Assembly: GCF_002407065.1 (NCBI RefSeq)
Contig: NZ_CP023564.1
Coordinates: forward strand, 2,976,001-3,040,000
From: Brachybacterium ginsengisoli
Lineage (GTDB): Bacteria; Actinomycetota; Actinomycetes; Actinomycetales; Dermabacteraceae
Direction: 5' to 3'
DNA length: 64,000 bases
Part shown: piece after piece, positions 1 to 64,000 of the stretch
Numbering within the stretch: position 1 is the stretch's first letter
How the letters are laid out: each line of letters starts with the position of its first letter
Position numbers and translations under genes: made by a program
The notes under the pieces: model-generated
Databases searched by the model: none
Seen by the model: the letters and a program-made list of their open reading frames with translations, nothing else
What the model was told of the DNA's origin: nothing

Positions 1-964
1 GCAGGTCCGGGGTCATCGCCCGCAGCCGACCCTTGCGCATGATCGCCAGGACCCGCACCTTCGAGCGCAGCAGCGGCAGCGCCTCGCCGAGGGTGAGACC
101 CACCAGGGCGGTTCCGCGCGCGGCGGCCTCGGCGATGATGGTCGAGCCGAAGCTGCCGATGGGGTGGTACCTGCCCGTGGAGCCCAGCACCCGGGAGGCC
201 ATCTCGCGGCCCAGCACCTGGCCGAGCTCGAGCACGTGGTCGGCGCCGGCGAAGCCGAGCACGTCGACGGAGACGGGCTTCGCCGCGGTCACGGCGATCG
301 GCACGCGGGCTGCGGCCTGGCGCACGGTGAAGGCGACGTTGGTGTTCGCGGTGTCCGAGAGGGTGGAGACCACCAGTCGGGCGCGCGAGGCGCCGGCGTT
401 GCGGTAGGTCACGGCGGAGTCGAGCGGACCCACGATCACCTGGCGCCCCTGGTCGTGCAGCTCCCCGGCGAGGGCCCCGTCCTCGAGGACGATGACGGCG
501 GGCACCCGGGAGCGCTCCGCCCGGGCGGCGAACGCCTGGGTGACCGCGTCGGAGCCCACCAGCAGCACGTGGTCGCACAGGGAGGCGGGCACCTTGCGCG
601 GGGTGCGCGCGGCACGGCGGTGGTCCAGCCACGGGGTGACGACGTACTGGATGACGAAGAAGGGCAGCAGCACCAGCATGTAGACCACGCCGCTGAGCAG
701 GACCCACAGCGAGAACAGCCGGCCGGCGTCCGAGGTGAAGGTGATGTCGCCGTAGCCGAGGGTCGACATGGTGGTGATTGTCCAGTACACGGCGCTCGCC
801 CACGAGTGCTCGCCGGACTCGTGCTCCATCAGGACCTTGAACAGGACCGAGTGGACCACGACCATCACGAAGCCGATCCCGAGGATCAGCACGGCGGCCT
901 TCGACCGTCGGCCGACGAACGGGGATCTGTCCGCGCGGCGGCGCTCGCCCTCCGTCTGTCCCAT
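1..964 (-). CDS. Potassium channel with C-terminal TrkA/RCK domain (partial, 3' end outside window)
   Basis: Read on the minus strand with no stop before the window edge, so the C-terminus is missing. A transmembrane helix at about residues 23-43 is followed by a pore loop with the K+ selectivity signature TLGYGD at residues 68-73 and a second helix at about 84-110. This is the two-TM ion-channel fold. From about residue 132 a Rossmann-like TrkA-N/RCK domain follows, and the visible end looks like the start of the RCK C-lobe. The family makes tetrameric membrane K+ channels gated by cytosolic ligands. The nucleotide-binding glycine motif is weak (VGSDAVT), so the ligand is uncertain. The start is ATG at 964, preceded by a GAGAGGA-type ribosome site. 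Confidence 0.85.
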   Translation of the reverse strand, partial: MGQTEGERRRADRSPFVGRRSKAAVLILGIGFVMVVVHSVLFKVLMEHESGEHSWASAVYWTITTMSTLGYGDITFTSDAGRLFSLWVLLSGVVYMLVLLPFFVIQYVVTPWLDHRRAARTPRKVPASLCDHVLLVGSDAVTQAFAARAERSRVPAVIVLEDGALAGELHDQGRQVIVGPLDSAVTYRNAGASRARLVVSTLSDTANTNVAFTVRQAAARVPIAVTAAKPVSVDVLGFAGADHVLELGQVLGREMASRVLGSTGRYHPIGSFGSTIIAEAAARGTALVGLTLGEALPLLRSKVRVLAIMRKGRLRAMTPDL

Positions 965-1072
965 CGCCGTCCTCTCCACGATCGATCGGGAACCCGCATG
1001 CTCCGGCTCCCGGAGCACAGTAGGCCTCCGGACCCCCGCGACGCACCGGGCCCGCGCCCGGTGAGCGGAGCA

Positions 1073-1750
1073 TCACGCGGGCGGCGGACCGCTCTCCCAG
1101 GCATGGCCCACGAGCTCAGCCAGGATGTCCGTGTCGACCGCCTCGAGGGACCGCACCCAGACGCAGCCGGCGCCGCGCCGGTGCGGGCCCAGCCGCTCCA
1201 GCAGCTCCTCGCTGCGGGGATGGCCCTGCAGCCCGTAGAGCGCGAGATCCGCGGCGCGCGGGCTGAAGCCGAGCTGGAAGGTGTCCCCCTCGCGGCCGGT
1301 GGCATAGCGGTAGTGCACCTCGCCGTAGCCGATCATGCTGGGCCCCCACATCGTGGCCGGGGCGCCGGTGGCCTCCCCGAACATCGCCAGCAGGGCCGCG
1401 CCCTCGCGGCGGCGGCGCGCGCCGAGCGAGGCGATGTGGTCCTCGGGGGCGGCGCCGGTCGAGCGGGTGCGGAGATCGGCGGCGTTCCTCCCGGTCGCCC
1501 CGCGGGTCACGACCGCCGATCGGGTCTCCGCGGCGGGCGGGTCCTGGAAGGAGGCTCCGTGCTCGGCGAGCACCGCCTGCAGCCGGCGTCCGGCCGACGG
1601 GCCGACGCCGTGGAGCGCGGCGAGTTCGGGCCAGCTGCGGCCTGCCAGCTCGCCGACGATGCCCAGCCCCTGCTCGGCCAGAGCCCGGACCGCGGGGCGT
1701 CCCACACCCGGGACATCCGCGATGGGGGTGGAGAGGTCGCTGTCGCTCAT
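1073..1750 (-). CDS. Helix-hairpin-helix plus DUF1801 domain protein
   Basis: A 225-residue protein. The N-terminal third carries two helix-hairpin-helix-like stretches (VPGVGRPA near residue 13 and LHGVGPSAG near residue 49), a fold that binds DNA or RNA non-specifically. The rest, from about residue 110, matches the DUF1801/YdhG-like fold (MWGPSMIGYG, the YRYATGREGD region, FSPRAADLALY). Its start overlaps the stop of the upstream lacI-type gene by 4 bp (ATGA), so the two are probably translationally coupled. The biochemical function is unknown and the link to the sugar locus is unclear. Confidence 0.75.
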   Translation of the reverse strand: MSDSDLSTPIADVPGVGRPAVRALAEQGLGIVGELAGRSWPELAALHGVGPSAGRRLQAVLAEHGASFQDPPAAETRSAVVTRGATGRNAADLRTRSTGAAPEDHIASLGARRRREGAALLAMFGEATGAPATMWGPSMIGYGEVHYRYATGREGDTFQLGFSPRAADLALYGLQGHPRSEELLERLGPHRRGAGCVWVRSLEAVDTDILAELVGHAWESGPPPA

Positions 1751-2739
1751 GCTCGGAGCGTAGACGAGCTCGGCGCGCGACCGACCGAGGCGCGGGGCAC
1801 GAAGCGGGTGCGCAGCCCGATCCGTGCCGGCTCGCCGCCGGCGGGTTCGTGGAGCAGGTCGATCCCGGTGGTGCCCATGTCGTAGCGGGGCACCCGCACC
1901 GTGGCCAGGCCCGGGGTGATCATCGCGGCGAAGGTGATGTCGTCCCAGCCCACCACGCTGATCTGCCCCGGCACGTCCACGCCGAAGCTGCGCAGCCGCT
2001 CCATGAGCGCGAGGGCCATGAGGTCGTTGTAGACCAGCACCGCGGTCGCGTCGGTCTGCAGGAGCGCCTCGGCGCCGAGGCGCCCGCCGTCGGCCGTCGG
2101 CGCGAAGGAGCCGATCTCGATCGCCTCCAGGCCCGCCTCGGCGCAGATCCCCACGATGACCTCGCGCCGCACCTGGTCGGAACGGCTGATGGAGGGGCCG
2201 CCGACGTAGCCGATCCGTCGGTGCCCCATCCGTCGCAGGTGCTGCACGGCGGCGGGGATGCCCGGATCCGGGTCCGCGAAGACGCCGGGGAGCTGCGGGG
2301 AGACCCGGTTGACCAGGCTGAGCGGTGTGAGCGAGGCGGCCTCGCGCAGCGACTCCTCGTCCATCCGGCTCGAGCACAGCAGGATCCCGTCGACCTGGGG
2401 GGCGAGGGTGCGCACCAGCGGCAGCTCGCCCTCGGGCGACTCCCCCGCGTCGGTGATCAGCAGCTGCGCCCCGAGCTCGTGGGCCCGGGCCTGCGCACCC
2501 TTGAGCACCGCCGGGAAGAAGGGGTTCTCGAGGTCGGGGACGATCACGCCGTACACCCCGGCACGCCCGGTGATGAGGGCGCGGGCGGTGCGGTTGGGGC
2601 TGTAGCCGAGCTCGGAGGCGGCGGCGCGCACCCGCTCGAGGGTCGCGGCGCCGACCATGTCCGGGCGCTGGAAGGCCCGGGAGGCCGTGGCGACGGAGAC
2701 GGCCGCGCGGGCGGCCACGTCCTTGAGCGTCACCGCCAT
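1747..2739 (-). CDS. LacI-family transcriptional regulator
   Basis: A 330-residue repressor of normal family length. The N-terminus has the LacI helix-turn-helix (VTLKDVAARAAVSVATASRA, residues 3-22) and hinge, followed by a periplasmic-binding-protein-like effector domain (GVIVPDLENPFF, ILLCSSRMD, GYVGGP, GWDDITFA). It is divergent from a zinc dehydrogenase and a tagaturonate-epimerase-like gene. A perfect palindrome lies in the shared intergenic region, so it most likely represses that operon and itself in response to a sugar acid. The start is ATG with GAAGGGGAG upstream. The effector is unknown. Confidence 0.9.
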   Translation of the reverse strand: MAVTLKDVAARAAVSVATASRAFQRPDMVGAATLERVRAAASELGYSPNRTARALITGRAGVYGVIVPDLENPFFPAVLKGAQARAHELGAQLLITDAGESPEGELPLVRTLAPQVDGILLCSSRMDEESLREAASLTPLSLVNRVSPQLPGVFADPDPGIPAAVQHLRRMGHRRIGYVGGPSISRSDQVRREVIVGICAEAGLEAIEIGSFAPTADGGRLGAEALLQTDATAVLVYNDLMALALMERLRSFGVDVPGQISVVGWDDITFAAMITPGLATVRVPRYDMGTTGIDLLHEPAGGEPARIGLRTRFVPRASVGRAPSSSTLRA

Positions 2740-2765
2740 GCTCGCTCCCCTTCCGGCGCACCCGC

Positions 2766-2782
2766 ACTGCAACTTTTGCAGT
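2766..2782. promoter_or_regulatory. Candidate LacI-family operator (perfect palindrome)
   Basis: ACTGCAA-CTT-TTGCAGT has perfect 7-bp arms and a 3-bp centre. It lies between the divergent LacI-family gene and the zinc dehydrogenase. A further half-site ACTGCAA occurs at 2830-2836, just upstream of a TATACA -10-like element for the dehydrogenase. A second, looser inverted repeat (GTGGAC at 2785-2790, GTCCAC at 2806-2811) sits between them. Confidence 0.65.
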
Positions 2783-2868
2783 CGGTGGACATCGTCGACA
2801 GCATAGTCCACACTCGTACAGGTCCGATGACTGCAATCGTATACATCTGCGACCGACGGAGGCCCCTG

Positions 2869-3903
2869 ATGAAGTCGATCCGCGTCACCACGCCCGGAGC
2901 CGTGGAGATCGTCGACGTCCCCGCTCCGCAGCCCGCGCCCGGGGAGGCGCTGCTGCGCGTCCGCTTCGCCGGCATCTGCGGCTCGGACATCCAGACCTTC
3001 CGGGGCACCCAGCCCTTCACCACCTACCCGCGCGTCCCCGGGCACGAGTTCTCCGCGGAGATCCTCGAGATCCACGACCCCGAGGGGGCCGCGGAGACCG
3101 ATCTGTCCGTCGGGGACGTCGTCACGGGCGTGCCCTACTTCGAGGACGGCACCTGCTACTCCTGCCGCCGCGGGCGGCTCAACGCCTGCGTGCACAACGA
3201 GACCATGGGCGTGCACCGCGACGGCGCGTTCCAGGAGCTGATCACCATGCCGCTGGACCGGCTGCACCGGGCCGAGGGCGTAAATCCCCGCGACCTGGCG
3301 ATGGTGGAGCCGTTCTCCATCGGGTACCACGCCGTGCTGCGCGCCGAGGTCGGCGAGCAGGACCGGGTGCTGGTCATCGGCGCCGGAGCGATCGGCCTGC
3401 TGACCATGCTCGCCGCCCGCAGCCGCGGGGCGCGCGTCTGGGTCGCCGACGTCGTCGGGTCCCGCCTGGAGATCGCCCGCGACCTCGGCGCGGAGGGGAC
3501 CTTCGATCTCACGACGGACTCCCTCGCCGACGCCGTCGACCGCGCCACCGACGGCGACGGCTTCGACGTGGTCTGCGAGGCCACCGGCCTGCCGGTCTCC
3601 TTCACCAACGCGATCGAGGCGGCCGCCACCGGTGCGCGCCTCGCCCTGATCGGCAACGGCACCCGCGAGGTCACCTTCAACCAGTCGGTCCTCATCAAGA
3701 AGGAGCTGGACGTGCTCGGCTCCCGCAACAGCCTCGGGGTCTTCCCCCAGCTCATCGAGCTCCTGGAGAGCGGCGCGGTGGACGTCTCGCCGCTGCGCAC
3801 CCGGATCGTCCCGTTCACCGAGGCGATGAGCGCGCTCGAGGCCGCCGGCGGCGGGTCGACCGCCGATGTCAAGGTGCTCATCGAGTTCCCCACCGCCCCC
3901 TGA
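2869..3903 (+). CDS. Zinc-dependent alcohol/sugar dehydrogenase (MDR family)
   Basis: A 344-residue medium-chain dehydrogenase. Catalytic zinc ligands are visible as C37 (GICGSD) and the GHE motif at residues 58-60. The structural zinc lobe holds only three obvious cysteines (C96, C99, C107), so the fourth ligand is probably replaced. The Rossmann motif is VIGAGAIG. It most resembles threonine/sorbitol/galactitol-type dehydrogenases and would oxidise or reduce a polyol or aldonate with NAD(P). The next gene is a tagaturonate-epimerase-like protein, so a uronate/aldonate substrate is the best inference. The ribosome site is CGGAGG before ATG 2869. Confidence 0.88.
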   Translation: MKSIRVTTPGAVEIVDVPAPQPAPGEALLRVRFAGICGSDIQTFRGTQPFTTYPRVPGHEFSAEILEIHDPEGAAETDLSVGDVVTGVPYFEDGTCYSCRRGRLNACVHNETMGVHRDGAFQELITMPLDRLHRAEGVNPRDLAMVEPFSIGYHAVLRAEVGEQDRVLVIGAGAIGLLTMLAARSRGARVWVADVVGSRLEIARDLGAEGTFDLTTDSLADAVDRATDGDGFDVVCEATGLPVSFTNAIEAAATGARLALIGNGTREVTFNQSVLIKKELDVLGSRNSLGVFPQLIELLESGAVDVSPLRTRIVPFTEAMSALEAAGGGSTADVKVLIEFPTAP

Positions 3904-3940
3904 CCCCGCCCTGCACCTCTCACCCTGATCGGAGATCCCC

Positions 3941-5377
3941 ATGACCCTGCACCACGACTCCCTCACCGCCAGCATCGAGTACGACGGCTCCGCCCGCTCC
4001 CTGCGCCTGGACGCGGCCTCGGCCGATGCACTCGCCGCCTTCGAGGGCACCGCCTCCGCCGCCGGCGACGGGCACGTCCTCACCGGCCCGCTGACCACCG
4101 CGAACGCGAGGGCGCTGCAGGCGGCCTTCCCCGTGCTGCGGCCCCAGCTGATCGGCGGGCACCGCACCTCCGTCGGCACCGGCGACCGCACCGGGCTGGC
4201 GACCCCCGGCCAGGCGCGCGCCTTCGCCGAGCAGGGCGTCGGCGTGATGCCGGTGCTCGCCCAGCAGTCGATCCGCGAGATGGACCGCCTGGGCCGCAGC
4301 GCCCGGTCCGTCATGGACGACGCCGTCTTCGGCCTGGTCGAGGCCGGCTGGGACCGCGGCTTCGGCGCCGACTGCGACCACATCAAGTCCACCGAGGGCA
4401 TCGACCGCGGCCTCGAGGCCGGCTTCGTCATGTTCACCCTGGACCCGGGCGACCTGGTCGCCGACGTCACCGCCGGGGTCACCGAGGCCGACGCCGAGGG
4501 CCTCCCCTGGGACCAGCTCGAGGACACCCTCGCGGACCTCAAGGCCCGCTACGTGGGCATGACGCTGGACGTGGGCCATTCGCAGATCGAGGTCACCGAG
4601 CAGGACGTCCTCACCGCGGCGGTGAAGTACGGTCGCGCGGTCGTGGAGTCGATGCGCCTGTACCGTCACGTCACCGAGAACGCCCGGCACGAGGTCGAGA
4701 TCGAGTTCGCGGTCGACGAGACCACATGGCTCACCACCTTCTTCGAGCACTTCTACATGGCCTCGGAGCTCAAGCGCCTGGGCGCCTCCTGGTTCAGCTT
4801 CGCGCCGCGCTACGTGGACGGCTTCGAGAAGGGCCTGGACTTCCTGGGCGACGTGGAGGAGCTGCGCACGAACCTCGAGGCGCACCACGCGATCTCGAAC
4901 CAGTTCGGCGGCTACAAGATCTCCCTGCACTCGGGATCCGACAAGTTCTCCATCTACCCGCTGTGCGTCGAGGCGACCCAGGGCCTGGTCCACCTGAAGA
5001 CCTCCGGCACCAGCTACCTGTGCGGCGTCGAGATCGTCGCCGCCCAGGACCCGGAGCTGTTCTCGGCGATCTGGGACATCTCCCGCGCCTCCTACGTCAA
5101 GGCCCGGGCGAGCTACCAGGTCTCCGCCCACGAGGACCGCACCCCCACCTCCCTGGAGGGCGTGGACCTGCCCGAGCTGATCCGCTCGGCCGACGCCCGC
5201 CAGATCCTGCACGTGGGCTACGGCGACTCGCTGAACGGGACCGACGCCTCCGGCGCCTCGATCCACGACCGCTTCCTCGACGTGGTCGCCGCACATCAGG
5301 CCAGCCACACCGAGGTGCTCGCCGCGCACATCGGCCGCCATCTGGCGCCCTTCCGGCCGGCTCCCGCCCAGGGCTGA
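3941..5377 (+). CDS. Tagaturonate epimerase (UxaE)-like protein
   Basis: A 478-residue protein matching the UxaE-type family by length and conserved blocks: GHRTSVGTGDR, a DCDHIKS segment, the HSGSDKFSIYP block and HVGYGDSL. UxaE-type enzymes interconvert D-tagaturonate and D-fructuronate in galacturonate degradation using a metal ion. The reading frame follows the dehydrogenase by 37 bp with a GGAGAT ribosome site, so they form one transcript under the LacI operator. I recognise the family from memory. Substrate specificity here is inferred. Confidence 0.75.
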   Translation: MTLHHDSLTASIEYDGSARSLRLDAASADALAAFEGTASAAGDGHVLTGPLTTANARALQAAFPVLRPQLIGGHRTSVGTGDRTGLATPGQARAFAEQGVGVMPVLAQQSIREMDRLGRSARSVMDDAVFGLVEAGWDRGFGADCDHIKSTEGIDRGLEAGFVMFTLDPGDLVADVTAGVTEADAEGLPWDQLEDTLADLKARYVGMTLDVGHSQIEVTEQDVLTAAVKYGRAVVESMRLYRHVTENARHEVEIEFAVDETTWLTTFFEHFYMASELKRLGASWFSFAPRYVDGFEKGLDFLGDVEELRTNLEAHHAISNQFGGYKISLHSGSDKFSIYPLCVEATQGLVHLKTSGTSYLCGVEIVAAQDPELFSAIWDISRASYVKARASYQVSAHEDRTPTSLEGVDLPELIRSADARQILHVGYGDSLNGTDASGASIHDRFLDVVAAHQASHTEVLAAHIGRHLAPFRPAPAQG

Positions 5378-5444
5378 CGCCGTCGTCCCTCCCTGCGCGG
5401 CGGCCATGGCAGGATGAGCCGTCGCGCGAGGTGAGGAGGGCTGG

Positions 5445-6458
5445 ATGTCTGCAGCAGGGATCGGGGCCCTCGGGCTCCTGACGATGCTGTGCACGGCGGC
5501 CCACCAGCTGATCGTCCGCCGGGACCCCCGCCGGATGCGCAGCGGGACGCTCCTGCTGCTCGCCGCGCTCCTGCTCCTCGCTCTGGTGCTCGCGCTGCTG
5601 GGCCGCCCGGCACCGACGGCGCTGCTGCTCGCGCTGTGGGGCCTGAGCATGACCGGGGCGCTCGTACTCGGGGCGACCGTGGTGATCGGCTCCCTGGTCA
5701 TCTCCCCGCGCGATGCCCGACCGCGCGGTCGTGTGCTCTCGGGGCTCGGCGGGCTCGCGCTGCTCGCCTCCCCCGTCCTGGTCCCCGCGCTCGCGGGGGT
5801 CGGGGGTCCCGTCGGCCTCGTGCTCGCAGGGATCGTCGGCGTCCTCGCGATGCACCTGGGGATCGCCTTCCTGATCTTCCTCGGCGCCGCCCTCCCCTAC
5901 CTCCGGCACCGGCCGCGACTGGGCGGCGGCGGCATCATCGTGCTCGGCTCGACCCTGCACGCCGGACGGATCCCGCCGCTGCTGCGTGGTCGGCTCGAGC
6001 GCGCCGCCGCCGAGCGGGAGCGCCTGCTCGCCCTCGGCGTCGATCCGCTGCTGGTGCCCTCGGGCGGCAAGGGCGACGAGGACACCCCGCACGAGGCGGA
6101 GGCGATGGCGGCGCATCTGATCGACGTGCTCGGGGTCCCCGCCGACCGGGTGCGCACCGAGATCGCCGCGCGCACCACCGAGGAGAACCTGGTCCTCTCC
6201 CACCGACTGCTCGACGAGGCCGGACAGGCGGGCACCTACCTCGTCGTCACCAGCGGATATCACGCCTTCCGGGCCGCGCTGATCGCGCGCGAGCTGGGGT
6301 TCGGGGACGAGGTGGTCGGCGGGCCGACGGGGCTGCGCCATCTGCCCACCGCGATGCTGCGGGAGTTCGTGCTCCTGCTCGGGCGCCGACTGCCCTGGGT
6401 GCTCGCCGCCCTGCCCGTGACGGTCGCGGCCGCGGTGCTGCTGGTGCGCATGCTCTGA
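5445..6458 (+). CDS. YdcF/SanA/ElyC-type DUF218 membrane protein, copy 1
   Basis: 337 residues. Several N-terminal transmembrane helices (about residues 4-150) precede a cytosolic or periplasmic DUF218 domain with the family blocks IIVLGSTLHAGRIPPLL, LLVPSGGKGDED, the ARTTEEN motif and VVTSGYHAFRA. A final helix lies at the C-terminus. DUF218 proteins are linked to envelope and peptidoglycan homeostasis, but the reaction is not established. The ribosome site is GAGGAGG. The next gene is a close paralogue of the same length, a tandem duplication. Confidence 0.85.
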   Translation: MSAAGIGALGLLTMLCTAAHQLIVRRDPRRMRSGTLLLLAALLLLALVLALLGRPAPTALLLALWGLSMTGALVLGATVVIGSLVISPRDARPRGRVLSGLGGLALLASPVLVPALAGVGGPVGLVLAGIVGVLAMHLGIAFLIFLGAALPYLRHRPRLGGGGIIVLGSTLHAGRIPPLLRGRLERAAAERERLLALGVDPLLVPSGGKGDEDTPHEAEAMAAHLIDVLGVPADRVRTEIAARTTEENLVLSHRLLDEAGQAGTYLVVTSGYHAFRAALIARELGFGDEVVGGPTGLRHLPTAMLREFVLLLGRRLPWVLAALPVTVAAAVLLVRML

Positions 6459-6515
6459 GCGTCCCGGTGCCGCACCGTGTCAGGATGGATGACCGGACGA
6501 GTCGAGGAGCTGGGA

Positions 6516-7532
6516 ATGCTGGGATCGCTGATCGGGACGGCCTTCTGGTGGGGGCTGTACCTGCTGGTCTTCCACCGGGACCGGAGGCGGGTGCGCAACG
6601 GCGTGCTCCTGCTGATCGCGCTCGGATCGAGCCTCTCCACCCTCGGCCAGCTCGTCCAGACCACCCTTCCGCTCGGCGACGTGCTCGTGCTCGCCGCGGT
6701 GCTGCTCGAGGTGCTGGGACTGGTGGGGCTCGCGGTGTTCATGGTGTGGAACGGCCTGACCATGGTGCGCAAGGAGGGCCGGTCCCTGGGGAACCTGCTC
6801 TCGGGTTTCGCGGGACTGGCCCTGCTGGCCTCTCCCGTCGTCGCCGGGGCTCTGCTGTTCTCGCTCCATCCCCTCGGGCTCGCCGCGGGTGCGCTGCTGG
6901 CTCTGCTCACCCTGCATGTGGGACTCGCCTTCGCCGTGTTCCTGTGCGCCTCGATCCCCTACCAGCTGTTCCCCAAGCAGCTGCCCACCGAGGGGATCAT
7001 CGTCCACGGGTCCGGCCTGATCCGCGGGAAGGTCTCACCCCTGCTGCGCAACCGACTGGACCGTGCCGTCGCCGAGCGCGATCGGCTGCTGGCGCTCGGC
7101 CTCGATCCGCTGCTGGTCCCCTCGGGCGGTCAGGGCGAGGACGAGCCGCGCCCCGAGGGCGAGGCGATGGCCGAGTACCTCGTGGAGGAGGCCGGGATGC
7201 CTGCCGAGCGCGTCCGCGCCGAGACCGCATCGCGCACCACGGAGGAGAACCTGACCCTCTCCCACCGGATCCTCGAGGAGGCCGGCGTGGCAGGCCCCTG
7301 CATCGTCGCGACCAGCAGGTACCACGCCTTCCGTGCGGCCCTGCTGGCGCGGTCGCTGGGATACGCCGACGAGGCCGTGGGTGGTCCCACCGCGTTCTAC
7401 TACGTCCCCAGCGCCACGCTGCGGGAGTTCATCGCGGTGCTGACCTACCGGAAGGTGTGGTTCGCCGTGTCCTTCCTGCCGGCGCTGGGACTCGTCGCCC
7501 TGATGGTCCGGGCCGCGCTGCTGTACGCCTGA
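6516..7532 (+). CDS. YdcF/SanA/ElyC-type DUF218 membrane protein, copy 2
   Basis: 338 residues, with the same topology and motifs as the preceding gene (IIVHGSGLIRGKVSPLL, LLVPSGGQGEDE, SRTTEEN, VATSRYHAFRA). GTG 6477 and ATG 6489 are open upstream. I chose ATG 6516 because GAGGAG precedes it and because the leader before it aligns with the leader before copy 1 (CAGGATG then GAGGAG, then ATG). Its stop TGA directly abuts the stop of the convergent bioY, the two sharing the palindrome TGATCA. Confidence 0.82.
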   Translation: MLGSLIGTAFWWGLYLLVFHRDRRRVRNGVLLLIALGSSLSTLGQLVQTTLPLGDVLVLAAVLLEVLGLVGLAVFMVWNGLTMVRKEGRSLGNLLSGFAGLALLASPVVAGALLFSLHPLGLAAGALLALLTLHVGLAFAVFLCASIPYQLFPKQLPTEGIIVHGSGLIRGKVSPLLRNRLDRAVAERDRLLALGLDPLLVPSGGQGEDEPRPEGEAMAEYLVEEAGMPAERVRAETASRTTEENLTLSHRILEEAGVAGPCIVATSRYHAFRAALLARSLGYADEAVGGPTAFYYVPSATLREFIAVLTYRKVWFAVSFLPALGLVALMVRAALLYA

Positions 7533-8150
7533 TCAGCGGCGGTCGTCGAGGCCGCGCACGGCCTTCCACGCGGCGGGGATCAGCACCGCGGCGAGCGCGG
7601 CCTTGACGAGACCGCCGGGCACGAAGGGCCACAGACCGGCCGCGAGCACGCCGGCGAGGCCGGTCTCGGCGCCCATCACGGCGTTGAGGATCACCGCGAG
7701 GTACGGCACGCCCACCAGGAAGGGCACCGCGCTCGCGGCGACGAAGCCGATCATCGCGAGCACGGGGCGGCGGTCCCAGGCGCGCTCGGCGAACCAGCCG
7801 GCCACGAAGGCCGCCGGCACGAAGCCGAGCACGAACCCGAAGCTGGGCGAGAGCACGGAGGCCGGGCCGCCGCTGAGCTCGGCGAAGATCGGGGCGCCCG
7901 CGAGGCCCACCAGCAGATAGGTCGCCAGCGCCGCGGCACCGCGACGGGAGCCGAGCGCCGCGCCCACGAGGATCACGCCGAGGGTCTGCCCGGTGATCGG
8001 GACCAGCGGCAGCGGGATGGTGACCTGCGCGAGGAGCGCGACGACGGCGACGCCCGAGAGCACCAGGCCGGCATCCTGCAGTCGGGTGCGGTGCGGGGCC
8101 AGGGCATCGGCCAGGACGGGACGGCGGGCCGGGACGGTGATCGCGGACAT
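7533..8150 (-). CDS. bioY: Biotin transporter BioY
   Basis: A 205-residue, six-helix membrane protein with the BioY signature blocks (VTIPLPLVPITGQTLGV, GAPIFAE, GGPASVLSPSFGFVLGF). BioY is the S-component of an ECF-type biotin importer. No bioM/bioN energising genes are adjacent, so it would use a shared ECF module or act alone. The start is ATG with a TGAGGAG ribosome site. Confidence 0.9.
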   Translation of the reverse strand: MSAITVPARRPVLADALAPHRTRLQDAGLVLSGVAVVALLAQVTIPLPLVPITGQTLGVILVGAALGSRRGAAALATYLLVGLAGAPIFAELSGGPASVLSPSFGFVLGFVPAAFVAGWFAERAWDRRPVLAMIGFVAASAVPFLVGVPYLAVILNAVMGAETGLAGVLAAGLWPFVPGGLVKAALAAVLIPAAWKAVRGLDDRR

Positions 8151-8220
8151 GAGGCTCCTCAGGGCTGGGGGACGACGGGGACCAGGGTACGGCCCGGCCC
8201 GGGGCGGTGACCGCCGGGTC

Positions 8221-8940
8221 TCACCGGAGCCCGCCCACGGCCTCGACCAGCGGCGATCCGGCCCACCAGCTGCACAGGGCGATCACGAGGGCGAAGCTCA
8301 GCGTCCACACCCCGGCGGGCAGGGCGGTGAGCTGGCCGAGCTGCGCGGGGTCGTCGCCGCGGCCGCCGGTGCGGATCACGGCGCCGAGGTGCCGCCACGC
8401 CCCGAGCAGCAGGAAGGCGCCGGCGGCAAGGGTGAGCAGCGCGATGAGCGCCGGGGAGCCCCACCACCACAGCGCCCCGACCGCCGCGGCGGTGGCCAGC
8501 ACGGCGGCGACGGTGTGCAGGGAGCGGGTGAACACGAGCGAGAGCACCAGCACGACGAGCGCGATGCAGAGCGCCGTCCGCGCCCAGCCGAGTAGGGAGA
8601 CCTGCACGAGCACGGCCCCGATCAGCGCCGGTGCCGGGTAGCCGGCCCAGGTGGAGGCGATGCGCCCGATCCCTCGGCGGGGGCCGACGGTGAGGGCGTG
8701 GCCGGACATGTCGGCGCTGACCACGAACCCGGCGAAGCGTCGGCCGAAGGCCATCCCGATCACGGCGTGGCCGAGCTCGTGCACGATCGTCACCGCAGGG
8801 CGGGTCAGCCGCCACAGCGGCGGGACGGCGATCACCACGAGCGCCGCGACCAGCGCGGTCGCGACCCACCAGCCGGGCGTCGGGGCGTCGTCGGGCGCGA
8901 TCCGGGCGCCGATCCCGCCGAGCAGGGTGCTGAGGTCCAT
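8221..8940 (-). CDS. M50-type (site-2 protease-like) membrane peptidase
   Basis: A 239-residue polytopic membrane protein with the zinc-protease motif HELGH at residues 54-58, inside the second hydrophobic region. Family M50 proteins cleave substrates within the membrane. This one belongs to the short M50B-like group found in actinobacteria, which lacks a PDZ domain. No anti-sigma partner is adjacent, so the substrate is unknown. The gap to the GH78 gene on the other strand is about 100 bp. Confidence 0.8.
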   Translation of the reverse strand: MDLSTLLGGIGARIAPDDAPTPGWWVATALVAALVVIAVPPLWRLTRPAVTIVHELGHAVIGMAFGRRFAGFVVSADMSGHALTVGPRRGIGRIASTWAGYPAPALIGAVLVQVSLLGWARTALCIALVVLVLSLVFTRSLHTVAAVLATAAAVGALWWWGSPALIALLTLAAGAFLLLGAWRHLGAVIRTGGRGDDPAQLGQLTALPAGVWTLSFALVIALCSWWAGSPLVEAVGGLR

Positions 8941-9041
8941 CGCGCCATGGTGGCAGGTCCCGCCCGATGCCGCCTGGGAGCGCGGCGCCGTGCCAGACTG
9001 AGCCCGCCCGTCGATGTGGACAGTAGAACCTGAGGTCAGGC

Positions 9042-11312
9042 ATGCCGGAGATCGACCCCGCTCTCGCCCGTTGGATCACCGCTCCCGGCGAGGATCCCCA
9101 GAACCCCCTGCTGCGCCTCGCCTTCACCCTGGGCTCCCCGCCGGTCGCGGGACGGCTGCGGGTGACGGGTCTGGGGACCTTCCGCGCCCATCTGAACGGG
9201 GCGCCCGTGAGCGACGGCCGCCTGGACCCCGGCCTCACCGATCCGCGCCGCCGCGTGCAGGTGTGCGATCTGGACGTCTCGGCGCTGCTGCTCTCGGGCG
9301 AGAACGTGCTGGGCATCGAGCTGGGCCGGGGCTTCCACGCGATGCGCACCCCGAACGTGTGGCGCTGGCACGAGGCGCCGTGGCGCGGCCCGGTGCGCGC
9401 CTGGGCGCATCTGCGTGTGGACCTGGCCGACGGTTCCGCCCGTGCCCTCACCACGGGCGAGGACTGGCTGACCCGACCGGGCCCGGTGGTCGTCGACTCG
9501 ATGTACGAGGGCGAGACCTTCTCCCCCACCGAGGACCCGTCGGCCTGGCTGCTCCCGGGCTACGCGACCGACGGATGGGAGCCGGCGCTCGTGGCCCGCC
9601 CGGGGAAGGGATCGCGTCGCAGGCTGGAGTCCCCGGAGCCGCTGCTGGTGACCCAGGTGCAGGAGCCGGTCGTCGAGCAGGGCGAGATCACCCCGGTGGT
9701 CGTCTCCGCCACCTCGCAGCGGGTGGTGCTGGACATGGGCCGGGTGATCGCCGGCTGGTGCCGCTACGAGCTCCGCGACGAGGTGGACGCGCTCTCGCCG
9801 ACGCTCGAGCTGGTGGCCCGCCACGGCGAGAAGCTGCGCGACGACGGCACGGTGGACGACGACAACGAGCACATCGCCGCGGACCGCTTCCAGGAGGACC
9901 GGGTGCGCCTGGAGCCCGCCTACGCGCGCTCCTTCGCCCCGCGCCACAGCTACAAGGGGTTCCGCTACGTGCAGCTCGAGGCGGTCGCCGGCGATCTCTC
10001 CGGCGTGGACGTCACCGGCGTAGCGGCGTGGGCGGATCTGCAGGAGGTCAGCGCGCTGCGCTCCTCGGAGCCGTATCTCGAGCGCTTCGACGCGGCGATG
10101 CGGGCCTCGCTGCTGAACAACATGCACCACGTCCCCACCGACACCCCGATGCACGAGAAGAACGGGTGGACGGGCGATGCGCTGACCGGGCTCGCGGCGA
10201 TGACCACGAGCTTCGACATGCGCCGGATGCTGGCCAAGTGGGCGACGGACCAGGTCGACGGGCAGCGCGCCGACGGCTCCCTGGCCGTCATCTCGCCGAC
10301 CCCGGGCTGGGGCTACGAGGAGCTCTCCCCCGCTCCGGAGTGGACCTGCCTGCTGCCGACCCTGCTGGACGAGCTGGCCACGGAGTACGGCGATCTCGCC
10401 CCGGTCGCGGAGCACGCCGCGGCGGCCGCGCGCTACCTGGATCATGAGCTGGGCCGTCGCGACCAGGACGGGCTGATCTCCGGCGTGCTCGGGGACTACC
10501 TCACCCCGGGCAGCCCCGGCCCGGCCCCGGAGGACAAGCGGCTCTCGGGCACCCTCGCGGTGGCCGGCGGTCTGCGCTCCCTGGCCCATGCGCTGGACCT
10601 CGCCAGCGGCGAGGAGATCGCCGATGTCCCCTCCTCCGAGGAGCTGCGCGAGCGGGCGCTCGCGCTCGAGGAGGCGGTGAACATCGTGTTCCTGGACCGG
10701 GAGCAGGGGCTCTACCGCGATCCGGCGGGCAGCGCGGAGGTCGGCTACCGCCAGACCAGCAACGTGCTGCCGCTCGCCGCGGGGATCGTGCCGCCCGAGC
10801 TCGTCGAGAGCGCGGTGGCGAACCTGGTCGCGGACATCACCGCCCGCGGGGACCATCACGACTGCGGCCATCTCGGGGTGCGTCACCTGCTGGGGGTGCT
10901 CTCCGCCCACGGGCACGGGGATTTGGCCTGGCGGGTCCTCGCCAATCCCAGCGCCCCGGGATGGCGGGCCTGGCTGGAGGCGGGGAACTCCACCTTCATG
11001 GAGATGTGGCAGGACCCCCGCTCCTGCTCCCACTACTTCATGGGGACGCCCGCCACCTGGATCCATGAGCATGCGGTGGGCCTGCGCCGGGGCCGGGACG
11101 GCTGGGGGGAGCTGCTGGTGCAGCCGGACCCGGAGGTGCCCGTCGGCCGCATCGCGATGACGCGCGAGACCCCCGCCGGCACGATCGAGGTCGAGGTGGA
11201 TCGCGAGGCGCGCACGGTGTCGCTCGCCGTCCCGGAGGGCTCCCGGGCCCGCGTGGTGCTGCCGGGCCTCGAGCGGACCCTCGGACCGGGGCGGCACACC
11301 GTCTCCTGGTGA
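9042..11312 (+). CDS. Alpha-L-rhamnosidase-like GH78 glycoside hydrolase
   Basis: 756 residues. The N-terminal beta-sandwich domains of GH78 (FRAHLNGAPVSDGRLDPG..., the GENVLGIELGRGF block, DMGRVIAGW, YKGFRYVQLE) precede an (alpha/alpha)6 barrel with the hallmark PTDTPMHEKNGWTGDA at the general-acid region and the STFMEMW/GTPATWIHEHAVGL blocks. GH78 enzymes release terminal L-rhamnose from plant glycans or flavonoid glycosides. There is no signal peptide, so it probably acts in the cytoplasm on imported oligosaccharides. It appears monocistronic and ends at a strong hairpin. Confidence 0.9.
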   Translation: MPEIDPALARWITAPGEDPQNPLLRLAFTLGSPPVAGRLRVTGLGTFRAHLNGAPVSDGRLDPGLTDPRRRVQVCDLDVSALLLSGENVLGIELGRGFHAMRTPNVWRWHEAPWRGPVRAWAHLRVDLADGSARALTTGEDWLTRPGPVVVDSMYEGETFSPTEDPSAWLLPGYATDGWEPALVARPGKGSRRRLESPEPLLVTQVQEPVVEQGEITPVVVSATSQRVVLDMGRVIAGWCRYELRDEVDALSPTLELVARHGEKLRDDGTVDDDNEHIAADRFQEDRVRLEPAYARSFAPRHSYKGFRYVQLEAVAGDLSGVDVTGVAAWADLQEVSALRSSEPYLERFDAAMRASLLNNMHHVPTDTPMHEKNGWTGDALTGLAAMTTSFDMRRMLAKWATDQVDGQRADGSLAVISPTPGWGYEELSPAPEWTCLLPTLLDELATEYGDLAPVAEHAAAAARYLDHELGRRDQDGLISGVLGDYLTPGSPGPAPEDKRLSGTLAVAGGLRSLAHALDLASGEEIADVPSSEELRERALALEEAVNIVFLDREQGLYRDPAGSAEVGYRQTSNVLPLAAGIVPPELVESAVANLVADITARGDHHDCGHLGVRHLLGVLSAHGHGDLAWRVLANPSAPGWRAWLEAGNSTFMEMWQDPRSCSHYFMGTPATWIHEHAVGLRRGRDGWGELLVQPDPEVPVGRIAMTRETPAGTIEVEVDREARTVSLAVPEGSRARVVLPGLERTLGPGRHTVSW

Positions 11313-11330
11313 GCAGGTCGGGAACAGGAC

Positions 11331-11372
11331 GACGCCCGCCGCGCCCGGCGTGAGCCGGGCCCGACGGGCGTC
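11331..11372. terminator. Nested hairpin terminator after the GH78 gene
   Basis: The outer arms GACGCCCG (11331-11338) and CGGGCGTC (11365-11372) enclose the perfect inner hairpin GCCCGGC-GTGA-GCCGGGC (11343-11360). There is no T-tract, as is common in high-GC genomes. It lies 19 bp after the GH78 stop, between convergent genes. Confidence 0.75.
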
Positions 11373-11383
11373 GAGGTCATGCT

Positions 11384-11401
11384 GTCGCTCGTGCGAGCGA
11401 C
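11384..11401. terminator. Hairpin at the 3' end of the cold-shock gene
   Basis: GTCGCTCG-TG-CGAGCGAC is a perfect 8-bp stem starting 7 bp beyond the stop of the minus-strand csp gene. Confidence 0.6.
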
Positions 11402-11408
11402 GCGGAGA

Positions 11409-11612
11409 TCAGAGTCCGCGGATGTTCACAGCCTGCAGGCCCTTGGGGCCCTGCTCGGTCTCGAACTCCACGCGCTGGTTCTCCTGCAGGTCGCGGCGGC
11501 CGGTGCCGACGATGGCGCTGAAGTGCGCGAACACATCGGCGGAGCCGTCCTCGGGGGCGATGAAGCCGTAGCCCTTGTCGGAGTTGAACCAGGTGACGAT
11601 GCCAGTAGCCAT
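11409..11612 (-). CDS. Cold-shock protein (CspA family)
   Basis: A 67-residue single cold-shock domain with RNP1 (KGYGFI, residues 13-18) and RNP2 (VFAHF, 27-31). It is a nucleic-acid chaperone that melts RNA secondary structure. The start is ATG 11612, preceded by GAAGGA; an in-frame ATG 30 bp upstream is open but lacks a better site and would add a non-conserved tail. An unusually long non-coding leader precedes it, as in many cold-shock genes. Confidence 0.95.
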
Positions 11613-12079
11613 GGCGATATTTCCTTCGTTGTCGTGAGTCACGGTCGTGACCCGTAGATCCGCTGCGACGGCGCCGCTGCGGATGGGAGCACTCCGCGGT
11701 CACGAGGACCGGTGCGGGGTGCGTGTGCGGTCGCGAGGACCGCCCGAGCCGAGGCCGACGACGGGATGTCACCGGTGCGGCCGATCTGGGGCCCGAAGGC
11801 CGTGGGGGACCCTCCGGCGAGCGCGGCGACGGGGTGGTCGCCCTGGGCTCGGAGCCGGGAGGGGGTCAAGCGCTCAGCGGGAACCGCGAGCGGGGAGTCG
11901 AACGAGGGCAGTGCGGAGGAGGTGATGTAATCCCAATTTTCTTCTGAGGTGCGCGCGACCGTCGTCGGTCGCCCCCGGGGGAGGCATCCTGCGCCGTGCA
12001 CCCAAAGACTACGGCATCGCGGCGGGTGCTCGATCCATCGTGTGACCCAGCGGACGATTCCGCTCCCGGTCGCTCCCTC
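11613..12079 (-). other. 467-bp non-coding region: probable long csp leader and promoter
   Basis: No convincing gene is present on either strand; the open frames lack family-like composition and overlap one another. The region holds an AT-rich island at about 11928-11946 that may be the promoter core for csp on the minus strand. It also holds two copies of a 14-bp palindromic element and a small palindrome GTCACG-GT-CGTGAC at 11638-11651 next to the csp ribosome site. Confidence 0.5.
11698..11742. repeat. Two copies of palindromic element GGTCRCGAGGACCG in csp leader
   Basis: Copies lie at 11698-11711 and 11729-11742, 31 bp apart, close to three helical turns. Each is an inverted repeat (CGGTC...GACCG; 6-bp arms in the second copy) with a 5-nt centre. 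They could be leader hairpins or protein sites. Confidence 0.6.
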
Positions 12080-12571
12080 TCAAGCCGCCGCATCGAGCTC
12101 GGCCCGCATCGCGGTGGCCTGCACCAACAGCTGTCGCTGCACGTGGATCACCAGCGCCACCCCGGCGACGACCAGCGAGACGCCGCAGATCATCCCGATC
12201 AGCCCGGGCGCGAGCTCGTCCCCGGGCGTGAGGCGGTTGACGACGGCCCCGAGGACGGCGACCGAGAAGACGACCACCGCCTCCCCCGCGACGGCGGCGA
12301 TGATCCGGTCGACGTGCGGCAACGCCGCCGGCGAGAACACGCGGCCGCGGCGCACCAGGGCGAGCAGGCGCAGAATGCTCACCGCGACCACCTGGAGGCA
12401 GAGCACGCCGAGCACGATCAGCGCGGCGACGACGACCACGGCAACGGGCGCGTCGCCCTCGCGCACCATCTTCGTGCACAGCAGCGCGGTCCACCCGATC
12501 TGGACCACCAGGGATCCGGCCAGCGAGACCCACAGGATCACGCGCAGGATCTGGACGGGAACAGCACCCAT
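12080..12571 (-). CDS. DUF2975-like four-helix membrane protein
   Basis: 163 residues with four predicted transmembrane helices and a short charged linker containing the block RRGRVFSPAALPHVDRI between helices 2 and 3, typical of DUF2975. Such proteins are often paired with a small XRE regulator, but none is adjacent here. The start is ATG 12571 with GAGGTGG upstream. Function unknown. Confidence 0.7.
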   Translation of the reverse strand: MGAVPVQILRVILWVSLAGSLVVQIGWTALLCTKMVREGDAPVAVVVVAALIVLGVLCLQVVAVSILRLLALVRRGRVFSPAALPHVDRIIAAVAGEAVVVFSVAVLGAVVNRLTPGDELAPGLIGMICGVSLVVAGVALVIHVQRQLLVQATAMRAELDAAA

Positions 12572-12684
12572 GACCACCTCTTCTCTCGGCCGACGATTAC
12601 ATTCTCCCGCTCGTTCACCGCCCGGACGGCGGCGACCGCCACGGTGGACCGCAGCACCGCGCCCCGCACGAGGAAAGAGGAACG

Positions 12685-13797
12685 ATGACCGACCCGACCC
12701 CCTCGCCCCGCTTCCACTGGTTCCTGCCCCCACGCGGGGATGCGATGGCCCCGATGTCGGTGGCGGCCGAGAACGCGGCACCGGCCGAGGCGGCGACGCT
12801 GCTGGACTTCCAGACCGAGGTGGCGCGCGCCGCCGAGGACGCAGGGTTCGCCGGAGTGCTCACGCCGGTGGGCATCAACTGCCCGGACCCGTGGCTGGTG
12901 TGCTCCGCGGTCGCCGCCCGCACGAGCACCCTCTCGTTCATCGTGGCCCTGCGGCCCTCGCTCGCCTCCGCGACGCTGATCGCCCAGCAGGCCGACACCT
13001 TCCGCCGCCTCCACGGCGGCCGCCTGATCCTCAACATCGTCACCGGCGGCAACCCTGCGGAGCAGGCCGGGTACGGCGTGCACGTCCCCCACGACGAGCG
13101 CTACGAGATCACCGATGAGTCGCTCCAGGCGATCCGCCCGCTGCTGGACGGCGAGAAGGTCGAGCTCGAGGGCCGCCACCTGCACCTCGTGGGCGCGCAG
13201 CTGCCTGAGCCCACCACGCAGCCGGTGCCGATCTTCTTCGGGGGCGCCTCCCCGAAGGCGGTCCAGGTCGCCGCCGAGCAGGCCGACACCTACCTGCTGT
13301 GGGGCGAGCCGCTCGCGGACATCGCCGCCCGGATCGGCACCGTCCGGGAGGCGGCGGCCGCCGCGGGTCGGACGCTCTCCTTCGGGCTGCGGATCCACGT
13401 CATCTCCCGCGACACCTCCGAGCAGGCATGGCAGGCCGCGGCGGACCTCCAGGCGACCTTCGATCCCGAGTCGGTCGCGGCGGTCCGGGCCCACAAGGCG
13501 GCGATGGACTCCGTGGGCCAGGCCAGGATGGACGCCCTGCACGGCGCCCGGCTGCCGCGGGAAGTGCAGGACCTGGTGATCGGCCCGAACCTGTGGTCCG
13601 GCATCGGCCTGCTGCGCGAGGGCGTGGGCACCGCGCTGGTCGGCTCGCACGACGAGGTCGCCGACCGCCTCTTGGAGTACGCCGACCTCGGCATCGACGA
13701 GTTCATCCTCTCCAGCTTCCCGCACCGCGAGGAGGCCCTGCGCGTGGGCCGGGAGGTCCTTCCCCGCGTGCGCGAGCGCGCCGCCGTCGGCGTCTGA
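12685..13797 (+). CDS. LLM-class flavin monooxygenase, alkanesulfonate monooxygenase (SsuD)-like
   Basis: A 370-residue luciferase-like TIM barrel with SsuD-type blocks (FHWFLPPRGD, TPVGINCPDPW, GRLILNIVTGGNPAEQAGYG, FFGGASPKA, LVGSHDEVADRL). SsuD uses reduced FMN and oxygen to release sulfite from alkanesulfonates for sulfur nutrition. No ssuABC transporter or flavin reductase is next to it, so the substrate is not certain. The ribosome site is GAAAGAGGA. Confidence 0.85.
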   Translation: MTDPTPSPRFHWFLPPRGDAMAPMSVAAENAAPAEAATLLDFQTEVARAAEDAGFAGVLTPVGINCPDPWLVCSAVAARTSTLSFIVALRPSLASATLIAQQADTFRRLHGGRLILNIVTGGNPAEQAGYGVHVPHDERYEITDESLQAIRPLLDGEKVELEGRHLHLVGAQLPEPTTQPVPIFFGGASPKAVQVAAEQADTYLLWGEPLADIAARIGTVREAAAAAGRTLSFGLRIHVISRDTSEQAWQAAADLQATFDPESVAAVRAHKAAMDSVGQARMDALHGARLPREVQDLVIGPNLWSGIGLLREGVGTALVGSHDEVADRLLEYADLGIDEFILSSFPHREEALRVGREVLPRVRERAAVGV

Positions 13798-13891
13798 GCC
13801 GGAGCTCTCCGTGGGACGGCGTGTCCCCCGCCCGCCCCCGGAGGGCAGGATGGACGCGGACCATCCGCGACGACCTCCCGAGGAGACCCCC

Positions 13892-14203
13892 ATGACCGTC
13901 ATCGTCACCGCCGTGTTCTACCCCAAGCCCGGCAAGAAGCAGGAGCTGGCCGAGGCCATGCGCCGCGGCATCGAAGCCGTCCACACGGAGGACGGCTGCG
14001 AGCTCTACGCGATCCACGACGCCGAGGACGGCACCATCACGATGATCGAGAAGTGGTCCTCGGAGGAGGCGCTGGACACCCACGGCGACAGCGACCAGGT
14101 CAAGATCCTGCGCGCCGACGTCGCCGACCTGGTCGAGAAGCCCGGCCTGGTCACCCGCATGACCCCGATCCCCCTGGGCACCGACGCCCAGGGCAGCCTC
14201 TGA
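13892..14203 (+). CDS. ABM-fold putative quinol monooxygenase
   Basis: A 103-residue dimeric alpha/beta barrel (ABM/YgiN-like): an N-terminal strand (VIVTAVFYPKPGK), CELYAIHDAEDG, and the IEKWSSEEALDTH block. YgiN-type proteins are cofactor-free quinol monooxygenases, and others trim reactive metabolites. The start is ATG 13892 with GAGGAGA upstream. An in-frame ATG at 13811 is open but the added residues are not family-like. It lies 94 bp after the SsuD-like gene and may be cotranscribed with it. Confidence 0.8.
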   Translation: MTVIVTAVFYPKPGKKQELAEAMRRGIEAVHTEDGCELYAIHDAEDGTITMIEKWSSEEALDTHGDSDQVKILRADVADLVEKPGLVTRMTPIPLGTDAQGSL

Positions 14204-14256
14204 GGCGGGATCTTCCGCTCACAGCGGAGGCCCCGGCGGGTCGTGCCCGGGCGGCG

Positions 14257-14262
14257 TAGCGT
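14257..14262 (+). promoter_or_regulatory. -10 element TAGCGT for the XRE gene (leaderless)
   Basis: TAGCGT ends exactly 6 nt before ATG 14269. No ribosome site is present, so the transcript should begin at or next to the start codon. Confidence 0.55.
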
Positions 14263-14268
14263 CGCCCC

Positions 14269-14607
14269 ATGACCACGCTGGAGCCCCTGCTGCGCGAGCT
14301 GCTCGGCCAGGCGCTGCGCTCCCGACGCCGGGAGCACGGCCGCACCCTGGCCGATGTCGCCGCGCAGGCGGGGGTGAGCATGCAGCACCTCTCGGACGTC
14401 GAGCGCGGCCGCAAGGACGCCTCGAGCGAGATGCTCGCCGCGATCTGCGGGGCGCTCGGGCTGAGCGTCGCCCAGCTGATGGCGGCCGCGGCTCAGCTCC
14501 CCGCCCGGCCCGTCCTGCTCGACCTCACGCGCACACCGGAGATCGGGAGCAGGACGGTCCGGCAGGCCGGCGCCCTGCACGGCGGCGTCATGCTGTCGGC
14601 CGCCTGA
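14269..14607 (+). CDS. XRE-family regulator of the ClgR/PopR type
   Basis: 112 residues with a Cro/C1 helix-turn-helix at about 16-70. The block GRTLADVAAQAGVSMQHLS followed by DVERGRKDASSEMLAAIC closely resembles the actinobacterial Clp regulators ClgR and PopR. Those activate clpP operons and are themselves Clp substrates. The gene faces the clpP pair on the opposite strand, and its last 20 bp overlap the last bases of the second clpP. The C-terminus ends in small residues (VMLSAA), like a Clp-recognised degron; that is an inference. Confidence 0.82.
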   Translation: MTTLEPLLRELLGQALRSRRREHGRTLADVAAQAGVSMQHLSDVERGRKDASSEMLAAICGALGLSVAQLMAAAAQLPARPVLLDLTRTPEIGSRTVRQAGALHGGVMLSAA

Positions 14608-15187
14608 GCAGGATCTCGTCGGCCAACCCGTACTCCACGGCCCCGGCCGCGTCGAGCACCCGCTCGCGCTCGAGATCCGCCCGCACCTGCGCGGGCTCCC
14701 GCCCCGTCGCCTCGGCCAGCAGCTGCTCGAGCTGCCCGCGCACCCGCGCCACCTCCTCGGTCGCGAGGATCAGGTCGGGCACCGCGCCGCGTCCGCTCGC
14801 CTCGAGCGGCCGCAGCACCACCCGCGAGTGGGGAAGCACGGCGCGCAGGCCGGGCGTCCCCGCGCCGAGCAGCAGCACTGGGGCGGCGACGACCTGACCC
14901 ACGCAGGTCACCGCGACCGGACAGCGCACATAGTCGAGCGCGTCATGGATCGCGAGCACGGACTGCACGTCCCCGCCCTCGGAGTTGAGGTAGATCTGGA
15001 TCGGGGCGTCGCGGGACTCGTTCTCCAGGTGCAGCACCTGGGCGATGACGGTGTTGGCCACGCCGTCGTCCACCGCGGTGCCGAGGTAGACGATGCGGTC
15101 GGTGAGCAGGCGGGAGAAGATGTCCGCCGTCCGCTCGCCGCCGCCGGTGGTGCGCTCGATGACGCTGGGGATCGTGTAGCTGCTCAT
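14588..15187 (-). CDS. Catalytically degenerate ClpP paralogue
   Basis: 199 residues with the ClpP fold (RIVYLGTAVDDGVAN, IQIYLNSEGGDV, AVEYGLADEIL). By eye alignment all three catalytic residues are replaced: the serine of the GQAAS motif is A101 (GQVVA), the histidine of the RVMIH motif is R126 (RVVLR), and the aspartate of ERDRF is E175 (ERERV). It cannot work as a serine peptidase by the normal mechanism and probably forms a mixed ring with the active ClpP encoded just upstream, to whose stop its start is fused (ATGA overlap). Confidence 0.85.
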   Translation of the reverse strand: MSSYTIPSVIERTTGGGERTADIFSRLLTDRIVYLGTAVDDGVANTVIAQVLHLENESRDAPIQIYLNSEGGDVQSVLAIHDALDYVRCPVAVTCVGQVVAAPVLLLGAGTPGLRAVLPHSRVVLRPLEASGRGAVPDLILATEEVARVRGQLEQLLAEATGREPAQVRADLERERVLDAAGAVEYGLADEILLRRPTA

Positions 15188-15801
15188 CGGCCGAGCCCCG
15201 TCCGTCGGCCGGCCGGCGCCAGCGGCAGGATCTGGCCGAGGTCCGTGATCACCTGGTCGCAGAACCCGTAGGCGACGGCATCCTGGGCGGACCAGAACCG
15301 GTCCCGCTCGGAATCCCGCGCGATGGTCTCGCGGGGCTGCCCCGTCCGCACGGCGGTGATGTCGATGAGCAGATCGCGGTTCGCGCGCAGGTCCTCGGCC
15401 TGGATCTCGATGTCCGCCGCGGAGCCGCCGAAGCCGGACGATCCCTGGTGCATCAGCACCCGCCCGTGCGGGAGGATGCCGCGCTTGCCGGGCGTGCCGT
15501 GGGTGAGCAGGTACTGGCCGGCGCTGTAGGCCATGCCCAGCGCCACCGTGCGCACATCGCACGGGACCAGGTCCATGAGGTCGCCGATGGCGAGCATGGC
15601 GGGCACCAGCCCGCCGGGCGAGCTGATCAGCAGGGTGATGTCGCTGGTGGGATCCTCGGCGGCCAGGAGCAGCAGGCCGGCGCTGAGCTGGGCGCCGTTG
15701 TCCTGGTCCAGCTCGCGGTCCAGCAGGAGCACCCGCTGGTGGAGCAGTCCGAGGGCGGTGCGGTCGACGAGGGCGGGCGGTGATGCGGCGGTGGTGGTCA
15801 T
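15184..15801 (-). CDS. clpP: ATP-dependent Clp protease proteolytic subunit (active)
   Basis: 205 residues with an intact triad: S93 in GMAYSAG, H118 in RVLMHQG, D167 in ERDRF. The oxyanion-loop region (ISSPGGLVPAM) is normal. It is the first gene of a two-gene operon with a degenerate paralogue. The active/degenerate composition and the adjacent ClgR/PopR-like regulator suggest the accessory clpP3-clpP4 type of locus known from Streptomyces rather than the housekeeping clpP1-clpP2 pair with clpX, which is absent here. Confidence 0.9.
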   Translation of the reverse strand: MTTTAASPPALVDRTALGLLHQRVLLLDRELDQDNGAQLSAGLLLLAAEDPTSDITLLISSPGGLVPAMLAIGDLMDLVPCDVRTVALGMAYSAGQYLLTHGTPGKRGILPHGRVLMHQGSSGFGGSAADIEIQAEDLRANRDLLIDITAVRTGQPRETIARDSERDRFWSAQDAVAYGFCDQVITDLGQILPLAPAGRRTGLGR

Positions 15802-16028
15802 GCCCCGAGTCTCCGCGCGCTCCGCCGCGCCGTCGCCCGTCTCCGCCGTGCGCTGATCAGCTCCCGGCAGAGGCCCCTCGGGAGCGGCCCACGGGTAGAC
15901 TTCCCGGCACGCCGACGGTGCAGGCCCCGGGCATGGAACGGAGCAGCTCCGCCCGGCGGCAGCGCGTCGACCGACGCGCGCCGTCCCCGCCTGGGCCGCA
16001 GCGCCCCGGCCGTCCCCGAGGATGCCTC

Positions 16029-18059
16029 ATGAGCACAACGACCACGGCACCGAGCGGGTTCAGTCCGCGCGTGGCCCTGCAGAAGGTCGGCACGTCCCTG
16101 TCGAACATGGTGATGCCGAACATCCCGGCGCTGATCGCGTGGGGAATCCTCACCGCGTTCTTCATCCCCGACGGCTGGACGCCGAACGAGCCGCTGGCCA
16201 GTGCCGTCGGCCCGATGATCCACTACCTGCTGCCGCTGCTGATCGCGAACACCGGCGGCCGCATGATCTACGAGGCGCGCGGCGCCGTGGTCGGCGTCAT
16301 CGCCACCATGGGCGTGATCGCCGGCTCGGACTGGCTGATCGCCCAGGACAACGCCGCCGCGCTCCAGGAGTGGGTCGAGGGAGGCAACGCGGAGTCGGCC
16401 TTCACGGAGCTGCCCCAGGTCCACATGTTCATCGGCGCGATGATCATGGCCCCGCTCGCCGCCTGGGTGATGAAGAAGCTCGACGCGCTGTGGTCGAACC
16501 ACATCCCCGCGGGCTTCGAGATGCTCGTGAACATGTTCTCCGCCGGCATCTTCGGCTTCATCGCCCTGGTGGCCGGGTTCTTCGGCCTCGCGCCGCTCGT
16601 GAACGCCCTGATGTCGCTGCTGGCCGACGGCGTGGCCGCGCTGATCAACGCGCATCTGCTGCCGCTGGTCTCGATCCTCATCGAGCCGGCGAAGGTCTTC
16701 TTCCTCAACAACGCCATCAACCACGGCGTGCTCACCCCGCTGGGCATCGCGGATGCCGGCACCAACGGCAAGTCCGTGCTCTTCCTGCTCGAGTCGAACC
16801 CCGGCCCGGGCGTCGGCATCCTGCTCGCCTACACGTTCTTCGGCCGCGGCGCCGCCCGCGCCTCGGCCCCCGGTGCCGCGATCATCCAGTTCTTCGGCGG
16901 CATCCACGAGATCTACTTCCCCTACGTGCTCATGAAGCCGATCCTGATCCTCGCCGCGATCGGCGGCGGCATGGCCGGCGTGGCGGTGAACGTCGCCTTC
17001 GGCACCGGGCTGCAGGCCCCCGCCGCCCCCGGATCGATCGTCGCGATCTTCGCCGTCGCCGCCCGGGACTCCTACCTGGGCATCGCCCTCGCGGTGCTCG
17101 CCGCGGCAGGCGTCAGCTTCGCCCTCTCCGCCCTGTTCCTCAAGATCGGCAAGCAGGACGACGGCGACATCGCCGCCGCCACCGCCAAGATGGAGCAGAT
17201 GAAGGGCAAGAAGTCCTCCGTCGCCGGCGCCCTGACCGGCGCGGGCGCCGCCGCTGCGGCCGACGGCTCCGACCACACCGGCCCGATCTCGAAGATCGTC
17301 TTCGCCTGCGACGCCGGCATGGGCTCCTCCGCGATGGGCGCCACGGTGCTGCGCAAGAAGGTGCGCGCCGCCGGCTTCGAGGACGTCGAGGTCACCAACA
17401 AGGCGATCTCCTCGCTGAACGACGAATGGGACGTGGTGGTGACCCAGAAGGAGCTCACCGACCGCGCCCGCCAGCGCACCGGCTCGGCCGTGCACGTCAG
17501 CGTGGACCAGTTCATGAACTCGCCCCGCTACGACGAGGTCGTGGAGCTCGTGGAGACCCGCAACGGCACCGCCGGCGCCGCGGCAGCACCGGCGGCGACG
17601 ACGTCAGAGGTCGCCGGGGCCCCCGGCGACTCGATCCTCTCCCCCGCCTCCATCGTCCTGTCCGGCACCGCGAGCGACTCCGCCTCCGGCATCGACGAGG
17701 CCGGCGCCCTGCTGGTCGCCGCCGGCGCCGTGGACCAGGGCTACGTCAGCGCCATGCATGACCGCGAGGCCACGGTCTCGACGTTCATGGGCAACGGCCT
17801 GGCGATCCCCCACGGCACCAACGAGGCCAAGTCCAGCATCCAGCGCTCGGCGATGTCCATCGTGCGCTACCCGGACGGCATCGACTGGAACGGCAACCCG
17901 ACCACCTTCGTGATCGGCATCGCCGGCGTGGGCAATGAGCACCTCGAGCTGCTGCAGAAGGTCGCGATGACCTTCTCGGACCCCGCCCAGGTGCAGCGGC
18001 TCGAGAACGCGACCACCACCGAGGAGATCCTCGAGATCCTCGGCGATTCGAAGGAGTGA
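16029..18059 (+). CDS. mtlA: Mannitol-specific PTS transporter, EIICBA
   Basis: 676 residues. The N-terminal EIIC membrane domain (about 1-340, with [12 protein letters not shown] and the [15 protein letters not shown] block) forms the channel. The EIIB domain has the phosphorylated Cys427 ([14 protein letters not shown]) and the C-terminal EIIA domain the phosphorylated His595 ([12 protein letters not shown]). It imports mannitol and phosphorylates it to mannitol-1-phosphate with phosphate from HPr. Many genomes split EIIA (MtlF) from EIICB; here all three are fused with an alanine/threonine-rich linker at about 515-535. mtlD follows 7 bp downstream. A TAGACT -10-like hexamer lies at 15896-15901. 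No mtlR regulator is adjacent. Confidence 0.95.
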
Positions 18060-18066
18060 GGACACC

Positions 18067-19206
18067 ATGAAGGCAGTGCATTTCGGGGCCGGGAACATCG
18101 GCCGCGGCTTCGTGGGGCTGCTGCTCCACGAGGCCGGGTACGAGGTCGTGTTCTCCGACGTCGCCGCGGCGCTCGTGGAGCAGCTGCAGCAGGCGGACTC
18201 CTACACGGTCTCCACCGTCGGCCAGAACCCCACCACCACCGTCGTGGACGGGTTCCGGGCGCTGAACTCGGCGCAGGATCCGGACTCCCTCACCGAGGAG
18301 ATCGCCTCGGCGGAGATGGTCACCACCGCGGTGGGAGCGAACATCCTGCGCTTCGTCGCGCCGAACATCGCCGCCGGGATCGCGGCCCGCCCGGCCGGGG
18401 CTCCCCCGCTCGCGGTGCTCGCCTGCGAGAACGCGATCAACGCGACGGATCTGCTCGAGCAGGAGATCCGCGCGAACTACCAGGGCGACGACCTCGAGGA
18501 GAAGGCCGTGTTCGCCAACACCGCCGTGGACCGCATCGTGCCGGTCCAGGCCGAGGGCGCCGGGTTGGACGTCACCGTCGAGGACTTCTTCGAGTGGGCC
18601 GTCGAGCGCGGACCCTTCGACGGCCACGAGCCGGAGGTCCCGGGTATCACCTGGGTCGACGACCTCGAGCCGTACATCGAGCGGAAGCTCTTCACGGTCA
18701 ACACCGGCCACGCCACCACCGCCTGGCACGGCTGGGCCGCCGGCCACGCCACGATCGCCGAGGCGATCGCGGACCCGGCGGTCTCCGCGCAGGTCGAGGC
18801 CGTGCTCGGTGAGACCTCCTCGCTGCTCATCGCCCAGCACGGGTTCTCCGAGGAGGAGATGGCCGCCTATCGCACCAAGGTGCTCGCGCGCTTCGCGAAC
18901 ACCGCGCTGCCGGATCCGGTGGAGCGGGTGGGCCGCGGCCCGCTGCGCAAGCTCTCGCGCCACGACCGGATCGTGGGCCCGGCGGCCTCGCTCGCCGAGC
19001 AGGGCATGGCGCACGAGGCCCTGCTGTCCGCCTTCGCGGCGGCGCTGGCCTTCACCCCGGAGGGCGACGAGGAGGTGGCGCGGCTGCAGGAGCTGCTGCG
19101 CACCGCCGACGCGGACGCCGCCACCGCGGAGATCACAGGCCTCTCCCCGGACCATCCTCTTCATCCCGAGGTGCGCACGCTGATCGCCGCGCGCACGGCG
19201 GACTGA
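18067..19206 (+). CDS. mtlD: Mannitol-1-phosphate 5-dehydrogenase
   Basis: A 379-residue long-chain dehydrogenase. The N-terminal NAD motif is [11 protein letters not shown]. Further MtlD blocks are [19 protein letters not shown], and [16 protein letters not shown], which holds the catalytic region. It oxidises mannitol-1-phosphate to fructose-6-phosphate. It forms an operon with mtlA (7-bp gap, AGGAC ribosome site). A small hairpin follows it (19221-19238). Confidence 0.95.
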
Positions 19207-19220
19207 CAGGCAGGACCCAC

Positions 19221-19238
19221 CCCGCCGTCAGCGGCGGG
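19221..19238 (+). terminator. Small hairpin between mtlD and ptsH
   Basis: CCCGCCG-TCAG-CGGCGGG is a perfect 7-bp stem 14 bp after the mtlD stop. It may end part of the mtl transcript before the ptsH promoter. Confidence 0.45.
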
Positions 19239-19241
19239 CGG

Positions 19242-19247
19242 TATATT
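19242..19247 (+). promoter_or_regulatory. -10 element TATATT for ptsH
   Basis: TATATT is a strong -10-like hexamer 37 bp before ATG 19285, giving a short leader with the GAAAGG ribosome site. No good -35 is visible. Confidence 0.45.
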
Positions 19248-19284
19248 CCCCTCACACGACGTGATTCCACGAAAGGCACACACC

Positions 19285-19557
19285 ATGGCAGAGCGCACCG
19301 TCAAGATCGCCAGCGCCTCCGGGCTCCACGCCCGCCCGGCAGGCATCTTCGCCCAGGCCGCCGCAGAGCAGCCGGCGACCGTCACCATCGAGAAGCAGGG
19401 CGGCAGCGCCGTGCAGGCCTCCAGCATGCTCATGCTGATGACCCTCGGCGCCGGCAACGGCGACGAGGTCACCCTGCGGGCCGAGGGCGAGGGGGCCGAG
19501 GAGTCGGTCAACGCCCTGGCGGATCTGCTGGAGAAGGATCTCGACGCCGAGGCGTGA
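19285..19557 (+). CDS. ptsH: Phosphocarrier protein HPr
   Basis: A 90-residue protein with the phosphorylated His15 in GLHARPA and the conserved VQASSMLMLMTLG helix carrying the S46/S47 position, the regulatory serine in Firmicutes. HPr carries phosphate from Enzyme I to EIIA domains such as that of MtlA. The start is ATG 19285 after GAAAGG; an upstream in-frame ATG (19261) lies within the leader. It has its own -10 element and a very strong terminator. Confidence 0.95.
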   Translation: MAERTVKIASASGLHARPAGIFAQAAAEQPATVTIEKQGGSAVQASSMLMLMTLGAGNGDEVTLRAEGEGAEESVNALADLLEKDLDAEA

Positions 19558-19577
19558 GCATCAGCTGACGCTCCACG

Positions 19578-19618
19578 ACGAAGGGCGCCCCACCGGTCAT
19601 CGGTGGGGCGCCCTTCGT
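19578..19618. terminator. Strong bidirectional terminator between ptsH and ptsI
   Basis: A perfect 18-bp stem (arms at 19578-19595 and 19601-19618) with the 5-nt loop GTCAT lies between the convergent ptsH and ptsI. It is 20 bp from each stop and would end both transcripts. Confidence 0.9.
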
Positions 19619-19637
19619 GGTTCCGGGGATCAGTCGG

Positions 19638-21356
19638 TCACAGACCCAGCTCCCCCAGGATCGGCAGCCCGGCGCGGACGGCGCTGATGGCGTCCTCCGC
19701 GGTGCGGGCGGCGACGGCCTTCGCGGCGAGCTCCTGGGCCTGCTCGAGGGTCACGGTGGAGAGGACCTTCGCGACCGCCGGCAGGGAGCGCGGGGTCATC
19801 GACAGGCTGTTCACGCCGAGCCCCACCAGCACCACCGCGAGCCCGGGGTCGCCGGCGGCCTCGCCGCACACGCCGACGGGCTTGTTCGCGCTCTCGCCGA
19901 ACGCCTCGGGGTCGCCTCCGGCGACGCGGGCGCCGTCGCAGGTCGCCTTGACGAGCGCGAGCACCGAGGGCTGCCACGGGTTGTTCAGATGGGCGAGCGA
20001 GCCGAGCTGGCGATCCGCGGCCATCGTGTACTGGGTGAGGTCGTTCGTGCCGATCGAGGCGAAGTCGCAGGCCGTGAGGTGACGGTCCGCGGTGATCGCG
20101 GCGGCGGGGGTCTCGACCATGATCCCGGCGGGCTCGAGGCCGCGCTCGCGGCACAGCGCCACGAAGTCCTCGGTCTCGGTGACGGTCGCGATCATCGGCG
20201 CCATCACCCACGGCGTCGCCTCGGAGGTCTTCGCGGCCGCGGCGATCGCGTCGAGCTGGTTGGTGAGCACCGAGCGCTTCTCCCAGGAGGTGCGGTACGC
20301 GCGCACGCCGAGGGCCGGGTTGGGCTCGTCGGCGTCGGTGAGGAAGGGCAGCGGCTTGTCCGCGCCCGCGTCGATCGTGCGCACCACGACCTTCTTGCCC
20401 GCCAGGTGCGCGAAGGTCTCCACGTAGGCGGCGGTCTGCTCCTCGACGCTCGGCTCGTCCTCGCGGTCCAGGAACAGGAACTCGGTGCGGAACAGGCCCA
20501 CCCCGTCGGCGTTCGCCGCGGCGGCCTTCTCGGCGTCCTGGGCGCCGCCGATGTTGGCCAGCAGCTGCACGCGGGTGCCGTCCTGCAGGACCCCTCCCCC
20601 GCCCTCGTAGGTCAGCGGGTTGCGCTGCAGCTCGGCCCAGGCCTCGGCGAAGCGATGGTGCTCATCGGTGACCTCGTCGGTGATGGTGCCGAGCCCGGCG
20701 TCGACGAACACCTCGGTGCCGTCGGAGAACTCGTGGATGCTCTTGGCCGCGACGATCGCGGGCAGGCCCAGCTGGCGGGCCAGGATCGCCGTGTGCGACT
20801 GCGGACCGCCGTCGGAGGTGATCAGGGCGATCACGCGCTCGGGGTCCAGGGTCGCGGTGTCCGCGGGGGCGAGGTCGATCGCGGTGAGCACGAAGGGCTC
20901 GTCGACCTCCGGGATGCCGGGGGCCTGCTCGCCGCGCAGCTCGGCGACGATGCGGGCGCGCACGTCGCGCACATCGGTGGCGCGCTCGGCCATGTAGCCG
21001 CCGAGGCCCTCGAGCATCGAGGCGACCTGGTCACCGGCCTCCCAGACGGCGCGCTCGGCGGTCTTGCCGCCGGAGACGACGAAGCCCTGCGCGGTCTGGG
21101 TCAGCGAGGGATCCGCCGCCATCTGCGCCGTGGCCTGGAGGATGTTCCTGCCGTCACCGGTGGCGCGCTCGGCGAGGCGCGTGAGCGTGGCCTGCACGGC
21201 GGAGGCCGCCGCGGGGATCCGCTCGGACTCGGCGCCGCGGTCAGCACCCTCGGGCAGTACCTCCTCGGCCGACGGCTCGGCGACCGGGGGCGCCATCTCG
21301 CGGATCGTGCCGATCACACGACCGGGGCTGACCGCCACACCTGTGTACTGAGCCAT
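19638..21356 (-). CDS. ptsI: Phosphoenolpyruvate-protein phosphotransferase (PTS Enzyme I)
   Basis: 572 residues. The phosphohistidine is in the block GGPQSHTAILAR. PEP-binding blocks include GLFRTEFLFLDR, RTIDAGADKPLPF, FASIGTNDLTQYTMA, and the catalytic cysteine block GVCGEAAGDP. It takes phosphate from PEP and passes it to HPr, encoded by the convergent ptsH. ATG 21356 is chosen over ATG 21365 because the GAGGAG site directly abuts the first ATG but lies 9 nt before the second. Confidence 0.95.
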   Translation of the reverse strand: MAQYTGVAVSPGRVIGTIREMAPPVAEPSAEEVLPEGADRGAESERIPAAASAVQATLTRLAERATGDGRNILQATAQMAADPSLTQTAQGFVVSGGKTAERAVWEAGDQVASMLEGLGGYMAERATDVRDVRARIVAELRGEQAPGIPEVDEPFVLTAIDLAPADTATLDPERVIALITSDGGPQSHTAILARQLGLPAIVAAKSIHEFSDGTEVFVDAGLGTITDEVTDEHHRFAEAWAELQRNPLTYEGGGGVLQDGTRVQLLANIGGAQDAEKAAAANADGVGLFRTEFLFLDREDEPSVEEQTAAYVETFAHLAGKKVVVRTIDAGADKPLPFLTDADEPNPALGVRAYRTSWEKRSVLTNQLDAIAAAAKTSEATPWVMAPMIATVTETEDFVALCRERGLEPAGIMVETPAAAITADRHLTACDFASIGTNDLTQYTMAADRQLGSLAHLNNPWQPSVLALVKATCDGARVAGGDPEAFGESANKPVGVCGEAAGDPGLAVVLVGLGVNSLSMTPRSLPAVAKVLSTVTLEQAQELAAKAVAARTAEDAISAVRAGLPILGELGL

Positions 21357-21464
21357 CGATGCCATCTCCTCTGCCGCGCCGGATGCGTCTCGTCGCGCAC
21401 ATCGTACGCGTCACGGGGTGACACACGGCTCGACGCGGGCCCCGCCCCGGAGGAGACTCCCGTC

Positions 21465-22265
21465 ATGAACATCACCACCGCACCCCCGGCCGCCTGGCAG
21501 GAGTTCCGCGACCGCCGGGACCACGACCTCGCCGCACCGCACGGGATCCTCGCCCAGGTGGGCCTGCACTGGGTCGATCCCGAGGCCGGTGAGCAGCGAT
21601 TCGACGGCCTCCCCGGCCTGTGGCGGATCACCGGCGACCGGCTCGAGGTGACCTGGGAGGCCGAGGCCCTCACCCTGCTCGTCGGCGCCGACGAGGTCGA
21701 GCTCTCCGAGGAGGGCGGGAGGCGTCGGGCCGTGGTCCTCACCGAGGGGGACGTGCGCCTGGCGAGCTTCGCCGAGGACGTGCAGATCGACGTGATCCGT
21801 CGCGGCGGACGCACCGGGCTGCGCGTGCTGGACCCGTCGGCGCCGCGCCGCACCGGATTCACCGGCGTGCCCACCCATCCCTACGATCCCGCGCTCGTGC
21901 TCACCGGCACCTTCCGTGCGGATCCCGCGGAGGTGACCGTGGGGTCCGTCCTGCCCTGGCTCTCCCAGCACCTGCCCTCGCCGGGCGTCGTGACCGTGGA
22001 GCTCGACGGGGACGCGATCGACCTGGTGCTGACAGGCACCTCGTCGGCCCTGTTCACGGACGAGACCTCGGGCACCGAGAGTGCGGACTGGCGCGTGGTG
22101 GACGTCGACCTCGACGGCGACAGCGCCCGGGTGGACCTCAACCGGGCCGTGAACTTCCCGGCCGCGTTCAGCGCCTGGGCGACCTGCCCGCGGCCGCCGG
22201 AGGGCAACCATCTCCCGGTCCCGGTCCGCGCCGGGGAACGGCGGGTCGAGCGCACCGAGCGGTGA
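21465..22265 (+). CDS. DUF1684 domain protein
   Basis: A 266-residue soluble protein with the DUF1684 pattern: an N-terminal WQEFRDRRDHDLAAPHG helix, a central beta-rich region (GLHWVDPEAGEQRF), and the family C-terminal block NFPAAFSAWATCPRPPEGN, ending in an AGERR stretch. Function is unknown for the family. The start is ATG with CGGAGGAG upstream. It ends one base before the tRNA-Ser gene on the other strand. Confidence 0.8.
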   Translation: MNITTAPPAAWQEFRDRRDHDLAAPHGILAQVGLHWVDPEAGEQRFDGLPGLWRITGDRLEVTWEAEALTLLVGADEVELSEEGGRRRAVVLTEGDVRLASFAEDVQIDVIRRGGRTGLRVLDPSAPRRTGFTGVPTHPYDPALVLTGTFRADPAEVTVGSVLPWLSQHLPSPGVVTVELDGDAIDLVLTGTSSALFTDETSGTESADWRVVDVDLDGDSARVDLNRAVNFPAAFSAWATCPRPPEGNHLPVPVRAGERRVERTER

Positions 22266-22266
22266 G

Positions 22267-22354
22267 CGGAGGGTGCGGGATTCGAACCCGCGGTACAGGA
22301 TCGCTGCACATTGGTTTTCAAGACCAACTCATTCGGCCGCTCTGACAACCCTCC
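22267..22354 (-). tRNA. tRNA-Ser (anticodon UGA)
   Basis: On the minus strand a 7-bp acceptor stem (GGAGGGT/ACCCTCC) is followed by discriminator G, the usual serine identity base. The anticodon arm TTGGT-CTTGAAA-ACCAA gives anticodon TGA (complement at 22318-22320). The T arm is GCGGGTTCGAATCCCGC. A long class II variable arm, typical of serine tRNAs, lies between them. The 3' CCA is not encoded (CTC follows). Confidence 0.95.
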
Positions 22355-22455
22355 TCGTGCCCGGAGGCACCCCGGGAGTCTAGCGCGAGGTGGCAGGGCT
22401 CCCCGGCACGGCGCATAGGGTGGGCGGACCTGCCCCCGAGGGAGAGGACGCCGAG

Positions 22456-23433
22456 ATGCGTGCCGTACTGATCGAGTCCGAGGGCGCGGCCCCGCGCCTG
22501 GTCGAGGACGCCGACGAATCGCTGCTGACGGGCGACGTCGAGCTGGACGTCCTGACCTCGTCCATGAACTACAAGGACGCCCTGGCCCTGGCCGGGAAGG
22601 GCATCGCCCGCAGCCATCCGCTGATTCCCGGCATCGACCTGGTGGGCCGGGTGACCGACTCCGCCGACGAGCGCTTCTCCGCCGGGGACCTCGTGGTCCT
22701 CACCGGCGACGGCATCGGCGAGTCCCGTCACGGAGGCTTCGCGACCCGCGCCCGGGTGCGCCCCGATGCCCTGGTGCGCCTGCCCGTGGACCTCTCCCCC
22801 GAGCGCGCCGCCGCGATCGGCACCGCAGGGTTCACCGCGATGCTCTCCGTGCTGCGTCTGGAGGACGCCGGGCTCACTCCCGACGACGGCGACGTGCTGG
22901 TCACGGGCGCCTCGGGCGGCGCCGGATCGATCGCGGTCGCGCTGCTGGCCGGTCGCGGGCACCGGGTGCTCGCCTCCACCGGCCGGGTCGAGGAGAACGG
23001 CGAGTACCTGCGGGAGCTCGGCGCCGCCGAGGTGCTGGACCGCCGCGAGCTCTCCGAGGAGCCGGGCCGACCGCTGCAGTCCCAGCGCTTCGCCGCGGCG
23101 ATCGACGCGGTGGGCAGCACCACGCTCGCCAACGTGCTCGCGCAGACCGTGAGGGGCGGCACCGTCGCCGCCTTCGGCCTCGCCCAGGGCCCGGACCTGC
23201 CCACCACGGTGCTGCCCTTCATCCTGCGCGGCGTGACCCTCGCCGGGGTGGACTCGGTGGAGTGCCCGTTGCCGCTGCGCGAGCGGGCCTGGGACGCTCT
23301 GAGCAGGGAGCTCGACGTCGACCTGCTGGACGCGATGACCACGAGCATCGGGCTCTCGGAGGTGATCGACCACGCCCCGTCGGTCCTCGCCGGGCAGGTG
23401 CGCGGCCGCACCGTGGTGGAGGTGGCCCAGTGA
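22456..23433 (+). CDS. AcuI/YhdH-type MDR oxidoreductase (acrylyl-CoA reductase family)
   Basis: A 325-residue zinc-free medium-chain reductase. Typical YhdH/AcuI blocks: SSMNYKDALALAGKG, PLIPGIDLVGRV, GTAGFTAMLSV, the NADPH motif VTGASGGAGSIAV, and VDSVECPLPLRERAW. AcuI reduces acrylyl-CoA to propionyl-CoA, a detoxification step. The start is ATG 22456 with GGAGAGGA. Its stop overlaps the next gene's GTG start. Confidence 0.88.
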   Translation: MRAVLIESEGAAPRLVEDADESLLTGDVELDVLTSSMNYKDALALAGKGIARSHPLIPGIDLVGRVTDSADERFSAGDLVVLTGDGIGESRHGGFATRARVRPDALVRLPVDLSPERAAAIGTAGFTAMLSVLRLEDAGLTPDDGDVLVTGASGGAGSIAVALLAGRGHRVLASTGRVEENGEYLRELGAAEVLDRRELSEEPGRPLQSQRFAAAIDAVGSTTLANVLAQTVRGGTVAAFGLAQGPDLPTTVLPFILRGVTLAGVDSVECPLPLRERAWDALSRELDVDLLDAMTTSIGLSEVIDHAPSVLAGQVRGRTVVEVAQ

Positions 23434-24416
23434 GCATGCGCGCGATGACCATCACCGAGGACCACCGCCTCGAGCTCGCCGAGCTGCCCGAGCCCGTCCC
23501 CGCGCCCGGTGAGGTGCTGGTCGACGTGGTCGCCGCGGGCGTGAACCGCGCCGACGTCGCACAGACCGCCGGCCAGTACCCGCCGCCGCCCGGCGCCTCG
23601 GAGCTGCCGGGCCTGGAGGTCTCCGGCCGTCGCCGCGACACCGGCGAGGAGGTCGTCGCGCTGCTCGCCGGGGGCGGCTACGCCGAGGTGGTCGCGGTGC
23701 CCGAGGGCCAGCTCCTGCCGGTCCCGGAGGGCGTGGACCTGGTGGAGGCGGCCGGGGTGGTCGAGGTGGCGGCGACCGTGGTCTCCAACCTCGTGCTCGA
23801 GGCCGGTCTCGCCGAGGGCGAGACGGTGCTGATCCACGGCGGCACCGGCGGCATCGGTACGGTCGCGATCCAGCTCGCCCGCCATCTCGGCGCTCGCGTG
23901 CTCACCACGGTCGGCTCCGACGAGGCGATCCCGACGGTGCGGGAGCTGGGCGCGGACAGGGCCTGGAACCGCCGCACCACCGACCTGCTCGAGGCCGTGC
24001 GGGAGACCGGCGGCGCGGACGTGATCCTGGACGTGGTGGGCGGCCCGACGCTCGGCGGCAACGTGAGGATGCTGCGCGAGCACGGCCGCCTGGTCATCAT
24101 CGGCACCCTCGGAGGTGCCAGCGGCGAGCTGCCGATCGGGCTGCTCATGGGCCGGCGCGGCCGGGTCATCGGCACCACGCTGCGCTCGCGGCCGACGGAG
24201 GGCAAGCGCGAGATCCTCGAGGCGACCCGGGCCCTGGCCTGGCCGCTGTTCAGCGCCGGCGAGCTGCGCATCCCGATCCATGCCCGTCTCCCGCTCGAGC
24301 AGGCGGCGGAGGCTCACGCGATCCTGCACGAGGGCGGTCACCTGGGCAAGGTGATCCTGGAGGTCGAGGAATCAGCCGGCGGGCACCGTCGCGGGAGGCA
24401 CCGCAGCGGCCGGTGA
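23430..24416 (+). CDS. NAD(P)H:quinone oxidoreductase-like MDR protein
   Basis: 328 residues of the zinc-free quinone oxidoreductase/PIG3 type (GVNRADVAQTAGQYPPPPGAS, LPGLEVSG, the HGGTGGIGTVAIQLARHLG NADPH motif, GRLVIIGTLGG, VIGTTLRSR). It reduces quinones with NADPH. GTG 23430 overlaps the acuI-like stop (GTGA) and lies about 8 nt after GGAGG, so I prefer it to ATG 23436, two codons further on. The two reductases form an operon. Confidence 0.85.
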   Translation: MSMRAMTITEDHRLELAELPEPVPAPGEVLVDVVAAGVNRADVAQTAGQYPPPPGASELPGLEVSGRRRDTGEEVVALLAGGGYAEVVAVPEGQLLPVPEGVDLVEAAGVVEVAATVVSNLVLEAGLAEGETVLIHGGTGGIGTVAIQLARHLGARVLTTVGSDEAIPTVRELGADRAWNRRTTDLLEAVRETGGADVILDVVGGPTLGGNVRMLREHGRLVIIGTLGGASGELPIGLLMGRRGRVIGTTLRSRPTEGKREILEATRALAWPLFSAGELRIPIHARLPLEQAAEAHAILHEGGHLGKVILEVEESAGGHRRGRHRSGR

Positions 24417-24442
24417 CGATGTCGACGACAGCCGAGGTGGCC

Positions 24443-24937
24443 CTATCCGGACCGGCGGGCGAGCCACCGACGGTGTCCGTCGATCGCAGCCCTGGCGGGC
24501 GGGCGGAGAACCGTGACGGGGTCGCCGAGGGCGAAGGGATTCTCCCCGCGGAACAGCGCCCTCCGGTCCGAGGTGGGCCATGCCGTGACCCGTGTGCCCG
24601 GCGGGTGCCGCAGCACGACGACCACGGCACCCGTGGCCCAGTAGCCGCTGTCCTGCTCGATCACGGCGATCTCCTCCCACCGGAGGCGGAGAGTGCTGAA
24701 GGACCTGACGATCGTGATGCCCTTGTCATCGACGATGAACTGGCGCCGGGTGGCTGCCACCAGGAAGGAAACACAGAACAGCACGGTGACCAGGCAGAGC
24801 AGAGCACCCAGCACACCGGCGACGGAGTCCAGGGTGAGCAACATCGCCCCGCCACCGAGCACGAGCAGCAGGGGAATCCCCATGAGGCACCCCAGGCTTC
24901 CGCGAACCCACCCCGTCCTGATCGCCCGGTACCTCAT
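24443..24937 (-). CDS. Small membrane protein with PH-like domain
   Basis: 164 residues. Two transmembrane helices (about 15-35 and 40-60) precede a bacterial PH-like beta domain (RRQFIVDDKGITIVRSFSTLRLRW, then EEIAVIEQDSGYW, VVLRHPPGTRV), followed by a short basic tail. The ATG at 24937 is preceded by GGAGGAG; a GTG at 24976 is also open but has no ribosome site. Function unknown. Confidence 0.7.
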   Translation of the reverse strand: MRYRAIRTGWVRGSLGCLMGIPLLLVLGGGAMLLTLDSVAGVLGALLCLVTVLFCVSFLVAATRRQFIVDDKGITIVRSFSTLRLRWEEIAVIEQDSGYWATGAVVVVLRHPPGTRVTAWPTSDRRALFRGENPFALGDPVTVLRPPARAAIDGHRRWLARRSG

Positions 24938-24997
24938 CTGCTCGCGCTCCTCCGCCCTTCCCGATCGTGGGGCCACCTGGGCAGGGTGATGCGCTGA

Positions 24998-25864
24998 TCA
25001 GCCCAGCAGCTGCTCCAGCACCAGCACGGTGCCGTCCTCGTAGACGGAGTCGGTGACGACGTCCGCCACGTCCTTCACGCCCTGCGGCGCCTGGCCCATG
25101 GCCACGCCCACGCCGGCCCAGGCGAGCATCTCGGTGTCGTTGAAGCCGTCGCCGACGGCGACGGTCCGCTCGGCGTCGATCCCGAGCGTCTCCCGCAGCT
25201 CCTCGAGGGCGCTGGCCTTGGAGATCCCGGGGGCCGCCATGTCGAGCCAGGCGGTCCAGCCGATGGAGTACTCGACCCCGTGGACCCCGGACTCGGCGAT
25301 GACCTTGCTGAACTCCTGCGGGGACAGGTCCGGCACGTGCACCACGACGCGCACCGCCTCGAGCTCCATGAGCTCGTCGAGATCGCTCTCGATCGCGTGG
25401 ACGCCGAAGCTCGAGTCCTGGAACCCTGCGGTGGAGCGGAAGGCCCCGTCGCTCATCTCGACCGCGTAGTGGGCATCCGGCGCGACCTCGCGCAGGGTGC
25501 GCAGGGCGTGGCCGGGCTGGAAGGAGCGGGTGGCGATGATGCGGTGGCCGTCCTCGAGGGCGGGATCCATCTCGACCGTGACCGCCCCGTTGGAGCAGAC
25601 CGCGTAGCCGCGCGTGATCCCGGCGGCCTCGACGATCGGCAGGGTCGCGCCGAGCGAGCGACCGGTCGCGATGACCACGGTGTGCTGCTCGGCGGCGCGC
25701 TGCAGCGCCTGGTGCATCCCCGGGGTCATGGCGCCGTCGTGGTCGACGAGGGTGCCGTCCACGTCGAGCCCGATCATCAGGGGCTTGCCCGCGAGTCCCG
25801 CGAGGTGCTCCTGGACTCGGGCGCGGGCGGCCTCGTGCTCAGCGGTCGTCGACGGTGCGCTCAT
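24998..25864 (-). CDS. HAD-superfamily (Cof-type) hydrolase
   Basis: 288 residues. Motif I is DVDGT (D34, D36), motif II VIATGRS, and motifs III/IV the region ISKASAL...VAVGDGFNDTEML. The large type IIB cap lies between. Cof-type phosphatases dephosphorylate sugar phosphates, PLP or FMN, and the substrate here is not predictable. Start ATG 25864. It follows serS by 94 bp on the same strand. Confidence 0.88.
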   Translation of the reverse strand: MSAPSTTAEHEAARARVQEHLAGLAGKPLMIGLDVDGTLVDHDGAMTPGMHQALQRAAEQHTVVIATGRSLGATLPIVEAAGITRGYAVCSNGAVTVEMDPALEDGHRIIATRSFQPGHALRTLREVAPDAHYAVEMSDGAFRSTAGFQDSSFGVHAIESDLDELMELEAVRVVVHVPDLSPQEFSKVIAESGVHGVEYSIGWTAWLDMAAPGISKASALEELRETLGIDAERTVAVGDGFNDTEMLAWAGVGVAMGQAPQGVKDVADVVTDSVYEDGTVLVLEQLLG

Positions 25865-25958
25865 GCCCGGCAGTGTGGCATCGGCGGCCGACGAACGGGT
25901 GAACCGTCGGTGACGAAGCGCCTCCAGCAGGCGGTGGAGCGGTCGAGGTGCCGGCATC

Positions 25959-27230
25959 TCAGGCAGCGCCCCCCTGGACCTCGAAGACCTCCCGCCCGCC
26001 GAGGTACGGCCGCAGCCCCTCGGGGACGACCACCGATCCGTCGGCCTGCTGGTGGTTCTCCAGGATCGCGGCGATGAAGCGGGTGGTGCCCAGGGTGCCG
26101 TTGAGCGTGGCGACCGGGCGCAGGCCGTCCTCCCGGCGCTCGCGGATGTTCAGCCGCCGGGCCTGGAACTGGGTGGTGTTCGAGGTGGAGGTGAGCTCGC
26201 GGTAGGTCTCCTGGCTCGGCATCCAGGCCTCGCAGTCGAACTTGCGGGCGGCGGAGGTGCCGAGGTCCCCGGCGGCGGTGTCGATGATGCGGTAGGGCAC
26301 GTCGATCCGCGCCATCATCTCCCGCTCCCAGTCCAACAGGCGCTCGTGCTCCTCATAGGAGTCCTCGAGGCGGCAGTAGGAGAACATCTCGACCTTGTGG
26401 AACTGGTGCACGCGGATGATGCCGCGGGTGTCCTTGCCGTAGCTGCCGGCCTCGCGGCGGTAGCAGGCGCTCCAGCCGGCGTAGCGGATCGGGCCGTCCT
26501 CGAGGTCGAGGATCTCGTCACGGTGGTAGCTGGCCAGCGCCACCTCGCTGGTGCCCACGAGGTACAGGTCGTCGCCCTTGTCGAGGTGGTAGACCTCGTC
26601 GGCGTGCTCGCCGAGGAAGCCGGTGCCCTCCATCGACTCGGGCAGCACCAGGGTGGGGGTGATCATCGGCGTGAAGCCGGCCTGCGTGGCCTGGTCGATC
26701 GCCGAGTTCAGGATCGCGAGCTCGAGCTGGGCGCCGATGCCGCGCAGGAAGTAGAAGCGGGCACCGGAGACCTTCGCACCGCGGGCCATGTCGATCGCCT
26801 TGAGGCCCTCGGCGATCTCGAGGTGGTCCTTGACCGGGTGGTCGAAGCGCGGGTTCTCACCCACGGTCTCCCGCAGGACGAAGTCCTCCTCGAGACCCTC
26901 GGGAGCGCCGTCGGCGAGGTTCGGGATGGCACGCAGCGCGGTGTCGCGCACGGCGAGCGCCTCGGCGGCCTCGGCCTCGAGCCGCTTGACGTCCGCCGCG
27001 AGCTGCTTGACCTCGGCCAGCAGCGCCTGCTTCTCCTCGCCCGTGGCCTGGGCGACCTGCTTGCCGAAGGCCTTCTGCTCGGCGCGCGCGGACTCGAAGG
27101 AGGCGGTGGTCTCCCGCCAGTGCACATCGGCCTCGAGCACCGCATCCACGGTGGCGGGGTCTCGACGGCGCGCCCTCTGGGCGTCGCGGACGGCTTCGGG
27201 GTTCTCGCGCAGGTGCCGCAGATCGATCAT
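25959..27230 (-). CDS. serS: Seryl-tRNA synthetase
   Basis: A 423-residue class II synthetase. The N-terminal long coiled-coil arm (about 30-105) binds the tRNA-Ser variable arm. The class II motifs are in the core: [15 protein letters not shown], the [24 protein letters not shown] motif 2 region, and the motif 3 region [11 protein letters not shown]. It charges serine onto tRNA-Ser, such as the one in this window. The start ATG has no ribosome site; a TACCCT hexamer 6 nt upstream implies a leaderless message. Confidence 0.96.
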
Positions 27231-27236
27231 TGGTCC

Positions 27237-27268
27237 AGGGTACCCGCGCCGCCGGCCGCCAGTACTCT
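27237..27268. promoter_or_regulatory. Back-to-back leaderless promoters of serS and the lipid kinase gene
   Basis: The minus-strand -10 TACCCT (27242 to 27237) ends 6 nt before the serS ATG. The plus-strand -10 TACTCT (27263-27268) ends 6 nt before ATG 27275. Only 20 bp separate the two hexamers, so each promoter's -35 region covers the other's -10. Confidence 0.6.
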
Positions 27269-27274
27269 GACGCC

Positions 27275-28450
27275 ATGGACCTCACTCTGTGGCTGGGCAT
27301 CGTCTCGGTGGTCACCACCGTCGTCACCATCGTGCTGCTGGTCGTCGTGCTGCGACACCTGCGCCGCCACCGCCGGGAGCTGGCCTCGCTCGCGGCCGCC
27401 ACCGAGCGGCTCGACCACGGCACCGACTCGTCGGAACCGGCGAATCCCGATCAGGAGCCCCAGGCATCCTCGGACCGCCTGCGCCGGGTCGCCGTGGTGC
27501 TGAACCCGTCGAAGTTCAAAGGCACCGAGTCCTTCCGCCAGTCCATCACCGAGGTGGTGGAGCGGATGGAGGGCGCCGAGACCGTCTTCTACGAGACCAC
27601 GATCGACGACCCCGGCAAGGGGCAGACCGAGCGAGCCGTCGCCGAGGGCGCGGACCTCGTGATGGCCGCCGGCGGCGACGGGACCGTGCGCCTGGTCGCC
27701 TCGGTCCTCGCCGGCACCGAGGTCCGGATGGGGATCATCCCCGCCGGGACCGGGAACCTGCTGGCCCGCAACGTCGAGGTGCCGCTCGAGGACCCGTCGG
27801 CCGCGATGATCGCGGCACTGACGGGTCGGGACCGCCAGGTGGATGTGGGCTGGTTGCGCGTCGGCTCCTCCGACGCCGGGGCTCGCGCCGCCGAACGGCA
27901 GATCTTCCTGGTGATCGCCGGGTTCGGGGCCGACGCCGAGATGATCGGCTACACCGATCCCGAGATGAAGAAGCGCATCGGCTGGATCGCGTACGTCTTC
28001 GGCGGGATCCGCACCGTGCTGGGCCGCTCGGTCGACGTCGTCGTGCAGCTGCCGGACGAGAGCCGTCACGCCCACAAGGCCCGCACCGTGCTGCTGGGCA
28101 ACGTGGGCAAGCTCCCCGGCGGCTTCGTGCTGATGCCGGATGCGACGATCGACAACGGGCAGCTCGAGGTGGTCGTCGCGGGCTGGCGCGGCGCGGCCGG
28201 GTTCAGCCAGGTCGCCGCGCAGGTCGTGAACCCGAAGCTGGTCCCGAAGGTGGGCCCGAAGCTCTCGACCGTGGAGCGCTACCTCACCACCGGCATCCGC
28301 GTCACCACCGCCAAGCCGCAGCCGGTGCAGCTCGACGGCGACACCGACGTGGAGGCCACGCACCTCATCGCCACGGTGGACCCGGGCGTGCTGCGCCTGC
28401 GCGTGCCCGCCGAGGGCGAATCGACGGAGGGTCGCGCCGTCAGCCGATGA
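27275..28450 (+). CDS. Diacylglycerol kinase-type lipid kinase
   Basis: 391 residues. One N-terminal transmembrane helix (about 5-25) and a linker precede the catalytic domain with [10 protein letters not shown], the nucleotide motif GGDGT near residue 132, and [11 protein letters not shown]. This is the DgkB/YegS fold. The C-terminal beta domain contains the PVQLDGD block. It phosphorylates diacylglycerol or a related lipid at the membrane. The last 11 bp overlap the convergent YdeI-like gene. Confidence 0.88.
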
Positions 28451-28976
28451 GCTTCCCGCTGCGGGCGAGCTCCGGGTCGGTGCAGGAGGAGAGGTCGAAG
28501 CAGCACGGGCGGCGCTTGCCGTGGCGCATCTTGTCGATCGAGACCTCGATGCGGCGGGCACGGGTGTCGGGGTTCCGGGTCGCCCCCACCCAGCGCACCC
28601 ACTCCCAGCGCGCCATCGGGGTGAGGGACGGCCAGGTCTCCGAGAGGTCGTCGGCGCCCTCGAGCGCGTCGGCGAGGTCCGCGGGGACCTCCGGCTCGGG
28701 CCAGGCCTTCGTGGGTGTGAGGGTGAACTCGACCTCCGCGCCCTCGACCAGGTCGAGCGCCGCGCACAGCTCCTCGTCGATCCGCAGCCAGTGCCCCTTG
28801 CGACCGTCGGGCTCGACGACCATGGTCAGCTCGTGACCGTTCAGCACGGCCTCGACGGCGACCTGCCCGCGGGAGGGCAGCTCGGCGCTGGCCTCTTCGG
28901 GCAGGACCACGATCAGCCGCTCCTCGATCCTGCTGACGGTGGAGCGGCCGTGGACGGGGGTGCCTGTCGATCTCAT
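28440..28976 (-). CDS. DUF1905/YdeI-like protein
   Basis: 178 residues. The N-terminal DUF1905 beta-barrel (RLIVVLPEEASAELPSRGQV, KGHWLRIDEELCAAL) is followed by a YdeI/OmdA-type helical block (PADLADALEGA, ARWEWVRWVGATRNPDTRARRI) ending in a cysteine-containing tail. OmdA proteins have been described as bacteriocin-protection proteins, but the mechanism is unknown. The start overlaps the pheA stop by 4 bp, so it is the downstream gene of a pheA operon. Confidence 0.78.
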   Translation of the reverse strand: MRSTGTPVHGRSTVSRIEERLIVVLPEEASAELPSRGQVAVEAVLNGHELTMVVEPDGRKGHWLRIDEELCAALDLVEGAEVEFTLTPTKAWPEPEVPADLADALEGADDLSETWPSLTPMARWEWVRWVGATRNPDTRARRIEVSIDKMRHGKRRPCCFDLSSCTDPELARSGKLIG

Positions 28977-29947
28977 CGCGCGGTGGTCGGGTCGCCGGGC
29001 GTGACCATGGCCTCGAGGCGGTCGAACCAGTCGTGGGCCTCGTCGTACGCGTCGTCGGCGAAGTCCTCGCGGACCTCGGCGCGCTGGCCGTCGACCCGCG
29101 GATACGAGCCGAGGTAGTGCACCACCGGGCAGAGCCGGTGGAGCGAGCGCAGCGCTGCCGCGACGCGGCGGTCCTCGATGTGCCCCTCGAGGTCGAGGGA
29201 GAAGGAGTACCGGCCCAGGAAGTCGCCGACGGGGCGGGACTCGATGCGGGAGAGGTTCACGCCGTTCGAGGCGAGGATCTCGAGCGCCTCGAGCAGCGCG
29301 CCGGAGCGGTTGTGGGGCAGCTGGATGACCACGGTGGTCTTGTCCGCGCCGGTGCGGGCCGGGATGCGGCCCTCGCGGGTGACGAGCACGAAGCGGGTGA
29401 TCGCGCCGTCGTAGTCCTCGATCCCCTCGGCGAGGACGGTGAGGCCGAAGTGCTCGGCGGCGAGCGGGGAGCAGACCGCGGCCCGGCCGAGCACCTCCGC
29501 CGGATCCGCCTCCGCGAGGTCGCGGGCGGCGGCCGCGGTCGACGAGGCGGCGGCGACGTGCGCGCCGGGCACGTTCTGGCGCAGCCAGCCCTGGACCTGC
29601 GCCTGGGCATGGGGGTGGGAGGAGACCGTGGTCAGCTCCTCCAGCGGCGTCGCCTCCCGTGCGGCGAGCACGAAGGTGATCTGCACGGTCTGCTCGGCGA
29701 CGATCGTGATGGAGTCCGTCGCGGCGAGGACGTCGAGGGTGCCGGAGACACCGCCCTCGACGGAGTTCTCGATCGGTGCCATGAGGGCGTCGATGTCCCC
29801 GGCGAGCAGATCGGTGGCGGCGGTGGCGACGGAGGAGAAGGGCACCATCTCCCGCACAGGGGTGGACTCCTCGGGCAGCGCCTCGAGGGCCTGCAGAAGT
29901 GCCTGGTGGGTGAAGGTCGTCTCGGGACCGAGGAATCCATACCGCAT
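28973..29947 (-). CDS. pheA: Prephenate dehydratase
   Basis: 324 residues. The periplasmic-binding-like catalytic lobes include GPETTFTHQAL, APIENSVEGGV, and the catalytic ITRFVLV (TRF motif). A C-terminal ACT domain contains GALLEALEILASNGVNLSRIESRP, the phenylalanine allosteric site. It converts prephenate to phenylpyruvate in phenylalanine synthesis. No chorismate mutase domain is fused. ATG 29947 has a TACCCT box 6 nt upstream and no ribosome site. Confidence 0.95.
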   Translation of the reverse strand: MRYGFLGPETTFTHQALLQALEALPEESTPVREMVPFSSVATAATDLLAGDIDALMAPIENSVEGGVSGTLDVLAATDSITIVAEQTVQITFVLAAREATPLEELTTVSSHPHAQAQVQGWLRQNVPGAHVAAASSTAAAARDLAEADPAEVLGRAAVCSPLAAEHFGLTVLAEGIEDYDGAITRFVLVTREGRIPARTGADKTTVVIQLPHNRSGALLEALEILASNGVNLSRIESRPVGDFLGRYSFSLDLEGHIEDRRVAAALRSLHRLCPVVHYLGSYPRVDGQRAEVREDFADDAYDEAHDWFDRLEAMVTPGDPTTAR

Positions 29948-29953
29948 GGTGGA

Positions 29954-29959
29954 AGGGTA
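29954..29959 (-). promoter_or_regulatory. -10 element TACCCT for pheA (leaderless)
   Basis: The complement reads TACCCT and ends 6 nt before the pheA ATG at 29947. Confidence 0.55.
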
Positions 29960-29969
29960 CTCGGGGAGC

Positions 29970-30515
29970 TCAGGCGAGGGGACGGGGTCCATCGCCGATC
30001 CAGTATCGTCGCTTGCCCTCGCGGATGTCCTCGAGAGTCCCGCCTGCCCGCTCTATGGTGCGGCGGGAGCCGGTGTTGTCCTCGTCGCAGGTGATCAGCA
30101 CGGGATCGATGCCGGCGGTGCGCGCCAGCTCGAGGCCGAGCTCCAGAGCGGCGGTGGCCACGCCCTGCCTGCGGGCCGAGGGGCGCACCGAGTAGCCGAT
30201 GTGCCCGCCCTGCTCGAGCAGGAAGGGAGTGAGGCGGTGGCGGACGGCGAGGAAGCCGAGCATCTCATCGTTCTCGGCGTCGAGGATCCAGCGGCTCGTG
30301 CAGTGCACCCAGCCGTCGAGCAGCTCGGTGGCCGGGTCCTCCTCGGCGAGGCGGGTGGTGATGAAGTCGATGACGTCGCCGTCGGCGGTCGGGGGCCGCT
30401 GTGGGTCGCGGATGCCGGATCCGTCCAGGGCAGTTCCGGCGAAGTCCGCGATGGCGTCGAGATACGCAGAGCGGAGGCCGACGGACGGCGGGACGAGGCG
30501 GACGGTGCGCGGCAT
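29970..30515 (-). CDS. GNAT-family N-acetyltransferase
   Basis: 181 residues with the GNAT acetyl-CoA loop (GYSVRPSARRQGVATAAL), the strand ITCDEDNTGSRRTIERAGG, and ILDAENDEMLGFLAVRH. Substrate unknown. It starts at ATG 30515, 26 bp after the stop of the upstream HNH gene on the same strand. Confidence 0.85.
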   Translation of the reverse strand: MPRTVRLVPPSVGLRSAYLDAIADFAGTALDGSGIRDPQRPPTADGDVIDFITTRLAEEDPATELLDGWVHCTSRWILDAENDEMLGFLAVRHRLTPFLLEQGGHIGYSVRPSARRQGVATAALELGLELARTAGIDPVLITCDEDNTGSRRTIERAGGTLEDIREGKRRYWIGDGPRPLA

Positions 30516-30541
30516 CGGGCCATGATCCCACGGGGACGAGC

Positions 30542-32059
30542 TCAGAACGGCGGGTCGATGTCCCAGCGTGCCCGATGATCGAACTCCTCGGGGTCCTCGA
30601 TCTCGAGGTCGACGGGGCCCCACTCCTGCATGATCCGGGCCGCCTCGCCGCAGCGCTCCATCTCCTCCATCATGCTCAGCCATCGGTAGTGCTCCCAGGA
30701 CTCGGTCATGGCGGCGGCGATGCGGGGCGTGGCGAGATCAAGGCGTGGTGGCACGGTGGTGCGGACGAGGGGTGGGGAGCCGACGGTCCAGGTGGTGGAG
30801 CCGTCGGGTTCTCGGACCGGGTCGATGCGCCTCGCGGTCTTGAAGTCGTGATGACCCCAGTGCAGCCGGTGGAGGTTGTCGAGGCTGGTGGGTCCGCCAC
30901 GTTCGGGGTGTTCGTGGTCGAACTCCTCGATGTGGTCGTTCTCCGCGCCATCGGTGGTGCCCTTCGTGCAGCCGGGGACGGCGCAGCGAGGAGTGGTCAG
31001 GCGCAGGTGCTCGACCATCTCGGGGCTGGGGCGATAGCGCTGGGCGGGGAGCTCGAGGAACCTGCCGGTGAGCGGGTCGGTGAACACCCGGTGCCAGACG
31101 GGCTCGGTCTCGGCGAGCGCACGGGACATCGCCGCGGGCAGCGGGGTGATGCCGTCGTACGTGGCGGGGGTGTCGTCCAGGCCCATGAGGGTGAGCACGG
31201 GGATCACGACGTTGACGCGGTGGCGGGGAGCGGGCACCTCGACCCCGGCGGTGTCGAGCAGGGTGCGGTGGATGATCGCGTAGCGCAGGGCGGCCTGCGA
31301 CATGGTCGTGCCGTCGCGGGCGACGTCTCCGTCGAGGTCGAAGGGGATCGGCGCGCCCTGTTCGAGGGCGTGGCGCTGCTGGGTCTGGACAGCTCTCGAG
31401 GCGGCATCGAGCCGGCGGGCGAGGGAGAGGATCTCGGGGATCGGGCCGGTGATGCGGAGGGAGGCGACACCGTCGTCACGGCCGCTGGACTCCACGGTGA
31501 CGTCCCGGGAGTGCTCCGGGCACTGGCGCGGCTCCTGACGCTCGCACCAGGCGATCACCTGGCGGAGCTCGTCGCGGAAGCGGTCCGCCGGGATGGAGGC
31601 GAGGTCCCATGCGGCGATGCGCCGATCGACCTCCTCGCGCTGGAAGGGCGTCAGATCGCCGACGGCCCTCAGCATCCGCCGGTGCCAGTCCTTCGGCATG
31701 TCCCCGGCGGAGAGCCGTTCGAAGGTGCGGGGCATCTCGGTGAACGCCCTGTGCGCCTCGCGGATCCGGGAGGCGGCGGCAGCGGTGGTGGTGCGCAGGG
31801 CGATCGCGATGGCGAGACTGCGCTCCTCGCGATCGTCGGCGAGATCCGGATCCTCGTGATCGATCCAGAACGGGGCGAGGTCGAGCAGGTGCCGGGCATG
31901 GCGCCGCGACTCCTCGCGCTCGCGCTCCATCATCCGGGTGATCGCGGCGGCGTCGGCGCTGCCGGCCTCGAGGTCTCCGCGCGAGAGCAGGGACTCCGCC
32001 GTGAGCGGCGAGCGCGCGCGGACACGGGAGGACGGGCGGGGTGCTGCCACGGTCATCAT
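30542..32059 (-). CDS. DUF222/HNH endonuclease-domain protein (13E12-like)
   Basis: About 505 residues. An N-terminal helical DUF222 region is followed by an HNH zinc finger near the C-terminus (CAVPGCTKGT, a DHIEEF motif, N-x-L-HRLHWGHH). The family is abundant and multicopy in actinobacteria, mycobacterial 13E12 repeats included. Its role is unsettled: mobile-like or defence-like nuclease. The start ATG 32059 or the adjacent 32056 lies 5-8 nt after AGGAGG. Its upstream region is notably AT-rich with a good promoter. Confidence 0.85.
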   Translation of the reverse strand: MMTVAAPRPSSRVRARSPLTAESLLSRGDLEAGSADAAAITRMMEREREESRRHARHLLDLAPFWIDHEDPDLADDREERSLAIAIALRTTTAAAASRIREAHRAFTEMPRTFERLSAGDMPKDWHRRMLRAVGDLTPFQREEVDRRIAAWDLASIPADRFRDELRQVIAWCERQEPRQCPEHSRDVTVESSGRDDGVASLRITGPIPEILSLARRLDAASRAVQTQQRHALEQGAPIPFDLDGDVARDGTTMSQAALRYAIIHRTLLDTAGVEVPAPRHRVNVVIPVLTLMGLDDTPATYDGITPLPAAMSRALAETEPVWHRVFTDPLTGRFLELPAQRYRPSPEMVEHLRLTTPRCAVPGCTKGTTDGAENDHIEEFDHEHPERGGPTSLDNLHRLHWGHHDFKTARRIDPVREPDGSTTWTVGSPPLVRTTVPPRLDLATPRIAAAMTESWEHYRWLSMMEEMERCGEAARIMQEWGPVDLEIEDPEEFDHRARWDIDPPF

Positions 32060-32136
32060 CTCCACCTCCTCGCGGGGGAATCCAGGCATGAAATGCCTGC
32101 AGAAGAACCTCACGGATCATCGTTCTTCAGGTCTCC

Positions 32137-32164
32137 ATTTTATCCCGAGGAACCATTGAAACAA
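32137..32164 (-). promoter_or_regulatory. Promoter of the DUF222/HNH gene
   Basis: On the minus strand, -35 TTGTTT (32164-32159) and -10 TAAAAT (32142-32137) are separated by 16 bp in an AT-rich stretch. This is one of the few promoters in the window with a recognisable -35. It leaves a leader of about 70 nt. Confidence 0.6.
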
Positions 32165-32190
32165 GACATCACCGCAGATGGGGACGGATT

Positions 32191-32257
32191 TGTGGATAAC
32201 TCGCAATGGGGAGGAAAGAACACCCGACTCCACCGATCGACGCACAATTCATCCACA
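32191..32257. promoter_or_regulatory. DnaA-box-like pair upstream of the HNH gene
   Basis: TGTGGATAA at 32191-32199 is the exact complement of the consensus DnaA box TTATCCACA. TCATCCACA at 32249-32257 differs from it by one base and lies in the opposite orientation, about 50 bp away. This is not an origin: no dnaA, dnaN or further box cluster is present. Confidence 0.4.
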
Positions 32258-32297
32258 TTTCCGGGGCGGCCTTGACGCCCCGCCCGAAGACGCCGCG

Positions 32298-32801
32298 TCA
32301 GCCCCGCAGCTCGAGGACCCAGCGCTCCACGGTCCGCGCCCCGTCGGCCGGATGGCGCTCGATCGCGCCCGTCGGCTCCGCGCCGAGACCCCGGGCGAGC
32401 GCGCGCGAGGGGTGGTTCGCCGGCGCGATCCGCAGCACCAGGCGGGCGATCCGCGCCTCCGCCCGGGCGCGCTCGACGATCTCGGCGGACAGGGCATGCC
32501 CCCATCCCTGACCGCGATGGCGGGCCAGGACCCAGTAGGTCAGCGCCGCCTCGCCGCGCTCGAGGCCCGGATCCAGGAGGTTCAGCCCGCCGCCGCCCAC
32601 GAGGACGCCCGAGGTGCCGTCCGTCATCGCCGCGTACTCGCGGATCGGCCCATCGGCCCGCCACCGGGCGGCGCGCTCGAGGAAGTCCTCCAAGCTCTGC
32701 GCGGTCCAGCGCTCCCCCACGATCTCCCCGGCCAGGGCGGCGTCCTGCTCCGCGAGGATCGCCGCGGCGTGCTCGGGGCCGATCCGCTCGAGCCGGATCA
32801 C
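32298..32801 (-). CDS. GNAT-family N-acetyltransferase
   Basis: 167 residues with the RimJ/GNAT pattern: GGGGLNLLDPG, the acetyl-CoA loop WVLARHRGQGWGHALSAEI, and LRIAPANHPSRALARGLGAE. GTG 32801 overlaps the stop of the preceding GNAT gene (GTGA). It is the third gene of a GntR-GNAT-GNAT operon. Substrate unknown. Confidence 0.82.
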   Translation of the reverse strand: MIRLERIGPEHAAAILAEQDAALAGEIVGERWTAQSLEDFLERAARWRADGPIREYAAMTDGTSGVLVGGGGLNLLDPGLERGEAALTYWVLARHRGQGWGHALSAEIVERARAEARIARLVLRIAPANHPSRALARGLGAEPTGAIERHPADGARTVERWVLELRG

Positions 32802-33310
32802 CCGCGCAGGCGCTTCCCCAGGACGGCCTTCTGCTCCGACAGGGCGCCGATCACCTGCCATCCGCGGGCGAGGTAGAGGCGATGCCCGGCGGAGGCCGGG
32901 TCCGCATCGGTCTGCAGGAGAGCCCGCTCGTGGTCCAGCCCGTCCAGGAGCGCGTCGTGGAGCGCCCCGCCGATGCCGCTCCCCCGGTGCTCCGGACGGA
33001 CCGCGAGCTCGACGAACTCGAAGTGCCCGCCGATCCAGCCGTCGCCCGCGTCCCCGAGGGCGGCGCGGACCGTGTCCGACCACCACTGCCCCCGCTCGCC
33101 CGTGCACCCCCAGGCGAAGCCGACGAGCCGCCCGTCGATCTCGGCGGTGACCAGGCGGAAGTCGGCGCGGCCTCGATGCTGCTCCCAGAAGCGATTGCGC
33201 CAGTCGTCCTCGTCCGCGACGGGCTCGAAGGCGGTGGGCCACAGCTCGAGGATCCGGTCGCGATACGGAGAGGCGGCCTCGGCGTCGTGCCGGAGCACCT
33301 CGAGGCTCAT
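32798..33310 (-). CDS. GNAT-family N-acetyltransferase
   Basis: 170 residues with VGFAWGCTGERGQWW, the cofactor-loop block ELAVRPEHRGSGIGGALHD, and LYLARGWQVIG near the C-terminus. The start overlaps the gntR stop by 4 bp, and its stop overlaps the next GNAT start. Overlap on both sides implies tight co-translation. Possible roles are antibiotic or amine acetylation; no substrate can be named. Confidence 0.85.
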   Translation of the reverse strand: MSLEVLRHDAEAASPYRDRILELWPTAFEPVADEDDWRNRFWEQHRGRADFRLVTAEIDGRLVGFAWGCTGERGQWWSDTVRAALGDAGDGWIGGHFEFVELAVRPEHRGSGIGGALHDALLDGLDHERALLQTDADPASAGHRLYLARGWQVIGALSEQKAVLGKRLRG

Positions 33311-33714
33311 TCCGCCGCTCCCCCGCTCTTCCCCGCCAGCACGGCGCGCACCGAGGCGAGGATCTCCACGTCGCGGGCGCCGCGGGCGCGGGCGGCGGCG
33401 ACCGGTCCGGCGAAGAGGGAGACCAGGCCCGCGTCCACCGGGCCGCCGGACTCGCGCTCGGCGGTCGCTGCCGCGCGCTGCGCCGCCCGCACGGCGCCCG
33501 GAGCGATGGTGGTCCCCGCCCCGCGGCGGGTGACGATGATCTGACCCTCCTCGAGGAGCTTGTAGGCGCGGGCGACGGTGCCGGCGGCGAGGCCGAGGTC
33601 GGCGGCGTGGGCACGGATCGCGGGCAGCCGGTCCCCCGGTGCCAGCTCGCCGGAGCGGACCTGCTCGACGATCTCGCGACGGACCTGCTCATAGGGCGGT
33701 TGTGGAGAGGACAT
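33307..33714 (-). CDS. GntR-family regulator (YtrA-like, short)
   Basis: 135 residues. The winged helix-turn-helix is at the N-terminus (PYEQVRREIVEQVRSGELAPG, LPAIRAHAADLGLAAGTVARAYKLLEEG). Only a short helical C-terminus follows, the YtrA subfamily. These regulate the operon they head, here two acetyltransferases. There is no ribosome site; a TATCGT hexamer 7 nt before ATG 33714 suggests a leaderless message. Confidence 0.88.
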   Translation of the reverse strand: MSSPQPPYEQVRREIVEQVRSGELAPGDRLPAIRAHAADLGLAAGTVARAYKLLEEGQIIVTRRGAGTTIAPGAVRAAQRAAATAERESGGPVDAGLVSLFAGPVAAARARGARDVEILASVRAVLAGKSGGAAE

Positions 33715-33721
33715 GACGACC

Positions 33722-33793
33722 ACGATAGAGCGTGTGAGAAGCGTGGAGGCCCTGCGCAGGCGCGGCTCGTCGCGCGGGTGCGACCCGTAGCAT
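33722..33793. promoter_or_regulatory. Divergent leaderless promoters (gntR and phosphatase-like membrane gene)
   Basis: The minus-strand TATCGT (33727-33722) ends 7 nt before ATG 33714. The plus-strand TAGCAT (33788-33793) ends 6 nt before GTG 33800. Neither start has a clear ribosome site beyond GAGGGG overlapping the second start. Confidence 0.5.
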
Positions 33794-33799
33794 CGAGGG

Positions 33800-35791
33800 G
33801 TGCTTCCCTCCGCCCCGCCTGCAGTCCCACACACCGGTCGCCGCCCGGCGGCGCTGCTCGTCTCCCTGCTGGGCGCCCTCGGCCTGCTCGCCGCGCTCGC
33901 GGTGGTGGCCGCACCGGGCGCGCGGGCCGACGGGCCGACGGAGCCGGTGCGCCTGGTGCTCGCGACCGCGGGCCTGCACTGGGAGGACATCAGCCCGGAG
34001 GGGACCCCGAACCTGCAGTGCCTCGCGGACCGCTCCGGCGCCGGCGCGATGAACACCACCTCGACCTCGGTGATCTCCACGAAGCGCCAGGGCATGGAGA
34101 CTCTGCGCACCGGATACCGGGGACTCGCGGCGGAGGCGCCGCGCACCGCCGGGGTCCCGAACCCTGCGACCGACCAGTGGGAGCAGCTGCCGGTGCCGAC
34201 GCTCGAGGCCGGGGATCCGTCGGAGGTCGCCGACGGTCTGACCTCGGACGCGATCGTGCTGGTCGACATCGGCTCGGTGCCCGGTCATCACGACGAGCGC
34301 CGTGCGAAGGCGCTCAGCCGACTCGACGCGACCGTGGGCGAGGTGCTCGACGCCGCCGGCGGCTGCGATGCGGCGAGGCTGCCCCGCACCCTGCTCGTCT
34401 CCGTCGCCGCGACCGACCCCGAGAATCCGGAGGACGTCGAGCAGCCCGGGTCGATGGCCTCGCGGACCGTCGGCCTCCAGGTCGCGACCGACTCCGCCTA
34501 CCCGGGCGAGGCGCTCACCAGCGGCGCCACCAAGCAGACGGGCGTCGTGGTGCTCACCGACGTGCTGCCCACCATCCTCACCTCCTACGGCGCGACGGCT
34601 GACGGGCTGATCCCCGGCCAGCCGTTCCGGGGCACCGACGCCTTCGATCCCGAGCAGCTGGCGCTGGACCGCTCCGAGGCGGCGCGGCTGGTGGACGGGG
34701 CGACGGTGCCGGCGCTCGGCTCCTGGTTCGTGCCCGGGGCGATCGGGATCGCGATCCTGCTGATCCCGCCGCTGGCGCGCCGGCCCCGGCTCGCGGCCGT
34801 GGGGCGGGCGCTGGCGACGATCGCACCGCTCGCGCTGCCGGTGGGCCTGTTCGCCTCGCTGGTGCCCTGGTGGCGTGCGGACTCCCCCGACCTGGCCCTG
34901 ACCGGGGTGATCTGGGCCGGTTCGGCGCTGCTGTCCGTGCTGGTGCTCGCCGGTCCGTGGCGACGTCACCGGGCGGGGCCCGTCGGGGTCTCCGCGGCGC
35001 TGGTCGCGGTGCTGCTGCTCGGCGAGTCCGCGACCGGCTCGCGGTTCCAGCTGTCCTCGCCGCTGGGCGCGCAGCCGATCTCCGGCGGCCGCTTCTACGG
35101 GCTGTCGAACCACCTGTTCGGGATGGTGCTGGCCGCCACGCTCATCGCGCTGCTGTGCCTGTTCACGGTGGTGCGCACCCGGAGGGCGAGGGTGCTGTGG
35201 ACGGTGGGCGGCGGAGCCGTGGTGGCCGTGGTGTGCGTGTCCCCGTCGATGGGGGCCGACTTCGGCTCGATGCTCACGACCCTGCCGATCTTCGGCCTGC
35301 TGGCCGTGCTGGTCTCCGGGATCCGGCTGCGGCCGTGGCATGTGCTCGCGCTCGGCGCGGGCGGGGCGGCAGCGGTGCTCGGCGTCTCGTTCCTGGACTG
35401 GCTGCGGCCGCCGGAGGACCGCACGCACCTGGGCCGCTTCATCGACGAGCTGCTCGGCGGGGAGCTGGTCTCCGTGGTGGTGCGCAAGCTGGCGCAGAAC
35501 ATCGGGATGACGTTCGGCTACCCCGTGCTGACCGTGATCATTCTGCTGGCCCTCGCGGCCTCGGTGGCGCTGCTGATGCCGGGCCGGCTGCGCTGGCGGC
35601 GGCTGGAGGCGCTGGATGCCGAGCATCCGGTCGCATACCGCGTGCGGGTGGCGCTCGTGGCCGGCACCTGGGCCGGCTACGCGGTCAACGACACGGGTCC
35701 GGTGCTGGTGGCGGCGATGGTGGGCGTCTCGCTCGCCTACCTGCCGGCGGTGCTGCCGGCGCCGACGGACCTCGCCCGCTCGCGGGGCTGA
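33800..35791 (+). CDS. Secreted phosphatase-like domain fused to polytopic membrane domain
   Basis: 663 residues. A signal-like N-terminal helix (about 17-40) precedes an extracytoplasmic domain (about 45-310). That domain has features of the alkaline-phosphatase superfamily: VRLVLATAGLHWEDISPEGTP at the start, an IVLVDIGSVPG strand, and the family-like ending TDVLPTILTSYGA. The C-terminal half has about ten helices and three striking conserved-looking motifs: GGRFYGLSNHLFG, SMGADFGSML and GYAVNDTGPV. I do not know a tested function. The GT2 gene converges on it. An envelope glycan or lipid role is possible. Confidence 0.65.
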   Translation: MLPSAPPAVPHTGRRPAALLVSLLGALGLLAALAVVAAPGARADGPTEPVRLVLATAGLHWEDISPEGTPNLQCLADRSGAGAMNTTSTSVISTKRQGMETLRTGYRGLAAEAPRTAGVPNPATDQWEQLPVPTLEAGDPSEVADGLTSDAIVLVDIGSVPGHHDERRAKALSRLDATVGEVLDAAGGCDAARLPRTLLVSVAATDPENPEDVEQPGSMASRTVGLQVATDSAYPGEALTSGATKQTGVVVLTDVLPTILTSYGATADGLIPGQPFRGTDAFDPEQLALDRSEAARLVDGATVPALGSWFVPGAIGIAILLIPPLARRPRLAAVGRALATIAPLALPVGLFASLVPWWRADSPDLALTGVIWAGSALLSVLVLAGPWRRHRAGPVGVSAALVAVLLLGESATGSRFQLSSPLGAQPISGGRFYGLSNHLFGMVLAATLIALLCLFTVVRTRRARVLWTVGGGAVVAVVCVSPSMGADFGSMLTTLPIFGLLAVLVSGIRLRPWHVLALGAGGAAAVLGVSFLDWLRPPEDRTHLGRFIDELLGGELVSVVVRKLAQNIGMTFGYPVLTVIILLALAASVALLMPGRLRWRRLEALDAEHPVAYRVRVALVAGTWAGYAVNDTGPVLVAAMVGVSLAYLPAVLPAPTDLARSRG

Positions 35792-35801
35792 CGGAGCCGG
35801 C

Positions 35802-37124
35802 TCAGTCGTTCTCCGCCTCGACCGCGGCGTGCACCACGAGCGAGGTGTACTCATCGGGCGAGAGCGGGGTGCGGAGGGTCTCCGGGATCGACGGATCCGG
35901 CGTGCCGAGGTGGGACGCGATGATCACGGCGTGCTCGGAGGAGAAACGGGTCTCGACCGGCGCGCCGCGGAGACGGGCGCTGAGCGCCTCGAGATCGGTG
36001 CCCGCGAGATAGACGATGTCATCGGGCGCGAAGTCCCCGACCACCGGCAGATCGCGCAGCAGGGCGTCGAGCTCGTCGATGTCCACATCGCCCAGGGCGC
36101 GGGTCTCGTCATCGGAGAACTCGCCGTCGACGGGGAGATCGGCGAGGGTGGCGCGGCGGGACTCGGCACGCTCGGGGACGACGGTCCAGGTCTTCTCCTC
36201 GTCATGGTCGGCGGGACCTGACGGGAGCGGGGCGGGCTGCTCCTCGGCCAGGTCTGCGCTCTCTAGATCTGCGCTCTCCAGGTCCTGGTCCTCCAGGTCC
36301 GGCGCCAGGTGGCGCTTGCGGGCCAGGGCGCGCACCACGTCGCGCAGCTGGGCCGCGCGGTGCAGCTGCCCGCGCAGGTCCTTGCCGGTGGCGCGGTGGT
36401 GGAGCGCGGCCGGGATCTCCTTGACCCAGAACCCGGCGGTGAGCGCGTCGATCGTCAGCGAGGTCTCCACGCCCCAGCCCGGGGCGAGCGGGAGGCAGGC
36501 CTCCCAGGTCTCGCGGGTGATGCAACGGGTGCCGGAGAGCGGCTGGTCGGGCTCCCAGCCGGTGGCGCGCTGGATGCCGCGTCGGGCGGTGCGCACCACG
36601 ATGCCCATGCCGCTCGCCCCGACCTGTGGGGGCAGCAGAGCGATCGCCATGTCGACGCCCTCACCGAGCACCGCGTCCACGAGGGGCTGCGCGGCCTCGG
36701 CGGAACCGGCCATGTCGGCGTCGAGGAACAGCAGGGCACGGGGCACGGTGCCGGTCGGGTCGATCACCGGCAGCGGACCGGTGTGGCCCGACTCGCGGGG
36801 TTCGGCGTGCAGTTCCTCGGAGAAGGTGTCGCCGCCGTCGGCCCGCTCGGCGCCCTCACGGATCGCGACCAGCTGTGCGCCGGTGGCCATCGCCGCCGCC
36901 TTGCCGCGGTTGGACTTGTGCCGCACCACCAGGGCGTCGGCCCCCATGGCGACGGCGGAGGTGGCATCGGTGGACCCGTCGTCGACCACCACCACCAGGT
37001 CGACCCCGGTGATCCGGCGGGCGGATGCGATGGTCGCCTCGATCCGCTCCGCCTCGTTCTTGGCGGGGATCACGACGGCGACCCGCTCGGGGCGGTGCGC
37101 CGTCAGGGGCCCCGCGGTGCTCAT
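35802..37124 (-). CDS. GT2-family glycosyltransferase with C-terminal acidic extension
   Basis: 440 residues. The N-terminal GT-A domain has VAVVIPAKNEAERIEATIAS, the VVDDGSTDAT motif, the DXD-like LFLDADMAG, and an acceptor-side block PLSGTRCITRETWEACLPLAPGWG. This resembles glucosyl-3-phosphoglycerate-synthase-type enzymes. From about residue 275 an acidic extension follows, with short DLE repeats and a 100-residue domain lacking obvious homology. The start overlaps the DUF5926 stop by 4 bp. Donor and acceptor are unknown. Confidence 0.8.
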   Translation of the reverse strand: MSTAGPLTAHRPERVAVVIPAKNEAERIEATIASARRITGVDLVVVVDDGSTDATSAVAMGADALVVRHKSNRGKAAAMATGAQLVAIREGAERADGGDTFSEELHAEPRESGHTGPLPVIDPTGTVPRALLFLDADMAGSAEAAQPLVDAVLGEGVDMAIALLPPQVGASGMGIVVRTARRGIQRATGWEPDQPLSGTRCITRETWEACLPLAPGWGVETSLTIDALTAGFWVKEIPAALHHRATGKDLRGQLHRAAQLRDVVRALARKRHLAPDLEDQDLESADLESADLAEEQPAPLPSGPADHDEEKTWTVVPERAESRRATLADLPVDGEFSDDETRALGDVDIDELDALLRDLPVVGDFAPDDIVYLAGTDLEALSARLRGAPVETRFSSEHAVIIASHLGTPDPSIPETLRTPLSPDEYTSLVVHAAVEAEND

Positions 37125-37951
37125 CGCAGGGTCACCTGCCGTGCCACGATGCCGCCCCGCGCCCGTCGCTCCAGGGTGGTGAGCGGCTCGGTCACGGCCA
37201 GCGCCTCCTGGAAGCGGGTCCGGAAGGCCTCCGCCTCGGCCTCGACGCCCTCGGCGCCGCAGCCCTTCGGCAGGTCCCAGACGGGGATGGTGAGGCCCTC
37301 GGCGCGGAAGGAGCCGACGTACTTGGTGCCCTCGCCGATCGCGGACTCGCGACGGGCGTGGAGGCGGGTGACCGCGTCGATCACCTTCTCCTCGTCGGCA
37401 TCGAGCACCCAGCGCAGGTGCTCCTTGGAGCCGGCGTCGACCCAGTAGGCGTGGGGCAGGCCGGCCACGGGGCGGGTCGGCATGATCGAGTCGTTCGCCT
37501 GGGTGATCGCGTTCTCGATCTCGCCGGTGCGCTCGGCGCTGGGGTCGAGCCAGAACTCGAAGGTGTCCTGCACCTGGATCTCGAAGTCGCCGCTGAGGTC
37601 GAGGATGTCCTGCAGGCGCGGGGCGTCCTCATCGAGGGTGACCGTGGTGATCGGGCTGCCGGGCTCGAGGGCGGCGGCGAGCCGGATCGCCTGGCCGATC
37701 CCGCGCGAGAGGTCGCCGCCGGGGTAGCCGGCCTGGATGCCGACGGTGATGGAGCCGTCGGTACGGCGCACGGCGGGCCAGGCCATCGGCAGGATCGTCG
37801 CGATCTCGACGTCGAGGGAGCCGTACTCGGCGGTGGTCTTCGCGGCCATGGTCGCGGCCGGGATCAGCTGGCGCATCGCCACGAGGTCCTGCTCATTGGG
37901 CAGGCCCTCGAAGGGACGGCGGACCAGGTCGTTGCTCGAGGTGGAACTCAT
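37121..37951 (-). CDS. DUF5926 family protein
   Basis: 276 residues. The N-terminal block RPFEGLPNEQDLVAMRQLIPAATM is typical of the actinobacterial DUF5926 family; the C-terminal half contains PHAYWVDAGSKEHLRWVLDADEE. Soluble, no catalytic motif recognised. It leads an operon with the GT2 gene (ATGA overlap). A TAGACT hexamer ends 7 nt before ATG 37951. Function unknown. Confidence 0.8.
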   Translation of the reverse strand: MSSTSSNDLVRRPFEGLPNEQDLVAMRQLIPAATMAAKTTAEYGSLDVEIATILPMAWPAVRRTDGSITVGIQAGYPGGDLSRGIGQAIRLAAALEPGSPITTVTLDEDAPRLQDILDLSGDFEIQVQDTFEFWLDPSAERTGEIENAITQANDSIMPTRPVAGLPHAYWVDAGSKEHLRWVLDADEEKVIDAVTRLHARRESAIGEGTKYVGSFRAEGLTIPVWDLPKGCGAEGVEAEAEAFRTRFQEALAVTEPLTTLERRARGGIVARQVTLR

Positions 37952-37958
37952 GGTCGGG

Positions 37959-37964
37959 AGTCTA
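37959..37964 (-). promoter_or_regulatory. -10 element TAGACT for the DUF5926-GT2 operon (leaderless)
   Basis: The complement TAGACT ends 7 nt before ATG 37951. No ribosome site is visible. Confidence 0.5.
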
Positions 37965-38453
37965 CCGATCCTGTGCGCCGCCTCCACGGAGGCGCTCCAT
38001 GAGCAGCTCGGCGTCGTCCTCCGGGTTCGGGCCGATCACCACGAAGCCGCCGCGCTCGTACAGACGGCGGGCCGGAGCGTTCGTCTCGACCACGGCGAGG
38101 AGCAGCCGGGTGTCCGCGAGGTGCGCGGCGTGATGCTCCACGGCGGCGTCGAGCAGCGCCCGGCCCGCGCCCCGGCCGCGCGCCTCCGATGCGATCCAGA
38201 CCGAGATCAGCTCCGTGACCTCGCCGGTGTCGTCGAGCAGGAGCCGGCCCATCCCGGCAGGGGCGCCGTCGGCCTCGACCAGGAAGGGCACCATCGGGGC
38301 GGTGACCCCGGCGCGCCAGTGCTCCTCGGTGTCCCGCCCGAGCACCTCCTCCAGGGTGGTGCCGAAGGCCTCGGGGGCGTCCGCCAGGGCGCGCAGGCGC
38401 AGCTCGCGCCAGATCGCCCAGTCCTCCGCGCCGATCCGGCGCACCTCGATCAC
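37962..38453 (-). CDS. GNAT-family N-acetyltransferase
   Basis: 163 residues with the N-terminal RELRLRALADAPEAFGTTLEE block, the cofactor loop VWIASEARGRGAGRALLDA and the end strand ETNAPARRLYERGGFVVIG. GTG 38453 overlaps the glutaminase stop (GTGA), so it is the second gene of that operon. Its 3' end overlaps the promoter of the DUF5926 gene. Confidence 0.87.
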   Translation of the reverse strand: MIEVRRIGAEDWAIWRELRLRALADAPEAFGTTLEEVLGRDTEEHWRAGVTAPMVPFLVEADGAPAGMGRLLLDDTGEVTELISVWIASEARGRGAGRALLDAAVEHHAAHLADTRLLLAVVETNAPARRLYERGGFVVIGPNPEDDAELLMERLRGGGAQDR

Positions 38454-39493
38454 GGGTGGGTCCCCGCATCCATGAGCTCCCGGGCGCACTCCTCGAGGTC
38501 CCGCGGTTCGACGCCGTCGAGCATGTGGAGGGCGAAGTCCGCGCTGAGCCGCTCGAAGAACAGGGTGCCGCGCACCGAGTTGCCGTGCAGGTCGAGCTGC
38601 GGGGCGTAGCTGGCCACGCCGAAGCGGGAGGGCAGGGCCGCGATGATCCCGCCGCCCACACCGGACTTCGCAGGCAGACCCACGTCGCTCACCCAGTCCC
38701 CCGCGTTGTCGTACATCCCGCAGGTGAGCATCACCGAGAGCACCTGGCGGGCGGCGACGCGGGAGAAGACCTCCTCGCCGGTGAGCGGGTTGGTGCCGCC
38801 CGAGGCGAGGGTCGCGGCCATGACGGCGAGGTCCGTGACCGAGGTGAGCACGGCGCACCCCTCGATGTAGCCGCCCACCACGTCGGCGGCGTCCTCGCTC
38901 ATCGAACCGGCGGCGCGGAGCATGTAGGCGAGCGCGAGGTTGCGGTCCGCGCTCTTGAGCTCCTCGCTCCAGGTCTCGTCATGCGGCTCCAGGGGGCGCC
39001 CCGCGGCGGCGTCGAGGATCGCGCGCAGGCGCTGGGTGCGCTCGTCCTTGGTGGTGCCGAGCATGGCGTGGGTGCGGATCGCCCCGATGTTCACCAGCGG
39101 GTTCTTCGGCTTCTTGGTGGCGGGATCGAGGCTGAGGGCGTTGAACTCCTCGCCCGTCGGCTCCTCGTCGACCACGGAGTCCACGTAGTCCATGCCGTGC
39201 AGGTCGATCGCCGCGCCGTAGGCGAAGGCCTTCGAGATGGACTGCATCGGGAAGGCGTGGTCCGTGCCGGAGGAGGTGATCTCGCCGTCGACGGTGCAGA
39301 CGGCCACCCCGAGGTGGTCCTCCTGCGCGCCGGAGAGGAAGGAGAGCTCGGGGATGTCGCCGTCGACGTCGGCGCCGCCGACGATCCCGCGATCGGGCTG
39401 GACCGCGTCCGGATCGGCGATCGTCGTCGCCCCGGAGAGCGCGATGGTCAGGCGGTCCAGGTACAGGGACAGGGAGGTCGGTGCGGAGCTCAC
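38450..39493 (-). CDS. glsA: Glutaminase (serine-dependent, GlsA type)
   Basis: 347 residues. The beta-lactamase-like fold has the catalytic SxxK motif in FPMQSISKAFAYG. Other glutaminase blocks are NPLVNIGAIRTHAML, NLALAYMLRAAGSM, LTCGMYDNAGDW and GLPAKSGVGGGI. It hydrolyses glutamine to glutamate and ammonia. The start is GTG 39493 because a TACCGT hexamer lies 7 nt upstream and no ribosome site is present. A GNAT gene follows in the operon. Confidence 0.92.
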   Translation of the reverse strand: MSSAPTSLSLYLDRLTIALSGATTIADPDAVQPDRGIVGGADVDGDIPELSFLSGAQEDHLGVAVCTVDGEITSSGTDHAFPMQSISKAFAYGAAIDLHGMDYVDSVVDEEPTGEEFNALSLDPATKKPKNPLVNIGAIRTHAMLGTTKDERTQRLRAILDAAAGRPLEPHDETWSEELKSADRNLALAYMLRAAGSMSEDAADVVGGYIEGCAVLTSVTDLAVMAATLASGGTNPLTGEEVFSRVAARQVLSVMLTCGMYDNAGDWVSDVGLPAKSGVGGGIIAALPSRFGVASYAPQLDLHGNSVRGTLFFERLSADFALHMLDGVEPRDLEECARELMDAGTHP

Positions 39494-39500
39494 GCACCTG

Positions 39501-39541
39501 ACGGTACAGGCCGTCACGGCCCGCGCCCTGGGGGATACCGT
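39501..39541. promoter_or_regulatory. Divergent leaderless promoters of glsA and the FAD/Fe-S oxidoreductase
   Basis: The minus-strand TACCGT (39506-39501) ends 7 nt before the glsA GTG. The plus-strand TACCGT (39536-39541) ends 6 nt before ATG 39548. The two identical hexamers face away from each other across 29 bp. Confidence 0.6.
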
Positions 39542-39547
39542 GAGGTC

Positions 39548-42355
39548 ATGACCGTCGCACCGCCGCTGGACACCGATGTCGTCGCCCGCCACGCCCTGGC
39601 GCACGACGCCTCCCACTACCTGCTGCTGCCGGAGGCGGTCACCGCCCCCGAGGACGAGGCGCAGGTCGTCGCGATGCTGCGGGAGGCGACGCGGGCGCGT
39701 CGGCCGCTGACCTTCCGCTCCGGGGGCACGAGCCTGTCCGGCCAGGCGCAGTCCGACTCGGTGCTCGCCGACGTGCGCCGCCACTTCCGCGAGGTCGAGG
39801 TGCTCGACGGCGGCGAACGGGTGCGGGTAGGGCCCGGCACGACGCTGCGCCAGGTCAACGCCCACCTGCTGCGCCACATGCGCCGGCTGGGCCCGGACCC
39901 GGCGAGCGAGAGCGCCTGCACGATCGGCGGCGTGATCGCGAACAACTCCTCGGGCATGGCGGCGGGGATCCAGGAGAACTCGTACCGCACCCTCGAGTCG
40001 CTGCGCTTCGTGCTGCCCTCGGGCACCGTCGTGGACACCGGTCTCGAGGGGGCCGACGCGCGCCTGCGGCGCGACGAGCCGGAGCTGCACGAGGGGCTGC
40101 TGCGACTGATGCGGCGCGTGCGGGACGATGCGGCGGCGACGCGCGTGATCCGGGAGCGCTTCGCGCTGAAGAACACCATGGGCTACGGGATCAACGCCCT
40201 GCTGGACTTCGAGACCCCGGCGGAGGTGCTCGCCCACCTGGTCGTCGGCTCCGAGGGGACGCTCGCCTTCGTCTCCTCCGCCGTGTTCCGCACCGTGCCG
40301 ATCCAGCGGCACATCACCACCGGGCTGCTGGTGCTGCCCTCGCTCGCGGCCGCCACCGCGGCGCTGCCCGAGGTGGTGGGCGCCGGGTTCGCGACCGCGG
40401 AGCTGATGGACGCGCGGTCGCTGGTGGTCGCGCAGGGGCTGGCGGGCGCTCCGCAGGAGATCCGCGGGCTCGAGGTGGAGGACCATGCCGCACTGCTGGT
40501 CGAGCACCGGGCCGACGAGCCGGCGGCGCTCGAGGCCCTCGCCGCGGAGGCGGGGGCCCTCGCCGGCTCGCTCGGCCTCGCCGCGCCCTTCTCGATGACC
40601 ACCGACGCCGCTCGACGGGCGGCCCTGTGGACCACCCGCAAGGGGCTCTACGCCGCGGTCGCCGGGGCGCGACCGGCGGGATCCACGGCGCTGCTGGAGG
40701 ACGTGGCGGTGCCGGTGCCGGAGCTCGAGGCGACCTGCCGCGGCCTGCAGGAGCTCTTCGACCGCCATGCCTACGACGAGTCGGTGATCTTCGGGCACGC
40801 GAAGGACGGCAACATCCACTTCCTCCTCAACGAGCGGCTCGGCGAGAGCGGCGACCGGCTCGAGGCCTTCACCGAGGAGATGGTCGAGCTGGTGCTCGAC
40901 CACGGCGGGAACCTCAAGGCCGAGCACGGCACCGGGCGGGTGATGGCCCCCTTCGTCGAGCGGCAGTACGGGCCCGAGCTGTACGGCGTGATGCGGGAGC
41001 TGAAGGTGCTCGTGGACCCGGCCGGGATCCTGAACCCCGGCGTGGTGCTCACCGGGGACCCCTCCGCACACATGAGGGACCTCAAGCCGGTGGTGGAGAT
41101 CGAGGAGGAGGCCGACCGCTGCGTGGAGTGCGGCTACTGCGAGCCGGTGTGCCCCTCGAAGGACCTCACCCTCACCCCGCGCCAGCGGATCGTGCTGCGC
41201 CGCGACGCCGAGCACGCCGAGCGGCGCGGGGACCTCGCCACCGCCGCCGCGATCCGGGAGGCCTACGACTACCAGGGCCTGCAGACCTGCGCGGTGGACG
41301 GCATGTGCCTGACGGCCTGCCCCGTCGGCATCAACACCGGCGACCTGGTGCGGCGCCTGCGCGCCGAGGACGCCGCCCCCGCCGCGGCGACCGCCTGGGG
41401 CGCGGCGGCCGGGAGCTGGGACCTGCTCACCCGAGGGGCGTCGGCCGCGATGGGCGTCGCCGGGGCGATGCCGGCGGTGCTGCCGCGGCTCGCGACCGAG
41501 GTGGGCCGCGCGGTGCTGGGCGCCGATGTGGTGCCGCAGTATCGGGACGAGCTGCCGCGTCGGGGCGGCTCCGTGCGGCGGGCCGGCGGGCGCGGGCGGG
41601 CCTCGGCCGACGTCGCGGCCGTGTACCTCCCGGCCTGCGTGCACACGATGTTCGGGGCCGCGGAGGAGCCGCGCGGGACGGGCGGCTGCGGCGGTGACTG
41701 CGCGTGCGGGTCGTCGAGCGCCGGAGTCCCCGCGGCGCTCGACCTCCTCGCTCAGCGCGCCGGGGTGCGCCTCGCCGTGCCCGACGACGCCGCCTCGCTG
41801 TGCTGCGGCACTCCCTTCTCCTCCAAGGGCATGACCGCGGCGAAGGAGCAGATGCGGGAGCGGGTGCGCACGGCGCTGCTCGCGGCGAGCCGGGGCGGAG
41901 AGCTGCCGGTGGTGGTCGACGCCTCCAGCTGCACCGAGGGGATCGCCGGGGCGATGGAGGGCAGCGGCGTCGAGGTGGTCGATGCGATCAGCTTCGTGCG
42001 CGGGCAGCTGCTGGAGCGGCTCGAGATCGGCGAGCGCACCGGCTCCGTCACCGTGCACCCCACCTGCTCGACCACGCACCTGGGCGCGACCGCGGATCTG
42101 GTGGCGATCGCCGAGGCCTGCGCCGACGAGGTCGTGGTGCCCGTGGAGTGGGGCTGCTGCGGCTACGCGGGCGACCGCGGCATGCTGCATCCGGAGCTCA
42201 CGCAGTCGGCGACCCGCGCCGAGGCCGCGGAGGTGGCTCGCCGCGAGACCGACTGGTACGTCTCGGCGAACCGCACCTGCGAGCTGGGCATGCAGGCCGC
42301 GACCGGGAAGAGCTACCGCCACGTGTTGGAGCTGCTGGAGGCCGTGACGCGCTGA
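39548..42355 (+). CDS. FAD-linked oxidase fused to Fe-S domain (D-lactate/2-hydroxyacid dehydrogenase type)
   Basis: 935 residues. The N-terminal FAD-binding-4 domain contains TFRSGGTSLSGQAQSD and the IGGVIANNSSGM block; an FAD-oxidase C domain follows (FGHAKDGNIHFLL, AEHGTGR). Near residue 525 a 4Fe-4S cluster motif CVECGYCEPVCPSKDL appears, then CAVDGMCLTACPVGIN near 580, then two CCG domains (CCGTPFSSKG near 752, WGCCGYAGDRG near 870). This is a one-chain GlcD+GlcF arrangement that oxidises D-lactate or another 2-hydroxyacid and delivers electrons to quinone. Leaderless start. Confidence 0.9.
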   Translation: MTVAPPLDTDVVARHALAHDASHYLLLPEAVTAPEDEAQVVAMLREATRARRPLTFRSGGTSLSGQAQSDSVLADVRRHFREVEVLDGGERVRVGPGTTLRQVNAHLLRHMRRLGPDPASESACTIGGVIANNSSGMAAGIQENSYRTLESLRFVLPSGTVVDTGLEGADARLRRDEPELHEGLLRLMRRVRDDAAATRVIRERFALKNTMGYGINALLDFETPAEVLAHLVVGSEGTLAFVSSAVFRTVPIQRHITTGLLVLPSLAAATAALPEVVGAGFATAELMDARSLVVAQGLAGAPQEIRGLEVEDHAALLVEHRADEPAALEALAAEAGALAGSLGLAAPFSMTTDAARRAALWTTRKGLYAAVAGARPAGSTALLEDVAVPVPELEATCRGLQELFDRHAYDESVIFGHAKDGNIHFLLNERLGESGDRLEAFTEEMVELVLDHGGNLKAEHGTGRVMAPFVERQYGPELYGVMRELKVLVDPAGILNPGVVLTGDPSAHMRDLKPVVEIEEEADRCVECGYCEPVCPSKDLTLTPRQRIVLRRDAEHAERRGDLATAAAIREAYDYQGLQTCAVDGMCLTACPVGINTGDLVRRLRAEDAAPAAATAWGAAAGSWDLLTRGASAAMGVAGAMPAVLPRLATEVGRAVLGADVVPQYRDELPRRGGSVRRAGGRGRASADVAAVYLPACVHTMFGAAEEPRGTGGCGGDCACGSSSAGVPAALDLLAQRAGVRLAVPDDAASLCCGTPFSSKGMTAAKEQMRERVRTALLAASRGGELPVVVDASSCTEGIAGAMEGSGVEVVDAISFVRGQLLERLEIGERTGSVTVHPTCSTTHLGATADLVAIAEACADEVVVPVEWGCCGYAGDRGMLHPELTQSATRAEAAEVARRETDWYVSANRTCELGMQAATGKSYRHVLELLEAVTR

Positions 42356-42412
42356 CCTGTCGTGACCCGCCGGTACTGTTCCTCTCGGTCTTTGTCGAGG
42401 AGGGCGATGCCC

Positions 42413-43168
42413 ATGATGGGCGGACATCACGCGATCAGCGGCACCGCCGCCTGGATGGCCCTGGTGGGCTCCGCACCCGTGCTGGGCCACGTGAGCGGGC
42501 TGGGCCTCTGGGACCTGACACCGGGGCAGGCGCTCGCGGGCGCCGTGGTCGCCACCGGCGCGGCCCTGCTGCCGGACGTCGACCATCCCGGCGCGACCAT
42601 CTCCCGCTCCGGCGGCGGGCTGACCACAGTGCTCACCCGGGCGGTGAGCCGGGCGGCCGGGCATCGCGGGGCGACGCACACGCTGCTGGCCGTCGCGGTC
42701 TTCACCGTGCTCGCGGCGTTCGTGAACGGGCTCGACTGGCAGGTCGAGGTGCCCGTGCTGGGGCGGATCGAGGCGGGCGCGGCGCTCCTGGTCACCATCC
42801 TGTGCGCGCTAGGGACCCGGGCGCTGAAGATGGTCGACGGGCTCGTGCTGCCCTGGGCGGTGGGTCTCGGAGCGGGGCTGCTGGTGGCCGTCGTCGCGCC
42901 GGACACCTCCTTCTGGCTCCCCGCCGCCGTGGCGGTGGGGGCGCTGACCCATCTGATCGGCGACCTGCTGACGACGGACGGGATCCCCTTCCCCACCTGG
43001 CCGCTCGTGGCGAAGCCCCCGAAGCGTCTCGCCTCACCGCTGTGGCAGCGGAGCGGCGACATCGCCCTGCCGGTGCTGGGCGACACGGGCAGCGCCCGTG
43101 AGTGGCTGCTGTGCACCGTCCTGACCGGCTATGCGGTGACCGCTGTGATCGTGACGGTCGCGGGCTGA
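42413..43168 (+). CDS. YdjM-like membrane-bound metal-dependent hydrolase
   Basis: 251 residues with several helices and the family's histidine/aspartate motifs: GGHHAISG near the N-terminus, LLPDVDHPGATISRSGG, GHRGATHTLLA, and THLIGDLLTTDG. This is the YdjM/DUF457-type family, predicted zinc hydrolases of the inner membrane. Three ATGs crowd the start (42407, 42413, 42416). I chose 42413 for its 9-nt spacing to AGGAGG. Confidence 0.8.
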   Translation: MMGGHHAISGTAAWMALVGSAPVLGHVSGLGLWDLTPGQALAGAVVATGAALLPDVDHPGATISRSGGGLTTVLTRAVSRAAGHRGATHTLLAVAVFTVLAAFVNGLDWQVEVPVLGRIEAGAALLVTILCALGTRALKMVDGLVLPWAVGLGAGLLVAVVAPDTSFWLPAAVAVGALTHLIGDLLTTDGIPFPTWPLVAKPPKRLASPLWQRSGDIALPVLGDTGSAREWLLCTVLTGYAVTAVIVTVAG

Positions 43169-43231
43169 CCTGGCTGAGCCTCCCCGCTCCCCCACCTGCT
43201 CCCCCGCTCCCCCACCCCCGCTCTCCCGTCC

Positions 43232-43286
43232 CCCGCCGAGGGGCGGTTCTGATCCAGATTGTGGTTCAGAACCGCGCCTCGGCGGG
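43232..43286. terminator. Large hairpin between convergent genes
   Basis: The arms at 43232-43252 and 43266-43286 form a 21-bp stem with one mismatch and a 13-nt loop. It sits between the YdjM-like gene and the convergent NUDIX-phosphatase gene, with a C-rich pyrimidine tract at about 43175-43234 before it. Confidence 0.85.
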
Positions 43287-43300
43287 CGGTCCGGCGGGGA

Positions 43301-44278
43301 TCATCGTGGCGGCAGGCTCCAGGTCCCCGAGGCGTGCTCGAGCGTGACGTCGGAGCCTCCGGCGAGGTCGGTCTCGAGCCGGTACGGGTCACCGCCGGTC
43401 GGCAGTCCGGTGCGTCCGGGCGCGATGCTCCCCAGCGTCGCGAGGATCGCGCCGCCGTGCATGAGGACCACCACGGTCCCGCCCTCGTGCCGTCGGGCGA
43501 GGTCCTCGAGGACCGGGAGGACCCGCCGCACGATCTCTGCGCCGCTCTCCCCACCGAGCATTCGCGCCTCGAGGTCACCGGCCAGCCACGCCATCAGCGC
43601 GGCGCCGAGGGCCGGGATGCTGTAGGGCTCGTCGCCGCTGCGGTACTCGTGCAGCCCGGGCAGGACCTGGACCTCACGCCCCACGCGCTCGGCCACGATC
43701 CCCGCGGTCTGCCGCGCACGGGACAGCTCCGAGCTGACGACGGCGTCGACGCCGCGATCGCTCATCCGCTCCGCGAGGGCGCGGGCCTGCTCGAGTCCGG
43801 CCTCGGTGAGGACGCCGCCGTCCTCTCCCTCGGGGTAGGCGGCCTCGCCGTGGCGGGCCAGGATGATCGTGGTCCTGCGGCCTGTGGCATTCCGGACCGC
43901 CGCGCGCGCGGACTCGGGCACCAGGCCGATCCCCTCGACGTCCTCGACGGGGACCCACTGCGGCGAGTACACGTTCGCGTCGCTCGAGCGGTCGAGCTCC
44001 GGACCGCCGAGCACGAGGTCCTCGACCTGCGCCCGCACCCTGAAGTAGGTCGCCGAGTCCGCGCCGGGTGAGAGCGTGACAAGCTCCTCGACGACGACCC
44101 CCTCGAGCCCCGTCTCCTCCCGGAGCTCCCGGAGGCAGGCCTCGCGCTCCGTCTCGCCGTCCTCGATGCCGCCGCCCGGCAGCACCGCGTACTCCCGCCC
44201 GTCCTTCCGTCGGCCGATGACCAGGAGCCGACCGTCCTCGATCACCACGGCGGCGCTGCGGCGACGCGCCCCGCTCAT
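43301..44278 (-). CDS. NUDIX hydrolase fused to histidine phosphatase (MutT1-like architecture)
   Basis: 325 residues. The NUDIX box is complete at residues 36-58 (G-x5-E-x7-REL-x-EE-x-GL). A histidine-phosphatase domain starts near 135 with the RHGE catalytic motif (R142, H143, G144, E145) and the partner histidine in VVLMHGGAIL. The same order of domains occurs in mycobacterial MutT1, which cleans oxidised nucleotides or diadenosine polyphosphates. It is the downstream gene of the AsnC-regulator operon (4-bp overlap). Substrate uncertain. Confidence 0.87.
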   Translation of the reverse strand: MSGARRRSAAVVIEDGRLLVIGRRKDGREYAVLPGGGIEDGETEREACLRELREETGLEGVVVEELVTLSPGADSATYFRVRAQVEDLVLGGPELDRSSDANVYSPQWVPVEDVEGIGLVPESARAAVRNATGRRTTIILARHGEAAYPEGEDGGVLTEAGLEQARALAERMSDRGVDAVVSSELSRARQTAGIVAERVGREVQVLPGLHEYRSGDEPYSIPALGAALMAWLAGDLEARMLGGESGAEIVRRVLPVLEDLARRHEGGTVVVLMHGGAILATLGSIAPGRTGLPTGGDPYRLETDLAGGSDVTLEHASGTWSLPPR

Positions 44279-44706
44279 CGCAGCACCGAGCTGAGCAGGA
44301 GGCTGGTCTCGCTGTTGACCACGCCGTCGATCGAGCGGATGCGGCGCAGCACGTCGTCGAAGGCGGGCAGGTCGGAGCAGGCGATCTCCGCGACCAGGTC
44401 CCAGCCGCCGTTGGTGGTGTGCAGGGACTGGATCTCGGGGAAGCCGCGCAGATGCCCGATCACCCGGTCGGTGCTGCGACCCTCGACCTCGATGAACGAG
44501 GTGGCGCGCACGGTCGAGGCCTCGGCGTAGTCCCGCACCCGCACCGTGAAGCCCACGATGACGCCGGCCGCGGTGAGCTTCTCGATCCGGCTGGTGACGG
44601 TGGCGCGGGAGACCCCGAGCCGGGTGGCGAGGGCCGCGATCGGCGCCCTCCCGTCGTTGCGCAGGGCGGCCAGCAGCCGTTCGTCGAGCTCCGAGAGACG
44701 ATCCAT
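44275..44706 (-). CDS. Lrp/AsnC-family regulator
   Basis: 143 residues. An N-terminal helix-turn-helix (LDERLLAALRNDGRAPIAALA, GVSRATVTSRIEKL) precedes an RAM/ACT-like ligand domain (SFIEVEGRST, LHTTNGGWDLVAEI). It is divergent from ornithine cyclodeaminase and ctlX, which it probably controls in response to an amino acid such as ornithine or citrulline. ATGs at 44715, 44712 and 44706 are in frame. A TAGCAT box 7 nt before 44706 would overlap the upstream ATGs, which favours 44706. Confidence 0.88.
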   Translation of the reverse strand: MDRLSELDERLLAALRNDGRAPIAALATRLGVSRATVTSRIEKLTAAGVIVGFTVRVRDYAEASTVRATSFIEVEGRSTDRVIGHLRGFPEIQSLHTTNGGWDLVAEIACSDLPAFDDVLRRIRSIDGVVNSETSLLLSSVLR

Positions 44707-44713
44707 GCGCATC

Positions 44714-44719
44714 ATGCTA
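44714..44719 (-). promoter_or_regulatory. -10 element TAGCAT for the asnC-like gene (leaderless)
   Basis: The complement TAGCAT ends 7 nt before ATG 44706. The palindrome at 44736-44754 covers the position expected for its -35. Confidence 0.5.
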
Positions 44720-44735
44720 AGCCGCGCTGGGCAGA

Positions 44736-44754
44736 CTGCGAAGGCGCTTCGCAG
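44736..44754. promoter_or_regulatory. Candidate AsnC-family operator (perfect palindrome)
   Basis: CTGCGAAG-GCG-CTTCGCAG has perfect 8-bp arms with a 3-bp centre, in the intergenic region of the asnC-like and ornithine cyclodeaminase genes. An additional half-site CTGCGAA lies at 44787-44793, inside the spacer between a TTCCGC (44774-44779) and the TAGGCT -10 (44797-44802) of the cyclodeaminase operon. Confidence 0.65.
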
Positions 44755-44856
44755 AAGTTCCGCATCTCCGCCATTCCGCCTGCCATCTGCGAAATCTAGG
44801 CTGAACGCATCGGCGCCGACGCCGCCCCGTCGGCCCTCACGAACGGAGGCCGGACG

Positions 44857-45885
44857 ATGACCCAGCTGCTCGATGTGGCGAACATGGCCCGGTGGATCCG
44901 GCGCGACGGCGCCGAGAAGATCCTGGTGCGCATGACCGAGTACCTCGAGGAGGACTTCCGGCGCTGGGAGGAGTTCGACAAGGTCCCCCGCATCGCGAGC
45001 CACACGCCGCTCGGGGTGATCGAGCTGATGCCCACCTCCGACGGCGAGCTCTACTCCTTCAAGTACGTCAACGGCCACCCCTCGAACCCCTCGCGCGGAT
45101 TCCAGACCGTCACCGCCTTCGGCGTGCTCGCCGACGTCGACAACGGGTACCCGGTCTTCCTCGCCGAGATGACCCTGCTGACCGCGCTGCGCACCGCGGC
45201 CGCCTCCGCGATGGCCGCGCGGGCGCTGGCCCGGCCGGACTCCCGCACCCTCGCGCTGATCGGCGCCGGATCGCAGTCCGAGTTCCAGGCCCTCGCCCTC
45301 CGCGGCGTGCTCGGGATCGAGGACCTGCGGGTCTACGACATCGACCCGGCGGCGACCGAGAAGGTGCGCCGGAACCTCGCCCCGCTCGGCTTCCGGGTGC
45401 ATGCGGCGACGTCGGTCGACGACGCGGTGGACGGGGCGGACATCATCACCACCTGCACCGCGGACAAGGCGCGCAACACGATCCTCCGCGCCGAGCAGGT
45501 GCGACCCGGGGTGCATCTGAACGCCATCGGCGGCGACTGCCCCGGGAAGACCGAGCTGGACGCGCGGATCCTCGAGGACGCCGTCGTGGTCGTCGAGTTC
45601 ACGCCGCAGACCCGCATCGAGGGCGAGATCCAGCAGATGGCGCCGGACTTCCCCGTCACCGAGCTGTGGGAGGTGCTCACCGGCGCCGCCCCCGGTCGCA
45701 CCGACGCGGAGCAGGTCACCCTGTTCGACTCCGTGGGATTCGCGATCTCCGACTTCTCCGCGCTGCGCTGCGCCCGCGATGCGACCGCCGGCAGCGACCT
45801 GCAGGACGAGGTGGACCTCGTCGCCCAGCCGGACGACCCCAAGGACCTGTTCTCGCTGGTGGACGTCCTCGCGCCGGTGAGCTGA
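44857..45885 (+). CDS. Ornithine cyclodeaminase
   Basis: 342 residues of the OCD/mu-crystallin family with HTPLGVIELMPTSDGELYSFKYVNGHP, the NAD motif LALIGAGSQSEFQA, and GVHLNAIGGDCPGKTEL. It deaminates and cyclises L-ornithine to L-proline with NAD. The downstream ctlX, 1 bp after the stop, supplies ornithine from citrulline. A GGAGG site precedes ATG 44857. Confidence 0.92.
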   Translation: MTQLLDVANMARWIRRDGAEKILVRMTEYLEEDFRRWEEFDKVPRIASHTPLGVIELMPTSDGELYSFKYVNGHPSNPSRGFQTVTAFGVLADVDNGYPVFLAEMTLLTALRTAAASAMAARALARPDSRTLALIGAGSQSEFQALALRGVLGIEDLRVYDIDPAATEKVRRNLAPLGFRVHAATSVDDAVDGADIITTCTADKARNTILRAEQVRPGVHLNAIGGDCPGKTELDARILEDAVVVVEFTPQTRIEGEIQQMAPDFPVTELWEVLTGAAPGRTDAEQVTLFDSVGFAISDFSALRCARDATAGSDLQDEVDLVAQPDDPKDLFSLVDVLAPVS

Positions 45886-45886
45886 G

Positions 45887-46813
45887 ATGAGCGGGCAGGC
45901 GCCCTCTCACGTCGTCCTCGTCCGCCCCCACCGCTTCCGCCCGAATCCGCAGACCGCGGCCGACAACGCCTTCCAGCACGAGCCGACGCGATCACCGGCC
46001 GAGGTCGCCGCCCGCGCGACGGCGGAGGTGGACGCTCTGGCGTCGGCCCTGCGGACGGCGGGCGTGGAGGTCGAGGTCTTCGAGGACCGGGGCGCCACGA
46101 TGCCCGACAGCGTGTTCCCCAACAACTGGCTGTCCACCCACGCCGATGGCACCGTGGTGCTCTACCCGATGTTCGCCGCGAACCGGCGCGCGGAGCGGCG
46201 CGAGGACGTCATCGCGCACCTGCAGGAGCGCTTCGTGGTGCGCCGGGTGCTGGACCTCTCCGGCCACGAGCGCGAGGAGCGCCATCTCGAGGGCACCGGG
46301 GCGATGGTGCTCGACCATCTCGCGGGCATCGCCTACGCCTGTCGCTCCCGACGCCTGGATCCCGGCCTGTTCGAGATGGCCTGCGCGGAGCTCGGGTACC
46401 GGCCGATGCTGTTCGAGGCGTCCGACGCCGACGGGGTGCCCGTCTATCACACGAACGTGCTGATGAGCGTGGGGACCGAGATCGCCCTGGTGGGCAGTGG
46501 GATGATCCGCGACCCCGGCCGACGGTCCCAGGTGCTGGCCTCGCTGCGGGGCAGCGGCCGGGAGGTGGTGGAGCTGTCCGAGGCCCAGGTGCGCGGCTTC
46601 GCCGGGAACTGCCTCGAGCTGCTCGGGGACCGGGGGCGGGTCCTGGCGATGTCGGCATGGGCCGCCGCGCAGCTCACGCCCGCGCAGCGGCGCCGCATCG
46701 AACGTTCCTGCCCGATCCTCGCCGTGTCGGTGCCGACCATCGAGGCGGCCGGCGGCTCCGTGCGCTGCATGATCGCGGGGGTGCATCTGCCGCCGCGGGG
46801 CTCAGGCCCGTGA
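45887..46813 (+). CDS. ctlX: Citrulline hydrolase CtlX-like (amidinotransferase superfamily)
   Basis: 308 residues of the guanidino-group-modifying fold: VLVRPHRFRPNPQTAADN, DSVFPNNWLSTH, EGTGAMVLDH, VYHTNVLMSVG, GNCLEL, and a C-terminal GGSVRCMIAGVHL that holds the nucleophilic cysteine. CtlX hydrolyses citrulline to ornithine, CO2 and ammonia. With the cyclodeaminase it gives citrulline to ornithine to proline. The start is 1 bp after the upstream stop. Confidence 0.85.
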   Translation: MSGQAPSHVVLVRPHRFRPNPQTAADNAFQHEPTRSPAEVAARATAEVDALASALRTAGVEVEVFEDRGATMPDSVFPNNWLSTHADGTVVLYPMFAANRRAERREDVIAHLQERFVVRRVLDLSGHEREERHLEGTGAMVLDHLAGIAYACRSRRLDPGLFEMACAELGYRPMLFEASDADGVPVYHTNVLMSVGTEIALVGSGMIRDPGRRSQVLASLRGSGREVVELSEAQVRGFAGNCLELLGDRGRVLAMSAWAAAQLTPAQRRRIERSCPILAVSVPTIEAAGGSVRCMIAGVHLPPRGSGP

Positions 46814-48859
46814 CCGCCACAGCAGCCAGACGAAGTACGGCGCACCGAGCACCGCGACCATCAGTCCGGCCGGGATCTGGGCGGGCGCGATGAGGGAGCG
46901 TCCCAGGGCGTCGGCGAGTCCCACCAGGGTGCCGCCGAGCAGCATCGCGACCGGGATGGTGCGCAGGTGCCTGCCTCCCACCAGCGCCCGCGCGAGGTGC
47001 GGGGCGACCAGTCCCACGAAGCCGACGACCCCCACCGCCACCACGCTGATCGAGGCGAGCACGGCGGCGAGCCCCATCACCGCGAGGCGGGTGCGCTGCA
47101 GACGCACGCCGAGCACCCGCGGGGTGTCCTCGTCGATCGCGAGCAGGTCCAGCTCGCGATGCTGGACCAGCAGCAGCGGGACGATCAGCAGCAGGGCGAT
47201 CAGCACCGGCAGCACGTCGTCGAGCCCGCGGCCGTAGGTGGTCCCCGACAGCCACGTGAGGATCGCGGGGGTGTCGAAGGGGTTGGCGCTGAGCAGCAGG
47301 AAGGTGGTCAGGGCGCTCATCCCGTAGCCGGTGCCGATGCCCACCAGCACGAAGCGCTCGGGCGCGAGGCCGCCCCGCCATGAGAGCACGGTGATCAGCA
47401 CGAAGGTCCCGACGCCCACCAGGACCGCGCACAGGATCATCGCGGCGCGCCCGCCGTCGAGCATCGTCACCACGGTCGCGGCGCCGAGCCCGGCACCGGC
47501 GGTGATGCCCAGCAGTCCGGGTTCGGCGAGCGGGTTGCGCACCGTCGTCTGGACGACGGTCCCGGCCAGGGCGAGCGCGGCCCCTGCGAGCACGGCGGCG
47601 CCCACCCGCGGCACCCGGTCGGTCAGGGCCCGGGCGATGAGGTCCGGCGCCCCGCCGCGCAGCCACAGCAGCAGGTCCCCGGTGCGCAGCCAGAGGCTCC
47701 CCGCCAGCAGCCCGAGCACCACCACCGCCACCAGCAGCGCGCCGAGCACGACCACCACGATCAGGACCCGACGCCGGGAGCGCAGGCCGACGCGGGCCTG
47801 CGGCGGCTGCGCCGTCGGCCCCGAGTCCCGCAGACGCCGGGCGAGGACCACGATCATCACCGCACCCAGCAGCGCGGTGGGGATGCCGGTGGGGATCGCG
47901 GCGGCGCCCTGCGGGGTGAGCAGGGCGCGCATGCCGGCGTCGGCCAGCAGCACGATCAGCGCCCCGAGCAGGCCCGAGACCGGGATCAGCAGGACGTGCC
48001 GGTGCACCGCGCCCACCATCGACCCGAGGAGCCGCGCGAGCACCGGCGCGCCGAGGCCCACGAAGGCGAGCGGCCCGGCGACGGTGACCGAGACCGCGGT
48101 CAGGAGCACCGCGCACAGCACCACCACGGCCCGGGTCGAGGTGACCGGCACTCCGAGCGAGGCGGCGGCATCGTCCCCGAGCCCGAGCACGTCGAGGCGC
48201 CGCGAGAGCACGAGCGCGGCGAGCAGTCCCAGTCCGATCACGGGCAGCGCGCGCAGCGAGGCGTCGAGGTTCAGCTGGGTCAGGGAGCCGCTCCCCCAGG
48301 CGTACAGCCCGGTGGTCTCGGCCTCGAAGAGGATCAGCAGCATCGAGGTCCCGGCCTGCAGCGCCATCGCGACGGCGGAGCCGGCGAGGATCAGCCGGGT
48401 GGTCGAGGAGCCCGCGCCGCCCGCGATCGCGAGCACCAGGCCGGCGGCCAGCAGTCCGCCCACGAAGGCGACGCCTCCGGAGGCCCACAGCGGCACGGAC
48501 AGGCCGAAGGCCGCCACGAGCGTGAGGCCGAAGTACGAGCCGGCGGTCACGGCGAGGGTGTCCGGGGAGGCCAGGGCGTTGCGGGAGACCGACTGCAGCA
48601 TCGCCCCGGCGGCGCCGAGCGCGATGCCGACGGCGATGCCCGCGGCCAGCCGCGGCGCCCGCGAGGCGAGCAGCACCTCGGTGACGCCCACGCTCCGGTC
48701 CTCCTCCGACGCACCGACCAGGTGCCCCAGCAGCTCCGCGACGCCGAGGTCAGAGGTGCCCTGGGTGAGGTGCCACAGGCCCACCAGCACCACCGCGGCC
48801 AGGAGCACCAGGAGGGTGCCGAGCCCGGCGAGCAGTCCGCCGGCGCCCTGCGGCCTCAC
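46802..48859 (-). CDS. Iron-siderophore ABC permease, two FecCD units fused
   Basis: 685 residues made of two tandem FecCD permease domains (about 5-335 and 345-685). Each has the NxLASPD/NPLAEPG-type loop and the cytoplasmic coupling region: VSRNALASPDTLAV then VRNPLAEPGLLGIT, and GPLAFVGL then GVVGFVGLVAPHLAR. The fusion is like FhuB. It forms the whole membrane channel for ferric siderophores. GTG 48859 overlaps the binding-protein stop (GTGA). The 3' end overlaps ctlX by 12 bp on the other strand. Confidence 0.92.
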   Translation of the reverse strand: MRPQGAGGLLAGLGTLLVLLAAVVLVGLWHLTQGTSDLGVAELLGHLVGASEEDRSVGVTEVLLASRAPRLAAGIAVGIALGAAGAMLQSVSRNALASPDTLAVTAGSYFGLTLVAAFGLSVPLWASGGVAFVGGLLAAGLVLAIAGGAGSSTTRLILAGSAVAMALQAGTSMLLILFEAETTGLYAWGSGSLTQLNLDASLRALPVIGLGLLAALVLSRRLDVLGLGDDAAASLGVPVTSTRAVVVLCAVLLTAVSVTVAGPLAFVGLGAPVLARLLGSMVGAVHRHVLLIPVSGLLGALIVLLADAGMRALLTPQGAAAIPTGIPTALLGAVMIVVLARRLRDSGPTAQPPQARVGLRSRRRVLIVVVVLGALLVAVVVLGLLAGSLWLRTGDLLLWLRGGAPDLIARALTDRVPRVGAAVLAGAALALAGTVVQTTVRNPLAEPGLLGITAGAGLGAATVVTMLDGGRAAMILCAVLVGVGTFVLITVLSWRGGLAPERFVLVGIGTGYGMSALTTFLLLSANPFDTPAILTWLSGTTYGRGLDDVLPVLIALLLIVPLLLVQHRELDLLAIDEDTPRVLGVRLQRTRLAVMGLAAVLASISVVAVGVVGFVGLVAPHLARALVGGRHLRTIPVAMLLGGTLVGLADALGRSLIAPAQIPAGLMVAVLGAPYFVWLLWRSRA

Positions 48860-49899
48860 GGCGCGGTGAGGGTGTCGACGTAGGCGTCGATCGCCTGCTC
48901 GGAGGAGCGCGGACCGCCGAAGGTCCAGATGCCGGAGGGGAAGGCATGGGCACGGCCGTCCTCGACCGCGGGCAGGGAGGTCCAGATCTGATTCTTCTCG
49001 AGCTCGGTCACGTAGTCCCCGGCCGGGTCGTCGGTGCCCGTGTAGAAGAGATTCGCCTCGCCCACGGCGATGAGCCCCTCGACGTCGGTCTGGCCGAGGC
49101 CGTAGACGGGGTCGACCTCCCCGGTCCAGGCCGGGGTGAGGCCGAGCTCCTCGCCGATCGCGGTGAACAGGGCGCCCTCGCCGAAGGGGCGCAGGGAGAC
49201 GTTGCCGCTCTCCACCCAGCCGTCGAGGTACACGAAGTCGGTGGTGGGCAGGTCCGCGGCGGAGACCTCCTCGCGGGCCGCGGCGAGGTGCTCCTCGAAC
49301 TCGCCCAGCACCGCCTCGGCGCGCTCGGTGCGACCGGTGGCCTCGCCGATCAGGGAGAACAGCTCGGTCATGTGCCCGATGGGATCCGCGGCGTCGGCGC
49401 CCGTCGTGGCGAGGACCGGCACGCCCCGCTCCTCGAGCTGCGCGAGGATCTCGTCGTCCGCCCCGCTCGCCTCGACGATGACGAGGTCGGGATCGGCGGC
49501 GTAGAGGGCGTCGAGGTTCGGCTCCTGGCGGGTGCCGACGTCGGTGGTGCCGTCGGGGAGGGTCTCGGCGGTGACCCAGGTGGAGAAGCCCTCCACGTCC
49601 GCGACGGCGACCGGGGCGACGCACAGGCTCAGCAGGTCCTCGGTCTGCTGCCACTCGAGCACGGCGACCCTCTCGGCGGGGGCGTCGAGCTCGACGGGGC
49701 GGCCGAGGTCGTCGGTGAGGGACACCGGGCCGGTCGAGGTGGTCGTCTCGTCGGCCGCGCAGGAGTCACTGATCGCGGCGCCCTCGGAGGAGCCTCCTGC
49801 GGCGGTCTCGGGGACCTCGGTGGTGCCGCAGGCGGCGAGGGCGGTGAGGGCGAGCAGGGCGGTGGCCGCGGCGAGGACGCGGCGAGGGGTGCGGGGCAC
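48856..49899 (-). CDS. Iron-siderophore substrate-binding lipoprotein
   Basis: 347 residues. The lipoprotein signal ends at the lipobox LTALAAC with Cys24. The mature part is the FecB/FepB-type fold: LGRPVELDAPAERVAVLEW, EPNLDALYAADPDLVIV, GEGALFTAIGEELGL. It binds a ferric siderophore outside the cell and feeds the fused permease. GTG start at 49899 with GGAGA upstream, 31 bp after the ATPase stop. Confidence 0.92.
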   Translation of the reverse strand: MPRTPRRVLAAATALLALTALAACGTTEVPETAAGGSSEGAAISDSCAADETTTSTGPVSLTDDLGRPVELDAPAERVAVLEWQQTEDLLSLCVAPVAVADVEGFSTWVTAETLPDGTTDVGTRQEPNLDALYAADPDLVIVEASGADDEILAQLEERGVPVLATTGADAADPIGHMTELFSLIGEATGRTERAEAVLGEFEEHLAAAREEVSAADLPTTDFVYLDGWVESGNVSLRPFGEGALFTAIGEELGLTPAWTGEVDPVYGLGQTDVEGLIAVGEANLFYTGTDDPAGDYVTELEKNQIWTSLPAVEDGRAHAFPSGIWTFGGPRSSEQAIDAYVDTLTAP

Positions 49900-49930
49900 A
49901 GTGATCTCCGGATAGGGGGGTGAGATGGGG

Positions 49931-50767
49931 TCAGGCAGGTGCGACGACGGGGGCGCTGCGGCGGCTGCGCGCCTCGATGCGCAAACGGCCGCCGAGATCC
50001 GCGGTGACGTCGATGGGGATCTCGTAGACGTCGCTGAGGTGCGAGGAGGTGAGCACCTCCGCCGCCGTGCCGGCGGCGTGGACGCGTCCGCTCTGCAGGA
50101 GCACCACCTGGTCGGCGATGCGTGCGGCGTGATCGAGGTCGTGCAGCACGATCCCGACGGCCGCTCCGTGGACCTCGGCGAGCTCGCGCACCAGGTCGAG
50201 GGTCTCGATCTGGTAGCGCAGGTCGAGATGGTTGGTCGGCTCGTCGAGCAGCACGATCGCGGTGTCCTGGGCGAGGCAGGAGGCGAGCCAGACGCGCTGC
50301 ATCTCGCCGCCGGAGAGCTCGCCGACGGCGCGCCCGGCGAAGTCGGAGATGCCGGTCAGGCGCATCGCATGGTCGATCGCGGCGCGGTCCGCGTCGTCGA
50401 GCCCGGCGAAGCGGCGGCGATGCGGATGGCGGCCGAAGGCGACGACATCCCGGACGGAGAGGCCCTGAGGCGCCGAGCGGCTCTGGGTGAACAGGGTCAG
50501 CGACCGCGCGAGCTCCTTCGCCGCGAGCAGGTCCGTGCGCCGCTCCCCGGCACCATCGGTCAGGCGCACCTCGCCGGATCGCAGCGGGTGCAGGCGGGCC
50601 AGCGCGCGCAGCACCGTGGACTTCCCGCTGCCGTTCGGGCCGAGCAGCGCGGTGACCGCCCCTGCCTGCAGGGCGATCGACACGTCATGGACGACAGGGC
50701 TGCCGCCGTAGGTCAGGGTGAGCTCGTCGCCCACGAGGGCGGGGCGGGGAGCAGGGGCTGTCGGCAC
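49931..50767 (-). CDS. Iron-siderophore ABC transporter ATP-binding protein
   Basis: 278 residues of FepC/FhuC type: Walker A GPNGSGKST (residues 43-51), Q-loop region LTLFTQSRS, signature GELSGGEMQR, Walker B IVLLDEPTNHLD, and the switch histidine in VLHDLDHAARIAD. It heads the operon with the binding protein and fused permease. GTG 50767 lies 6 nt after a TAGGCT hexamer, itself inside a DtxR/IdeR-like box, so leaderless and iron-repressed transcription is likely. Confidence 0.93.
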   Translation of the reverse strand: MPTAPAPRPALVGDELTLTYGGSPVVHDVSIALQAGAVTALLGPNGSGKSTVLRALARLHPLRSGEVRLTDGAGERRTDLLAAKELARSLTLFTQSRSAPQGLSVRDVVAFGRHPHRRRFAGLDDADRAAIDHAMRLTGISDFAGRAVGELSGGEMQRVWLASCLAQDTAIVLLDEPTNHLDLRYQIETLDLVRELAEVHGAAVGIVLHDLDHAARIADQVVLLQSGRVHAAGTAAEVLTSSHLSDVYEIPIDVTADLGGRLRIEARSRRSAPVVAPA

Positions 50768-50771
50768 AAGG

Positions 50772-50790
50772 GAAGCCTACCCTCACCTCA
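50772..50790 (-). promoter_or_regulatory. DtxR/IdeR-like iron box overlapping a leaderless promoter
   Basis: The minus strand reads TGAGGTGAGGGTAGGCTTC. By eye it matches the DtxR/IdeR consensus TTAGGTTAGGCTAACCTAA at 12 of 19 positions. The -10 hexamer TAGGCT (50779-50774) lies inside it, 6 nt before the ATPase GTG. Repressor binding would block the promoter directly. Confidence 0.55.
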
Positions 50791-50837
50791 TTCCGGTCGT
50801 CCACCCTTGCATAAATGATGGACAGCGGTGCTCCGGC

Positions 50838-52112
50838 TCAGTGCGCCGCCGGCTCGACGACCTCGGTGCCGGTGAGACGGCCCAGCCGATCCATGACGTG
50901 GTAGATCACGAGGGCCGCCGCCGTGCCCAGTGCGATGCCGGTCAGCGTGATGCCGTCGACGGTCCAGGTGACGTTCGCGATGCCCACCACGAGCGCCACA
51001 CCTGCGGTGATCTGGTTCTTCGGTCGCGAGAAGTCGACGCGGCCGTCCACCCACATGCGCACGCCGACGATCCCGATCAGCCCGTAGAGCACGAAGGTCA
51101 CGCCGCCCAGCACGCCGGCCGGGATGGTGAAGATCGCGGCGCCCACCTTCGGTGAGAGCGAGAGGCCGATGGCGACCAGGCCCGCCACCCAGTACGAGGC
51201 GGTGGAGTAGACGCGGGTCGCGCTCATGACGCCGATGTTCTCGCCGTAGGTGGTGGTGGGCGAGCCGCCGAACCCGGCCGAGAGGGCGGTGGCGAGGCCG
51301 TCAGAGGTGAGGGTGCGCCCCACCATGTGGTCCAGGTTCCGGCCGGTCATCAGGCCCACGCTGGAGACGTGACCGACGTTCTCGGCCAGCAGCACGACCA
51401 CCACGGGCAGGAACATCGGCAGCAGGCCGAGGTTCAGCTCGGGGCTGTGGAACTCGGGCAGGCCCAGCCACGCCGCCTCGGAGACCGGCGCGAAGTCGAC
51501 CTCTCCGCGCACGACCGCGAAGAGGTAGCCGATCAGCACGCCCAGGAGCACGGAGACCCGGCCCAGCAGGCCCTTGAACAGGGCGGTGCACAGCACCACG
51601 GCGAGCAGGGTGACGGTCGCGGTCAGCGAGGACTGCTTGAAGTTGTCGTATGCGGTGGGGGCGAGGTTGAAGCCGATCAGCGCCACGATCGAGCCCATCA
51701 CCACCGGCGGCATGAGCACGCCGATCCAGCGGGTGCCCACCTTCTGCACGAGCAGGCCCAGCAGCGCCAGCAGGATGCCGGTGACCATGACGCCGCCGAG
51801 GGCGGCGCCCATCGAGTCCGCCTGGGTGGAGGCGGTGATCGGAGCGATGAAGGCGAAGGAGGAGCCCAGGTAGCTGGGCACCCGGTTCCTGGTGATGGTC
51901 AGGAACAGCAGGGTGCCGATGCCGGAGAACAGGAGCGTGGTCGAGGGCGGGAAGCCCGTCAGCAGCGGGACCAGGAAGGTCGCGCCGAACATGGCGATCA
52001 CGTGCTGCGCGCCGATGCCGATCGTGAGCGGCCAGGCCAGCCGCTCCTCGGGCAGGACGATGGCATCGGGAGCGATGGTGCGGCCGTTGCCGTGCAGTCT
52101 CCAGCGGAACAT
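50838..52112 (-). CDS. Uracil/xanthine permease (NCS2 family, UraA-like)
   Basis: 424 residues, about 14 helices. UraA-type blocks: HVIAMFGATFLVP, SYLGSSFAFIAP, the broken-helix region LLAENVGHVSSVG, GGSPTTTYGENIGVMSATRVYS, and VLYGLIGIVGVRMWV. It imports uracil with a proton. A GGAGA site precedes the start. No pyrimidine-salvage gene is adjacent. Confidence 0.9.
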   Translation of the reverse strand: MFRWRLHGNGRTIAPDAIVLPEERLAWPLTIGIGAQHVIAMFGATFLVPLLTGFPPSTTLLFSGIGTLLFLTITRNRVPSYLGSSFAFIAPITASTQADSMGAALGGVMVTGILLALLGLLVQKVGTRWIGVLMPPVVMGSIVALIGFNLAPTAYDNFKQSSLTATVTLLAVVLCTALFKGLLGRVSVLLGVLIGYLFAVVRGEVDFAPVSEAAWLGLPEFHSPELNLGLLPMFLPVVVVLLAENVGHVSSVGLMTGRNLDHMVGRTLTSDGLATALSAGFGGSPTTTYGENIGVMSATRVYSTASYWVAGLVAIGLSLSPKVGAAIFTIPAGVLGGVTFVLYGLIGIVGVRMWVDGRVDFSRPKNQITAGVALVVGIANVTWTVDGITLTGIALGTAAALVIYHVMDRLGRLTGTEVVEPAAH

Positions 52113-52151
52113 GGGTCTCCAGGCGGGGTGAGGAGGAGCGGGAGGAGCGGG

Positions 52152-53903
52152 TCAGCGACCGGGGAAGATCTTGCGCCGAGCGGTCTCGGCGGTGACGTCG
52201 GGCACCAGGTCCAGCAGGGACCGCGTGCCGCCGTCGCGGGCGCGGAAGTCGGCGAACATGCGGGTGACGTCCGGGGCGCCGAACTCGTCGCGCACCGGGG
52301 CCGGCACGGTGAGCATCAGGGCGACGGCGAGGCCGAGGGACAGGGCGACGCCGCCGGTGACCAGCCCGGCGCCGGCGGCCATCGCCAGCGAGTTCACGAT
52401 GACGTCGAGGAAGCCGACGACCACCAGGATCAGCCCGGCGACCACGCCGCTGGCCCGCGCGCTCACCGCAGGGCGGGTGAGCAGCGAGGTGCGGCCGGAC
52501 AGCGAGACGACCAGGAAGCAGACGCACACCACGGCATCGATCCCGTGGAGCAGGGGGCTGCCGGGGGCGCGCCCGCCGAGCGAGGCGATCGCGGCCAGCA
52601 CGTGCCACAGCACGGCGGCGGCATGCATGAGGGCGCTGAACTCGAAGGCGCGCACGCAGTAGACCAGCCAGTCGGTGCGGCGGAAGGAGACCGGCATGCT
52701 GCGCACGAAGGAGCGCGAGATCATCAGCCCGAAGGCCGCGACCAGGAAGGGCAGGTAGACGAAGCCGGTCGCGAAGCTCTGCGGCGCCGCGAACTGCAGC
52801 TCGAGGGTGTTGTCGGCCAGCGCCGCGATCACCAGGGCCGCCACCACGGCGGTGGACAGCACGTACCAGGACCGCTCACGGCGCAGGCCGGAGAGCAGCA
52901 CGATCCCCAGCAACAGCGCGGAGATCACCGTGTTGGAGAAGGTGACCAGGGAGTACGCCCAGCCGGTCGTGAAGATCCGGCCCACGATCATCACCAGCGC
53001 GACCAGGAGCGCGGCGGCCGCCGCGACGCCCACGCCGAAGAGCAGGGTGCGGGCCGCCCGGCGCGCCCGCGCCTGCGGGACGTGGCCCTCGTGCGCACGG
53101 GGCTCGATGCCGAGGATCCCGCCGAGCAGCAGCAGGGAGACGCCGATCCCGATGCCGACGGGCGGGCCGTCGGGCAGCGAGGCGAACAGGTTCGGCAGCG
53201 AGAGCACCAGGTCGGCGACGATCACGGTGACCGCGGCGCCCAGGGCCGGCAGCATGCCCACGATCCGCAGCACGCGCACGGCGTTCAGCGGCGGGTTCTT
53301 CGGGACCCAGCGCAGCAGGTGCACCGCGACCAGGGCGAGCAGTGCCGAACCGATCCCCACCTTGCCCAGCAGGTCCAGCTGCGGGGAGTGTGCGACGGTG
53401 AACGTGGTGGTCAGGGCCGCCGCGAGGCAGATCAGGGCGGCCACGTCGCGCAGCGCGTCGAAGACCCCGAGGTCCGTGAAGCGATCCGGGAGCACGAACC
53501 CGTTCCACGGGATCTCGTCCCCCTCCGCGTTCGGGGTGGTGCCCGAGCGGGCGTAGGACGTCGCCGCCGCCGGCCGGGACAGCGGAGCGGTCAGCTGGTC
53601 CGCGTCCTCGTCCTCCAGGGGCTCGCCGTCGGGTCCGAGCATCGGGATCGCGCCCGTCGCCGCGGCCGGCTCCTGCGCAGGATCCGCGCCGGGATCGGTG
53701 AGGTCCAGGGAGCTGAGGTCGACGGTCTCGTTCTCACCCGGGGGCATCGCCGCGCCGCCGGCTCGTCGGGCGAGCAGCGGGGTCGCGTAGCGGTCGAACT
53801 CGGCCCGGTCCGGGAGGCGATCCGTGGGCAGGCTGTGGGGGTCGTCGATCGCGAAGATCCAGTCGTCGTCCTGGGTCCCCTCGCCGTGCCGCTCCCTGTC
53901 CAT
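52152..53903 (-). CDS. Uncharacterised polytopic membrane protein with acidic N-terminal domain
   Basis: 583 residues. The first 140 are cytosolic, acidic and proline/alanine-rich, with no recognised domain. About 12 helices follow (about 145-540), then a short C-terminal region (DVTRMFADFRARDGG) resembling a docking tail. No catalytic motif is seen. Comparable proteins occur in Micrococcales, but I cannot name a family with confidence. It lies 39 bp upstream of uraA on the same strand and may be cotranscribed with it. Confidence 0.6.
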   Translation of the reverse strand: MDRERHGEGTQDDDWIFAIDDPHSLPTDRLPDRAEFDRYATPLLARRAGGAAMPPGENETVDLSSLDLTDPGADPAQEPAAATGAIPMLGPDGEPLEDEDADQLTAPLSRPAAATSYARSGTTPNAEGDEIPWNGFVLPDRFTDLGVFDALRDVAALICLAAALTTTFTVAHSPQLDLLGKVGIGSALLALVAVHLLRWVPKNPPLNAVRVLRIVGMLPALGAAVTVIVADLVLSLPNLFASLPDGPPVGIGIGVSLLLLGGILGIEPRAHEGHVPQARARRAARTLLFGVGVAAAAALLVALVMIVGRIFTTGWAYSLVTFSNTVISALLLGIVLLSGLRRERSWYVLSTAVVAALVIAALADNTLELQFAAPQSFATGFVYLPFLVAAFGLMISRSFVRSMPVSFRRTDWLVYCVRAFEFSALMHAAAVLWHVLAAIASLGGRAPGSPLLHGIDAVVCVCFLVVSLSGRTSLLTRPAVSARASGVVAGLILVVVGFLDVIVNSLAMAAGAGLVTGGVALSLGLAVALMLTVPAPVRDEFGAPDVTRMFADFRARDGGTRSLLDLVPDVTAETARRKIFPGR

Positions 53904-53996
53904 CGACCTTCTCTCCTGACCTCTGACGCCCGCGGGCCGTACTCAGCGAGGCGGCCGGGTCCTGCTACCACCGCACACAATCGCCTCGCATCGTAC

Positions 53997-54012
53997 GGAG
54001 GCCGAGGCCTCC
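53997..54012 (-). terminator. Possible terminator after the DUF6320 operon
   Basis: GGAGGCC-GA-GGCCTCC is a 7-bp perfect inverted repeat with a tight loop, 64 bp past the DUF6320 stop. It lacks a T-tract. Confidence 0.35.
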
Positions 54013-54075
54013 GCCCCCGTCGGCGCGCCGTGGCCGCTCTGTGCGATGCGCGACGCGATCTGCCGAGGGACCTGC

Positions 54076-54741
54076 TCAGAGGTGCAGCCGCGTGGCCAGC
54101 TCATGGCGTACCGCGCCGCCGCGGAGAGCCAGCAGCAGCGTCACCACCGCGATGCTGAGGGCGCCGCAGATCGCCGAGGGGATCGGGGTGCCCACCCAGC
54201 CCAGCGCCAGGAACACGATCGGGGCGAGGCCCAGCAGCACCGTCAGCCCGCTGTAGACCACGTAGTCCGCCAGCTCCATCCGGATCACCCGCACCGTGAT
54301 CAGCAGGCCCGCGATCGAGGCGGCGCACACGATCGGCACCACGTAGGTCACCGACCAGCCGGACCACTGCGTGAGGTAGTCCCAGTACACGCTCACCGCC
54401 GCCGCCGCGGCCACCAGGTAGACGATGAACTTCGCGAGATTCCGCCGCTTGCTCACCGCCATCAGCACCACCAGCCAGGTGGTCGCGATCCCCAGCCACA
54501 CCGAGCGCAGCGCGCCGAGGTCCTCGGCATCGCGACGGAACAGCAGCTGGGCGAGGAAGGACAGCAGGATCACGCCCAGCGAGCAGAGCACCAGGACCCG
54601 CAGCACGCGGCGGCGCGAGTAGCGCAGCGGGACCGCCGGGTACGGACTCGGCACGACCGCTCCGCGCAGGTCGCCGCCGCACAGGGGGCAGCGCTTCCAG
54701 TCGCCCTCGACCCGGAGCGAGCAGTCGGCGCACGCTCTCAT
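54076..54741 (-). CDS. DUF6320 zinc-ribbon membrane protein
   Basis: 221 residues. An N-terminal zinc ribbon has two CxxC pairs (C4/C7 and C18/C21) and is followed by six helices with a basic SKRRNLAKF loop. This matches DUF6320, which is often next to acyltransferase/esterase genes. Its start overlaps the acyltransferase stop by 4 bp. Last gene of a five-gene operon. Function unknown. Confidence 0.75.
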   Translation of the reverse strand: MRACADCSLRVEGDWKRCPLCGGDLRGAVVPSPYPAVPLRYSRRRVLRVLVLCSLGVILLSFLAQLLFRRDAEDLGALRSVWLGIATTWLVVLMAVSKRRNLAKFIVYLVAAAAAVSVYWDYLTQWSGWSVTYVVPIVCAASIAGLLITVRVIRMELADYVVYSGLTVLLGLAPIVFLALGWVGTPIPSAICGALSIAVVTLLLALRGGAVRHELATRLHL

Positions 54742-56108
54742 GCACCCACCCCCGCGAGCTCCTCCTCGGTGGACCGGGCGGCCGCGAGGGACACCTCGAT
54801 GCCGGCCCCGGAGAGCAGCCGCGCGAACTCCCGCACGTGGGCCGTCTCCACGAACGGCGAGGTGAACCCGAGGGTCAGCTGCCCGCCGTGGGTGATCGCG
54901 CAGAACTGCGGGCGCACCGCGGAGACGAGGAAGAGCATCCGGCCCACATGGTCCTGCGCCGGGCTCGGGAGCGTGACGCGGCCGAGGTTCGAGATCGCGA
55001 CCGTGAGCGAGCGGTTGTTGGCGTAGTTGATGGCGCTGAGCAGCAGATCCTTGAGCGGCCGCGGCACGATGCGGGCCGGCGGGAAGCGCTCCACCCGGAT
55101 CAGCCGGCGGAGCCGTCGGCCGAGCGCCTCCTCGGTCGCCTCGGCGCTGAAGGCCTCCTGCAGCCCGCGGGCGACCGCCCCGATCGAGTCGTCGCCCCGC
55201 CCGTAGGTGTGCTCGACCCGGATGGTCGCGAAGAAGTTCCGCGCGGAGGTCGAGGGGAAGAACTGTCGCAGGTTGACCGGCACGGAGGCGGCGAACGTCG
55301 AGCGCGCGTGCACCCTCGCGTCGGTGCGGCGGATCGCCTCGAAGAACAGCGCGGTGAGGTACATGGTGGGGGCCGCGCCCTCCGCCTTCGCGAGGGCCAG
55401 CACGTCGGCGGCCGGCATGCTCAGCTCGAGGGCACGGGTGCGGTGGTCGGGAGTGCGGGAGCCGCGCAGGCGGTGGACCCGCCGACGGCGACCGGACGGG
55501 CGCCGGGCTCGCCCCTCGCCCACCGGCCCCTCCTCCCGCGCCGCCTCCTCGACGGTGAGCACCGCCGGGGTCGCCTCCCGGGTGAAGTCCTCCTCGTGCG
55601 AGGCGGGGACGGGCTGACGGCGACGGAAGTAGTGGGCGAAGGAGTCCGGGGCCAGCTCGTGCACCTCCTCGACGACCGGGGCCTCCCCGGCGAAGCGCCG
55701 ACGGGCGTAGGCGCCGAGCAGGTCGGTGAGGAACCACAGCGCGCCGGTGCCGTCGGAGAGGGCATGGAAGACCTCGAGGCCCACGCGGCGACGGTGGTGG
55801 ACGACCCGGAACAGCAGGGTGCGTCGATCGGGCTGGTAGATCGGGGCGCAGACCTGCTCGGTCTCGGCGACCACCTGGGGCCGCAGGTCGCTGTCCTGGA
55901 GGTAGTACCAGAACACTCCGCGCCGCAGCACCGCGTGATAGAGCGGGAAGCGCTCGAAGGTCTCCTCGAGCGCCTCCTGGAGGAGCGCGGGGTCGACCAG
56001 GTGATCGAGCTCGGCCCCGAGCCGGAACACCTTGGGGTCCACGTCGCTGCGCGCGGCGGGGAAGATGTTCGAGGCGTTGTCCAGGCGCACCCAGTGACGG
56101 CGCTTCAC
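54738..56108 (-). CDS. Condensation-fold acyltransferase (alcohol acetyltransferase/WES-like)
   Basis: 456 residues with the catalytic HxxxDG motif (H115, D119; VFHALSDGTGALWF) of the chloramphenicol-acetyltransferase-like condensation fold. The C-terminal half contains VPVNLRQFFPSTSARNFF and an AISNLGRVTLP block, as in alcohol acetyltransferases and PapA-type enzymes. It probably moves an acyl group from CoA to an alcohol or amine. An arginine-rich stretch at about 200-225 is unusual. GTG 56108 overlaps the esterase stop. Confidence 0.78.
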   Translation of the reverse strand: MKRRHWVRLDNASNIFPAARSDVDPKVFRLGAELDHLVDPALLQEALEETFERFPLYHAVLRRGVFWYYLQDSDLRPQVVAETEQVCAPIYQPDRRTLLFRVVHHRRRVGLEVFHALSDGTGALWFLTDLLGAYARRRFAGEAPVVEEVHELAPDSFAHYFRRRQPVPASHEEDFTREATPAVLTVEEAAREEGPVGEGRARRPSGRRRRVHRLRGSRTPDHRTRALELSMPAADVLALAKAEGAAPTMYLTALFFEAIRRTDARVHARSTFAASVPVNLRQFFPSTSARNFFATIRVEHTYGRGDDSIGAVARGLQEAFSAEATEEALGRRLRRLIRVERFPPARIVPRPLKDLLLSAINYANNRSLTVAISNLGRVTLPSPAQDHVGRMLFLVSAVRPQFCAITHGGQLTLGFTSPFVETAHVREFARLLSGAGIEVSLAAARSTEEELAGVGA

Positions 56109-57055
56109 GGCGCGGTGCTCCCGGCCGGTCCGGCGTCGAGGAAGTCGTCGATCACCTCGTAGGCGTCCCGCAGCGGCCGGGCGAAGCGGGGCAGGGTGAT
56201 GAAGCCGTGCAGGGCCCGCTCGACCCGGTGGGTGCGCACCCGGTTGCCGGCCGCGGCGAGCGCGCCGGCGTAGGCCTCCCCCTCGTCGCACAGCAGGTCG
56301 AGCTCGGCCGTGATCACGAGGGTCTCGGGCTGCCCTCCGAGGTCGGTCGCCATCAGCGGGGACACGAGGCGGCTGCGACGCAGCTCCGGGTCCGGGACGT
56401 ACAGGTCGAGATAGTCGCGGATCTCGGTGGTGGTCAGGCGGTAGTCCTCGCCGTGGCGCCGCACGGACTCGAAGGGTGAGGTCTCGGGGTCGTGATCCCA
56501 ATGGGTGACGGGGTAGAGCAGGATCTGCCGGCTGGGCACCGGGCGGCCCTGCTCGGCGAGCAGCAGGGAGACCGCGGCGGCGAGGTTCCCGCCCGCGGAG
56601 TCGCCGACCAGCACGATGCCGTCGGCGTCGGGGAGCCCGGCGAGCGAGGGGTCCTCGAGCAGGCGCCTGGCCGTGCCGTAGCAGTCCTCGAGACCGGCCG
56701 GGAAGGGATGCTCCGGGGCGAGCCGGTAGTCGACCGAGGCCACGCGGCAGCCGGTGAGGTCGGCCATGGTGGCGCAGGCAGGGGTGTAGCTCTCGATGTC
56801 GCCGGTGACCCAGCCGCCGCCGTGGAAGAACAGCAGCAGGTCCTCGCGCCGCTGCTCGCGCGGGGTGAACACGCGCACGGGCACGCGCCTGCCGTCGCCG
56901 CTGTCGGAGAAGGTGTCCCAGGTGGGGGTGCGGAAGCGGGCCGGCGGCAGGGCCGCCAGCTGCCGCTGCAGCCGCCGCACCTTCGCGTAGTCCTCGCGCA
57001 CGTCGAAGCGCGCGGCGGGGATCAGGCGCAGCGCCAGTCGCTCCAGCGGGTTCAT
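56105..57055 (-). CDS. Alpha/beta hydrolase (hormone-sensitive lipase family)
   Basis: 316 residues. The oxyanion-hole motif is FFHGGGWVTGD and the nucleophile motif GDSAGGN. The acid is in ITAELDLLCDEG and the catalytic histidine in LHGFITLP. It is an esterase of the HSL type. ATG 57055 is chosen; an in-frame ATG at 57073 (six codons longer) has AGGGGTG only 2 nt before it. It acts in one operon with an acyltransferase, so the two may make and cleave the same ester. Confidence 0.85.
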   Translation of the reverse strand: MNPLERLALRLIPAARFDVREDYAKVRRLQRQLAALPPARFRTPTWDTFSDSGDGRRVPVRVFTPREQRREDLLLFFHGGGWVTGDIESYTPACATMADLTGCRVASVDYRLAPEHPFPAGLEDCYGTARRLLEDPSLAGLPDADGIVLVGDSAGGNLAAAVSLLLAEQGRPVPSRQILLYPVTHWDHDPETSPFESVRRHGEDYRLTTTEIRDYLDLYVPDPELRRSRLVSPLMATDLGGQPETLVITAELDLLCDEGEAYAGALAAAGNRVRTHRVERALHGFITLPRFARPLRDAYEVIDDFLDAGPAGSTAP

Positions 57056-57090
57056 GGGATGCAGGATAGCCATCACCCCTGGGCAGGCGG

Positions 57091-57576
57091 TCAGCGCAGG
57101 GAGCGCTTCTCCCCGGCGAAGCGCACGGCGGGGTCGGCGTCGGGCCGGCCCTCCCCCATCTCCACCACCCCTCCGATGAGCAGCCGGTGGGTGGCGGCGT
57201 CGACGGCCTGGTCGATGCGGAGCGCGAAGTGGGCGAGCGCTCCGGGCAGGATCGCGTCGCCGTCCGCGGTGCGGGTGACCTCGAGGCCGCCGAGCATGCC
57301 CTGCAGGGGCGCGCCGGGGGTGCCGAAGCGGTCGGCGAGGTGCTGCTGATCGTCGCTGAGCAGGGTCAGGCACACGTGCCCGGCCTCCTCGACCGCCTCG
57401 GCCGCGCGCGACATCCCGTACAGCGCGATGAGCATCGTGGGCGGGTCGTAGGAGAGGTCGAGGTAGGAGTCGACGGTCACCAGCACGTCATGCGGGCCCT
57501 GCCGCGTGCTGGCCACCGCGACGCCCACGGCGAGCAGGTCGCTGAGGCGGCGGTACTCGTCCTGGTCGACGGGCAC
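57091..57576 (-). CDS. Flavin reductase-like protein
   Basis: 161 residues of the FMN-binding split-barrel fold: VGVAVASTRQGPHDVLVTVDSYLDLSYDPPTMLIALY, CLTLLSDDQQHLADRFG, and HRLLIGGVVEMGEG. Such proteins reduce FMN/FAD with NAD(P)H to supply a monooxygenase. The GTG start is 3 bp after the yccF stop, so it is the second gene of the operon. The partner oxygenase is not in the operon. Confidence 0.82.
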   Translation of the reverse strand: MPVDQDEYRRLSDLLAVGVAVASTRQGPHDVLVTVDSYLDLSYDPPTMLIALYGMSRAAEAVEEAGHVCLTLLSDDQQHLADRFGTPGAPLQGMLGGLEVTRTADGDAILPGALAHFALRIDQAVDAATHRLLIGGVVEMGEGRPDADPAVRFAGEKRSLR

Positions 57577-57579
57577 GGC

Positions 57580-57999
57580 TCAGCGGACCGTGGGGAGCAT
57601 CCGGGATCGGGCCGAGTCCGAGTCCATGACCTCCTTGCCGAAGGGGAAGCAGGTCACCGGGATCAGCTTGAGGTTCGCCCAGGCCAGCGGGATGCCGATG
57701 ATGGTGACCGCCTGGGCGATGGCGGTGGCCACATGCCCCAGCGCCAGCCACCAGCCCGCGATGACGAACCAGATCACGTTGCCGAGCGCGCTGCCCGCGC
57801 CGCCGCGGCCGGTGTCCACGACCTCGCGGCCGAAGGGCCAGATCACGAAGCCGGCGATGCGGAAGGAGGCGAGGCCGAAGGGGATGGTCACGACGAGGAG
57901 GCAGGCGAGGACGCCGGCCAGCACGTAGCCCAGGAAGAGGGCCCAGCCGGCGGTGAGCAGCCAGATGATGTTCAGGATCAGCGAGATCAGGGAGCGCAT
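57580..57999 (-). CDS. YccF-domain membrane protein
   Basis: 139 residues holding two YccF repeats (LNIIWLLTAGWALFLGYV and GNVIWFVIAGWWLALGHV, each followed by a PFG-type loop: WPFGREV and FPFGKEV). Function unknown. It heads the five-gene operon: a TAGGGT hexamer ends 6 nt before ATG 57999 with no ribosome site. Confidence 0.88.
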   Translation of the reverse strand: MRSLISLILNIIWLLTAGWALFLGYVLAGVLACLLVVTIPFGLASFRIAGFVIWPFGREVVDTGRGGAGSALGNVIWFVIAGWWLALGHVATAIAQAVTIIGIPLAWANLKLIPVTCFPFGKEVMDSDSARSRMLPTVR

Positions 58000-58005
58000 G
58001 GCTCC

Positions 58006-58011
58006 ACCCTA
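58006..58011 (-). promoter_or_regulatory. -10 element TAGGGT for the yccF operon (leaderless)
   Basis: The complement TAGGGT ends 6 nt before ATG 57999. Confidence 0.5.
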
Positions 58012-58145
58012 GGCATCGGGTCCGGTGCCCGGGAGGGGGCTGGCCCCCGCAGCGGCCTCCGGTTCCCCGCACCTCGTCGGCGTGCCGTCGGTCGCACTGC
58101 GCCCGCCGCGGCGGAATCCGAGGGGACCTGCGGGCGGTCGCCGAT

Positions 58146-58151
58146 TACCCT
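58146..58151 (+). promoter_or_regulatory. -10 element TACCCT for argS (leaderless)
   Basis: TACCCT ends 6 nt before ATG 58158. The following GGGAGC could double as a weak ribosome site but would be largely untranscribed if the start is leaderless. Confidence 0.5.
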
Positions 58152-58157
58152 GGGAGC

Positions 58158-59897
58158 ATGCCTGCTCCCGAGATCGCGCTGACCCAGCGCTTCCAGACCG
58201 CCTTCGCCGCCGCCTTCGGGTCCGAGTACGCCGATGCGGACCCGATCATCCGCCCCTCGCAGTTCGCGGACTTCCAGTGCAACGCCGCGATGGGTCTGGC
58301 CAAGCGCCTGGGACGGAAGCCGCGCGACATCGCCGCGGAGATCGTCGAGGCCGTCGACCTGAGCGACATCGCCGAGGATCCCGAGATCGCCGGGCCGGGC
58401 TTCCTGAACATCCGCCTGCGCACCGACTGGGTGGCGGCGCAGGCCGCCGAGCTGGTGGACCCCGCCGCCGCGCTCGGCGTGCCCGCACCCGAACGGGCCG
58501 AGACCGTGGTGCTGGACTACTCGGCGCCGAACGTCGCCAAGGAGATGCACGTCGGCCACCTGCGCACCACCGTGGTGGGCGACTCCATCGCCCGCACCCT
58601 GGAGAAGCTCGGCCACACCGTGGTGCGCCAGAACCACATCGGCGACTGGGGCACCCCCTTCGGCATGCTCATCGAGCACCTGCTCGAGGTGGGCGAGGAC
58701 AGCGCCGAGGCGGATCTGCTGAAGACCGATCCGAACGCCTTCTACCAGGCCGCGCGCGCGACGTTCGACGGCGGCGGCGACTTCGCCGAGCGCGCCCGGA
58801 AGCGGGTGGCGACCCTGCAGTCCGGCGACGCCGAATCGCTGCGGATCTGGACCAACCTGGTGGAGCTCTCGAAGCTGTACTTCCACCGCATCTACGACAT
58901 GCTCGGCGTGACCCTCACCGACGATCACCTCGCCGGCGAGTCCTCGTACAACGACCTGCTCGCCGCGGTCTGCGACGACCTCGAGGCCGCGGGCATCGCC
59001 CGGATCTCCGACGGGGCGCTGTGCGTCTTCCCCGAGGGCTTCACCGGCCGTGACGAGCAGCCGCTGCCGCTGATCATCCGCAAGTCCGACGGCGGCTACG
59101 GCTACGCCACCACGGACCTCGCCGCGATCCGCCATCGCGTGGGCACGCTCGGAGCGGACCGCATCGGCTACGTGGTCGGCTCGGCGCAGGGCCTGCACTT
59201 CCAGATGGTCTTCACCGCTGCCCGCGAGGCCGGCTGGCTGCCTGATGAGGTCCAGGCCGAGCACGTGAAGATCGGCTCCGTGCTCGGCGAGGACGGCAAG
59301 ATCCTGCGCACCCGCTCCGGCTCCTCGCTGCGGCTCATGGCGCTGCTGGAGGAGGCCGTCGGCACGGCGCGCACCGTCATCGACGACCTGCGCCCCGACC
59401 TGCCCGAGGACGAGCGCGCACAGATCGCCCACGACATCGGCATCGGCGGCGTGAAGTACGCGGACCTCTCCACCGCGCACGACTCCGATTACACCTTCGA
59501 CCTGGACCGCATGCTGGCGCTGACCGGCAACACCGCCCCGTACCTGCAGTACGCGGTGGCGCGGATCCGCTCGATCAGCCGGAAGGCCGCCGCCCAGGGC
59601 ATCACCGCGGCCGCCGCGCCGCGGATCGAGAACGACGCCGAGCGCGCCCTCGCCCTGCAGCTGCTGGAGTTCGGGCCCACCCTGGTGAGCGTGGGCGCGG
59701 AGTTCGAGCCCCACCGGCTGTGCGCCTACCTGTTCTCGCTCGCGCAGGCGTTCACCTCCTTCTACGAGGCCTCCCCGATCCTCAAGGAGTCCGACGAGGA
59801 GGTGCGGGCGGGCCGCCTGGCGCTCGCCCAGCTCACCGAGCGGGTGCTCGTCGAGGGTCTCGACGCGCTCGGGGTGAACGCACCGCAGCAGATGTGA
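58158..59897 (+). CDS. argS: Arginyl-tRNA synthetase
   Basis: 579 residues. An N-terminal Add-1 domain precedes the class I core with the HIGH-type motif HVGHLRTTVVGD and the ArgS-style block LGEDGKILRTRSG in place of a canonical KMSKS. The C-terminal DALR anticodon-binding domain contains HRLCAYLFSLAQAFTSFYE. It charges arginine. Its stop is 146 bp before the yhhN-like gene. Confidence 0.96.
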   Translation: MPAPEIALTQRFQTAFAAAFGSEYADADPIIRPSQFADFQCNAAMGLAKRLGRKPRDIAAEIVEAVDLSDIAEDPEIAGPGFLNIRLRTDWVAAQAAELVDPAAALGVPAPERAETVVLDYSAPNVAKEMHVGHLRTTVVGDSIARTLEKLGHTVVRQNHIGDWGTPFGMLIEHLLEVGEDSAEADLLKTDPNAFYQAARATFDGGGDFAERARKRVATLQSGDAESLRIWTNLVELSKLYFHRIYDMLGVTLTDDHLAGESSYNDLLAAVCDDLEAAGIARISDGALCVFPEGFTGRDEQPLPLIIRKSDGGYGYATTDLAAIRHRVGTLGADRIGYVVGSAQGLHFQMVFTAAREAGWLPDEVQAEHVKIGSVLGEDGKILRTRSGSSLRLMALLEEAVGTARTVIDDLRPDLPEDERAQIAHDIGIGGVKYADLSTAHDSDYTFDLDRMLALTGNTAPYLQYAVARIRSISRKAAAQGITAAAAPRIENDAERALALQLLEFGPTLVSVGAEFEPHRLCAYLFSLAQAFTSFYEASPILKESDEEVRAGRLALAQLTERVLVEGLDALGVNAPQQM

Positions 59898-59950
59898 CCT
59901 GAGGCGCACACCGGGGCATTCCGCGGCAATTCGTACACTCCGCCCGGCGT

Positions 59951-59992
59951 CGTGACCCAAACGTGCCCAGGCGTTACCCAACCGTGCCCCAG
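59951..59992 (+). repeat. 21-bp tandem direct repeat upstream of the YhhN-like gene
   Basis: Two copies of CGTKACCCAAMCGTGCCCMGG-like sequence: ACCCAAACGTGCCCA from 59955 and ACCCAACCGTGCCCC from 59976, 21 bp apart (two helical turns). They end about 40 bp before the -10 of the next gene, a position for an activator. Confidence 0.6.
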
Positions 59993-60031
59993 GGAGTGGA
60001 CGAACCCCTGGTCAGCGCGGGAAGCGATTCC

Positions 60032-60037
60032 TAGGCT
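60032..60037 (+). promoter_or_regulatory. -10 element TAGGCT for the YhhN-like gene (leaderless)
   Basis: TAGGCT ends 6 nt before GTG 60044. Confidence 0.5.
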
Positions 60038-60043
60038 TGAGCA

Positions 60044-60751
60044 GTGCCGCCGTTGCGTTCGATCCACCTCGCGTCGTGGGCGGCGTATGCCCTGGCGGCC
60101 CTGCTGAACGTCGGCGCGGTCCTCGCGGACGCGGAGACGCTCCGTCGGCTGACCCAGCCGCTGTTCGCGCCGTTGCTGATGGTGGTGCTCCTGACCGCGG
60201 CACCGCACCGCTCGCGCACCACCACGCTGCTGATGGGCGGCCTGCTGTGCGCCTGGGCCGGGGACAGCCTCGGGCAGCTCATCCCGCAGGGCGCGCAGCT
60301 GATCGCCGTGGCGGGATTCCTGGCGGCTCTGGCCTTCTACTCGGCGGCGCTGGCTCCGCTGTGGGCGCGCAGCTGGGATGCGATGCGCATCGCGCTGGCG
60401 ATCCCCTACGGCGCCGTGGTGGTGGGACTGTTCGTGGCCTGCGCCGACGGTGCCGGCCCGCTGCTCGGCGTGGTCGCCGCCTATGCCGTGGCCCTGGCCG
60501 TGATGGCCTTCCTCTCGGCGGGAGGGAACGGCCTGACCTGGTCCGGAGGAACGCTGTTCCTGCTGTCGAGCTCGCTGCTCGCGATGGACTGGTTCCTGCC
60601 GGGAGCGTCGATCGCGCTCAGCACCGAGCTGGTGATGCTCACCTACACCGTCGGCCACGCCCTGCTCATCGGCGGGATGGTGCGCCTGATGCCGCGGCGC
60701 CGCTGGACCGTCTGCGCACCGGGCGCCTCCCTGGTGGTCGTCGAGAGCTGA
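60044..60751 (+). CDS. YhhN/TMEM86-family lysoplasmalogenase
   Basis: 235 residues with eight helices. Family blocks are the LLMGGLLCAWAGDSLGQ segment with its conserved aspartate, VVAAYAVALAVMAFLS, and SSSLLAMDWFLPG. Members hydrolyse the vinyl-ether bond of lysoplasmalogens. It is monocistronic and converges on an alpha/beta hydrolase. GTG start chosen because the TAGGCT box sits 6 nt upstream. Confidence 0.85.
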   Translation: MPPLRSIHLASWAAYALAALLNVGAVLADAETLRRLTQPLFAPLLMVVLLTAAPHRSRTTTLLMGGLLCAWAGDSLGQLIPQGAQLIAVAGFLAALAFYSAALAPLWARSWDAMRIALAIPYGAVVVGLFVACADGAGPLLGVVAAYAVALAVMAFLSAGGNGLTWSGGTLFLLSSSLLAMDWFLPGASIALSTELVMLTYTVGHALLIGGMVRLMPRRRWTVCAPGASLVVVES

Positions 60752-60769
60752 GAGCCGGGCGCCGCCTGC

Positions 60770-61675
60770 TCAGCCGGCCGTCGGTCGGAGCGCGCGGGCC
60801 AGCAGCTCGGCCTGCTCGCGGTGCACCCGCTCGATGTCCTCGCCCTTGCGCGGGATCAGCTGCAGGCCCAGCCGGCCGCTGATCTCCCGGTAGTGCAGAT
60901 CCGCGCCGTTCTCCTCGAGCTGGAGCTTCGCCACCCGCACCTCGGAGAGGAACAGGTCGCGCATCCCGACGCTGAGATGGATGGGCGGCAGCCCCTCGAG
61001 GCTCGCATTGATCGGGGAGAGGTCCGGATCGTCCAGCGGGGTGCGCCCGGCGTAGCGGCGAGCGGCATCGCGCAGCAGGCGCCGCTCGTGGACGGGATCG
61101 ACCTGGTCCGTCTCGGTGATCCCGGCGTTGGAGAGCTCGAGGTCCAGCCACGGCGACATGGCGATCAGCGCCGACGGGGCCGGGATGCCCTCCTGCTCGC
61201 GCAGCCGCCGCGCGACGACGAAGGCGAGGCCGCCGCCGGAATGCTGCCCGGACAGCACCCAGGGCCGGCCCTCCAGCCGGCCGTCGGCCGCGAGGGCGCC
61301 GAGCGCCGCCTCGACGTCGTCCCGGCCCACGGGGTGCTGGTGGTCGGGGGCGTTGCGGTAGTCGATCATCAGCCCCGCGCAGCCGAGGGCGTCGACCTGC
61401 CGTGAGAGCCAGGCCCAGTCGCTCGCGAAGGGGCCGGAGACGTAGGCGCCTCCGTGGAGATGGATGATGATGCCGTTCTCGGCGCGATGCTCGTCGAGCC
61501 AGATCGACCGGGTGCGTCCGATCATCTCGTGCTCGATCGCATGCGTCTTCTGCACGTGCCCGGGAGGCATGGGGCTGCGCGCCTCGCGCAGCGCCTGATG
61601 GGTCAGCGTCGAGGGGATCGGGATGCGCCTCACGGCCCGAGCCCCCGTCACCACGGCATCCTTGAACCGACCCAT
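60770..61675 (-). CDS. Alpha/beta hydrolase-like protein with altered catalytic centre
   Basis: 301 residues of the HSL-like fold with the oxyanion motif HLHGGAY (H74-G76) and the block MIDYRNAPDHQHP. At the nucleophile elbow the usual GDSAGG reads GQHSGGG (143-149), so the expected serine is H145 with serine at 146. The C-terminal segment (LGLQLIPRKGEDIERVH) has no typical HGF motif. It may be inactive or use a shifted serine. ATG 61675 with AGGAGGCAG upstream. Confidence 0.75.
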   Translation of the reverse strand: MGRFKDAVVTGARAVRRIPIPSTLTHQALREARSPMPPGHVQKTHAIEHEMIGRTRSIWLDEHRAENGIIIHLHGGAYVSGPFASDWAWLSRQVDALGCAGLMIDYRNAPDHQHPVGRDDVEAALGALAADGRLEGRPWVLSGQHSGGGLAFVVARRLREQEGIPAPSALIAMSPWLDLELSNAGITETDQVDPVHERRLLRDAARRYAGRTPLDDPDLSPINASLEGLPPIHLSVGMRDLFLSEVRVAKLQLEENGADLHYREISGRLGLQLIPRKGEDIERVHREQAELLARALRPTAG

Positions 61676-61780
61676 CACTGCCTCCTGTCCACGACCCCTG
61701 CGGATCGCCTCGCTGGCGGATGCGTCCAGCCTAACGAATCCTGCTGGGCGCCACGTCCACGGCAGGGGCGGGCGTCCCGG

Positions 61781-61786
61781 TAGCCT
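61781..61786 (+). promoter_or_regulatory. -10 element TAGCCT for the nucleosidase gene (leaderless)
   Basis: TAGCCT ends 6 nt before ATG 61793. Confidence 0.5.
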
Positions 61787-61792
61787 TCGGGC

Positions 61793-62566
61793 ATGTCCTC
61801 CTCCGCTGCCCCTGATGCCGTCCTGCCCTCCGAGTCCGTCGTGCTCGAGGGCCCTCTGCTGGTCCTCGTCGCGATGCCGGAGGAGGCCGCTCCCCTGACC
61901 GCGCGCCTCGAGGCGGCGCAGCAGCTGGAGACCCCCTTCGCCGTGGGCGTCGCCGCGACGCGCGGGACGCTCGCAGGGACCGACGCGGTGGTGGTCACCA
62001 CCGGGATCGGCATCGCCGCCGCCTCCGCCGCGGCGACCTGGGCGATCCTCACGACCTCGCCCGGCCTGGTGGTCGCCGCCGGCTCCTGCGGCGGGCTCGC
62101 GGCCGACGTCGAGGTGGGCACGCTGATCGTCGGCGAGACCTTCACGTACTCCATCGCCGACGCCACCGCCTTCGGCTACGCCCCCGGCCAGGTGCCCGGC
62201 GGGCCCGAGCGCTTCACGGCACGGGCCGCCTGGGTCGATGCGGCCGAGCAGGCGGCGCTGCGGGCCGAGGCGCGCAGCGGCGGCCACGGCGTGCGCCGCG
62301 GGCTGATGCTCTCCGGCGACGCCTTCGTCACCGCAGAGATCGCCGCCCCCATGAGGGAGCGGTTCCCGGCCGCGCTCAGCGCCGACATGGAGACCACCGC
62401 GAGCGCCCGCACCGCCGAGGCGCTCGGCGTCCCCTTCGTCGCGCTGCGCGCCGTCTCGGACCTGTGCGGCCCGGCCGCGGGCCAGCAGTTCCACCTCGAG
62501 CTGGAGGTCGTCGCCGAGACCTCGGCCGCCGCCGTCGAGCAGCTCGCCGGAGCCCGGCCCCTCTGA
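61793..62566 (+). CDS. 5'-methylthioadenosine/S-adenosylhomocysteine nucleosidase-like protein
   Basis: 257 residues of the PNP/UDP phosphorylase fold: VLVAMPEEAAPLTARL, VVTTGIGIAAASAA, GSCGGLAADVEVG, SGDAFVT, and the substrate-binding SADMETTASARTAEALG with VPFVALRAVSDLCG. MtnN-type enzymes split adenine from MTA and SAH. A leaderless start is inferred. It lies 64 bp before the BCCT gene. Confidence 0.87.
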   Translation: MSSSAAPDAVLPSESVVLEGPLLVLVAMPEEAAPLTARLEAAQQLETPFAVGVAATRGTLAGTDAVVVTTGIGIAAASAAATWAILTTSPGLVVAAGSCGGLAADVEVGTLIVGETFTYSIADATAFGYAPGQVPGGPERFTARAAWVDAAEQAALRAEARSGGHGVRRGLMLSGDAFVTAEIAAPMRERFPAALSADMETTASARTAEALGVPFVALRAVSDLCGPAAGQQFHLELEVVAETSAAAVEQLAGARPL

Positions 62567-62630
62567 TGTGACGGCGCCGAGCACGTTACGGTGGGGGCCC
62601 GTGACCTGATCCCTCTCCGAAAGAAGAGCC

Positions 62631-64000
62631 GTGTCCTCATCGAAGGCCCAGCCGCCGCCCTCCTCCTCGACGGCTGCGCAGACCGCGCCGGACGGCAGTC
62701 CTGCGCCTCCTGTCGCTCCCCGGTACTCCCTGTCGAAGCCCGTATTCCTGGTCTCCGCCGGGATCATCCTGCTCGCGGTGCTGTTCGCCTTGCTCCTGCC
62801 GGATGCGTTCAACGCCGCGATCTCGACCCTGAACACCACGGTCGTGAACTCGATCGGCTGGTACTACGTCCTGGTCGTCACCGCGTTCGTGTTCTTCGCG
62901 ATCGTCATCGCGGCCAGCAGGATGGGCCAGATCAAGCTCGGCAAGGACGATGACGAGCCCGAGTTCAGCATGTTCTCCTGGTTCGCGATGCTCTTCGCCG
63001 CCGGCATGGGCATCGGACTGGTCTTCTGGGGGGCGGCCGAGCCGCTGACCTTCTACAGCGAGGCCGGAGCCCCGCCGAACGCCGCGGGGCTCGCGGACCC
63101 GGACCGCGCCGAGCGCGCGCTGGGCCAGACCTTCCTGCACTGGGGCCTGCACGCCTGGGGCATCTACGTGATCGTCGGCCTCGCCGTCGCCTACGCCGTG
63201 CACCGCAAGGACCGCCCGGTCTCGATCCGCTGGGCACTCGAGCCGATCCTGGGCAAGCGCACCGACACCTGGATCGGTGACGTCATCGACATCATCGCCC
63301 TGGTGGGCACCCTGTTCGGCATCGCCACCTCGCTCGGCTTCGGCGTCAACCAGATCGCCGCGGGCCTCGACCACCTCGGGGTGCTGCCCAACTCGACCGC
63401 GGTGCAGGTCATCATCATCCTCGTGGTGACGGCCCTGGCCACCCTCTCGGCCGCGAGCGGCGTCGACAAGGGCATCAAGATCCTGTCGAACCTGAACATG
63501 GGCCTGGCCGCGCTCCTGCTGCTCACCGTGCTGATCCTCGGCCCGACCCTCTTCCTGCTGCGCGACGTGGTCTCCAACATCGGTTACTACCTGCAGAACT
63601 TCCTGCAGCTGTCCTTCCAGACCCTGCCGTTCCGCGGCGAGGAGGGTGCGACCTGGATCAGCAGCTGGACCACCTTCTACTGGGGCTGGTGGATCTCCTG
63701 GTCGCCCTTCGTCGGCGTCTTCATCGCCCGCATCTCCAAGGGCCGCACCGTCCGTGAGTTCATCACCGGCGTGCTGCTGGTCCCCACCGCGCTGACCTTC
63801 CTGTGGTTCACCGTCATGGGCGGCACCGCCCTGTACGAGTCGGTCATCAAGGGCGTCGACTTCACCGGCGGCACCGGGGAGATCGACCCCAACACCGCAC
63901 TGTTCGACACCTTCGCCCACCTCCCCGCGGGGGCGCTGCTGTCCGGCATCGCCGTCATCCTGGTGTCGATCTTCTTCATCACCAGCGCCGACTCGGGAGC
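62631..64000 (+). CDS. BCCT-family betaine/choline/carnitine transporter (partial, 3' end outside window)
   Basis: 456 codons are visible and the frame is open to the window edge. A proline/serine-rich N-terminal tail (about 1-30) precedes the LeuT-fold helices with the BCCT hallmarks FSWFAMLFAAGMGIGLVFWGAAEP, LHWGLHAWGIYV, and the WWISWSPFVGVFIARISKGRT betaine-site helix. These import glycine betaine or choline with sodium or protons for osmoprotection. The GTG start follows GAAAGAAGAG. Confidence 0.93.
   Translation, partial: MSSSKAQPPPSSSTAAQTAPDGSPAPPVAPRYSLSKPVFLVSAGIILLAVLFALLLPDAFNAAISTLNTTVVNSIGWYYVLVVTAFVFFAIVIAASRMGQIKLGKDDDEPEFSMFSWFAMLFAAGMGIGLVFWGAAEPLTFYSEAGAPPNAAGLADPDRAERALGQTFLHWGLHAWGIYVIVGLAVAYAVHRKDRPVSIRWALEPILGKRTDTWIGDVIDIIALVGTLFGIATSLGFGVNQIAAGLDHLGVLPNSTAVQVIIILVVTALATLSAASGVDKGIKILSNLNMGLAALLLLTVLILGPTLFLLRDVVSNIGYYLQNFLQLSFQTLPFRGEEGATWISSWTTFYWGWWISWSPFVGVFIARISKGRTVREFITGVLLVPTALTFLWFTVMGGTALYESVIKGVDFTGGTGEIDPNTALFDTFAHLPAGALLSGIAVILVSIFFITSADSG

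Follow-up and report, generated by a model that had tools for sequence, protein, structure and literature searches.

A probable PopR-controlled backup Clp protease locus of Brachybacterium in which the predicted docking subunit lacks an intact catalytic triad

Streptomyces lividans requires one functional pair of clpP genes, clpP1P2 or clpP3P4. According to the available parts of PMC9765437 and PMC12607617, PopR is a substrate of ClpP1P2 in Streptomyces, and S. lividans ClpP3P4 is expressed when PopR escapes this degradation. In Streptomyces, two C-terminal alanines are described as the recognition element through which ClgR, Lon and sigma-AntA are degraded in a ClpP-dependent manner (PMC9775585 and PMC7142297, accessible sections). 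Regarding the two rings, an aromatic patch on ClpP2 is required by those ATPases that were tested in M. tuberculosis and Streptomyces, and the N-loops of the rings differ (PMC4416901 and PMC9765437, as far as their text was available). Streptomyces ClpP1 combined with a Ser-to-Ala ClpP2 retains full activity (PMC9765437, in the same portions), and degradation in M. tuberculosis is reportedly little slowed by inactivating either ring (PMC4416901, likewise in part), indicating that the two rings do not everywhere divide their tasks strictly.

The window, that is the whole stretch of 64,000 nucleotides analysed from Brachybacterium ginsengisoli, contains a pair of clpP genes facing an XRE-family regulator gene (Table 1). 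The clpPa and clpPb frames overlap by 4 bp (ATGA), clpPb beginning at the stop codon of clpPa in 18 of 19 loci measured, and the regulator gene runs convergently with 20 bp common to it and clpPb. Both ClpPs score far above the Pfam Clp protease (PF00574) cut-off of 20.2 bits, at 172.7 and 172.8 bits. The PDB matches of ClpPa are headed by 6pbu, followed by 4u0g and other entries whose chains carry the name ClpP subunit 1. ClpPb was modelled with AlphaFold2 (mean pLDDT of 81.6, with residues 1-15 below 50), and the 50 PDB matches listed for this model are all ClpP chains, with a query TM-score of about 0.85, indicating that the ClpP fold is kept in the predicted structure. On NF009204, which we take to be the cyanobacterial ClpR model, ClpPb obtained 121.7 bits and did not reach the cut-off of 263. 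The original prediction, made from the letters of this DNA alone, had described the coupled pair, the convergent XRE gene and its 20-bp 3' overlap exactly as recovered here, and its suggestion that the second clpP keeps the fold agrees with a model whose listed PDB matches are ClpP only.

Table 1. Positions of genes and putative signals in the window
Feature	Position	Strand	Basis or remark
clpPa (ClpP3-type, ClpP1-like), 205 aa	15184..15801	-	ORF list, Pfam, alignment
clpPb (ClpP4-type, ClpP2-like), 199 aa	14588..15187	-	ORF list, Pfam, alignment
PopR-type XRE regulator gene, 112 aa	14269..14607	+	ORF list, ClgR model, genus comparison
Ala-Ala codons, regulator C-terminus, degron-like (LSAA)	14599..14604	+	20/21 genus regulators end AA
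Tandem PopR-type operator (putative), two 15-bp dyads TCNGCN5GCNGA	15842..15871	.	-70..-41 of clpPa ATG
Single 15-bp box, kind as in tandem operator (putative)	14214..14228	.	-55..-41 of regulator ATG
-10-like hexamer TAGCGT	14257..14262	+	ends 6 nt 5' of regulator ATG

Alignment placed an intact S93/H118/D167 triad in ClpPa and A101, R126 and E175 in ClpPb where Ser, His and Asp are expected, exactly reproducing the residue numbers proposed originally. All three ClpPb positions thus appear changed in sequence alignment, the level (rather than that of model coordinates) at which the possibility of a complete Ser/His/Asp set at other sites of the protein was judged. ClpPb is a ClpP relative by profile and fold and, judged from its residues, a pseudoprotease. 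Across the genus, ClpPb has Ala at the Ser position and Glu at the Asp position in all 21 loci, and His is replaced by Arg in four (the window, L006, L007 and L009) and kept in 17. ClpPa retains Ser and His in 21/21 and Asp in 20/21, the exception (L012) being shortened by an in-frame stop. In seven pairwise comparisons, dN/dS ranged from 0.05 to 0.23 for clpPb and from 0.04 to 0.22 for clpPa, and these low values indicate that the clpPb frame is under purifying selection. Given this selection and the presence of Ala and Glu in 21/21 loci, the triad change in ClpPb is not a matter of chance. The pair was found in 21 of the 38 genomes of the genus, the window's included, and not found in the other 17 searched, a few of which are incomplete; the family survey found it in one genome of another genus (L065, triad A-S-D). 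The clpPa stop of L012 (G010:C1 near 514838) lies ahead of the catalytic Asp, and clpPb starts with GTG there; this clpPa is either a pseudogene or the product of a sequence error.

The window ClpPb carries the N-loop SYTIP and the patch Q64/Y66/Y86, and ClpPa, with T56/L58/L78, has neither the N-loop Y.IP motif nor an aromatic docking patch. The N-loop together with an aromatic patch (two aromatics) was found in 21/21 ClpPb and 0/21 ClpPa proteins of the genus. In the wider census described below, the N-loop motif occurred in 194/197 ClpP4-type versus 3/195 ClpP3-type proteins, with two aromatics in 171/197 of the former and two or more in 8/195 of the latter. The residue before the catalytic acid, a position that takes part in contacts between the rings, is Arg or His in all 197 ClpP4-type proteins, and the one preceding it is Asp or Glu in 180/197. 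Since ClpPb keeps the features for ATPase docking and ClpPa lacks them, the best assignment is that the ClpPb ring docks and the ClpPa ring cuts.

The window regulator obtained 79.8 bits on the ClgR model NF041677 and did not reach the cut-off of 170. A related XRE gene lies convergently beyond clpPb in all 21 genus loci. Two C-terminal alanines, as found here, are reported to direct PopR degradation as well. The possibility that the Ala-Ala end is an artefact of gene overlap was rejected because L009-L012 and L014 have it without overlap; six genus loci lack the overlap (gap of 59-562 bp), five of these six keep the Ala-Ala end, and the regulator of the remaining one, L013, ends in KVA. Regulator matches at E<=1e-22 were obtained in 21/21 genomes with the pair and in 0/17 genomes without it (some of the 17 being incomplete), the latter giving weaker matches only, with E about 1e-13 to 1e-15. 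Among loci of the ClpP4 clade, the regulator was convergent on the 3' side in 166/192 and ended in Ala-Ala in 157 of the 167 found; none was detected in 25/192, where some stretches end early.

Upstream of clpPa, the window site reads TCTGCC-3N-AGCTGATCAGCG-3N-GGCGGA. The S. lividans PopR site is quoted as TCTGCC-3N-GGCGAATCTGCC-3N-GGCAGA (PMC9775585, available part), and both share the same 30-bp two-dyad layout of 6-3-12-3-6. A degenerate form of this 30-bp pattern has one exact match in the 3.95-Mb genome. Allowing up to one mismatch added two further sites, and a read-backwards control gave no fewer, so no wider regulon is claimed. The 10-bp core CTGATCAGCG was rejected as an operator since it has 50 genome matches (23 forward, 27 reverse) and is too short for meaning. 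A single box stands before the regulator at -55 or -56 from the ATG in 21/21 of the genus, and the window's box likely serves regulator autoregulation. Upstream of clpP3 in the census, a box with the abutting first half of a second was found in 66/198 loci, this 20-bp form not being found in the other 132, and a relaxed pattern of two complete boxes in 45/198, with two controls giving 0/198 each in either case. A single box occurred upstream of clpP3 in 138/198 loci versus 2 in reversed sequence, and ahead of the regulator in 81/164 versus 0 reversed. Three to four 15-bp boxes lie upstream of clpP3 in L007, L008, L013-L016 and L200, indicating that the number of regulator sites varies among species. 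A TANNNT hexamer directly precedes the regulator ATG in all 20 genus loci examined (of 21), a position that suggests a leaderless regulator transcript; such a hexamer was not seen before the clpPa ATG.

The 3.95-Mb genome holds four clpP genes, namely the window pair and a housekeeping clpP1-clpP2 pair near 2.726 Mb with canonical residues. Of its three Clp-type unfoldase genes, the sole short one is a 451-aa open frame beside the housekeeping pair, taken as clpX by size and position and lying about 266 kb from the window pair; the two longer Clp-type ATPases are likewise not near the window. An extra ATPase dedicated to the pair was considered, and none was seen among these three. The region upstream of housekeeping clpP1 does not contain GTTCGC, the start of the Streptomyces ClgR motif. 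Another copy in the genome obtained 111.7 bits on NF041677, below the cut-off of 170. The ClgR-like gene elsewhere in the genome (L055, G000:C1:2612904-2613143) ends in VGAR rather than Ala-Ala, and its turnover may therefore differ from that of Streptomyces ClgR.

Two evenly drawn, partly overlapping sets of genomes were surveyed, 297 from the order and 394 from the class, and 88 and 131 of them, respectively, gave a match at E<=1e-58. From order, class and genus, 197 ClpP4-type proteins were read, and 192 were retained after a tree placed L224, L232, L245, L247 and L248 (all SHD) outside the ClpP4 clade; the ClpP1-like partners of these five stay among the 195 ClpP3-type rows. L249-L256, which score about 200 bits like housekeeping ClpP2, were not counted (L250 is A-H-D, the others S-H-D), and class-survey matches of about 200 bits or less were otherwise left out. 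L250 (G594:C1:8035583-8036173) is a ClpP2-like paralogue from a g113 (Streptomyces-type) genome with Ala at the nucleophile position, and the similar L251 and L252 keep Ser. The triad was changed in 118/192 ClpP4-type proteins, which is not an unbiased frequency because the profile was built from Ser-less proteins, and 74/192 in this sample were Ser-His-Asp, indicating that the module does not require degeneracy. Among other changes, Ser is replaced by Ala, Gly, Trp or Glu, His by Gly or Arg, and Asp by Asn, His, Thr or Glu. The ClpP3-type partners were Ser-His-Asp in 194/194 complete rows (one of 195 being truncated), and a housekeeping ClpP2 sample had the intact triad in 62/62 loci. Housekeeping ClpP1-type rows (41/55 SHD, one S-H-E and 13 incomplete owing to short stretches) were not used as a control.

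When a genome collection was scanned with a g113 ClpP4 query, the best 80 of 409 relatives (79 titled Streptomyces, one 'Actinobacteria bacterium') had ClpP4 Ser-Gly-Asp in 80/80, with ClpP3 intact in 79 and unaligned in one; 16 g113 census rows likewise carry Gly for His. These 80 loci are the best matches of a Gly-bearing query, so Gly is not established for every Streptomyces ClpP4, and their Gly indicates that a changed triad is not special to the window genome. Among these best 80 of 409 is S. violaceoruber, a species closely related to S. coelicolor and S. lividans. In the tree, ClpPb and the Streptomyces-type ClpP4 of g113, which has up to 97% identity with Streptomyces proteins, form one clade apart from housekeeping ClpP2 (SH-aLRT 99). 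This quick tree of 119 rows, with triad columns left out and 46/116 inner branches below 80, needs at least five changes between Ser and not Ser and at least eight between intact and changed; L087 and L182 are intact inside changed clades, so triad regains are possible, many inner branches being weak. L141, L145, L142, L144 and relatives, mostly of family f38, have Glu at the nucleophile position and Asn or His as acid. In their sister rows Ser is retained and the acid is Asn, His or Ser, a pattern resembling a stepwise loss of the triad, acid first.

We consider it likely that the locus encodes a backup Clp protease under PopR control, of the clpP3-clpP4-popR type, with ClpPb as a docking pseudoprotease and ClpPa as the cutting subunit. 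Housekeeping ClpP1P2 and an ATPase would normally degrade the regulator via its C-terminal Ala-Ala. Upon ClpP1P2 failure, the regulator would accumulate and bind both the single box before its own gene and the tandem box ahead of clpPa, switching on clpPa-clpPb. ClpPa and ClpPb would then assemble as a two-ring core, in which the pseudoprotease ClpPb ring would dock ClpX or ClpC via axial N-loops and a hydrophobic patch, and the ClpPa ring would carry the sole active sites. Regulator turnover, activation, heteromeric assembly, docking by ClpPb and cutting by ClpPa alone are thus carried over by analogy from work on Streptomyces and Mycobacterium to the genes, residues, operator-like sites, degron-like end, co-occurrence and purifying selection read here. 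Counting against this reading are the 132/198 clpP3 upstream regions in which the 20-bp operator form was not found, the 25/192 clade loci with no regulator detected (some stretches ending early), the clpPa stop of L012, the VGAR end of the ClgR-like gene, the 74/192 intact ClpP4-type triads and the M. tuberculosis result on inactivated rings. The original prediction had named a dedicated accessory Clp core with a non-cutting subunit, hinging on another clpP in the genome; four clpP genes with a second, intact pair, together with the PopR-type end and operators, point to the same reading. Among the roles it had offered for the degenerate ring, docking is the best supported, the docking features being found only on ClpPb, and the clpX it had noted as missing beside the pair presumably adjoins housekeeping clpP1P2.

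ClpPb could instead be an inhibitory or tuning subunit that docks no ATPase and acts by poisoning or diluting rings made of ClpPa or of housekeeping ClpP. S. hawaiiensis ClpP-ADEP sets a precedent by breaking ClpP1 tetradecamers, and it also pairs with ClpP2 (PMC12607617, available part). However, such a role is unlikely for a protein that has retained the N-loop, Y66 and Y86 for docking, begins at the stop of ClpPa in nearly all loci measured and belongs to a type with a conserved Arg/His, mostly behind Asp/Glu, before the catalytic acid. The pair might also be a decaying clpP1P2 duplicate heading for loss, with the triad changing by drift, as 17 genus genomes in which it was not found (a few incomplete) and the clpPa stop of L012 would allow. 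Against this very unlikely course, clpPb shows dN/dS as low as that of clpPa, the regulator, Ala-Ala end and boxes are retained together with the pair, and every complete ClpP3-type triad is intact. That ClpPb still cuts through an unusual site is extremely improbable: the non-canonical triad of Listeria ClpP1 (Asn) can be active inside a heteromer (PMC9765437, accessible text), but the nucleophile position is Ala in every genus ClpPb, and the window ClpPb has no Ser, Thr or Cys within three residues either side of A101.

With ClpPb as docking pseudoprotease, a wider reading can be drawn, to which we give even chances: in Actinomycetes, the emergency Clp core induced by PopR has repeatedly had its docking subunit turned into an obligate pseudoprotease, through different residues in different lineages, Streptomyces included. 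If so, the backup protease would have seven active sites rather than fourteen, its docking ring would be beyond labelling by active-site poisons, and in the window genus the cutting ring would be without the aromatic pocket used by ADEP-like compounds; such rings would fit the role of a protease induced on blockage of its housekeeping counterpart. How actinobacterial ClpP rings share out their tasks was established with engineered mutants, and here the loss would be natural and repeated, in Streptomyces ClpP4 too. Should S. lividans ClpP4 lack the catalytic His like the 80 loci, viability is already supported by a core in which one ring is non-canonical. The system lends itself to testing the number of active sites that a Clp protease requires and whether ATP-dependent degradation still depends on the non-cutting ring, bears on why the drug sensitivity of the backup core differs, and indicates non-catalytic ClpP subunits beyond the cyanobacterial and plastid ClpR lineage.

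As in actinobacterial ClpP1P2, where ATPases dock on ClpP2 and Streptomyces ClpP1 cuts (PMC4416901 and PMC9765437, in part), docking and cutting would here be divided between two subunits, but the docking subunit ClpP2 keeps Ser/His/Asp in all loci sampled. Cyanobacterial, plastid and apicoplast ClpR similarly is a non-catalytic ClpP paralogue beside an active ClpP (PMC7966870, available part), whereas ClpPb groups with actinobacterial ClpP4 in a tree without ClpR sequences. Listeria ClpP1 also has an altered triad (Asn for Asp) in a bacterium with two ClpPs; by contrast, its acid alone is reported changed and its triad turns active in the heteromer (PMC9765437, available part). In the available parts of PMC9765437, PMC12607617, PMC9775585, PMC8182300, PMC7142297, PMC4416901 and PMC7966870, no statement on ClpP4 triad residues was found, and no priority is claimed for the triad loss of ClpP4, the original subscription papers lying outside the literature scope. 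The nearest layout is Streptomyces clpP3-clpP4 with popR, as originally proposed and now supported by clade, regulator end and operators. Both have a ClpP1-like and ClpP2-like pair, a convergent popR-type gene and a separate clpP1P2, the Ala-Ala end occurs in 72 of the best 80 Streptomyces-type loci, and a two-dyad operator lies upstream of clpP3 (PMC9775585, in part). They differ in that ClpP4 of those best 80 loci has Gly for His, whereas in the window genus Ser and Asp are changed, and His in 4/21. The locus is a Brachybacterium-type form of Streptomyces clpP3-clpP4-popR, in which the predicted docking subunit has lost its catalytic residues.
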